In this document: piece by piece, positions 1 through 27,089 of the stretch
How the letters are laid out: each line of letters begins with the position of its first letter
Position numbering within the stretch: position 1 is the stretch's first letter
IMG/VR virus record: IMGVR_UViG_3300048834_000195
Coordinates: 1 to 27,089 of that record
DNA: 27,089 nt
Source of the DNA: a virus
Reading direction: 5' to 3' (one strand)
Made by a program: the position numbers and the translations under genes
The notes under the pieces: generated by a model
The model's database searches: none
Told to the model about the DNA's origin: nothing
Seen by the model: the letters and a program-made list of their open reading frames with translations, nothing else

Positions 1-171
1 GTATGGGTAGGATTGGTTTTGAGAGGTGAATGGCCGGATCCTAATGTGATAAAAATAGCCACTGAAGTCTTGAAAGAAAGATTTGATAAAGAGGCATCTA
101 TCATGTCAGGTGTGGAAGATGTAGTAGTCACTACGGACGTGTCCAGGATCAGAAGCTTAGCAGCGGTTTAA
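1..171 (+). CDS. 3' end of an unknown small protein (partial)
   Basis: The first reading frame is open from the window edge to a TAA stop, giving 56 residues that end in IRSLAAV. The visible part contains VLRGEWPDPNVIKIA followed by a likely amphipathic helix and a short valine-rich stretch (EDVVVTTDV). I do not recognise a family. It lies just upstream of the transposase module and points the same way, so it is probably the end of an early-operon gene. The start is outside the window. Confidence 0.55.
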   Translation, partial: VWVGLVLRGEWPDPNVIKIATEVLKERFDKEASIMSGVEDVVVTTDVSRIRSLAAV

Positions 172-202
172 ACCATATTATTTCATACCAAAATACTCCA
201 TC

Positions 203-346
203 ATGAGAGATCACAAATCACGAGACAAAAAGGGCAATGTAGTCCCGAAATTTGAAAGTAGTTTCAAGTTACTTGTACAGCAAGAAATCGAAAAGGAAGC
301 CGCTGTACGTATGCGGTATTTCAAGCACTTAGCAAAGATCAATTAG
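203..346 (+). CDS. 47-aa basic protein, paralogue of the protein at 4277-4465
   Basis: A short ORF starts MRDHKSRDKKGNVV and ends MRYFKHLAKIN; its stop lies one base before the transposase start codon. The function is unknown. It is probably translated, because the 62-aa protein at 4277-4465 has the same plan: a basic start (THLTRNKEGKLV), a KLL..Q..I.KEA segment, and an MRYYKHLAGI end. Two related small proteins therefore sit on either side of the transposition genes. The basic, helical character would suit nucleic-acid or protein binding, but nothing in the sequence decides between them. Confidence 0.6.
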   Translation: MRDHKSRDKKGNVVPKFESSFKLLVQQEIEKEAAVRMRYFKHLAKIN

Positions 347-347
347 G

Positions 348-2345
348 ATGTCAGTATTCAGAATATTGGAGGGGAAGATGTGTATATCTGTAGATGGCTG
401 TGCCAATGCTATGGGTATTAATTATGAGTCAGCTCTGAATACTGTCAACATGGGTTTAAAGAGATCAAGAAAAGGCCTTGATGGATATCAATACATACTT
501 GATCCTGAAGATGCAAGAAAGAAGTGGATAGTAGTAGAAAGTTTGCCTTATATGACAGGTCAAAGAGTCCTACACTACTACGGTGATATCGACCTATACC
601 ACAATGCCGAACAATGGATTAGTATAATCAATACGATGATACTTCCAGCGGATGGAGTGTGGTATCTTACACAGAAATGTACAGAGACAAAGGCAAAAGA
701 GTACGCCCGTGCGTGTGCCTGGCTAAGATTCACGGATAGTAACCACGACACGCAAAAATATACAACCATGCAGGAACGATATGAGATGATCATAGCGGTC
801 CTGAAACAAGACAAAGGTCATTGTCTGAGAGTCACAAACTGGCGCTCACTACGCAACAAAGTTGTGGCTTTTAATAAGGATGGAAGGGCCTCCCTGCTCA
901 GTGGCAAAATAGGGAATGATAATAGTAAAAAAGTGACTGAAATAGGTGTGAATTTTATCGTAAATTCATACGCTAGTCCACTCAAACCTACTGTCAGGGA
1001 GGTCGCCATCCTTTATAACCAATATGCTCAAACAAAAGGCTGGAGTTCACTCACAGAGGAGCGTGTAAGACAGATCCTTTGTGATCCCGAAACCAAACAA
1101 GCAACAACATTTGCCCGTGACGGTCAAGCCGTGGGCAGAAACATGTACGAACGTACGATCAAGAGACAAAAACCATCATTCGCAGATGCTCTGTGGACAC
1201 TGGATGGATTTACGATACAACTCCGATACCAAGAGAATGGCAAACCAATGTCCGACCTTTATTGCATTGGCATCATGGATGTGTACAGTGACAATATCGT
1301 AGGTTATGCCCTTGGTACTGTAGAAAACTCAGTACTAGTACAGCAAGCCATAAGGGCAGCTATAAGAAACACAATGAAGATGCCTTTACAGCTGCAATAT
1401 GACAACTCTAGCGCCAATAAATCAGCTGAAGCAACTGAATTATTTAACCGTATAGCTAAATGGGCCTTCCCTACAGCGCCATATAATGGTAAATCTAAGC
1501 CTATTGAGAACCTTATCGGACGCCTAGAAGGGCACAATATGAGACATATGCCCAACTTCAAAGGTGGTAATATCACGTCTCACAGCCTTGCAATCAAGGC
1601 AAATCCTGAGTTTTTGCAAGGTCAAAAGCTGCCGGATATGAAGACAGTCATAGAGCAAGTAGGTATCATCATCGATGTCCACAACAATACGTTGGGCAAA
1701 GATGGCAAAACACCTATCGAGCGCTACAATACACCGCATCCTATGCGTAGGAATATGGATTACCTGGAGATGGTACAGGCGTTTTGGGTAGAGCGTAAAG
1801 ATACGGTCCGATATACCAAAGATGGTCTGATCATGGAGGTCAATAAAGAGCGATACACCTACGAAGTGGAGATAGATAGAGGTGTGGAAGATATGGAGTT
1901 CAGATCGAAGTGGCTTGGTACCAAGTTCAATGTGAAATATGACCCTGATGACCTTGAGTATATCTCTCTATGGTATGAAGGTGAACATATCTCAGAAGCA
2001 CGCCAAAAGTGGCTTGCACCGATGGCAATAGTCGACATGGAGGAAGGTGACAGAGAGCGTATAAACAAAGCCCTAGCAGCTAGAAAAGAGTATCCAGCAA
2101 GACTAGCCAAAAAGATCAAGGATCATAAGGTAGCAATCGAAGATGAAGGCGGCCTACCTACAGAACTCAATTATTATGACTTCCATAAGGATGCCTACAA
2201 CCGTCGACAAGAAAGGATGCTCGATGAAGAAATTAGTGTAGCTGCAATGGCAGTCATAGGATACCAGGATGACAAAAAGAAAAAGCCAAATAACTTCCTA
2301 CTCTATGGGGATGAACCTGGAAGCATGGCAGTACTCGAAGATTAA
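348..2345 (+). CDS. Mu-like DDE transposase (MuA family)
   Basis: This 665-residue protein is the expected size for a MuA-type transposase, which pairs the phage ends and joins them to target DNA. The catalytic triad of the RNase H-fold integrase core is readable: D286 in WTLDGF, D352 in LQYDNSS and E387 in KPIENLIG. The D352-E387 spacing gives a D,D-34-E arrangement, shorter than the second interval of Mu A itself. The N-terminal ~90 residues (CISVDGCANAMGI onwards) probably hold the winged-helix DNA-binding part, residues ~100-270 helical DNA-binding subdomains. After the core come a beta-barrel-like section and a basic helical tail (residues ~560-600) of the kind that contacts MuB. The ATPase gene follows 31 nt downstream, the usual A-B pair. 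The start is supported by the tight join to the preceding gene. Confidence 0.95.
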   Translation: MSVFRILEGKMCISVDGCANAMGINYESALNTVNMGLKRSRKGLDGYQYILDPEDARKKWIVVESLPYMTGQRVLHYYGDIDLYHNAEQWISIINTMILPADGVWYLTQKCTETKAKEYARACAWLRFTDSNHDTQKYTTMQERYEMIIAVLKQDKGHCLRVTNWRSLRNKVVAFNKDGRASLLSGKIGNDNSKKVTEIGVNFIVNSYASPLKPTVREVAILYNQYAQTKGWSSLTEERVRQILCDPETKQATTFARDGQAVGRNMYERTIKRQKPSFADALWTLDGFTIQLRYQENGKPMSDLYCIGIMDVYSDNIVGYALGTVENSVLVQQAIRAAIRNTMKMPLQLQYDNSSANKSAEATELFNRIAKWAFPTAPYNGKSKPIENLIGRLEGHNMRHMPNFKGGNITSHSLAIKANPEFLQGQKLPDMKTVIEQVGIIIDVHNNTLGKDGKTPIERYNTPHPMRRNMDYLEMVQAFWVERKDTVRYTKDGLIMEVNKERYTYEVEIDRGVEDMEFRSKWLGTKFNVKYDPDDLEYISLWYEGEHISEARQKWLAPMAIVDMEEGDRERINKALAARKEYPARLAKKIKDHKVAIEDEGGLPTELNYYDFHKDAYNRRQERMLDEEISVAAMAVIGYQDDKKKKPNNFLLYGDEPGSMAVLED

Positions 2346-2376
2346 TATTTTTTAACCTAATTCAATCGTCAAAAAA

Positions 2377-3279
2377 ATGGATTTAAAAACACAATTGCAA
2401 CATGAGATACAGGAAGCCCTAAACTCAGGTGTCTCACAAAACAAACTAGCTGAAAAGATCGGTGTCTCTCCAGCTACTTTGATCAATGTCAAACGTGGTG
2501 AATGGGATAACATCTCAAATGAGATGCTAATGAAGCTACGTGGTTACTTCCGTATCAATGACTGGAAGACTTACGAAACCACCAATATGAAAGCCATCAT
2601 GGAACTGTGTAGCGACGCTGCCAATGGCAAAAAGTTTATGGCCATCGCAGGATATACCGGTGCAGGTAAGACCACAGCGCTCAACCGTTATGCTTCCAAA
2701 AATTCTGAAGCTTATTATGTCCTAGCGACCACCATAATGACACAAAAGTCATTCCTTACTGAGATACTAAGGTCTATGGGTATCAGTGAAGGCCAAAGCA
2801 TAGCTGACAAAATGGCATTGATCTGTAAGGAAATGAATAAGGGTGCTAACTCACTTCTTATCATCGATGATGCAGGCAAACTGACTGACAATAATTTGCG
2901 TCTCATTCAGATCATCTACGATGCTACTGAAGACAATGCAGGTATCATTATTTCAGGTACAGATTACCTTGCTGACTATATCACACGTGGAGCAATCCAG
3001 GACAAACGTGGATTTAGAGAACTAAAAAGACGTATTGCCTTTTGGCAGCCAACTTTAAAGCCTACCAAAGGCGAGGTAGCTGTCATCTGTCAAGATTGTG
3101 GCATTACGGATCCTAAAGCCATCACCTACATCCAGCAAGAAATGAAAAATTTCGGTGATATCAAAAACATAGTCACCAATGCCGTGGAAGCGATGCATAA
3201 AAAAGGCATAGCCATCACACGTGAAGTCCTTGAAAGTCTGCATGTAGGTAACCATTTCTACAAAACCATAACAGCGTAG
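2377..3279 (+). CDS. Mu B-like AAA+ ATPase, transposition target selector
   Basis: This 300-residue protein is close in length to Mu B (312 aa). Residues ~10-40 form an XRE/lambda-like helix-turn-helix (SQNKLAEKIGVSPATLINVK), as in the N-terminus of Mu B. A P-loop ATPase follows, with Walker A GYTGAGKTT at residues 92-100 and Walker B SLLIIDDAGKL around D164/D165. MuB-type proteins bind target DNA with ATP, stimulate the transposase and deliver target DNA to it. The position directly after the transposase supports the role. The start is preceded by the A/T-rich leader AACCTAATTCAATC (2354-2367) and a run of A, with no Shine-Dalgarno sequence. Confidence 0.93.
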   Translation: MDLKTQLQHEIQEALNSGVSQNKLAEKIGVSPATLINVKRGEWDNISNEMLMKLRGYFRINDWKTYETTNMKAIMELCSDAANGKKFMAIAGYTGAGKTTALNRYASKNSEAYYVLATTIMTQKSFLTEILRSMGISEGQSIADKMALICKEMNKGANSLLIIDDAGKLTDNNLRLIQIIYDATEDNAGIIISGTDYLADYITRGAIQDKRGFRELKRRIAFWQPTLKPTKGEVAVICQDCGITDPKAITYIQQEMKNFGDIKNIVTNAVEAMHKKGIAITREVLESLHVGNHFYKTITA

Positions 3280-3282
3280 GCG

Positions 3283-3633
3283 ATGGATATCAAGTACTAC
3301 AGGCCTACGACCACCGATGCCATAATGAAGCATCTCAAGATCAGGGAAGCACGTATGTTTTGGATAAGGATAGACACGGCAATAGTGTATCTGAAAGATA
3401 AGTACGGTGAGGAAGCGATGTACATCATAAGGAAGGATCCTGAGTTTTGGAAGTGGTGGTTAAGGATATGGGAAACACTCGATAAGAAGTTTCTCAATGC
3501 TTCAGGCGCTAGCCGGGTAGGATTACACATGAAGGATTATTTGTACTTCCAGTATTACACATCATTGTCCTTCGAGATGGATCATAAACAAGTAAAAAAA
3601 TATTTTTTCAATCATAAAAATTTAGTAAAGTGA
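3283..3633 (+). CDS. Conserved-looking early protein of unknown function
   Basis: This 116-residue protein starts 3 bases after the ATPase stop and ends in a 4-base overlap (GTGA) with the next gene, so it is clearly part of the early operon. It is rich in aromatic and basic residues (EFWKWWLRIWETLDKKFL, KDYLYFQYY). I see no known motif. Its place between the MuB-like gene and the DUF3164 gene suggests a small accessory to transposition or replication, but that is context only. Confidence 0.75.
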   Translation: MDIKYYRPTTTDAIMKHLKIREARMFWIRIDTAIVYLKDKYGEEAMYIIRKDPEFWKWWLRIWETLDKKFLNASGASRVGLHMKDYLYFQYYTSLSFEMDHKQVKKYFFNHKNLVK

Positions 3634-4280
3634 TCGATATTAAAAAACAAAATGGAAGCAACTGGCTCGATGAGACAGGTGCCGCAATACCAGCCAATAG
3701 AGTCACCAAGGCTGAGAAATTTAAGGAGTCAGCTGCAAGTAGATTGGCCAAAAAGGCAATAGCCCTGAGTGATAAACTTGCTGAGTATAAAACAGAGATC
3801 AGCAACACGTGTGCTGAGGTCATTGAGATAGTTCGTAAGGAAAATGAAATCAAGTCCAATAGCAAAGGTAACTTCACCTGGTATAACTTTGATCAAAGTA
3901 TAAAGGTCGAAGTCAATATCAATGAAGCTATAAGATTTGATGAAGTCCTTATAGACGGTGCGAAGCAAAAACTATTGCACATCATCGAGAATAATGTGCA
4001 AGCTGAAGACTTCATTAAATCAATAATCGTAGATGCATTTCAGACTACCAATGGTAGGCTAGATACTAAGCGAGTATTAGGACTCAAGAGACACACAACT
4101 AGAATATCTAACAAGGAAATCAGAGCCGAATGGGATGAAGCTATGAGCCTTATAGATAAGTCAATTACAAGGCCTGAAAGCAAGTCATACTACAGGATCA
4201 GTATCAAGAACTCAGAAGGCAAATTTGAGAATGTAGACCTTAATTTTTCATCAGTAGAACCTAAAATAGAAGAACAATGA
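3630..4280 (+). CDS. DUF3164 family protein (Mu-like phage early protein)
   Basis: This 216-residue protein matches the plan of DUF3164 proteins found in the early region of many Mu-like phages. It has a short N-terminal WLDETGAAIPANRVTK segment and a long helix (residues ~30-70). Then come FDEVLIDGAKQKL, an AFQTTNGRLDTKRVLGLKRH block, WDEAMSLIDKSI, and a strand-rich end (SKSYYRISIKNSEG). Its function is unknown. The likely start is GTG, overlapping the upstream stop as GTGA. It overlaps the next ORF by 4 bases (ATGA), which implies coupled translation. Confidence 0.85.
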   Translation: MIDIKKQNGSNWLDETGAAIPANRVTKAEKFKESAASRLAKKAIALSDKLAEYKTEISNTCAEVIEIVRKENEIKSNSKGNFTWYNFDQSIKVEVNINEAIRFDEVLIDGAKQKLLHIIENNVQAEDFIKSIIVDAFQTTNGRLDTKRVLGLKRHTTRISNKEIRAEWDEAMSLIDKSITRPESKSYYRISIKNSEGKFENVDLNFSSVEPKIEEQ

Positions 4281-4465
4281 AAACACATTTAACCCGAAAC
4301 AAAGAAGGCAAGTTAGTAGCTGCCTATCCTGACACCGTCACGAACATAGGCGGTAAAGATGTGGTCACACACAGTGGCCAATCTAAGTTACTCCAGGCAC
4401 AAGCTATAAGCAAGGAAGCCCGTAAGAACATGAGATATTACAAACACTTAGCAGGTATCAGATAA
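4277..4465 (+). CDS. 62-aa basic protein, paralogue of the protein at 203-346
   Basis: This small protein overlaps the stop of the DUF3164 gene by 4 bases, and its own stop overlaps the next start. It begins MKTHLTRNKEGKLV and ends EARKNMRYYKHLAGIR. The first and last parts align with the 47-aa protein at 203-346, with an extra middle segment (VTNIGGKDVVTHSG). The similarity between two such short ORFs is good evidence that both are genuine. The function is unknown; the C-terminal MRY(Y/F)KHLA box may be the functional element. Confidence 0.75.
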   Translation: MKTHLTRNKEGKLVAAYPDTVTNIGGKDVVTHSGQSKLLQAQAISKEARKNMRYYKHLAGIR

Positions 4466-4809
4466 TGGAGTTAATTTTTCAAGAAGATTATCAGTCAATG
4501 AAGGTAAAAATTTACCTGCGAGTGAAGGAAGGAAACATGACTAGTATCATTGGTCAAAAAGATGGTCATTTGATTAGTCAATTACTTGACCCAATGAATG
4601 GCAATGCAGATCCTTTAATTCCATTGCTTGAAATGAATAGGAATTTTGCTTTTGATTTTTTAAAAGCAGTTGGTGATTACAACAGTAAGTTAGGAATCAA
4701 AAATGAGAATGAAAATCTATTGCAAGGTAAGTTGTCAGCTACTGAAAAACACCTTGAAGATTTAAGAAAGCATTTTGATTTATTATTTACAAAGGTTATA
4801 GATCAATAA
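4465..4809 (+). CDS. Small unknown protein with a C-terminal helix
   Basis: The ORF encodes 114 residues. The C-terminal ~50 residues (GDYNSKLGIKNENENLLQGK onward to FDLLFTKV) look like one long, possibly coiled-coil, helix. The base composition is visibly more A/T-rich than the DUF3164 gene, which may mark a separately acquired insert. The first ATG is joined to the previous stop. An alternative start at 4498 (MKVKIYLRV) lies at the edge of a palindromic word, AGGTAAA-AA-TTTACCT (4502-4517). No family recognised. Confidence 0.65.
   Translation: MELIFQEDYQSMKVKIYLRVKEGNMTSIIGQKDGHLISQLLDPMNGNADPLIPLLEMNRNFAFDFLKAVGDYNSKLGIKNENENLLQGKLSATEKHLEDLRKHFDLLFTKVIDQ
4502..4517. promoter_or_regulatory. 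Palindrome AGGTAAA-AA-TTTACCT, possible operator
   Basis: A 7-bp inverted repeat with a 2-base centre lies inside the start of the 114-aa gene. The same two arms, without the 2-base centre, occur at 11401-11414 and 11454-11467. Repetition of this word makes a protein-binding site plausible, although here it could be chance within coding sequence. Confidence 0.3.
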
Positions 4810-4833
4810 ACTAAGATATCATTTTTTTGGCAG

Positions 4834-4866
4834 GGGGACTGTAATAAGCACCGAAAAGCAGTCCCC
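4834..4866 (+). terminator. Intergenic hairpin (GGGGACTG / CAGTCCCC)
   Basis: An 8-bp perfect stem (4834-4841 with 4859-4866) has a 17-base loop. It is preceded by a run of T and followed by TATTTT. It lies between two early genes on the same strand. The T tract after it is weak, so it may be a partial terminator, a processing site or a messenger-stabilising hairpin rather than a full stop. Confidence 0.45.
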
Positions 4867-4888
4867 TATTTTAAACCTAATTTCAACC

Positions 4889-5086
4889 ATGGACACACAA
4901 CAATTTGAATACTCAGTAAAAAGGCTTGCAAAAATACTTTCAGTACAAGCTGAGATAGAAGGAATGAAAGCCTTCAATAAGCAAAGAGAGATACAAGGCG
5001 ATAGTGTTGGATATAATAAAGATGCTTTTGATCAGCTTGCTTATCAACTTGAAATCTTATCAGTTTGTCACAACGATCAATTATAA
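4889..5086 (+). CDS. 65-aa unknown protein
   Basis: A short helical protein (MDTQQFEYSVKRLAKILSVQAE). It starts directly after the leader AACCTAATTTCAACC (4874-4888), which resembles leaders of two other genes in this operon. That resemblance supports the start. No family recognised. It lies 3' of the intergenic hairpin and begins a new tightly packed sub-cluster of small genes. Confidence 0.6.
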   Translation: MDTQQFEYSVKRLAKILSVQAEIEGMKAFNKQREIQGDSVGYNKDAFDQLAYQLEILSVCHNDQL

Positions 5087-5091
5087 TACCC

Positions 5092-5298
5092 ATGTACCAA
5101 ATCACAGAAGAAACAACCATAGGATGGCAGCCGGACGCAAAGGACGGCGCTACAGCTCTAGAAGTAAAGATCACTGATAAACTGGAATTGATGTCAGTAC
5201 CATTTCAGACTGATCTCAGAAGGATGAACCAATTTAAGATGAACGATAAAGACATTGTCTATTTACGACCTAATCAAGTAATAAAAATCAATCAATAA
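5092..5298 (+). CDS. 68-aa unknown protein
   Basis: I place the start at the ATG at 5092 (MYQITEETTIGWQPDAKDG), 5 bases after the previous stop. The longer frame would overlap the upstream gene. The protein looks beta-rich (ALEVKITDKLELMSVPFQTD, DIVYLRPNQVIKI). No family recognised. The next gene starts 2 bases after its stop. Confidence 0.6.
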   Translation: MYQITEETTIGWQPDAKDGATALEVKITDKLELMSVPFQTDLRRMNQFKMNDKDIVYLRPNQVIKINQ

Positions 5299-5300
5299 TC

Positions 5301-5687
5301 ATGGCAGATTACAAACACACTCTCATAAATCGCATGTGCGATGATCTAAAGCTAAGCCTTAAAGAAGTTATCGAAATAGCGGCAAATGCTTACACTGATG
5401 ATCTTGATAGCCTTACTAATACTGAAATAAACCTAGTACAAAAGTACCTTCAGGAGACAGTGGATAAGAAGAAAGAACCGATGACAAAGAAGATCATACA
5501 TCTGCTATCTCTATACGGTATGACTACGGCAGCTGGTAGACCTGACACCTTCAGAATACAAAAATACATCAAAGGCATAGGCAAAAGAAACCCAAAAAAG
5601 AAAAGCCTTTATTCTCTGTCCTACACAGAAACCCTTGACGTACTCAATCAAGTGGAAGTAATGGTAAATAAAGAAATCAAAAAGTAA
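5301..5687 (+). CDS. GemA-like (Mu gp16 / DUF1018-type) protein, probable
   Basis: This 128-residue protein has a two-part helical plan. The first half ends in SLTNTEINLVQKYLQE. The second half runs from KKIIHLLSLYGM through RIQKYIKGIG to a YSLSYTETLDVLNQVE motif. This resembles the GemA family of Mu-like phages, in which two halves each end in an L(T/S)..E...V...L motif. Mu GemA is reported to alter host gene expression and DNA supercoiling. The match is by pattern only and the protein is somewhat short, so the name is provisional. Its place in the middle of the early operon fits. Confidence 0.5.
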   Translation: MADYKHTLINRMCDDLKLSLKEVIEIAANAYTDDLDSLTNTEINLVQKYLQETVDKKKEPMTKKIIHLLSLYGMTTAAGRPDTFRIQKYIKGIGKRNPKKKSLYSLSYTETLDVLNQVEVMVNKEIKK

Positions 5688-5718
5688 ACAATTTTCATTC
5701 ACACATAAATTCACTCTT

Positions 5719-6150
5719 ATGCAACTCTTAAAAGTAGATCATCTGAAAAGTGTCGCCGGAAAGCAATCAGTCCCGTCGATGACTTTCAAAATCAATGGTG
5801 TAATAAGCATCACACCTGCATTGGTAGAAAAAGTACAACCGGAAGCATTAAAAACTGATGGTGTTTATTACCTACATATTTACACATGTGAAAATCCAGT
5901 CGCTAACCCTGAGATAGGCATCATTATAGATCAAGTGCCTACTGAAGGTCTGAAAATCAGATTTGATAAAGCAGCTATCGAAGGTGGTAGAGCCAAATCA
6001 AATATCTGCATCTCTGCTAAACCTGTCGTCATGAAAATGGCAAAAGACTTTGATTGGCCACTTGCTGAAGATAAAAACGCTAGTGTCAAATATACCTTCA
6101 AGGATCAAAGCAAATTATCTGATAACACTCCAGTATTTATACTAGCATGA
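5719..6150 (+). CDS. 143-aa unknown protein
   Basis: A soluble, mixed alpha/beta protein (SMTFKINGVISITPALVEKV, TDGVYYLHIYTCENP, EIGIIIDQVP). Its stop overlaps the next start (ATGA), so it is translated with the 71-aa protein. I see no catalytic motif and do not recognise a family. Its codon use resembles the surrounding phage genes. Confidence 0.65.
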   Translation: MQLLKVDHLKSVAGKQSVPSMTFKINGVISITPALVEKVQPEALKTDGVYYLHIYTCENPVANPEIGIIIDQVPTEGLKIRFDKAAIEGGRAKSNICISAKPVVMKMAKDFDWPLAEDKNASVKYTFKDQSKLSDNTPVFILA

Positions 6151-6362
6151 GAGTCAATATCCAAGTAGGCGAAAAGGTACATGTACCTTCCTACAACCAA
6201 AACGTAGTAGTTACCAAAGTAGAAAACGGCATCCCTACTGAAGGTAAATTCATAGACGGTACTGGAAAGCTTCAGATAGTAGATCTAGTTACCACTACAT
6301 GGGAGTTATACTCAGTGGTCAAAGCCTTGTGGAATATCATTCGTACACTATTTAAAGGCTAG
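6147..6362 (+). CDS. 71-aa unknown protein with an amphipathic C-terminus
   Basis: It overlaps the preceding stop by 4 bases. The N-terminal two thirds look like a small beta-barrel (VNIQVGEKVHVPSYNQNVVV, GKLQIVDLVTTT). The last ~20 residues (YSVVKALWNIIRTLFKG) could form a membrane-associating amphipathic helix. It ends just before the endolysin gene, so a role in lysis is possible but only positional. Confidence 0.6.
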   Translation: MRVNIQVGEKVHVPSYNQNVVVTKVENGIPTEGKFIDGTGKLQIVDLVTTTWELYSVVKALWNIIRTLFKG

Positions 6363-6366
6363 TAGA

Positions 6367-7026
6367 ATGATAGATATAGATAAACATAAAGATATATTAG
6401 CTGAGATCAGACGTAGATATAATATCAACACGCCTATGAGACTAGCCCATTTTCTAGCGCAGGTAGATCATGAAAGTGCTGGTCTTACTGTACTGGTTGA
6501 GAACCTTAATTATACACCACAAGCATTGTTAGCGAAGTTCTCACGTGAACGCATCACCCAAGCACAGGCTATGAACCTTGGCCGTGTAAAAGGTAGACCT
6601 GCAAAACAACAAGATATTGCTAATGTAATATATGGTGGTCAATGGGGACGCATGAATCTTGGAAATAGACAGGATGGAGATGGGTGGAAATTCCGTGGAC
6701 GTGGCCCGCTACAATGTACTGGTAGAAGGAATTATGCATTATTCGGCTCGTATATGGGTGAGGATTATACAAATGATCCTGATAAGATAGCGACCATTGA
6801 AGTAGGAATGTTATTCGCAGGATGGTATTGGACAGAACGCAAAATAAACCAATTTGCAGATAAGGATTGGCAGGCCAAATCAGGTATAATACTTCATAAT
6901 TTTGATCTGAGTATTGGTCAAGTAATTACACGTAGGATTAATGGTGGTGAGAATGGCATTAAAGAAAGATTTAACCTTTTTTTACAATACAAAAAACTTT
7001 TAAATGACACCAGCACAGCTGAATAG
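6367..7026 (+). CDS. GH19-type endolysin (chitinase-fold lysozyme)
   Basis: This 219-residue single-domain protein has the signatures of phage GH19 muralytic enzymes. It has HFLAQVDHESAGL with the probable catalytic acid E36, VENLNYTPQAL with E45 as candidate second acid, and the KFRGRGPLQCTGRRNY substrate-cleft motif at about residues 102-117. The C-terminal ITRRINGGENGIKER is the usual GH19 end. It would cleave the glycan strand of peptidoglycan at lysis. I see no signal peptide, so release would need a holin; a holin-like gene lies far away at 21447. It overlaps the next gene by 23 bases. Its place in the early/middle operon rather than with the holin is unusual for its role. Confidence 0.9.
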   Translation: MIDIDKHKDILAEIRRRYNINTPMRLAHFLAQVDHESAGLTVLVENLNYTPQALLAKFSRERITQAQAMNLGRVKGRPAKQQDIANVIYGGQWGRMNLGNRQDGDGWKFRGRGPLQCTGRRNYALFGSYMGEDYTNDPDKIATIEVGMLFAGWYWTERKINQFADKDWQAKSGIILHNFDLSIGQVITRRINGGENGIKERFNLFLQYKKLLNDTSTAE

Positions 7027-7369
7027 ACTCACTACCCTTATGATCGAGATCCAGGATTTACACAAAGAACTCTCGGAAGCGTACGAGTCTAGATCGATCA
7101 TGAGACTATCCAGTGACCTATGCCTGTGCGCAGGTGTCACGCTAGATGCTGTCAGGGCTAATGATAGGAAGCCACACATATCAGATATACGTAAGATACT
7201 GATATGTAAGCTTAGGGAAGAAGGATATACCCTGACAGCAATCGGCGATTTTTTAAAACGTGATCACAGTACTATCATACAAGCGCTCAAGATACACGCT
7301 AACTATTATAGTAATGATGAGAAATTTAGAAACCTTAGTAACAAATTAAGAAATGGCAGCACTAAATAA
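7004..7369 (+). CDS. Stand-alone DnaA domain IV-like DNA-binding protein
   Basis: Residues ~35-105 of this 121-residue protein match the C-terminal DNA-binding domain of the replication initiator DnaA. They contain a first helix pair (SSDLCLCAGVTLDAVRAND), IRKILICKLREEGYTLTAIGDFL, and the DnaA signature RDHSTIIQAL with R86-D87-H88-S89-T90. In DnaA this motif reads the DnaA box. The AAA+ part of DnaA is absent; only a short helical N-terminus precedes the domain. It could bind DnaA boxes in host or phage DNA as a competitor, or act as a phage transcription regulator. It overlaps the endolysin gene by 23 bases and the next gene by 17. Confidence 0.8.
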   Translation: MTPAQLNRLTTLMIEIQDLHKELSEAYESRSIMRLSSDLCLCAGVTLDAVRANDRKPHISDIRKILICKLREEGYTLTAIGDFLKRDHSTIIQALKIHANYYSNDEKFRNLSNKLRNGSTK

Positions 7370-7610
7370 CAAAATCCTATCTGATGTGATAGAAGAAATA
7401 AAACGTGAAGTGGCCACACGTGTGAAGGTATATCCACAATGGATAGCAGCCGGAAAGATAGACAGGCCTACAGCTGAGCACCGTTATCTATGTCTTATGA
7501 CAGCCATCAAAGAACTGGAAGCGCTACAAGCGCAAAAGGTAGGCTCTCAGTCAAGACTATTCGACAATCCTTTTGAACCTAAAACACCTGATTTCAATGC
7601 TAAAGATTAA
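7353..7610 (+). CDS. Small phage protein with a KxYPxWIxxGKI motif
   Basis: This 85-residue protein contains EIKREVATRVKVYPQWIAAG followed by AEHRYLCLMTAIKELEAL. The pattern is common to small proteins of unknown function in many phage early regions. The C-terminal ~25 residues (SQSRLFDNPFEPKTPDF) look disordered and may be a peptide motif for binding a partner. It overlaps both neighbours, which implies coupled translation. Confidence 0.7.
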   Translation: MAALNNKILSDVIEEIKREVATRVKVYPQWIAAGKIDRPTAEHRYLCLMTAIKELEALQAQKVGSQSRLFDNPFEPKTPDFNAKD

Positions 7611-7935
7611 TCCAATAAAACTCAGACTTACTGAAGGTGAATTACAAGCGTTATTATATGTCTTGGATAACCTTGATTTTAAGTATATAGCCACTGCAAA
7701 TGATCTTAACGCTTTCACTATATTAACAATATGGCAGCCACTCAAAAAGGCACATGACAAATTTAAAACAGGTGCTTCTAGGTACACGCTGGACATCGGT
7801 ATTGCTGCATCCTTATACATTGTACTCAATGGTGAGATAAGCGCTCCTTGCATACGAGTGAGGCTAGAATTAGAAAAGTATATGATAAATACTTACTACA
7901 CATTAGATGAATTATTAAATAAAAACAAATCCTAA
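7597..7935 (+). CDS. 112-aa unknown protein
   Basis: I choose the ATG at 7597 (MLKINPIKLRLTEGELQALL) because it shortens the overlap with the previous gene to 14 bases; an in-frame ATG at 7573 is possible. The protein is largely helical, with one hydrophobic stretch (DIGIAASLYIVLNG). No family recognised. Confidence 0.6.
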   Translation: MLKINPIKLRLTEGELQALLYVLDNLDFKYIATANDLNAFTILTIWQPLKKAHDKFKTGASRYTLDIGIAASLYIVLNGEISAPCIRVRLELEKYMINTYYTLDELLNKNKS

Positions 7936-7939
7936 ACCC

Positions 7940-8041
7940 ATGCAACTCCCTTTATTAGTCCTAATAGGATACGTTTGTGCTCAGATAGTAATAGGTATCA
8001 AAAATATTGTTAACGATTATTTTGATGCATATGAAGACTAA
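7940..8041 (+). CDS. 33-aa hydrophobic peptide
   Basis: The short ORF encodes MQLPLLVLIGYVCAQIVIGI followed by an acidic end (VNDYFDAYED). It could be a single-span membrane peptide. It starts 4 bases after the preceding stop and overlaps the next gene by about 11 bases, the same tight packing as the rest of the operon. No homologue is recognised. Confidence 0.45.
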   Translation: MQLPLLVLIGYVCAQIVIGIKNIVNDYFDAYED

Positions 8042-8183
8042 ACGAAGACGTTACGTAGCACATTATTACGCTCTCAGGATGTCAAACAAAAAGATAAATT
8101 TCTATGCAAAGAAAAGCCATAGGAATAAGTTTAATGGAATGATGCTTAATCCCTTGTTCCTGGAAGGAGACACAGATATTTAA
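8031..8183 (+). CDS. 50-aa very basic protein
   Basis: The ORF encodes MKTKRRRYVAHYYALRMSNK, then KINFYAKKSHRNKF and a less basic end. The start could also be the ATG at 8025, two codons earlier. The high Lys/Arg content suggests nucleic-acid binding, but no family is recognised. It fits the gap between two better supported genes. Confidence 0.45.
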   Translation: MKTKRRRYVAHYYALRMSNKKINFYAKKSHRNKFNGMMLNPLFLEGDTDI

Positions 8184-8207
8184 TCACCCTTAATAACAAT
8201 TTCAATC

Positions 8208-8534
8208 ATGAATAACACAGAGATAAACATCAAGCCTAAAAGCCTTGATCAATTCCTAGAAGAACTAGAAAAAATGGTACAAGTACCGAATGTAGATAAG
8301 GATCCTGAAGGCTCAATCAATGGAATGAAAATGCTAGCTATCATTGTTAATATGAGAGTATCCATAAAGACTGAAGGTGTAAATCTAATAAACTGGATGT
8401 GGGAAAATGCCATGCAGTCTGAAGGGAAAATGTGGAAGGAATCCAAAGAAGAACAAAAAATGTGGATCACATCAGGAAGTCATGTTCCTATGACTACAGC
8501 TGATATTTATCTAATGTATCAAAATGAAGGGTAA
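8208..8534 (+). CDS. 108-aa unknown acidic protein
   Basis: The start follows the leader AACAATTTCAATC (8195-8207), similar to those before 4889 and 2377. The protein is helical and methionine-rich (MKMLAIIVNMRVSIKTEGVN, MWENAMQSEGKMWKE) and ends in a TTADIYLMYQNEG segment. No family recognised. Its stop overlaps the next start (TAATG). Confidence 0.6.
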   Translation: MNNTEINIKPKSLDQFLEELEKMVQVPNVDKDPEGSINGMKMLAIIVNMRVSIKTEGVNLINWMWENAMQSEGKMWKESKEEQKMWITSGSHVPMTTADIYLMYQNEG

Positions 8535-8956
8535 TGACTAGAGATGAATTTATAGAAGCATTAGTAAAGATAGAATGGGTAGATAATTCAAATTGTTTTG
8601 GCTTGTTCCCTTTTCAAATGTACGTGGAATTTTCAGATAGCACATGTGAGTTACACAGTATTGCTATAACTCATGCAGGTCAATGTTACATGTTGTTTAT
8701 AGAAAAGATACTGTTTATAGATGGCGTCAGCAAAGTATTTATGGCTTTAGATTTTCCAGCAACTGGAGATATTACACATGACTTTGTAGCTGTATTTACA
8801 GGTGATAAGTCAGAAGATACAGTCATTAATGTAATGGCAATACCATATACAGATAAAGGCTTAATGTTAGAACCGATAATGCTTGGTGAATCTGAGACAC
8901 TAGCGAGATTATATAAAGAGATGTACATAGTATTTAACAGAAAAGTAAAAGGGTAA
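8534..8956 (+). CDS. 140-aa unknown protein
   Basis: It is coupled to the upstream gene through TAATG. The protein seems beta-rich (FQMYVEFSDSTCELHSIAIT, HDFVAVFTGDKSEDTVINVM), with a C-terminal helix. Codon use is more A/T-rich than in the transposase genes, hinting at separate acquisition. No family recognised. Confidence 0.55.
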   Translation: MTRDEFIEALVKIEWVDNSNCFGLFPFQMYVEFSDSTCELHSIAITHAGQCYMLFIEKILFIDGVSKVFMALDFPATGDITHDFVAVFTGDKSEDTVINVMAIPYTDKGLMLEPIMLGESETLARLYKEMYIVFNRKVKG

Positions 8957-8959
8957 GCC

Positions 8960-9238
8960 ATGGCAAAAACTAAAAAAACAGATGAACAAATAGAAAAAAG
9001 ACGTAATATCATCATCTTTAATCTATACAAAAAAATCAAAGGTTGCAGTATCAAAGATGGCCACATGTATGTAGGTGATTATGAATTGCTTCCCTTTGAA
9101 ATCAATCAATCCTACATCGAAGTAAATGTAAGGCATACTAAGAAGTTTGAAAATAATCATCCAATAATAGTGCTATCAGTGAGAGATATGGGTAGTGTGG
9201 TCAGGATAGTAAGGGCTGTAAAAGCGGTAGTTTTTTAA
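8960..9238 (+). CDS. 92-aa basic unknown protein
   Basis: It starts 3 bases after the previous stop. The N-terminus is strongly basic (MAKTKKTDEQIEKRRNIIIF). A beta-rich remainder follows (SYIEVNVRHTKKFE, PIIVLSVRDMGSVVRIVRAV). No family recognised. Confidence 0.55.
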   Translation: MAKTKKTDEQIEKRRNIIIFNLYKKIKGCSIKDGHMYVGDYELLPFEINQSYIEVNVRHTKKFENNHPIIVLSVRDMGSVVRIVRAVKAVVF

Positions 9239-9258
9239 ATCACAATTAAAAAGAAGTC

Positions 9259-9426
9259 ATGAAATTAAAAAGGTTTAATATTCTTATACATCTAAGAAAT
9301 CCTGGTGTAGTATTGCCAATATTTCGTACAGAATATAATCGTATATGGACAAGAAGAGACTATACAATGATATGGTTTTTCTTTAAGATAGAAGTATGTT
9401 TTTGGTTTAATGAAAAAACAGAATAA
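9259..9426 (+). CDS. 55-aa basic, aromatic protein, last gene of the early operon
   Basis: The short ORF encodes MKLKRFNILIHLRNPGVVLP and a C-terminal half rich in aromatic residues (YTMIWFFFKIEVCFWFNEKT) that may associate with a membrane. It is the last gene before a strong terminator at 9467-9497. The start context AAGAAGTCATG resembles others in the operon. Confidence 0.45.
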   Translation: MKLKRFNILIHLRNPGVVLPIFRTEYNRIWTRRDYTMIWFFFKIEVCFWFNEKTE

Positions 9427-9466
9427 GCAGTAATTTTTTAATTGAGTTTTGTTAATATTAGGTTAG

Positions 9467-9497
9467 AGGCCCGGACAAAAGAGTTCGGGCCTTTTTT
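9467..9497 (+). terminator. Intrinsic terminator of the early operon
   Basis: A 10-bp G/C-rich stem (AGGCCCGGAC with GTTCGGGCCT, one G-U pair) has a 6-base loop and is followed by six T. It stops + strand transcription about 40 bases after the last early gene. The T tract overlaps the stop codon of the convergent gene at 9496-9939, so the two operons end on the same element. Confidence 0.9.
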
Positions 9498-9939
9498 ATT
9501 TGAAGTAATAAAAGAACATCGCTTTTGTAACGTGTGACAATGGCTTATGCTCATTGATGTAAGCGGATATAGTGGACTTATCTATGCCCGTATCAGTGAC
9601 TATATCTTTGATCTTGATGCCTTTGTCTAGCATCATCTTTTTAATCCATCCTGGAGTGACTATATCCGGTGGTGATGATACATCTACCTTGATGGATACA
9701 TGAAGCTTTCGGGATCCTATGAATGGGTCAAAAGTTTCGTGTGCGATCTCTCTGAGTCTGACATGATCAAACTTGTTATCGTGAAATGACTTATCTTGAT
9801 GTATAGATAATATCATTTCAGTATCTGAGACTGACACAATCCTAAAGGCAATAGCTGAGTATCTTTTGTGAAGATCTATTTTGGTCTGAAGCAATTCAGA
9901 CTGATCAGCTGTAAGGTTTAATAACTCTAAATTTTTCAT
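9496..9939 (-). CDS. Helix-turn-helix protein, candidate phage regulator
   Basis: This 147-residue protein has a C-terminal HTH at about residues 95-140: WIKKMMLDKGIKIKDIVTDT followed by GIDKSTISAYINEHKPLS. The N-terminal ~90 residues are of unknown fold (DKSFHDNKFDHVRLREIAHE, RKLHVSIKVDVS). The HTH-last arrangement differs from standard XRE repressors. It is transcribed opposite to the early operon and downstream of the 108-aa gene, probably from the promoter at 10366-10397. A regulator of lysogeny or a moron-type regulator are both possible. Confidence 0.7.
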   Translation of the reverse strand: MKNLELLNLTADQSELLQTKIDLHKRYSAIAFRIVSVSDTEMILSIHQDKSFHDNKFDHVRLREIAHETFDPFIGSRKLHVSIKVDVSSPPDIVTPGWIKKMMLDKGIKIKDIVTDTGIDKSTISAYINEHKPLSHVTKAMFFYYFK

Positions 9940-9954
9940 GATGAATATATTTTT

Positions 9955-9982
9955 AGGAGGGGATTTTGTCCCCTCCTTTTTT
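9955..9982. terminator. Hairpin between two minus-strand genes
   Basis: A perfect 9-bp stem (AGGAGGGGA with TCCCCTCCT) has a TTTTG loop and is followed on the + strand by six T. It would terminate + strand read-through from beyond 9497. On the minus strand it lies in the 44-base gap before the HTH gene without a U tract, so there it may instead act as a processing or attenuation hairpin. Confidence 0.6.
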
Positions 9983-9983
9983 G

Positions 9984-10310
9984 TTAGATAATTCTACCAG
10001 TTCCGATGTTGTAGATGGCTAGCTGTTTGTGTTCGTACTTCAAGTTTTCAGCTGTTTGCGAGTCGTGCTCGATGATCACTGTGTCGAAGTAAAACTTTCC
10101 GTTGTAACCTTTCCAACCTCCTACAACCTTTGTTGTGTTCTGACTGTGTTCTACAACTTTTCGGAGTCCAGGCAACCCGTGTGAATTTTGGGTTTCTTTG
10201 TGTCCGATGGCCCATCCTGATGTGACTGGTTTGAGATCAGGAATTGTGACCGTGAATCCTTTTGGATTCTCTTTGGAAATCTTCCAAAGCTTCTTTACTA
10301 AATCTGTCAT
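9984..10310 (-). CDS. Conserved-looking 108-aa protein of unknown function
   Basis: The protein has a short helical N-terminus (DLVKKLWKISKENP). A compact domain follows: GFTVTIPDLKPVTSGWAIGH, ETQNSHGLPGLRKVVEHS, VVGGWKGYNGKFYFDTVII and KQLAIYNIGTGRII. The same order of motifs (a GW/GYVVA strand, ETQNS.G..GL, GGW....G.YY.D, N.QLAIF) recurs, as I remember it, in Bacteroidota and Firmicutes phage proteins without known function. It is the first gene after the palindromic promoter and probably shares its messenger with the HTH gene downstream. Confidence 0.65.
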   Translation of the reverse strand: MTDLVKKLWKISKENPKGFTVTIPDLKPVTSGWAIGHKETQNSHGLPGLRKVVEHSQNTTKVVGGWKGYNGKFYFDTVIIEHDSQTAENLKYEHKQLAIYNIGTGRII

Positions 10311-10365
10311 TGAACTTTCCGTTTTTATACTGGACGGTGCCAGTGGTTTGTATTAAATAACAGCA

Positions 10366-10397
10366 CAAAGATAGTTTAAAAGTTTGACAATATCAAA
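10366..10397 (-). promoter_or_regulatory. Bacteroidota-type promoter for the minus-strand accessory operon
   Basis: Read on the minus strand, TTTG (10394-10397) is followed by a 20-base spacer and TATCTTTG (10366-10373). This is an exact match to the Bacteroidota consensus TTTG-N19-21-TAnnTTTG. Transcription would start near 10360, about 50 bases before the 108-aa gene. The promoter lies within the 21-bp inverted repeat, so a protein bound to the repeat would cover it. Confidence 0.7.
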
Positions 10398-10413
10398 CTT
10401 TTAAACTATCTTT
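10367..10413. repeat. Perfect 21-bp inverted repeat with a 5-base loop
   Basis: Positions 10367-10387 are the exact reverse complement of 10393-10413, with CAATA between. On the minus strand the arms contain the -33 and -7 promoter elements. The same symmetry gives a near-match on the + strand (TTTG, 20 bases, TATCTTTT), for which no + gene exists nearby. It could be an operator, a cruciform or a terminator for the gene at 10459-11217. Confidence 0.75.
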
Positions 10414-10458
10414 TTTTAATATTTTTTAAATTATTTTTGTGTAGTCTGTAGGTAGTGT

Positions 10459-11217
10459 TTATTTTCCTATATTATCATCGGACAATGACTTCACATCATA
10501 GTAAGTGTACTCATCATCATACTTTGTAAACCTATAATTTACCCTATTAAATCTTAACATCTGAAGGGCATCATTTTGTAATGTTTGGAAGTCTTCTTTA
10601 TTTTGATTGCTTGCAAAAGTACCACCTGTAAAGTTAAGTATCTTGTTTCCTTTGCCCTGAATGGTTACATCTATGTCATTTTTCCACATCTCGTGTTCAA
10701 TAGATTCCCAATACTTTTTACGCATTACAGGAAACTGTTTTTTCTGTAACTTGATCAATTCAGTTTCTAACTTCTTTGATAACTGTTTGATAGAGTCAAC
10801 TGTAGAACTTTCGGACCTATTAGTTAATGCTGCTATGTCGTTAAAAAAATTAACACCTGACTTGAGTGTACTTAGATCACTAAGATATACCGAAAAATCA
10901 AAATCTTTGCTTGATATATCATCATACACCAATTGTAATTCATTATGTAGTGTTGTGTTTGGGTCTACCACTTCTTCTTTTACTTCCGGTGTTTCTGTAG
11001 TAGCTGCCACTGTTTGTATTTCAGTGGTCTCAGTGGGTTTGTCATCTGATAAAATGGATATCATAAACAATCCTGCTATCAATGCAGTAACTCCATACTT
11101 CCATCCATTAGATATTTGCTTATTCTTCCATAGAGCATATAGACCTACTGGAAAGAATATAAAAATTAAAAAGACTACAAGTAGCTTGTAATCATACCAT
11201 TTCTTTTGATTTTCCAT
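10459..11217 (-). CDS. Two-helix membrane protein with a large outer or inner domain
   Basis: This 252-residue protein begins ENQKKWYDYKLLVV, then a first membrane helix (residues ~10-28, LVVFLIFIFFPVGLYALWK), a short NKQISNGWK turn and a second helix (VTALIAGLFMISIL). A Thr/Glu-rich linker (residues ~60-88) and a ~160-residue mostly helical domain follow. The paired-helix start resembles proteins common in Bacteroidota genomes, which have no assigned role. In a prophage an envelope protein of this kind may be a lysogenic-conversion or superinfection-exclusion gene; that is inference. Its composition is A/T-rich compared with the morphogenesis genes. Confidence 0.75.
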   Translation of the reverse strand: MENQKKWYDYKLLVVFLIFIFFPVGLYALWKNKQISNGWKYGVTALIAGLFMISILSDDKPTETTEIQTVAATTETPEVKEEVVDPNTTLHNELQLVYDDISSKDFDFSVYLSDLSTLKSGVNFFNDIAALTNRSESSTVDSIKQLSKKLETELIKLQKKQFPVMRKKYWESIEHEMWKNDIDVTIQGKGNKILNFTGGTFASNQNKEDFQTLQNDALQMLRFNRVNYRFTKYDDEYTYYDVKSLSDDNIGK

Positions 11218-11272
11218 GATTATTTATTTTCTTATCTAACATCCAAATTCTATGCCAAGTTCCTTGATTTGC

Positions 11273-11282
11273 TATATATTTG
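11273..11282 (+). promoter_or_regulatory. -7 element immediately before a 34-aa gene
   Basis: TATATTTG (11275-11282) matches TAnnTTTG and lies 4 bases before the ATG at 11287, so transcripts would have almost no leader. The wider word TATATATTTGCAGCAT resembles sequences at 18222-18237 (minus) and 18349-18364 (plus). No clear -33 element is seen. Confidence 0.5.
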
Positions 11283-11286
11283 CAGC

Positions 11287-11391
11287 ATGTATTACATAGC
11301 GTATTTTTTCACATGGCTTTTTACACATCCATTCAAGCGACCTGCTGAGATTAGGAAGCTAAAGAAACGCTATGGTAGACTTAACGAATAA
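11287..11391 (+). CDS. 34-aa small membrane protein
   Basis: The ATG at 11287 is preferred over a longer frame from 11206 because a promoter-like TATATTTG ends 4 bases before it. The peptide has a hydrophobic, aromatic N-terminal span (MYYIAYFFTWLFTHPF) and a basic tail (IRKLKKRYGR). Its stop runs into the A tract of a perfect palindromic terminator. Promoter, ORF and terminator together form a compact one-gene unit. The function is unknown; lysis control or envelope modulation are possible. Confidence 0.55.
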   Translation: MYYIAYFFTWLFTHPFKRPAEIRKLKKRYGRLNE

Positions 11392-11424
11392 AAAAAAGTC
11401 AGGTAAATTTACCTGACTTTTTTT
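11391..11424. terminator. Perfect 34-nt palindrome, bidirectional terminator
   Basis: Seven A, then AGTCAGGTAA-type arms meeting at the centre (11407/11408), then the mirror arm and seven T. Each strand shows a hairpin followed by a U run, so it can end the 34-aa gene on the + strand and the late genes on the minus strand. The loopless centre AAATTT would open to form a small loop in RNA. Confidence 0.8.
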
Positions 11425-11471
11425 ATTGTTTCTTATGACTTACGAAGGGGAAAAGGTAAATTTACCTGACT
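11401..11471. repeat. Two direct copies of AGGTAAATTTACCTGACT
   Basis: The 18-base word occurs at 11401-11418 and 11454-11471. The second copy overlaps the stop of the convergent gene at 11470 and lacks the A and T tracts. Each contains the 14-base palindrome AGGTAAATTTACCT. It may be a duplicated terminator or a regulator-binding pair. Confidence 0.7.
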
Positions 11472-11745
11472 ATCCTGTAGCTGCAAACTGCTGTACTTTT
11501 ATATCCGGGACGCCTGCCATAAATATATTGATCTGTTTAGGATCCACTTTTTCGGGGACGTCGGGGACTTCTATTTTCATGATACGCTGTACGGTTGTTT
11601 TCTCTGTGATAAAGAACTCTTCCATGAGTTTCTCTATGACGTCATCGTAGCGCAGTCGATTGACATTATACAGTACTTGAAATCGTTGTTGGATGGCTCT
11701 GTATTTTAAAGCCGTTCCCCTTCTCATGTTTTTTTTAGGTGACAT
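11470..11745 (-). CDS. Small basic protein, possible DNA-binding
   Basis: This 91-residue protein starts with a strongly basic stretch (MSPKKNMRRGTALKYRAIQQ). It continues RFQVLYNVNRLRYDDVIEKL and EEFFITEKTTVQRIMK, a plan consistent with a compact helix-turn-helix. The C-terminal ~35 residues (EVPDVPEKVDPKQ...) are Pro-rich. I recall similar short proteins in Bacteroidota prophages, without a known role. It is the last gene of the minus-strand late group and ends at the palindrome repeat. Confidence 0.65.
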   Translation of the reverse strand: MSPKKNMRRGTALKYRAIQQRFQVLYNVNRLRYDDVIEKLMEEFFITEKTTVQRIMKIEVPDVPEKVDPKQINIFMAGVPDIKVQQFAATG

Positions 11746-11770
11746 ATGTTGGAGTTTGTTGGTGACTTAA

Positions 11771-12340
11771 TTATCTTCCGTCTTCTTCTTCAGATGGTAC
11801 AGGTAGCGATTTTACTAGCTGTGCATCTATATCTAAAGTAAGAAGGATCTTTACCATTTGCGGATTTGCGGCAAAGTCATACGCTGTACATGTGAACTGC
11901 TGCACTGACTTCACTAGCTTACCCATCTTGGTATGTGGTGCCAGTGATTTACGGACAATGTCTTCATGGAAGACTACTTGTGTTTCTGCATCTACATCGA
12001 TGATGGTACGTTGATTTTGGAGTGCCTTAAAGATGCCTGTCTCTAGCGCCTGGTGTCCTATGGTCTCATTGATCATATCACGCTCGTCACCGAATACAGT
12101 CTCTGTAAATAGGATGACATTAAACGATATAGGTCCGTGCTGAATACCATTAGGCAACTGGATGAACTCTGTAGGTAGAAATTCTATATACGCTACAGGC
12201 GTACCAAGTACTTCGCCATCTTCCTGGTCTTGACCTAGATACCAATCTACTCTGATGTATTGTGTCTCATTCTGCTCCGGTGTACGGTAGTGAGGATATC
12301 GTAGTTTGTGCTTTAGGATGGTATAGATATTAGCTAGCAT
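11771..12340 (-). CDS. Probable neck or tail-completion protein
   Basis: This 189-residue protein (ANIYTILKHKL, VAYIEFLPTEFIQLPNGIQ, ISFNVILFTETVFGD) resembles small phage connector or tail-terminator proteins in length and in the order of helix then strands. It overlaps the gpG-like gene by several bases and lies with head-tail genes. The name is by context; an exact family is not recognised. Confidence 0.5.
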   Translation of the reverse strand: MLANIYTILKHKLRYPHYRTPEQNETQYIRVDWYLGQDQEDGEVLGTPVAYIEFLPTEFIQLPNGIQHGPISFNVILFTETVFGDERDMINETIGHQALETGIFKALQNQRTIIDVDAETQVVFHEDIVRKSLAPHTKMGKLVKSVQQFTCTAYDFAANPQMVKILLTLDIDAQLVKSLPVPSEEEDGR

Positions 12341-12800
12341 TAAGGATACGATTAAGGTGATTGGAAATGATGTCTACGTGTATTTGCTCCAGCTTTGCAG
12401 ATGATCCCATGAACTGACGTTGTGGCATCACCGTGTCTACCGTCCTGTTGTGGGTTTTGACAGTTCTGCCCTTACGTGTATGCGAGCGTACGGATGCAGT
12501 AAACTTCCTAGGGCCGCCTTCATTGTGTATCTGAGCATAAGGGATTTCAGTGTAGATCGTTGCACTCAGACCGTTGATCTCTGTACGGATGGACCTACGT
12601 AATGCACCGGACTCTACAAGTGGTCTTTGCTTGATATTACCTGACTTATCCCGGACTGGTTTCCATGGAGTAAGCGATGTATCTGTAAAGCCTTTATTGC
12701 TGAATGACTCATCAAAAAAGTTGCGTGACTCGACAGCTAGTTCCTTTACTATCTTGGGTAATGCTGCTTGTATAGCCTTCAAGTGTTGATCAAATATCAT
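12330..12800 (-). CDS. Virion morphogenesis protein, Mu gpG-like
   Basis: The protein has the hallmarks of the Mu G / P2 gpS-like tail completion family. It has an N-terminal helical part, TPWKPVRDKSGN, VESGALRRSIRTEI, YAQIHNEGG and a C-terminal MPQRQFMGSSAKLE (the usual MPaRpFLG.S). It joins head and tail during assembly. I place the start at the ATG at 12800 (MIFDQHLKAI), giving 156 aa, because a TATTTTTG promoter element covers the TTG codon at 12822-12824 that a longer frame would need. It has a likely promoter of its own and overlaps the next gene. Confidence 0.85.
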   Translation of the reverse strand: MIFDQHLKAIQAALPKIVKELAVESRNFFDESFSNKGFTDTSLTPWKPVRDKSGNIKQRPLVESGALRRSIRTEINGLSATIYTEIPYAQIHNEGGPRKFTASVRSHTRKGRTVKTHNRTVDTVMPQRQFMGSSAKLEQIHVDIISNHLNRILNAS

Positions 12801-12821
12801 TTGTATGCTGTGTGAATGATA

Positions 12822-12829
12822 CAAAAATA
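12822..12829 (-). promoter_or_regulatory. -7 element upstream of the gpG-like gene
   Basis: On the minus strand TATTTTTG matches TAnnTTTG and lies about 20 bases before the chosen ATG at 12800. No -33 element is found at the normal distance, so support is moderate. Confidence 0.4.
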
Positions 12830-12875
12830 TTACATATTAACAAAACGAATGATACGAGATATCCACAATTAGGTA

Positions 12876-12883
12876 TATATTTG
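12876..12883 (+). promoter_or_regulatory. -7 element upstream of the reversed zinc-ribbon gene
   Basis: TATATTTG lies 20 bases before the ATG at 12904, with a very A/T-rich leader. It is back to back with the minus-strand element at 12822-12829, so this 79-base gap looks like a divergent promoter region. Confidence 0.45.
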
Positions 12884-12903
12884 TGTTATAATATAAAATA
12901 TTT

Positions 12904-13134
12904 ATGGGAATGTTTTCAGAACGTTGGGCAGTACCTACACTTAAAGATGTACATAAATTAAAGGCTTGTCCTTTTTGTGGTAGTGATGACTTACATATTA
13001 CTAAAACACCTTCACGTGATGGTTCAGTAATATTTTTTAAAATTTCGCATCCTGCAACTTCTGAGTGTTCAGTTAGTATTATTGATACTAAGAGTGAAGA
13101 AAATTTAATTAGAATTTGGAATCAAAGAGTATAA
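12904..13134 (+). CDS. Lar-like zinc-ribbon protein, reversed within the late genes
   Basis: This 76-residue protein contains KACPFCGSDDLHI near the start and ENLIRIWNQRV at the end. These are the two conserved ends of the restriction alleviation protein Lar family, which includes many phage zinc ribbons. The second Cys-x-x-Cys pair expected in the middle is reduced to one cysteine (TSECSVSI), so zinc binding may be incomplete. It lies on the opposite strand from the genes on both sides, is A/T-rich and has its own promoter-like site, all typical of a moron gene. It also sits directly 3' of the toxin-like MuF gene, where an immunity gene would be expected. Confidence 0.7.
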   Translation: MGMFSERWAVPTLKDVHKLKACPFCGSDDLHITKTPSRDGSVIFFKISHPATSECSVSIIDTKSEENLIRIWNQRV

Positions 13135-13188
13135 GTTGCCAAACTAAGTTTATATAAGAAATGATCGGGAGTCAATCTCGAACGTGCC

Positions 13189-13226
13189 CACAGAGCCAGG
13201 TGATGATGTTTTCACTTGGCTTTGTG
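13189..13226. repeat. 15-bp hairpin overlapping the 3' end of the MuF-like gene
   Basis: Positions 13189-13203 pair with 13212-13226, with two G-U pairs in the + strand RNA and an 8-base loop. The right arm includes the last codons and stop of the minus-strand gene. There is no strong T tract. It may be a terminator for the zinc-ribbon gene on the + strand. Confidence 0.45.
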
Positions 13227-14498
13227 CTTTGTAAGAACATCATTCTGATAAAGCCAAATATCTATTTTAAACTTCCTTAAACGGTCTGAAGCAAATAACT
13301 TGCTGAGTAGTCTAGCTGCATCCGTATCATTGGTGATGTGTAGGATTATGACTTTGGCTTTGTCCTGGTGTCTAGATGTGAGTAATGAATCTATGACTGC
13401 ACCTTTCTTTCTTACTACCTTTTCTATAGTGTCGATATCATTACTACCAAGCTGCTTGTAGTCTGCCACAACATCATTGCCTATCAGATAGTCGGGCGTG
13501 CCTTTGTACCTATTGTCTATTTTTGGCAACATGGTAATAGGCTTACCATCTATCAGCTTCAGAAGTTTTGCCATGGAGTGTTTTTTCTCAAAGTCTTCTG
13601 CATTTGAGTAGTTGGTATAGTGTACGTCTATAGTATCTATCGTATCGTAGAATGATTTGTCTTGTATCATATCATTCCTGGTACTGATGATCTTATCTTT
13701 GATCTTGGGTGTGACATCAAAGTATGGATGATCATCGGTCCATATCTTTCCGGTCTTTCCTGGATTGGATCGGAAAGCTGGTGGATGGCTTTTGTCATCA
13801 GGTAAGGCCGTCGGGTCTGTGGTGTATCCATCATCAGTCCTGGACTGTAGGACATAGCATCTACATTGCCATCCATTGGGTGGGTAATATTGATCCCAAA
13901 ACTCATCATCTATATGCTTGGCCACATTGTGCAATGATCGGTGAGCCATACGGACTTTGTTATCATCTTGGGTTTTATACACCAGGTATGGGAAAATATC
14001 TTTGGTATCTTGGAAGTCATTCCATTGTGCTGCTGTCTGAGCGGATGCCACTACAGTATTGTATTCTGCCTTTAACCAAGATTTGTGATATGTCTCACCT
14101 AGTCTGATTACTTCACGTTCGTAAGCAGCATAGTTTCTGATGTTTCCCTTTTCATCTATTAGCGCTCTTATCATATCAGCTGATCGCTGATAGTTTTTAA
14201 ATGCTACGAAGGTAGTCAGGTTAGTCCTTAGACGTAGCAATGTGGATGCCTTGGTATCTGAGTAATTTGCTAGATCTATTTTGGCATCATTGGCAAATGA
14301 CTCTACAGCTTCGTATAACGTCTTATGCTCTTTGAGAGAAATTTGCTCGTTGATCTTTGTAGTATCTTTACGTTCGTACTGCATCCGGGCCGCTTGCCTG
14401 AGTAAGTCACGAAGGAGAGACACGGGATTGAAATCCAACTGATGATGAGCATGGCAACAAAGATGTTCATAGATATCGTTTACTTGGGAGTGATTCAT
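13212..14498 (-). CDS. MuF-like minor head protein with a C-terminal CdiA-type nuclease-like domain
   Basis: This 428-residue protein has two parts. Residues ~120-220 hold the SPP1 gp7 / Mu F head morphogenesis core, including KVRMAHRSLHNVAKHIDDEF and YYPPNGWQCRCYV (residues ~181-215). A linker contains FRSNPGKTGKIW and HPYFDV (~242-262). The C-terminal part (~295-428) has MAKLLKLIDGKPITMLPKID, GTPDYLIGNDVVADYKQL with P335-D336 and D346-x-K348, AKVIILHITND and IDIWLYQNDVL. That order fits CdiA-CT / tRNA-nuclease-like PD-(D/E)xK toxins. MuF proteins with variable toxin tails are known in temperate phages. The gene overlaps the portal gene by one base. The fusion is confident; the toxin activity is inference. 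Confidence 0.85.
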   Translation of the reverse strand: MNHSQVNDIYEHLCCHAHHQLDFNPVSLLRDLLRQAARMQYERKDTTKINEQISLKEHKTLYEAVESFANDAKIDLANYSDTKASTLLRLRTNLTTFVAFKNYQRSADMIRALIDEKGNIRNYAAYEREVIRLGETYHKSWLKAEYNTVVASAQTAAQWNDFQDTKDIFPYLVYKTQDDNKVRMAHRSLHNVAKHIDDEFWDQYYPPNGWQCRCYVLQSRTDDGYTTDPTALPDDKSHPPAFRSNPGKTGKIWTDDHPYFDVTPKIKDKIISTRNDMIQDKSFYDTIDTIDVHYTNYSNAEDFEKKHSMAKLLKLIDGKPITMLPKIDNRYKGTPDYLIGNDVVADYKQLGSNDIDTIEKVVRKKGAVIDSLLTSRHQDKAKVIILHITNDTDAARLLSKLFASDRLRKFKIDIWLYQNDVLTKHKAK

Positions 14499-15643
14499 TA
14501 CTTTTTTGTTTTGGCTACTACTTCAGCTTTGGTATCTGTATTGTTGTCAGCTGCGTTGTTTTCTTTGCCTTCATTCTTACGTAGGTCCACAAATTCAAAC
14601 TTTGCTTCACCTATCGGATAGTCAAAGTATGTGGCTAGGAATGGGAAAAGGTCAAAGTTGATATGATACTGTATCCTACGCATACGTGCGAGGGTGTATT
14701 TATTCAGCTGTCGTTCTTGTACTTCAGCATTACCAGCATAGGCAACTTGTTCGGATGATGCTGTAGTACCATTGACTAAGAAGGCAATACACTTATCAGC
14801 ATATTCCAGGAACTTTTCAAAGGTGACGTGTCCACCACCTGTTTGGCCCATTGCTTCTTTGATCTCGATTGTATCAAGGTCATCTATCAAGGCCCATCCT
14901 GATGCACCGAAATTCTCAAGCATTTCTTGTTTGGCATCAAGTTCGGTTTTATTTTGGCTTGCTGTCTTCATGGTAATGAATGGTATGCCAAAACGTTCGT
15001 TACGACGTCCCCAGTCACCTAGGTTGTAGTCTTTTCTTATGACTAGCTTAGAGATAGCCTTGAGTAATCCAAGGTCATCAGCGTCACCGATAGCGATCAG
15101 ACGGCCAAGTAGTGGATCTTCTTCCCAACTCACACCATCATCATCTGAAGGCATCAGGATGATTTGTTTTTTGAGTGGATCCACATGCTCACGTGGTACG
15201 AGGATAATTTCCTTTACAAATCCATCATCTCCCCTACGTGGTTCTATAAGTGAGTAACCATACAACTCAGTGTCGACACACATTTCAAGATACTTAAAAA
15301 ACCAAGGTGTATCGAATAGCTTTACCAAGTCTTCGCTATTGGTATTATTTACCATCACTTCAAAATCTCCCATTTGGATATTGAATCTAGCAGTACGGAC
15401 CTGTGCAAGTAACTGATCATCTTCCATGATCCTGTGATAGAGCAAATACATTTCTTCCCTATTCGGTCGCTGATTATCTTCAGCTGCTTCGATGGCTTGT
15501 TTCCATTTCTTCAGGGATGCTTCTACCCTGTAGTTGTATCTTTTGATTTGTTTAGAAATGGATCTCTTTTCATCAGAGAAATTCTTAACATTTGTAAGAT
15601 CTGTTTTGCTGGAGAAAAACCAGTTTTTAATTTTATCTAACAT
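14498..15643 (-). CDS. Portal protein, Mu gp29-like (DUF935)
   Basis: The 381-residue protein matches the Mu gp29-type portal family. It has YHRIMEDDQLLAQVRTARFN near residue 70, PWFFKYLEMCVDTELYGYSL, and an IPFITMKTASQNKTELDAKQ segment. Then come GGGHVTFEKFLEYADKCIAF and the typical SSEQVAYAGNAEVQERQLNK. It would form the ring through which DNA enters and leaves the head. It is somewhat shorter than Mu gp29. The C-terminus is Ala/Lys/Asn-rich (NNAADNNTDTKAEVVAKTKK). The stop overlaps the MuF start by one base. Confidence 0.93.
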   Translation of the reverse strand: MLDKIKNWFFSSKTDLTNVKNFSDEKRSISKQIKRYNYRVEASLKKWKQAIEAAEDNQRPNREEMYLLYHRIMEDDQLLAQVRTARFNIQMGDFEVMVNNTNSEDLVKLFDTPWFFKYLEMCVDTELYGYSLIEPRRGDDGFVKEIILVPREHVDPLKKQIILMPSDDDGVSWEEDPLLGRLIAIGDADDLGLLKAISKLVIRKDYNLGDWGRRNERFGIPFITMKTASQNKTELDAKQEMLENFGASGWALIDDLDTIEIKEAMGQTGGGHVTFEKFLEYADKCIAFLVNGTTASSEQVAYAGNAEVQERQLNKYTLARMRRIQYHINFDLFPFLATYFDYPIGEAKFEFVDLRKNEGKENNAADNNTDTKAEVVAKTKK

Positions 15644-15807
15644 GATTGTCGTTTACGATTAAAAATGTAACCCAAATGGGTTATAAAACATATGGTCAAA
15701 ATTTGCGATATAACGAACGATCTCCTTGCGAAACGTCCATACACCAATAAAAGGGCTTAAAATGCATTAGCGTTTAATTTGAACACCATTTGAATGGTCT
15801 AAATAAG
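15644..15807. other. 164-nt gap inside the minus-strand late genes, with two small palindromes
   Basis: No convincing ORF is present. TAACCC-AAAT-GGGTTA lies at 15668-15683 and ACCATT-TG-AATGGT at 15785-15798. No TAnnTTTG element is found on the minus strand. It may hold an internal promoter or operator for the portal-MuF pair, or a processing hairpin after the gp36-like gene. Confidence 0.4.
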
Positions 15808-16221
15808 TTATGAGTGAACCCTTTTTGCTTCGCTGCCCCATCGGAATTTTGTTTCAGGCTTTTCAGTACCACCTTCAGATGATGTGAGACGTGGAAGATT
15901 GACGCTTCCTTTGCCGTCGTTTATGTTTATGAGTGTACGCATTACGTCATCGTAATTTTTTACAACTCGGTCTGGTACCAAGGCGTCCGGAATGCGTTCG
16001 TACACAAAATAAATCGCTATCACCATCACCCATCGTTTGACGCTACGATAAGTATTGAGCGCTGCAAAGATGGTAGTAGTGTCATAGTATGGATACAAAT
16101 GATCATCTATCACCTGCTGAGCTGTGAGTTCAGCTTCTTCTAGTATGGCTTCCTGGTCTTCTATGATCAGGTTCATACGTTTCTCCTGGATGTACACCTT
16201 ATAATCTTCTATAGGTATCAT
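15808..16221 (-). CDS. Mu gp36-like protein (DUF1320), head-tail connector
   Basis: This 137-residue protein has the length and plan of DUF1320 proteins. It has an N-terminal helical part (LIIEDQEAILEEAELTAQQV), YDTTTIFAALNTYRSVKRWV, VMVIAIYFVYERIPDALVPD, VVKNYDDVMRTLININDGKG, and a disordered end (TKFRWGSEAKRVHS). Mu gp36 and its relatives sit among head-neck genes and are thought to be adaptor proteins. The start overlaps the terminase stop by one base. Confidence 0.85.
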   Translation of the reverse strand: MIPIEDYKVYIQEKRMNLIIEDQEAILEEAELTAQQVIDDHLYPYYDTTTIFAALNTYRSVKRWVMVIAIYFVYERIPDALVPDRVVKNYDDVMRTLININDGKGSVNLPRLTSSEGGTEKPETKFRWGSEAKRVHS

Positions 16222-17774
16222 TACTCTTTATATTTTGACTTGTTAGAAAATTTGCCTGCTCTTGGACTGAATCCACTGGAGCGGCTTGTACGTGCTGTGT
16301 AGAATATTCCACCTTCAAGGGCATCGGGTCCATCATCGTGCCCATATGGGAAACCCATCAATTGATCAATGAACTCAACTGTGTCCGGACTCTGTCTGAT
16401 CAACTCACTAAACCTGATCAAGCCACGTTCAAATAATGGTGCCATATTCTCTATACGTAAGTACTTATTTGGCTTAGACCTTTTGTCTCCACGTATAGGT
16501 AGATGATGGTTTCGTGCTTCACCTTCCTTGGTAAACTCATCTAGAAGCAAGTCCTGAAGGAAATTGGCTTCCATGAAGTATCTGCTGAAGCTTTCATATT
16601 TTGCATAACGATCATAGAATACGTCTACCATTGCCTTTGTACTTGCTTGTCTTACCCATATGTCTAGGATGTCATGTTTGTTTCCATCACTACCTATTGT
16701 AACGATAGCCTTGCAATCTGACTTTTCAGTATCTTTATAACTAGGGTCACAATAAGTAATCAATGATGTATATTGTTTAAATGGCTTTGGCTTGCAATAC
16801 TCTATCCAGTCCTTACTAAAGACGTTACCTTCTTCATGATGCTCATGGAAGTACTCTCTTCGTGATGATCTGAAACCCATCTTAGCCATTTTGGCCAATA
16901 GCATTTCAGTACTATATCTTTCCTTCCAAGCCGGGCGGCCTGTCTTAGCATCACCCTTGGTGTGTTTTGTGACGGTCTCAAAAGCAAATACCTTCAGGTG
17001 ATATCTGTCAGGATGTTTAGGGTCTTCAGGGTTTACGTCTCCTACCATATGTGCAAGGATGGACGCCTTATGGATCCTGTTACCTGCTATGATCAATCTA
17101 CTGCCTTTTATAGACAAAGCACCGTAAAGATCTTCTATGATCCAGTCTACAGTTTCCTTCACCCTTTCCGGTGACCTGACTATCACCTTATCGTCCATAT
17201 CATCGCACACACAATAGTTTGGCCTTTTTGCTGCCTTACGGATACCCCTAGGAGATTGTCCCCGACCAAGTGCCCAAAACCCTATCCCGTCTGTGGTACT
17301 AAATGCACCATCTGACCAATCACCAAATTTGGCAAGTTCGCCATAGTCATTGATCCATCTGTTGTTACTCACAAACTCAGCTTGCACATCACCTAATAAG
17401 CCTTTGGCTTTCTCCTGATTGGCAGATGCTACCACCATTCCGGATATTTCTTTTTTAGCATACAGGTGTAGCGCCATAAAGACATTGCAGAATACAGACT
17501 TAGCATGTTCCCTAGGCCATTCCAGGATACCGAAAATATTAGGATCCATAACGATGTCTTTTGCGGCCTTCAGATGGAACCATCCGAAATCAGCATCTAG
17601 GTAGTGCGGAAAGTAATATTTACAAAACGCATTAAAGTCCGTCAACAGGCGTGCTATCCGGGCTTTCTTTTCTTCTTCGTTTTCCTGGAGTACTGGAGTC
17701 TTTGACTTTATTTCTTCACACAGATTAAGCCATTCCTGATACTCACGGAAATCTTTAGTATTCTGTTTTGCCAT
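16221..17774 (-). CDS. Terminase large subunit (Mu gp28-like)
   Basis: This 517-residue protein has both terminase domains. In the ATPase part, a Walker A-like WPREHAKS lies at residues 86-93, GMVVASANQEKAKGL at ~112-126, and a Walker B with acidic pair D191-D192 (NYCVCDDMDD). In the RNase H-fold nuclease, D343 in ITYCDPSYKDTE, E402 in YFMEANF and the HDDGPDALEGG cluster (D480, D481, D484) are the expected metal ligands. It drives DNA packaging and cuts the filled genome. It overlaps the small subunit stop and the gp36-like start by one base each. Confidence 0.96.
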   Translation of the reverse strand: MAKQNTKDFREYQEWLNLCEEIKSKTPVLQENEEEKKARIARLLTDFNAFCKYYFPHYLDADFGWFHLKAAKDIVMDPNIFGILEWPREHAKSVFCNVFMALHLYAKKEISGMVVASANQEKAKGLLGDVQAEFVSNNRWINDYGELAKFGDWSDGAFSTTDGIGFWALGRGQSPRGIRKAAKRPNYCVCDDMDDKVIVRSPERVKETVDWIIEDLYGALSIKGSRLIIAGNRIHKASILAHMVGDVNPEDPKHPDRYHLKVFAFETVTKHTKGDAKTGRPAWKERYSTEMLLAKMAKMGFRSSRREYFHEHHEEGNVFSKDWIEYCKPKPFKQYTSLITYCDPSYKDTEKSDCKAIVTIGSDGNKHDILDIWVRQASTKAMVDVFYDRYAKYESFSRYFMEANFLQDLLLDEFTKEGEARNHHLPIRGDKRSKPNKYLRIENMAPLFERGLIRFSELIRQSPDTVEFIDQLMGFPYGHDDGPDALEGGIFYTARTSRSSGFSPRAGKFSNKSKYKE

Positions 17775-18223
17775 TACAATACTTTGCGCTTTTCATTAAT
17801 AAAATCATCAGCTGGAGCGGTAAGCCGCTTTGCTAATTCTAAATCTTGGTGTTGTACAAATATCAGAAGTTCACGTATTACGGTGACGTAATCGCTAAAC
17901 TTCTTTGCGTCCTGGCGTATGGTTGTGTATAACTTTTGAAGTGCATCGATATCACCACGCTCTATGAGTTTGGTAGATTCGGGATCTTCTTTTAGCCATG
18001 AGTCCATTCGGCGTTCCAAGGCACGGGTTTGATAATCTATAAGTTTGATTATCCTTTGTACGGAATTGTCAGCCAGTACTTCTTCAGATACTTTCTTTTC
18101 CTTCCATCTACCATCAGTACTCCACTTACTAATTGTATTAGTGGATACCTTCATCATCTCTGCTATATCGGCCTGAGAATACCCTTCCCGATATAAAATC
18201 TGCGCTGCATCTCTCTTATTCAT
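17774..18223 (-). CDS. Terminase small subunit
   Basis: The 149-residue protein begins with a helix-turn-helix (residues ~3-43): NKRDAAQILYREGYSQADIA then EMMKVSTNTISKWSTDGRWK. The rest is an oligomerising helical region (IKLIDYQTRALERRMDSWLK, ITIRQDAKKFSDYV-like segment). This fits terminase small subunits, which recognise phage DNA and recruit the large subunit. It lies directly before the large subunit gene. A TTTGCACC promoter-like word ends right at its start codon, so its transcript may be leaderless. Confidence 0.87.
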   Translation of the reverse strand: MNKRDAAQILYREGYSQADIAEMMKVSTNTISKWSTDGRWKEKKVSEEVLADNSVQRIIKLIDYQTRALERRMDSWLKEDPESTKLIERGDIDALQKLYTTIRQDAKKFSDYVTVIRELLIFVQHQDLELAKRLTAPADDFINEKRKVL

Positions 18224-18237
18224 GGTGCAAATATCTA
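18222..18237 (-). promoter_or_regulatory. Promoter-like word before the terminase operon
   Basis: On the minus strand, TAGATATTTGCACCAT ends at the AT of the terminase start codon. It contains a one-mismatch -7 element (GATATTTG). It is nearly the same as the word before the + strand protease gene (18349-18364) and before the 34-aa gene (11273-11288). No normally spaced TTTG is visible upstream, so an activator may be needed. Confidence 0.5.
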
Positions 18238-18348
18238 AACAAAAACTAAGGTAATTTATATAAATATTCTAAATAACAATGTAGTATAAGTACTTAACAA
18301 TCAAGCTTGTAGTTTAAATTATTACGTTTTTTTTGTATGTTTTTTAGC
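18238..18348. other. A/T-rich divergent control region between packaging and capsid operons
   Basis: About 110 bases of A/T-rich sequence lie between the two promoter words, with long A and T tracts (18323-18334) that may bend the DNA. No ORF, tRNA or strong palindrome is seen. It is the natural site for a late activator shared by both operons. Confidence 0.45.
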
Positions 18349-18364
18349 TACATCTTTGCATCAT
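18349..18364 (+). promoter_or_regulatory. Promoter-like word before the capsid operon
   Basis: TACATCTTTGCATCAT matches the word on the other side of the divergent region at 12 or more of 16 positions. The -7 box CATCTTTG has one mismatch to TAnnTTTG. A TTTG lies 15 bases upstream (18332-18335), shorter than the usual spacing. The protease start follows 18 bases later. Confidence 0.5.
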
Positions 18365-18382
18365 CAAACACGGAAATAGTAG

Positions 18383-19330
18383 GTGAAACGAATAGTAATA
18401 TGTAGCGGAAAAGTAAATCGAAACGGGTACAAAGTACTTGCTCAAGGAGTGGTATTGACACACTATCTAGAGAATCCAGTACTACTTTGTATGCATGATG
18501 GCAAGAAGCTATCAATCGGTAAGATGACAGACATCAAGCTGGAAGATGGACCTGAAGGTAGACAGATCCTAACTGGTATACCTGAATTTGATATGGAAGA
18601 TCCTGTAGGTGCTGAGATAGCAAGGAAGTATGATAAAGGTTATATAAACAGCTGCTCTATGGGTCATAATCCAATTAGTGTGTCTGGTGATCTTAAACTT
18701 GCTGATGCTGGACAGATATTCGAGACAGTGACACAAACCGAATTGCTAGAGATCAGTATGACCAATGTACCCGGTGACCGTGATGCGGTGACTATGAAGC
18801 TAGATAATGGCGAAATAGTGGAACTACCAAAGTTAGTATTAAATAATTCTTTAAATATACAATCAGAAATGAGTTTAGCTAAAATTAATAAGCAACTTGG
18901 ATTAGCTGATGACGCTGATGAAACGGCTGTAGTCAAAGCTATAGAGACATTGCAACTAAGTGTAAAGCAGTCTAACACTGAGAAAGTGGAAGCACTCCTT
19001 ACCCTAGGAACTGCAAACGGACATATAACAGACACTAATGTGGATAACTATCGGAAATTGGCTTTTGTCGACTACGATTCAGTATCTAAATTACTGTCTG
19101 TAAATACACTAGCAGCTGAAAATCCAGCTGAAGATAAACCTGCTAAACAGGATATCAGTGTAGCTGATGCTCTCAAAAAGCTGAGTAATGGTAAAGCTAC
19201 TAAGACTGAAGATGTCGAAACCTATGAGTATCTTAGTATGAATAACCCTAAGAAGCTACTCAGCATTAAGGTAAATGATCCTGAAGCATATGCAAAGCTA
19301 GCAGCTGCATACAAGCCTGAACAGGACTAA
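18383..19330 (+). CDS. Prohead protease-scaffold protein
   Basis: This 315-residue protein has an N-terminal HK97-type prohead serine protease. Candidate catalytic residues are H38 in LLCMHDGKKLSIGK and S92 in YINSCSMGHNP, followed by LLEISMTNVPGDRDAV, the typical end of the domain. Residues ~155-315 are acidic and helical (DDADETAVVKAIETLQLSVK onward), as expected for a scaffold that is cleaved during head maturation, similar to Mu gpI. The start is GTG at 18383, since an in-frame TAG stands directly before it. It precedes the capsid gene by 48 bases. Confidence 0.87.
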   Translation: MKRIVICSGKVNRNGYKVLAQGVVLTHYLENPVLLCMHDGKKLSIGKMTDIKLEDGPEGRQILTGIPEFDMEDPVGAEIARKYDKGYINSCSMGHNPISVSGDLKLADAGQIFETVTQTELLEISMTNVPGDRDAVTMKLDNGEIVELPKLVLNNSLNIQSEMSLAKINKQLGLADDADETAVVKAIETLQLSVKQSNTEKVEALLTLGTANGHITDTNVDNYRKLAFVDYDSVSKLLSVNTLAAENPAEDKPAKQDISVADALKKLSNGKATKTEDVETYEYLSMNNPKKLLSIKVNDPEAYAKLAAAYKPEQD

Positions 19331-19378
19331 AAAGTAAGTAACTAAAATTTTTAATTAACATAAAATAATAAAGTAGTC

Positions 19379-20299
19379 ATGGGAATATTGACAACAGTTT
19401 GGGCGAGGGATATAAAGGAAAAGTTGTTTCCTGATGATATGTTTGTTATGCAGTCTTTTAGTGATGACCCTTGGGTTGTTAACAAGACTGTTGAGCGACC
19501 GCAATCAGGAGTGCTTCCAGTTGCTGTAATTAATAGAAGTACTTATCCAGGTGTGATGGTGAGAAGGGCAGATTCTAGCAATAGCTACAATATGGATGAG
19601 ATCACAACTGATCCTACACACATACCAGACATCGAGGAAGTCGAAGTGAGTTATCCAAAAAGACAATCGGTCCTTAAAGGACACATCGACGTCTTAAATC
19701 TTACACTTGCAAATCAAATTGCATACAGATGGGCGCCATCAGGTGCATCAAATATCATTAGAACGACAGGTGGTAATACAGCTGCAAATACACCAGGTGC
19801 AACTGGTCTTCGTAAGAAGCTCACATTGGCTGATCTATTTAAAGCAAAAACATTCTTTGACGATATGGATGTACCTGCATCGGATAGACACATTCTTATA
19901 CCTGCTTCCATTTATAATCAGTTGACTGAAGACGAAAAAACTGTCTTGATGAGTGCTGATTTTAGATCAGATGCTACGATTAAGGATGGTAGATACACAA
20001 ATATATTAGGATTCAACATCTTTGTAAGAGGTAGAAATAATGTATTGAGATATAACAATGCTGGCACTCCTGTTGCCATCACGCCACAGACAGCAGGTGC
20101 AGCAACTGACAACGCTGCAATATTGTGTTGGCATAAAGACTTCGTAGCGAAAGCAAAAGGTTCTGTAAAAGTATTTTCGGATATTGACAATCCTACATTG
20201 TACGGTAGTGCATTCTCAGCATTGGCTAGAGTAGGTGGTCAAAAGTTATATACAGATCAGACAGGCGTGCTAGCAATCGTGGAAGCGGTTGGCGTATAA
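19379..20299 (+). CDS. Major capsid protein
   Basis: The 306-residue protein follows the protease/scaffold gene, the normal place for the major head subunit, and is the size of Mu gpT (305 aa). It contains PVAVINRSTYPGVMVRRADS, DLFKAKTFFDDMDVPASDRH, LIPASIYNQLTEDEKTVL, ILGFNIFVRGRNNVLRYNNA and LCWHKDFVAKAKGSVKVFSD. The last three are typical of HK97-fold capsid proteins of Bacteroidota phages. No start other than ATG at 19379 is likely; it follows a very A/T-rich leader ending AGTAGTC. Confidence 0.85.
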   Translation: MGILTTVWARDIKEKLFPDDMFVMQSFSDDPWVVNKTVERPQSGVLPVAVINRSTYPGVMVRRADSSNSYNMDEITTDPTHIPDIEEVEVSYPKRQSVLKGHIDVLNLTLANQIAYRWAPSGASNIIRTTGGNTAANTPGATGLRKKLTLADLFKAKTFFDDMDVPASDRHILIPASIYNQLTEDEKTVLMSADFRSDATIKDGRYTNILGFNIFVRGRNNVLRYNNAGTPVAITPQTAGAATDNAAILCWHKDFVAKAKGSVKVFSDIDNPTLYGSAFSALARVGGQKLYTDQTGVLAIVEAVGV

Positions 20300-20303
20300 G
20301 ATA

Positions 20304-20357
20304 ACCAATTGAAATTGGGATTGGGAAGTGGGTCGGTGAAATGAGATAGCCGGCCCA
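20304..20357 (+). terminator. Hairpins after the capsid gene
   Basis: CCAATT-GA-AATTGG (20304-20317) is followed by TGGGTCGG paired with CCGGCCCA (20329-20336 and 20350-20357, one G-U) and then TTTT. The pair could reduce read-through from the highly expressed capsid gene into the lipoprotein gene, making the latter differently expressed. Confidence 0.55.
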
Positions 20358-20399
20358 TTTTAAAGAAACAAAATTTATTCACTTTATTTAAAATTAAAT

Positions 20400-21440
20400 A
20401 TGAAACCACTTTTTAGAATCAACTTAATTCTGCTGGTCTTTACAGCAATTTTCACAAGCTGCGAGCCTGATAAGGCTATCGAAAAGGCAGATCCTACCAA
20501 ACATGCAAGTACTGAACTCAGAGGCGCAAACGGCGTACTTTGTTGTGTAGATGGACCTTTGTCTAATCCAAATGTTGACTGCAAGTATAACAATGATGCC
20601 TGTGTTACCATCGTAGATAACACACTGAAGGGCTACCTAGTGACACCACAGCAAAATGGTACATTATATCAAAACTGCATACCACAGGGATACTGCTGGA
20701 CAGCATTAGAATGTCAGACCGCACAGTATTGGTATGATTACACTTCGCCATATTTCTACATAGATGATGGAAGTAATAACTGTGGCGGCTGGTCTTATGG
20801 TATGGCTACAAGTGGCCAAACAACTTCACAACTGAATAATGTAAATCTAGCTTTTACCGGAACGAACTGGGATACTGGACAGCCTGAGACCCAATATTGT
20901 GATCTGTATTTTAACTACTTCGCTACGCCTGATGATGGTAATAGATTTAGTAGGTCCTACTGGCGACACGGAGTAGACTCATGTGATGCAAATATGATCG
21001 ATAGATTTATAGCAGGACAGATGATATTAACAGCATGGCAGCGGATGGCAGCGGATGCGGATGCGGATGGTGACATAGATGCCAATGATAGCGAACTTAT
21101 CAGACAGTTAGCAGGCGTGACCGCTGTAGGATCACTGCCCACATGCAGTGTAACTGGAGCCGTCGGATTAGGTACATCACCTTATGTATATGTCAATCAA
21201 AGAGCCTATCATATAGCAGCTAGTAATTGGGCAGTCAATAACGATCAAGTCAAGATCACACGCCTGGCATACATCAATGAAAGGCTTCCCGAAAGATTGA
21301 TCAATACAGTGACAGGATGCAAGGTTACCAATCCATGGGGCAATTTTAACACAGCGCCATATAATTACGGACTTGGCAAACACTGCTATGTGATCAAGCG
21401 TGGTGATGTGAATGCAAGTCATTATCCTAGTATCTGCTAA
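20400..21440 (+). CDS. Exported Cys-rich lipoprotein with a dockerin-like calcium loop
   Basis: The 346-residue protein has a signal peptide (KPLFRINLILLVFTAIFTSC) with a lipobox cysteine at C21, followed by EPDK. An acidic stretch here resembles the Bacteroidota signal for display on the outer surface. The mature part has 14 further cysteines and many aromatic residues. Residues 219-230 (DADADGDIDAND) place Asp at positions 1, 3, 5, 9 and 12, Gly at 6 and Ile at 8, as in dockerin or EF-hand calcium loops, followed by SELIRQL. A second GDVNAS stretch lies at 335-340. No enzyme motif is seen. It sits between the capsid and holin genes, yet is unlike a virion protein. A surface factor made by the lysogen, or a superinfection-exclusion lipoprotein, is plausible. 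Confidence 0.8.
   Translation: MKPLFRINLILLVFTAIFTSCEPDKAIEKADPTKHASTELRGANGVLCCVDGPLSNPNVDCKYNNDACVTIVDNTLKGYLVTPQQNGTLYQNCIPQGYCWTALECQTAQYWYDYTSPYFYIDDGSNNCGGWSYGMATSGQTTSQLNNVNLAFTGTNWDTGQPETQYCDLYFNYFATPDDGNRFSRSYWRHGVDSCDANMIDRFIAGQMILTAWQRMAADADADGDIDANDSELIRQLAGVTAVGSLPTCSVTGAVGLGTSPYVYVNQRAYHIAASNWAVNNDQVKITRLAYINERLPERLINTVTGCKVTNPWGNFNTAPYNYGLGKHCYVIKRGDVNASHYPSIC
21038..21070 (+). repeat. Short GCGGAT tandem repeat in the calcium-loop codons
   Basis: GGCAGCGGAT occurs twice and GCGGAT three times in a row, coding for Ala-Asp repeats just before and inside the dockerin-like loop. A gain or loss of one 6-base unit would keep the reading frame and lengthen or shorten the Asp-Ala run. 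Confidence 0.6.
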
Positions 21441-21446
21441 GAGATC

Positions 21447-21911
21447 ATGGAGAGGCTGATAAAATTTGAAAGTTGGGCGGTGTTATGGGGGAGTTTGATG
21501 GGAAGTGTTTTAAGTTTTATCAGTCCTGTATCGCCGTTTATTGCCCTTGCAATATGTCTTATACTTGGTGATTGGAGGCTAGGTGTACTAGCTGCTAAGA
21601 AAAGAAAAGAGATTATAAATGCTGAAGGATTTAAGAAAACATTGACAAAATTGACAGTTTACTTGATCCTAATATTATCTTCAGAAGGCGTCAAAAGAGT
21701 TTTTTTTGATGGATTTGAAGATAGCTTTTTCCCTTTTGTAGCACAATTTCCTATTACCTATATAGCTGCATTTGCAATATGTATGAAGGAATTTAAGAGC
21801 ATTTCAGATAAAGCATATCAACTAACTGGTGTTGATTTTTGGAATGTAATTTCAGAGAGAATAGAAACCGTTTTTTCATTATTCAAAAAAAATAAGAGCG
21901 ATGACGCCTAA
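21447..21911 (+). CDS. Phage holin-like membrane protein
   Basis: This 154-residue protein has two to three membrane segments: WGSLMGSVLSFISPVSPFIA through ALAICLILGDW, LTVYLILILSSEG, and FPITYIAAFAICMKE. It ends with FKSISDKAYQLTGVDFWNVI and a basic tail. The plan matches holins of Bacteroidota phages, which form membrane lesions to release the endolysin. Composition is A/T-rich. It overlaps the next gene by 11 bases. The endolysin lies far away at 6367, in another operon. Confidence 0.75.
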   Translation: MERLIKFESWAVLWGSLMGSVLSFISPVSPFIALAICLILGDWRLGVLAAKKRKEIINAEGFKKTLTKLTVYLILILSSEGVKRVFFDGFEDSFFPFVAQFPITYIAAFAICMKEFKSISDKAYQLTGVDFWNVISERIETVFSLFKKNKSDDA

Positions 21912-22137
21912 AGAAATTAAGTCATTTTTTGACATATATCCAAACGCCGAAATTTACAAAGTAGGCAAAAGATTCTTTCTGTCTAAGGATAAGAATCTAG
22001 CTGAAGACTATGCCAGGACAAAAGAACTGGAAGTCGAAACTATCAATGCCAATACCAAGCTTGGCAAAGATGAATTGACAGAAGAAGAAAAGAAAGCAGC
22101 TGAAGCGGCAAAAGCAGCTGCTAATAACAAACCATAA
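21901..22137 (+). CDS. 78-aa unknown protein
   Basis: A soluble N-terminal half (IKSFFDIYPNAEIYKVGKRF) has the look of a small conserved phage domain. The C-terminal half is low-complexity Lys/Glu/Ala (TEEEKKAAEAAKAAANNKP). It overlaps the holin gene and precedes the sheath gene by 12 bases. A head-tail joining or structural adaptor role is possible by position only. Confidence 0.65.
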   Translation: MTPKEIKSFFDIYPNAEIYKVGKRFFLSKDKNLAEDYARTKELEVETINANTKLGKDELTEEEKKAAEAAKAAANNKP

Positions 22138-22149
22138 AAGTAAGCAATC

Positions 22150-23316
22150 ATGCCTTTAAATAACATAAGTTTTGAAACGGTAGCCGGTGGGCTTGGACGT
22201 TTACCAGCTGGTGAAGATCACATAAGTGCGATCGTGATGCCACTGGCTTCATCTCCAGCAGCTTGGGGGACAAACATAGGCAAAAGGTACGTAAGTACAG
22301 AGGAAGCTGAACAAGATCTTATTACGTCTGACAGTGTCAATTATGGCCTATTGCATTACTTCATCTCTGAATATTTCAGAATGAGTGGACCTTCAGAACT
22401 GTATGTCGTAAATGAGTCAGGTGCTGGTTTCAGTGCTGATAAGTTCAATGAGATCACAGCTGGTAAAGTAAGACAAATCTTTTGGTATGGTGTGAATACC
22501 TTCGCTACCATTGCGGCAAAAGTAGGTACGCTCAAAACATTTGCAGCGGCTCTAGAAGCTGCTTTTGTTCCGGCTGTTATCATCACTAATATCAAAGATG
22601 AGGCTACAGCGGTCACGTCTGGAGTTACAGACTTGAGAGCACTCGACGCTGATAACATATCAGTCCTGGTGTCAGGTGATGGATCAGGCAAAGGTGCAGC
22701 ACTAGCTACATCGCTAGCAATCAAGTATGTGAATGGTGGTGGTGCCTTGCTAGGTGCATTGTCTAGAGCAGCGGTTCATGAGAATATTGGTTGGGTAGGT
22801 AAGTTTCCACTTGCCAATACTGTGGATTATCAAGATGTGTATCTTTCTGATGGGCAAAAAGTAAGGGCTGTAGCGGCTACGCTCCTGAATGCCATCAATG
22901 ATAAAGGTTATATCTTCCAAAGGAATATAGCAGGTGTGACAGGATCATACTTCCAAGATACGCACACGTGTACATTAAGTAGTTCAGACTATGCATTTAT
23001 CGAAAATGTAAGGACTATCCAAAAGGCAAAAAGAGTGATCCGTACACAGCTGATACCTGATCTTAATAGTCCACTCACTGTAAATGCTGATGGTAGTCTT
23101 AGCCCGGACACGGTTAAGTACTTTGAGAATCAAACAAGCCGTCCACTTAACCTTATGCTTAATGCTGAGGAGATTTCAGCCTTTTCAGTCTTTGTGGATC
23201 CACTACAAAATGTACTCACAGAAAGTAAGCTGAAGATACAGGTAAGGATAGTACCGAGAGGTGTAGCTAGAAACATATTGGTTAACATCGGCTATGCCGT
23301 ATCAGTAACTAATTAA
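22150..23316 (+). CDS. Tail sheath-like protein (DUF2586 type)
   Basis: The 388-residue protein matches DUF2586-type sheath proteins of contractile tails. It has VAGGLGRLPAGEDHISAIVM, a glycine/alanine-rich core (GKGAALATSLAIKYVNGGGA), a DYQDVYLSDGQKVRAVAATL segment, NDKGYIFQRNIAGVTGSYFQ, and a C-terminal SKLKIQVRIVPRGVARNIL that fits the C-terminal sheath strand exchange region. It marks the phage as a myovirus, as expected for Mu-like elements. The fibre gene follows 2 bases after its stop. Confidence 0.88.
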   Translation: MPLNNISFETVAGGLGRLPAGEDHISAIVMPLASSPAAWGTNIGKRYVSTEEAEQDLITSDSVNYGLLHYFISEYFRMSGPSELYVVNESGAGFSADKFNEITAGKVRQIFWYGVNTFATIAAKVGTLKTFAAALEAAFVPAVIITNIKDEATAVTSGVTDLRALDADNISVLVSGDGSGKGAALATSLAIKYVNGGGALLGALSRAAVHENIGWVGKFPLANTVDYQDVYLSDGQKVRAVAATLLNAINDKGYIFQRNIAGVTGSYFQDTHTCTLSSSDYAFIENVRTIQKAKRVIRTQLIPDLNSPLTVNADGSLSPDTVKYFENQTSRPLNLMLNAEEISAFSVFVDPLQNVLTESKLKIQVRIVPRGVARNILVNIGYAVSVTN

Positions 23317-23318
23317 GG

Positions 23319-24569
23319 ATGAGACAGTATAGCGATAAGATAGATTGGCCGTTTGTACTCACAGTTGCATTTTTTGCGCTGTTGGGTATGTTTACGGTTG
23401 TCCATGGTCAAGGTACTGTAAGACCTGATCAATTTACACTAGAGCCAAATCCAAACAATACCAACTTTGAAGTCTACTCGCAAAAAGGAGGCGTCAACAG
23501 GCGTGCTACCTTAGCAAGTATCAGAGCATATGTGTTGCAAGGTCTTACTTCAGTGGCAGGTCCAGCAGGTCCAGCAGGTCCACCGAATAGCCTTACCATA
23601 GGTACCGTAACGACAGGTACAGCAGCCGCTACCATCACAGGTACGGCACCAAGTCAGACTTTAAATCTGGTCTTACCTTCAGGTGGTGGAGGAAGCGATA
23701 CAGCTCAAAACCTTAGTAATGGTGGTAAGGTAGGATATAATCAGACCATTAATATTAGTGGTGGTACTGGTGTTGTTTTTGACATCAGGGACGCTGATGC
23801 AGATAGTCTCAATGAGAGACAAGTTTTTACGCTCGATAGCATAGGGGCCTGGAACCTGACAAAATCAGGGGGATCCGGGAATATAAAGGATGGGGTTTCA
23901 TACCTAGATGACAGTTTGAAGCTTTGGGGATATGTGGCCAATTTGCGGCCACATATCAACAGAGCGTACCAAGTAGCTGATACAGTGGCACGGAATGCCA
24001 TCACAAGCCCAAGGCGTGGTAGTGTCGCTATCATTGCTAATGCTGATGGTAGCAATACACAAGGTCTTAGTTTCTTTGACTCGCTTACCTGGAGCATTCC
24101 AGTACTGGTAAATAAGAAGACATCTTTTCAATACACTGTAACAGCAGGATCCACTACAGCTGTAGTGTGGGCCACTGGTCTAGGTGTCACCATCACTACT
24201 AACGAAACGACAGGTGAATGTAATGTAGCGGTCCCTTCAGGTATCGATCTGAAGAAAGTACATATTACACTACCATTTGGCGCTGTCGATGGGTCAAACA
24301 ACTATTATGTCAAGCTAGATTATGCAGGTGTAAGGACCTACAATACTAGTATCTCTACGATCAACTTACCTTCAGTACTTGTAGGATCAGCGGTCACCAC
24401 GTCAATGAGTCGATCAAGTCCGGTCTTATTTAGTCCTGATGGAAATGCAGGTGTAGACGTAGGTATATCTGCTATTGGCGGTGGTGATGGAAGTGACCTT
24501 GAGATAGCTATAAAAGACTTTCTGATTGCAACAACCCAATTCGTAACACTTAACTTTTCTACTAATTAA
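23319..24569 (+). CDS. Exported fibre-like protein with a short collagen-like segment
   Basis: The 416-residue protein begins with a hydrophobic export segment (residues ~10-30, [20 protein letters not shown] ending in GQG). The Bacteroidota fibre-type sequence [20 protein letters not shown] comes next, then GPAGPAGPP at ~84-92. Residues ~93-125 hold [20 protein letters not shown], a phage fibre module. A beta-rich C-terminus ends in [13 protein letters not shown]. Fibre proteins normally assemble in the cytoplasm, so an export signal is odd. It could be a fibre gene with an uncleaved hydrophobic start, or a surface adhesin carried by the phage. Confidence 0.7.
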
Positions 24570-24570
24570 T

Positions 24571-27089
24571 ATGAAGTATTTAAGTATCATTCTAATGTTA
24601 TTTGTATGCCATTTAAGTGGCATTACACAAACTGTAATTCCACTTCCTGGATATCAAGCTGTATTAAATGTATTCCCGACTGTGGAAGATGACACGCTGA
24701 TCACCGCTGAGTTTTCAGTTACGGACTTCAGTAATCAGTTTAATGGTACTGATATAGTAGGCCGTGAGAATCTTGTTATATGGCGTAATTGCCAAAGATA
24801 TCCAGTACTCGCAGTTGATCAAGCGTTTGCAACATCGGTGATCCTTCAGCTGAATAAAAATGGTAATCCTAATTTGGTTCCTGGTGTATGTGCATTGCTT
24901 CAGGAGACGCCTGGCATGGTGTCACATTTGATATCAGGTATAACGGACTCAGATAAGCAGTGTATAGATAGTTATTATCGGGTCGATGGTGGTGGTTCGG
25001 ATAGTTGTTGTATAGAAATATACCGTACTGATACCATACCTGATAATCCTGAATATGGCGACTTAAAGTATAATGTAAGTGCTGAATTTGATATATGGCA
25101 GGTGTGGGATGGCACACAATGGCTCACAATATATGATGGTGATAATGATCGTACAAATGAGCTTACTACCTACAAATTTTATTACGGTATGGGAATGAGA
25201 CCACCGGGAGACAAAAACGGTGATATCTTAATAGACTATCAAGATGATTATGTCAAATATTGGAATTTCGGATGGTATGATTTATTCCCAATCAACCAAG
25301 TAACTGAAAGTACAACGGTGTCAGATACACCTACTTTGGATTTGAATATGAGTGGGTATGATATAAGTGGTGTTGTAGATACTTCTATAATAGGCACTAA
25401 ACATGATCTTACACTGATAAGAATAGACACCACACTTAATCAAGATTTAACCATAAGTGGAGACACTTTATATTTAAGTGGTGATCCTACACCAGTACCA
25501 CTACCAATCTTATCAGGTCCAGCAGGTCCAACAGGTCCGACGGGTGCAACAGGTGCCACAGGTCCAGCAGGTCCAATTGGTTTGACAGGTCCGACGGGTG
25601 CAACTGGAGCTACAGGCGCTACAGGACCGACAGGTCCTATTGGTTTGACAGGTCCAGCAGGTCCGACAGGCCCGACAGGTGCCACAGGTCCTACAGGCCC
25701 AGCAGGTCCAGCCGGTGACCCTGCTACAGATGATCAGACTTTGACACTTTTAGATTCTATAAACAGAGTCTTCAGGTTAAATATATCAGGTGGTAATACT
25801 GTGTCTTTTAAAGATACGGATGCACAGACATTGACTCAGTCATTTACTAGTCCATCTTATGCAACTGCATCGCTTGTCAATGGTGGTAGCTATAGAGATA
25901 GTACAGGATATATGAGATTAGAAACTCAGATAGCGACTCCTGGTAGTAGATTCTACAGATACAAGAGTAACCTTGGTGATATCATGGGAATGGCTGAAGA
26001 TCCTTCCCTTACTAATAGTGGTAATATAGAGATACTGAGATCAGGCAATGTAATGTCTTGGGGATTGAAAACACTTGGCGCTACTAATGGTAAGATATGG
26101 AAGTATAATGGTAGTGCTTGGGCCTTGAGTGATGATAATGTAGGTGGTTCGGGAACCGTCACAGGTACAGGTTCTGCAAATAAAGTAAGTTATTGGACAG
26201 GTACTAATTCGCAAGGTTTTAATAATAATTTTCACTATGATCCTATAACTGAAAGGTTAGGTTTAGGTACTGGTAGTCCTTTATATAAACTTGATGTCAC
26301 GGATGATATTAGGGTGAACGAAGCGAGAATAGGAAAAGGTGCTGGAAATATTGTAAACAATTTATGTTTTGGAAATGGAGCATTAAATTCGATAACTACA
26401 GGATTTCAAGATTTGGCATTTGGTTTTGGCGCCCTCGCAGCATGTACAACTTGTAATGGATCATTAGCGATAGGTAACAATACTCTTCAGAATAATTTTA
26501 TAAGCGGTACAAATGTCATTGCTATAGGTAACGGAGCAATGGAAAATGCAAGTAATGTGTCAAACTGTCTAGGCTTAGGATTTCAGGCACTAAGAAATGT
26601 AATTGCATCTAATAACATTGGGATTATGTCCGGCCAACTTCTAACAAGTGGAACTCAAAATATATTAATTAACCCGGGTGTTACTGGCGTTACTACTGGG
26701 AATAGGAATTTAATTGCAGGCCATGAAGCAGGTCAGGGCATCGGATCTGGATCTGACAACGTAATATTTGGGCGTAGGGCGGCATGGAGTATGTCTAATA
26801 CATCTGGGTCTATTGTAATAGGTGCATTAGCGGCTTTTAATGAAACATCTGGTAATGTTCTATATATTACCAACCAAACAGGTACCACAAATGGAGTTTT
26901 TGGAAGTTATGCCACGGCTAAATTTGGGATAAACCAAGCGCCTTCAGCGATGACACACACATTTGATGTAAATGGTGACACACGTGTACGTGGTGCTTTA
27001 TACAATGCTTCAGGATCAAGTGGATCCACAGGCCAATTTCTTACTTCAGGTGGTGCAGGCACATTCACATGGACAAATGCTCCAGTAAA
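24571..27089 (+). CDS. Exported collagen-like and YadA-head-like fibre protein (partial)
   Basis: The frame stays open from ATG 24571 to the window end (839 residues, 3' end missing). Residues 1-20 look like a signal peptide ([20 protein letters not shown]). Residues ~25-315 form an unrecognised domain with an EF-hand-like loop at 214-225 ([12 protein letters not shown]). A collagen-like Gly-X-Y run covers residues 316-384. Further on are fibre-type repeats ([30 protein letters not shown]). A YadA-head-like section at ~595-760 contains [14 protein letters not shown] and [14 protein letters not shown]. The end ([16 protein letters not shown]) usually precedes a C-terminal intramolecular chaperone in tail fibres. 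Confidence 0.85.
25516..25722 (+). repeat. 23 Gly-X-Y collagen-like codon triplets
   Basis: Nine-base units of the form GGT-CCA/GCA/ACG-N run in frame without interruption, coding [12 protein letters not shown] and GLT triplets and ending in GDP. Two larger units ([10 protein letters not shown]) repeat inside. In such proteins three chains form a rigid triple-helical stalk. The DNA repetition invites length change by slippage. Confidence 0.9.

What the first reader, a model, noticed from the sequence alone, without database searches (positions are those of the whole stretch)
13212..14498. MuF head protein carrying a CdiA-type toxin-like tail
Seen: a MuF core followed by a separate C-terminal domain with PD (335-336), DYK (346-348), and a final VIILHITND...IDIWLYQND pattern. 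Known: MuF proteins of temperate phages can carry polymorphic toxin domains, and CdiA-CT tRNA nucleases of the PD-(D/E)xK class have this motif order. Inferred: the protein could be delivered with phage DNA or act on competitors. The exact residues and target are unknown.
Basis: partly seen in the sequence, partly recalled or inferred. Interest (0 to 1): 0.75.

Follow-up and report, generated by a model that had tools for sequence, protein, structure and literature searches.

The report
Phage head protein with nuclease tail
A bacterial virus's minor head protein ends in an extra domain shaped like a bacterial tRNA- or DNA-cutting toxin; such fusions are known, but relatives vary this tail between near-identical viruses, usually without the neighbouring immunity gene that such toxins normally have.

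Summary
Window 13212-14498 (-) encodes a 428-aa MuF minor head protein (PF04233, E 3.8e-15) with a separate C-terminal domain carrying P335-D336 and D346-Y347-K348. Alone, the tail scores below Pfam's CdiA_C cut-off (15.4 against 26.6 bits). But a profile of 30 related phage tails finds the B. pseudomallei CdiA-CT tRNase structure (4g6v, E 5.5e-8), 24 of the 30 match CdiA_C, and a confident AlphaFold model (pLDDT 87) has a PD-(D/E)XK core with 4g6v as best structural match (Z 11.2). Related MuF proteins have no tail, this tail, or papain-, metallopeptidase- or ADP-ribosyltransferase-like tails, so it is a variable effector cassette, not a structural domain. MuF polymorphic toxins, this class included, are already described. 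Unexpected: 30 of 36 measurable relatives have under 150 bp before the next large gene, leaving no room for a usual immunity gene, and in several closely related phage pairs mainly the tail differs. The window has only an opposite-strand Lar-like gene there. I read it as a virion-carried, probably co-injected nuclease; target and immunity remain untested.

The parts
13212..14498 (-). MuF minor head protein with C-terminal nuclease-like domain, 428 aa
   Evidence: PF04233 E 3.8e-15; full-length AlphaFold model pLDDT 88.7, pTM 0.86
13851..14135 (-). MuF domain (residues 122-216)
   Evidence: PF04233; PPNGWQCRC motif at 206-214, its P206, P207, N208, C212 and C214 invariant among 28 full-length relatives
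13215..13670 (-). C-terminal PD-(D/E)XK, CdiA_C-like domain (residues about 277-428)
   Evidence: A3 profile to 4g6v_A E 5.5e-8; 24 of 30 members match PF18451; AlphaFold pLDDT 87.4, pTM 0.83; 4g6v_A Z 11.2
13455..13496 (-). catalytic motif: P335-D336 ... D346-Y347-K348 on a beta hairpin
   Evidence: model strands 337-339 and 343-350 place D336 across from D346, with K348 two residues on; column tally in 36 tails
12904..13134 (+). small Lar-like zinc-ribbon ORF (76 aa), convergent with the MuF gene; only candidate neighbour gene, immunity role unproven
   Evidence: PHROG 599 E 6e-7; PF14354 25.5 bits, below cut-off 28.6
12876..12883 (+). TATATTTG, fits the Bacteroidota -7 element TAnnTTTG (recalled, not tested), 20 bp before the Lar-like ATG; 13 such words on the + strand of the window, so weak
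14498..15643 (-). portal protein, directly upstream; no room for another gene between it and MuF
   Evidence: PHROG 113 portal E 2e-24
12330..12824 (-). gpG-like tail completion (Phage_tail_S) protein, next late gene after MuF
   Evidence: PF05069 E 2e-11; PHROG 26 E 3.9e-19

Best explanation
This is a virion-borne effector of a Mu-like temperate phage of Bacteroidota. The N-terminal MuF domain builds the protein into the phage head next to the portal. The C-terminal domain is a PD-(D/E)XK nuclease of the CdiA-CT Bp1026b type, with a metal site formed by D336 and D346 and catalytic K348. It is made late in the lytic cycle, packaged in the head, and most likely passes into the next cell with the DNA, where it cuts a nucleic acid; by kinship with Bp1026b, tRNA is the first guess. 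Shown by computation: domain make-up, fold class, motif, cassette-like variation of the tail, temperate-type phage context. Inferred from the literature on MuF proteins: position in the head and co-injection. Inferred only: nuclease activity, tRNA as target, benefit to phage or lysogen. The usual lack of an adjacent immunity gene among relatives suggests that the producing cell, already in the lytic phase, need not be protected, and that the domain may act during infection rather than as a classical toxin with a dedicated immunity partner.
For: MuF domain. Tail profile to 4g6v_A, E 5.5e-8, aligning PD with PD and the window's D346 column with Asp223 of the Bp1026b toxin (Asp223 from PMC9086364). 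24 of 30 related tails match PF18451, best E 2.1e-14. Model pLDDT 87.4 with helix, three strands, helix, strand in order; best structural match 4g6v_A Z 11.2 over 121 residues; the other CdiA-CT toxins 4zqu Z 7.5 and 4g6u Z 6.9. [D/E]...[D/E]xK kept in 21 of 36 tails. Tails are variable: none, this class, papain-like, HExxH, ADP-ribosyltransferase-like. MuA-type transposase and MuB make it a Mu-like phage. MuF fusions as injected effectors: PMC5512222, PMC5576092; a tested Bacteroides case: PMC11699363.
Against: No activity has been shown here for any MuF protein with this tail. The window tail alone is below the PF18451 cut-off. Some related tails have lost motif residues (L002/L068, L014, L052, L045), and seven have E in place of the lysine, so not all need be active. 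Structural matches just below include XisH (2okf, Z 9.7), which is not a toxin. Packaging and ejection of this protein were not observed.
Confidence: 0.6

Rival explanations
1. Classical MuF polymorphic toxin with a cognate immunity protein: the tail kills or stalls non-lysogenic competitors, and lysogens are protected by an immunity gene, here the opposite-strand ORF 12904-13134 or a gene elsewhere in the phage.
For: [quoted passage not shown] Bxa, a MuF ADP-ribosyltransferase of a Bacteroides prophage, has two tested immunity proteins (PMC11699363). In sister phages with papain-like tails (L004, L006, L009) a small convergent ORF sits at this very place and diverges together with the tail. 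The window and L010 both have a convergent small ORF there.
Against: The window's ORF is Lar-like, a common phage cargo gene, and L010's does not resemble it. 30 of 36 measurable loci with this tail class have under 150 bp to the next large gene. In five relative pairs the tail diverges strongly while the next gene stays similar and the gap is 92 bp or less.
Confidence: 0.25
2. Injected early-infection effector aimed at host or resident-element nucleic acids (for example tRNA or defence RNA), a polyvalent-protein-like weapon; its alleles diversify in an arms race and need no immunity protein. It is a sharper form of the best explanation, naming the phage's own infection as the beneficiary.
For: Concept and precedents in PMC5512222: MuF fused to RNase-like PBECR and other domains, injected with DNA. 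Lack of adjacent immunity genes. Tail-only divergence with low dN/dS, about 0.09-0.26 where it could be computed, although synonymous sites are close to saturation.
Against: No target known. The closest solved relative is an antibacterial toxin with an immunity partner (PMC9086364). The MuF toxins tested so far inhibit bacterial growth (PMC11699363).
Confidence: 0.35
3. A plain structural extension of the head protein with a nuclease-like fold but no enzymatic role.
For: Some members have lost motif residues (L002/L068, L014, L052, L045).
Against: 24 of the 77 related MuF loci measured lack any tail and others carry unrelated enzyme-like domains at the same place. Both acidic positions are kept in 31 of the 34 tails that cover them.
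Confidence: 0.1

Closest known systems
MuF polymorphic toxins (Jamet et al. 2017, PMC5576092), including MuF proteins with the cd13442 (CdiA-2 Bp1026b type) toxin domain
   Same: MuF domain plus exchangeable C-terminal toxin domain in a temperate phage; the same toxin class is named there among MuF toxins.
   Different: That survey found MuF toxins mainly in Firmicutes phages, 89.4% followed by a small ORF; here Bacteroidota phages, where most loci with this tail class have no room for such an ORF.
CdiA-CT of Burkholderia pseudomallei 1026b (PDB 4g6v), a tRNA-Ala acceptor-stem nuclease
   Same: Best sequence-profile and best fold match; both acidic residues align.
   Different: 12% identity in the structural alignment. 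The profile alignment has tyrosine where the window has K348. Delivery is by two-partner secretion, not a phage head; it has a CdiI immunity partner.
Bxa and its MuF relatives of Bacteroidales prophages (PMC11699363)
   Same: MuF head protein with enzymatic tail in phages of the same bacterial phylum; homologues carry deaminase and alarmone synthetase tails.
   Different: Bxa is an ADP-ribosyltransferase with two neighbouring immunity proteins; no CdiA_C-type tail is mentioned in the main text.
Phage Mu gp30 (MuF) with C-terminal PBECR domain (PMC5512222)
   Same: Head MuF protein with an RNase-like C-terminal domain in a Mu-type phage.
   Different: PBECR is a different fold, related to metal-independent RNases, and in Mu itself predicted to be inactive.
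XisH family (2okf, 2inb)
   Same: PD-(D/E)XK-like fold, Z 9.7 and 9.4.
   Different: Excision controlling factors of cyanobacteria; not phage head proteins and not toxins.

Membership tests
Phage MuF minor head proteins (PF04233) | MuF domain above the curated cut-off | tested here: met
   57 bits against 29.6
Phage MuF minor head proteins (PF04233) | gene next to portal in the head/packaging module | tested here: met
   terminase, gp36-like adaptor, portal, MuF, gpG-like in order on the minus strand
[quoted passage not shown]
   predicted elements H300-317, E321-323, E337-339, E343-350, H355-374, E381-388; 4g6v_A Z 11.2
PD-(D/E)XK nuclease superfamily | catalytic acidic pair and lysine on the hairpin | tested here: met
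   D336, D346, K348 at the expected strand positions; atomic distances were not available
PD-(D/E)XK nuclease superfamily | metal-dependent nuclease activity | not testable with these tools
   needs protein
CdiA_C (PF18451) | window protein above the curated score of 26.6 bits | tested here: not met
   15.4 bits, E 0.021; so 'CdiA_C-like', although 24 of 30 tails match the family at E 1 or better
CdiA_C (PF18451) | fold of the Bp1026b CdiA-CT toxin | tested here: met
   top structural match; profile E 5.5e-8
MuF polymorphic toxins | variable C-terminal toxin domains on a common MuF core | tested here: met
   tail classes and core-only forms; tail divergence in closely related phages
MuF polymorphic toxins | temperate phage | tested here: met
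   Mu-type transposase PHROG 310 E 9.5e-49 and MuB-like PHROG 296 E 1.8e-52; lysogeny itself not observed
MuF polymorphic toxins | small downstream immunity ORF (typical, not universal) | tested here: inconclusive
   only an opposite-strand Lar-like ORF in the window; most relatives have none
MuF polymorphic toxins | toxicity of the tail | not testable with these tools
   needs expression

The most novel reading that the evidence does not exclude
A widespread class of Bacteroidota phages carries an injected PD-(D/E)XK nuclease on the MuF head protein whose alleles are exchanged or diversify as a cassette without a dedicated neighbouring immunity gene: an immunity-free, infection-phase weapon rather than a toxin/immunity pair.
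Probability: 0.35. Interest if true: 0.65.

Novelty: new member of a known kind. Interest (0 to 1): 0.42.

Why it matters
MuF toxins are one of the few proposed cases in which a phage particle itself would deliver a protein toxin. The known model assumes a neighbouring immunity gene. If the CdiA_C-type tails really lack one, as the loci here suggest, what they attack becomes a direct question: competitor, superinfecting phage, or host defence. Pairs of closely related phages that differ mainly in this tail are natural material for that test.

Tried and rejected
tblastn of the tail alone, and of L010's tail, in 50,697 phage records: no match at E 1. Single-sequence search of the PDB: no meaningful hit. 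First scans of viral contigs with the window protein or its tail alone: nothing. A four-tail alignment was too divergent to scan with. Sub-threshold hits to Phage_TAC_9 were discarded as chance: weaker than the profile and fold evidence and not shared by relatives. Foldseek alone gave no PDB match under E 0.001; the second alignment pass put 4g6v first, while Z values of 6-7 there (for example acetyl-CoA carboxylase) are background. In BFVD the top hits are minor capsid proteins, which fits. No terminator-like site and no more promoter-like sites than in shuffles were found between MuF and the next gene, and no unusual RNA fold there (z -1.24). The idea that the Lar-like ORF is the immunity gene is kept only as a weak rival.

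Full report
WHAT IS THERE. The window is a 27,089-base virus record (IMG/VR class). The finding's coordinates hold an ORF on the minus strand, 428 aa from an ATG; read on the + strand the same stretch is full of stops. Residues 122-216 match Phage_Mu_F (E 3.8e-15), and the gene follows terminase, a gp36-like adaptor and portal and precedes a gpG-like protein. A MuA-type transposase and a MuB-like protein at the left end, and a tail sheath, make it a Mu-like, probably temperate, contractile-tailed phage. The closest relatives come from Bacteroidota phages and prophages.

THE TAIL. Alone, residues 277-428 reach PF18451 CdiA_C at only 15.4 bits (cut-off 26.6) and nothing useful in NCBIfam, PHROGs or the PDB. 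A scan of viral contigs with a four-sequence MuF core profile gave 80 loci, some of them the same sequence twice. In these and in eight GenBank phages the MuF protein either stops soon after the core or continues with an extension. 36 of the extensions, the window's included, form one family by iterative profile search. An alignment of 30 of them (A3) hits PDB 4g6v_A, the CdiA-CT tRNase of B. pseudomallei 1026b, at E 5.5e-8; it aligns PD with PD and the second acidic column with the D of FDNY. Asp223 of that toxin is an active-site residue in the literature (PMC9086364); taking that D as Asp223, the D of its PD is residue 214. 24 of the 30 match CdiA_C, best E 2.1e-14. As a hold-out test, a profile without the window and L010 still scores the window tail above all 3,000 shuffles.

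FOLD. AlphaFold with the A3 alignment: pLDDT 87.4, pTM 0.83; full length with 28 sequences: 88.7 and 0.86. The tail follows a linker helix (264-277) and contains helix 300-317, strands 321-323, 337-339 and 343-350, helix 355-374, strand 381-388: the order of a PD-(D/E)XK core. Strands 337-339 and 343-350 form a hairpin, so D336 should lie across from D346, with K348 on the same face. Best structural match: 4g6v_A, Z 11.2, 121 residues, 3.2 A; then XisH (9.7, 9.4); the CdiA-CT DNases 4zqu and 4g6u are at 7.5 and 6.9. The D-x-K of the window has the spacing of Ser209-x-Lys211 in the TA271 toxin (PMC9086364); the Bp1026b toxin has tyrosine at the lysine's column of the alignment.

VARIATION. Of 36 tails, 21 keep [D/E]...[D/E]xK, 7 have E for K, and a few have lost the motif, that of Winogradskyella phage Peternella_1 (L002, also held as L068) among them. 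The two acidic columns tend to hold one Asp and one Glu in either order. Other tails at the same place look papain-like, carry HExxH, or look like ADP-ribosyltransferases (read by eye). In the pair L034/L045 the DNA is about 95% identical up to the start of the tail, drops to 36-73% across it, and is about 95% again some 50 nt after the MuF stop. Five relative pairs, L034/L045, L029/L103, L063/L078, L121/L123 and L050/L136, show core identity 0.78-0.93, tail 0.37-0.54, next gene 0.73-0.91. Exchange and fast divergence are not told apart by these data.

IMMUNITY. Jamet et al. report a small ORF after 89.4% of MuF toxin genes (PMC5576092). Here, for this tail class, the distance from the MuF stop to the next gene of 120 aa or more is under 150 bp in 30 of 36 measurable loci, median 96.5 bp. 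For the papain-like tails the divergent block of L004/L006 runs about 200 nt beyond the MuF stop and covers most of a small convergent ORF, as expected of a toxin with immunity gene; it acts as an internal contrast. The window and L010 have 411 and 363 bp there, each with a different convergent small ORF; the window's is Lar-like. An immunity gene elsewhere in these phages is not excluded.

MECHANISM. Literature on MuF fusions (PMC5512222, PMC5576092, PMC11699363) supports a head-borne effector delivered with DNA, itself mostly inference. I take the tail as an active nuclease acting in the infected cell, tRNA first guess. I leave open whether it serves competition among lysogens or the infection itself; the missing immunity genes favour the latter slightly.

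NOVELTY. The combination of MuF with this toxin class is published (cd13442 among MuF toxins, PMC5576092), so this is a new member of a known kind. The extension to many Bacteroidota phages and the immunity-poor, tail-only variation are the parts I did not find described in the papers read.

Noticed in passing
window 12904-13134 (+): Lar-like zinc-ribbon ORF lying alone against the late operon, between MuF and gpG-like genes; L010 has a different 81-88 aa ORF in the same place and direction.
   Followed up: partly
L004 4369-4620 (-), L005 4168-4467 (-), L006 4184-4447 (-), L009 4258-4542 (-): Similar small convergent ORFs overlapping the 3' end of MuF genes with papain-like tails in Bacteroides p00-type phages; candidates for antisense immunity genes.
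   Followed up: partly
36 tails, columns of window residues 336 and 346: The two acidic positions are mostly one Asp and one Glu, in either order (E...D.K or D...E.K); the window has D...D.K.
   Followed up: no
window 20400-21440 (+): 346-aa protein with a lipoprotein-like signal (MKPLFRINLILLVFTAIFTSCEP) and a calcium-binding-like DADADGDIDANDSE stretch, placed between the major head protein and tail genes; no PHROG match.
   Followed up: no
window 24571-27087 (+), open at the record end: Long protein with a collagen-like [10 protein letters not shown] run, in the tail region.
   Followed up: no
window 18224-18382: Packaging, portal and MuF genes run leftward and capsid and tail genes rightward from this gap, so the late region is divergent.
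   Followed up: no

Follow-up and report, generated by a model that had tools for sequence, protein, structure and literature searches.

The window, that is, the whole stretch of DNA analysed (27,089 bases), is a virus record without tRNA genes. By gene content the phage is Mu-like, since Portal_Mu, Mu F, a DUF2586 tail sheath and a transposase are present. The order in the region of interest is capsid, hairpins, lipoprotein, holin, small protein and sheath, with the following features:

19379–20299 (+), major capsid protein, the left neighbour
20305–20361 (+), two hairpins after the capsid gene (20305–20324 and 20325–20361), the second terminator-like; common in related phages
20400–21440 (+), cysteine-rich lipoprotein with a dockerin-type module, 346 aa (ORF, Pfam, cysteine count, chromosomal relatives)
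20400–20462 (+), predicted lipoprotein signal peptide with the lipobox FTSC (sequence)
20463–20963 (+), N-terminal cysteine-rich region, residues 22–188, with nine cysteines and no homologue found
20964–21113 (+), dockerin-type pair, residues 189–238, the loop of half 1 degenerate and the calcium loop of half 2 intact (Pfam, chromosomal relatives)
21054–21089 (+), F-hand loop DADADGDIDAND, residues 219–230, partly a GCGGAT repeat (sequence)
21393–21419 (+), C-terminal IKRGDVNAS segment, downstream of the dockerin, an order shared with secreted proteins encoded on chromosomes; weak alone
21447–21911 (+), holin-like protein, 6 bases 3′ of the lipoprotein gene (Phage_holin_4_1, E 1.6e-6)
21901–22137 (+), small protein, flanked by holin and sheath; similar ones occur in the phage contigs L007 and L008 and, by eye, in the prophage of genome G582
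22150–23316 (+), tail sheath (DUF2586), the right neighbour, used as query for relatives

The lipoprotein frame starts with ATG and contains zero internal stops. Its acidic product carries FTSC at residues 18–21 after a hydrophobic stretch, as in bacterial lipoprotein signals (predicted processing), a tetrapeptide that fits the relaxed PROSITE-type lipobox; Cys-21 (codon 20460–20462) is the expected lipidation site. With F at −3, FTSC departs from the strict consensus [LVI][ASTVI][GAS]C (PMC6139136, in part). There are 15 cysteines (positions 21, 48, 49, 61, 68, 93, 99, 105, 128, 167, 195, 249, 307, 329 and 346), one in the lipobox and 14 others, so that the clear lipobox and the 14 extra cysteines reported in the first-pass annotation are both present. 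The cysteine content is 4.34%; the 28 other window genes used average 0.76% (binomial P ∼1e-7). The 14 non-lipidated residues would permit seven disulphides. Codon usage (−1.061) falls inside the range of the window genes (−0.940 to −1.161); the gene thus resembles the phage in composition and does not stand out as foreign. A structure predicted without an alignment is unusable (mean pLDDT 31).

Pfam Dockerin_1 (PF00404) aligns with residues 192–235 (E 4.5e-4) at 20.8 bits, just below the curated gathering score of 22.9 bits. As in type I dockerins, there is a two-half pair with the second calcium loop intact; unlike in type I dockerins, the acidic ligands are missing from the first loop. Type I dockerins belong to a cellulosomal enzyme context, whereas the present module sits in a phage lipoprotein. 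The second loop, DADADGDIDAND, fits DxDxDGxxxxxD perfectly, and no other match to a stricter form of that pattern occurs in 867 ORFs of at least 150 aa (from 85 related loci, the window and the window copy L001). The Pfam match disappears when the acidic loop is masked and the loop is partly encoded by the GCGGAT repeat, so that the loop by itself overstates the case for a dockerin. The earlier description of the loop as a good match to dockerin or EF-hand calcium sites is supported; the site lies inside a two-half pair with chromosomal homologues. At the DNA level, GCGGAT/GGCAGCGGAT repeats at window positions 21040–21075 code for the acidic loop, which suggests slippage. A PDB sequence search with the lipoprotein returned chance-level matches only, one of them a cellulosomal scaffoldin dockerin (E 0.72).

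The best chromosomal match, in G758, covers residues 185–238 with 29.8 bits and an E-value of 3.8e-7 for that one genome; after correction for the search of roughly 800 genomes, the value is still ∼3e-4. It is a dockerin pair in a 701-aa signal-peptide protein, with an IKLGDLDGSS segment after the dockerin. At E ≤ 0.01, matches to the lipoprotein occur in 4 of 395 genomes of one phylum, in 22 of 298 genomes from the order of G041 and in 12 of 100 genomes from the family of G582 (these samples overlap), and each of the matches listed covers the dockerin. The four genomes that hold sheath relatives give no lipoprotein match at E ≤ 1. The alignment with these chromosomal proteins makes the dockerin part of the lipoprotein a homologue of the pairs in large secreted Bacteroidota proteins; the claim rests on that alignment, since the scores with the loop masked and for the C-terminal profile (below) are weak. 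The Bacteroidota proteins checked are mostly large, and several have, in our reading, a signal peptide and a T9SS-like C-terminus. The proteins compared do not include L170, L171 and many loci from the order of G041, for which realignment on a single strand gave negative scores or frames without relation. They share with the phage protein the order of a GV..D...I dockerin pair followed by xIKxGDxxxS, and L117 and L121 likewise end soon after. Unlike them, the phage protein is a lipoprotein with a cysteine-rich front and a long spacer. Some chromosomal matches reach further toward the N-terminus, with 26–31% identity; these were not counted as evidence.

Bacteroidota dockerin pairs often have a segment like FVAIKVGDVNGSA downstream. 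In the lipoprotein, the C-terminus is CYVIKRGDVNASHYPSIC, at the same position relative to the dockerin. Within the phylum, a DNA pattern for F..xIKxGDVN is matched 14 times, in 4 of 198 genomes (the reversed pattern, as a control, once), and in translation each of the 14 sites is preceded by a dockerin pair; within the order of G582, the pattern occurs in 13 of 119 genomes, G582 included. In viral contigs, the pattern is found in seven stretches. Motif translations were obtained for six, none with a dockerin, and five of the six belong to one prohead-protease-like family (our reading) with identical IKRGDVN letters; the motif is therefore weak by itself. One of these six pattern-selected proteins scores 19.3 bits with the module profile (built from 14 module sequences minus the near-duplicate L106), equal to the level of the lipoprotein. 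With the loop masked, the lipoprotein score falls from 18.8 to 6.0 bits, which 2 of 3000 shuffles equal. The C-terminal part of the profile gives 4.9 bits against the whole lipoprotein, a score attained in 2 of 2000 shuffles; for residues 237–346 alone it gives 7.1 bits, attained in 0 of 2000, some of the shuffles giving no score.

Full-length homologues of the lipoprotein were found neither in the viral contigs, nor in the phage records, nor among the ORFs of the 85 related loci, nor in 50 whole viral records (of 83 contigs). In the genome contigs, 14 stretches fitted a peptide pattern and none was confirmed as a homologue; exact patterns of this kind would miss distant relatives. Residues 22–188 and most of 240–330 have no clear relative in the viral, phage, related-locus and genome collections searched. 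Among the titles and abstracts listed on dockerins with phages, prophages, morons or lipoproteins, on Winoviridae lipoproteins and on exclusion lipoproteins, none mentions a phage dockerin lipoprotein. The first-pass annotation knew of no described family with this combination, and no full-length family emerged from the collections searched. As to whether homologues belong to prophages or to surface loci of the chromosome, the dockerin module leads to chromosomal secreted proteins, and a phage homologue was not found. A module of chromosomal type without a phage homologue in these collections would fit a passenger, a captured piece of a host secreted-protein gene without a selected role. The intact 346-codon frame, the lipobox of its own, the phage-like codon usage and the lack of a clear chromosomal counterpart to residues 22–188 in the genomes searched speak against this origin, which we hold to be improbable.

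Of the named phages, the Flavobacterium phages lotta8, pippi8 and FPSV have the most similar sheaths (∼41%), and Peternella has a more distant one; the phage records examined give the family Winoviridae (Winoviridae and Peternella are described in PMC8776804, in part). Queries with the transposase and the capsid protein found no close viral contig. The terminase of contig L091 is 84% identical, and that contig ends just beyond the terminase, short of the position of the lipoprotein gene. The nearest phage contigs are L007 and L008 (sheath 55% and 53%), where the order is capsid, a 97–98-aa protein with a hydrophobic stretch (taken for a holin), small protein and sheath. In the integrated prophage of G582, on a 176.9-kb contig, it is capsid, small protein and sheath (sheath E 1.1e-136). 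The lipoprotein gene is missing from these three nearest relatives and the flanking genes are collinear; it is thus an extra, accessory gene in the window phage, inserted as morons are between genes that are adjacent in relatives. Its place between capsid and sheath could suit a virion-associated or assembly protein. A lipobox, the cysteine content, the absence from the three relatives and the lack of a match to head or tail families make that role very improbable and support a non-structural type of lipoprotein, as already proposed when the gene was set apart from the usual Mu-like structural components.

In the 36 loci with both genes recognised (the window copy L001 included), the capsid–sheath interval ranges from 18 to 2074 bases. 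The longer intervals hold lysis genes, for instance endolysins in L019 and L040; in Peternella the interval contains an amidase, and in L165 and L168 lipoproteins with a C-terminal membrane segment. Judged by these contents, the interval serves as a slot for lysis and accessory genes. With the holin gene only 6 bases away, the protein could then be a factor that, in place of a spanin, weakens the outer membrane in which it sits and so aids holin and endolysin, the more so as the L165 and L168 lipoproteins show the architecture of unimolecular spanins. Like phage spanins, it is a lipoprotein encoded next to a holin; unlike them, it is long (346 aa), acidic and cysteine-rich, and has no membrane segment beyond the signal peptide. 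Past the signal peptide, KD19 peaks at 1.36 (residue 237, away from the C-terminus), versus 1.48–2.26 near the C-terminus in L006, L165, L167 and L168. In addition, 14 periplasmic cysteines are predicted, whereas none of the 58 u-spanins covered in PMC6139136 (in part) has any. A unimolecular spanin is rejected on the missing C-terminal transmembrane segment and the 14 cysteines besides the lipobox. Given also that L007, L008 and the G582 prophage do without the gene, a lysis role in the broader sense seems unlikely, a little less so than a passenger.

Candidate unimolecular spanins of Winoviridae-like phages, with a lipobox and a C-terminal membrane segment, occur at L006:9283–9786, L165:9159–9671, L167:1770–2276 and L168:9214–9756; they have periplasmic cysteines, unlike the 58 u-spanins of PMC6139136 (in part). 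In the window, a GH19-type endolysin candidate lies at 6367–7026, in the early region and far from the holin.

The hairpins before the lipoprotein gene (−26 kcal/mol, z −2.9) had been viewed as separating it from the capsid gene. They are real, but they are no special mark of this locus. With a rule of at least 7 stem pairs and at least 4 T, a terminator-like hairpin occurs within 90 bases after the capsid gene in 27 of the 36 loci, or 26 of 35 without L001 (some loci being near-identical to one another), versus 1 of 36 for a control stretch inside the capsid gene. L007 and L008 have no such hairpin. By this distribution the post-capsid hairpins are a feature of the group, assigned to the capsid gene in the relatives. 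The Bacteroidota −7 box has the consensus TAnnTTTG. In 20240–20400 no such box occurs, and a match with one mismatch overlaps the start codon. Between the lipoprotein stop codon and the holin there is no terminator-like site. Published surface-export signals of Bacteroidota lipoproteins, C-X-K-(D/E)2, SDDDD and SDDFE (PMC5080379, in part), which may not be those of the host, are absent, the cysteine being followed by EPDKAIEK.

These observations bear on the idea of the first-pass annotation that a lysogen expresses the protein from the prophage and displays it on the cell, altering adhesion or phage entry. An accessory gene with a host-type extracellular module would suit lysogenic conversion, and proteins with Q-rule signal peptides are reported in other Bacteroidota phages, those of Porphyromonas (PMC10367356, in part). 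Those proteins resemble the present one in that a Bacteroidota phage protein is routed to the host export machinery; they differ, by description, as signal peptidase I substrates and not lipoproteins. With a late-cluster position 6 bases before the holin, a terminator-like hairpin before the gene, no −7 box upstream and no published surface-export motif, display by a lysogen finds no support. Conversion appears doubtful, if the least so of the alternatives, and a late-made lipoprotein facing the periplasm is the simpler reading of the missing box and motif.

The most likely reading, to which we give a probability of about 0.38 and which is thus tentative, is a late accessory lipoprotein anchored in the outer membrane, whose action on the host envelope would most likely be receptor blocking or superinfection exclusion. 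On this view, the late operon of a Mu-like Bacteroidota phage carries the accessory gene at its lysis slot, and the product would leave the cytoplasm through Sec, receive its lipid at Cys-21 and become an anchored outer-membrane protein. The protein would fold with disulphides and with calcium in a dockerin-type pair like those on secreted Bacteroidota proteins. From its place in the envelope it would, late in infection, most likely block or mask the phage receptor, which is probably a transporter of the outer membrane; the cell would then escape re-infection, and released virions would not be lost on debris.

Receptor-blocking phage lipoproteins have precedents. Llp of T5 is periplasmic and jams FhuA (PMC9586334, in part); since it closes the receptor from there, blocking does not necessitate surface exposure. 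Ltp of Streptococcus phages is another example (PMC3952083, in part). The likeness to Llp, a phage-encoded envelope lipoprotein, is one of kind and action only: such lipoproteins are small, and exclusion proteins are made early in infection (PMC9586334, in part), whereas the window protein has 346 aa and belongs to a late cluster. This difference counts against exclusion, as do the endolysins and candidate spanins in the interval of related phages, which fit a lysis role equally well.

Taken on its sequence features, the protein is a real accessory lipoprotein, in part a dockerin module of host type, and as such a new variant among phage envelope lipoproteins; it is probably a cell-envelope tool of the virus and not a component of the particle. 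A more specific scenario is a long shot: the phage would have made, from a surface-type dockerin module found in its hosts, a lipid-anchored envelope protein that hooks into the outer-membrane or secreted protein network of the host late in infection and bars other phages, a receptor blocker built with calcium and disulphides unlike the small known ones. Envelope-acting phage genes decide which phage infects which host, and to our knowledge few have been characterised for Bacteroidota phages. A phage-borne copy of a host dockerin module, if this is what the gene carries, would offer a handle on the binding partner of the module and a candidate exclusion factor.

Other exported proteins occur around the sheath gene. 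In the window, the proteins at 23319–24569 and 24571–27087, directly 3′ of the sheath, have Sec-type signals that, by the Q-rule of Bacteroidota, should be cleaved before Q. The second has a Pfam collagen match, and homologues of the first occupy the equivalent position in L008 and in the prophage of G582 (L162). Fibre-like secreted proteins seem regular in this phage lineage. In the phage contig L007 (8210–10440), the sheath is followed by a protein with a signal peptide and by the first part of a sulfatase (Pfam E 3.3e-24) that has one as well. Family-like proteins of ∼142–160 aa with Sec signals (AQ..TPRFGT..DNTGR-like) lie shortly upstream of the sheath match in L038, L046, L048, L051, L058, L062, L065, L072 and L083. 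A hydrophobic segment resembling a signal opens the capsid ORFs of L164, L165, L167 and L168; PMC10367356 (in part) mentions capsid proteins with signal peptides of this sort.
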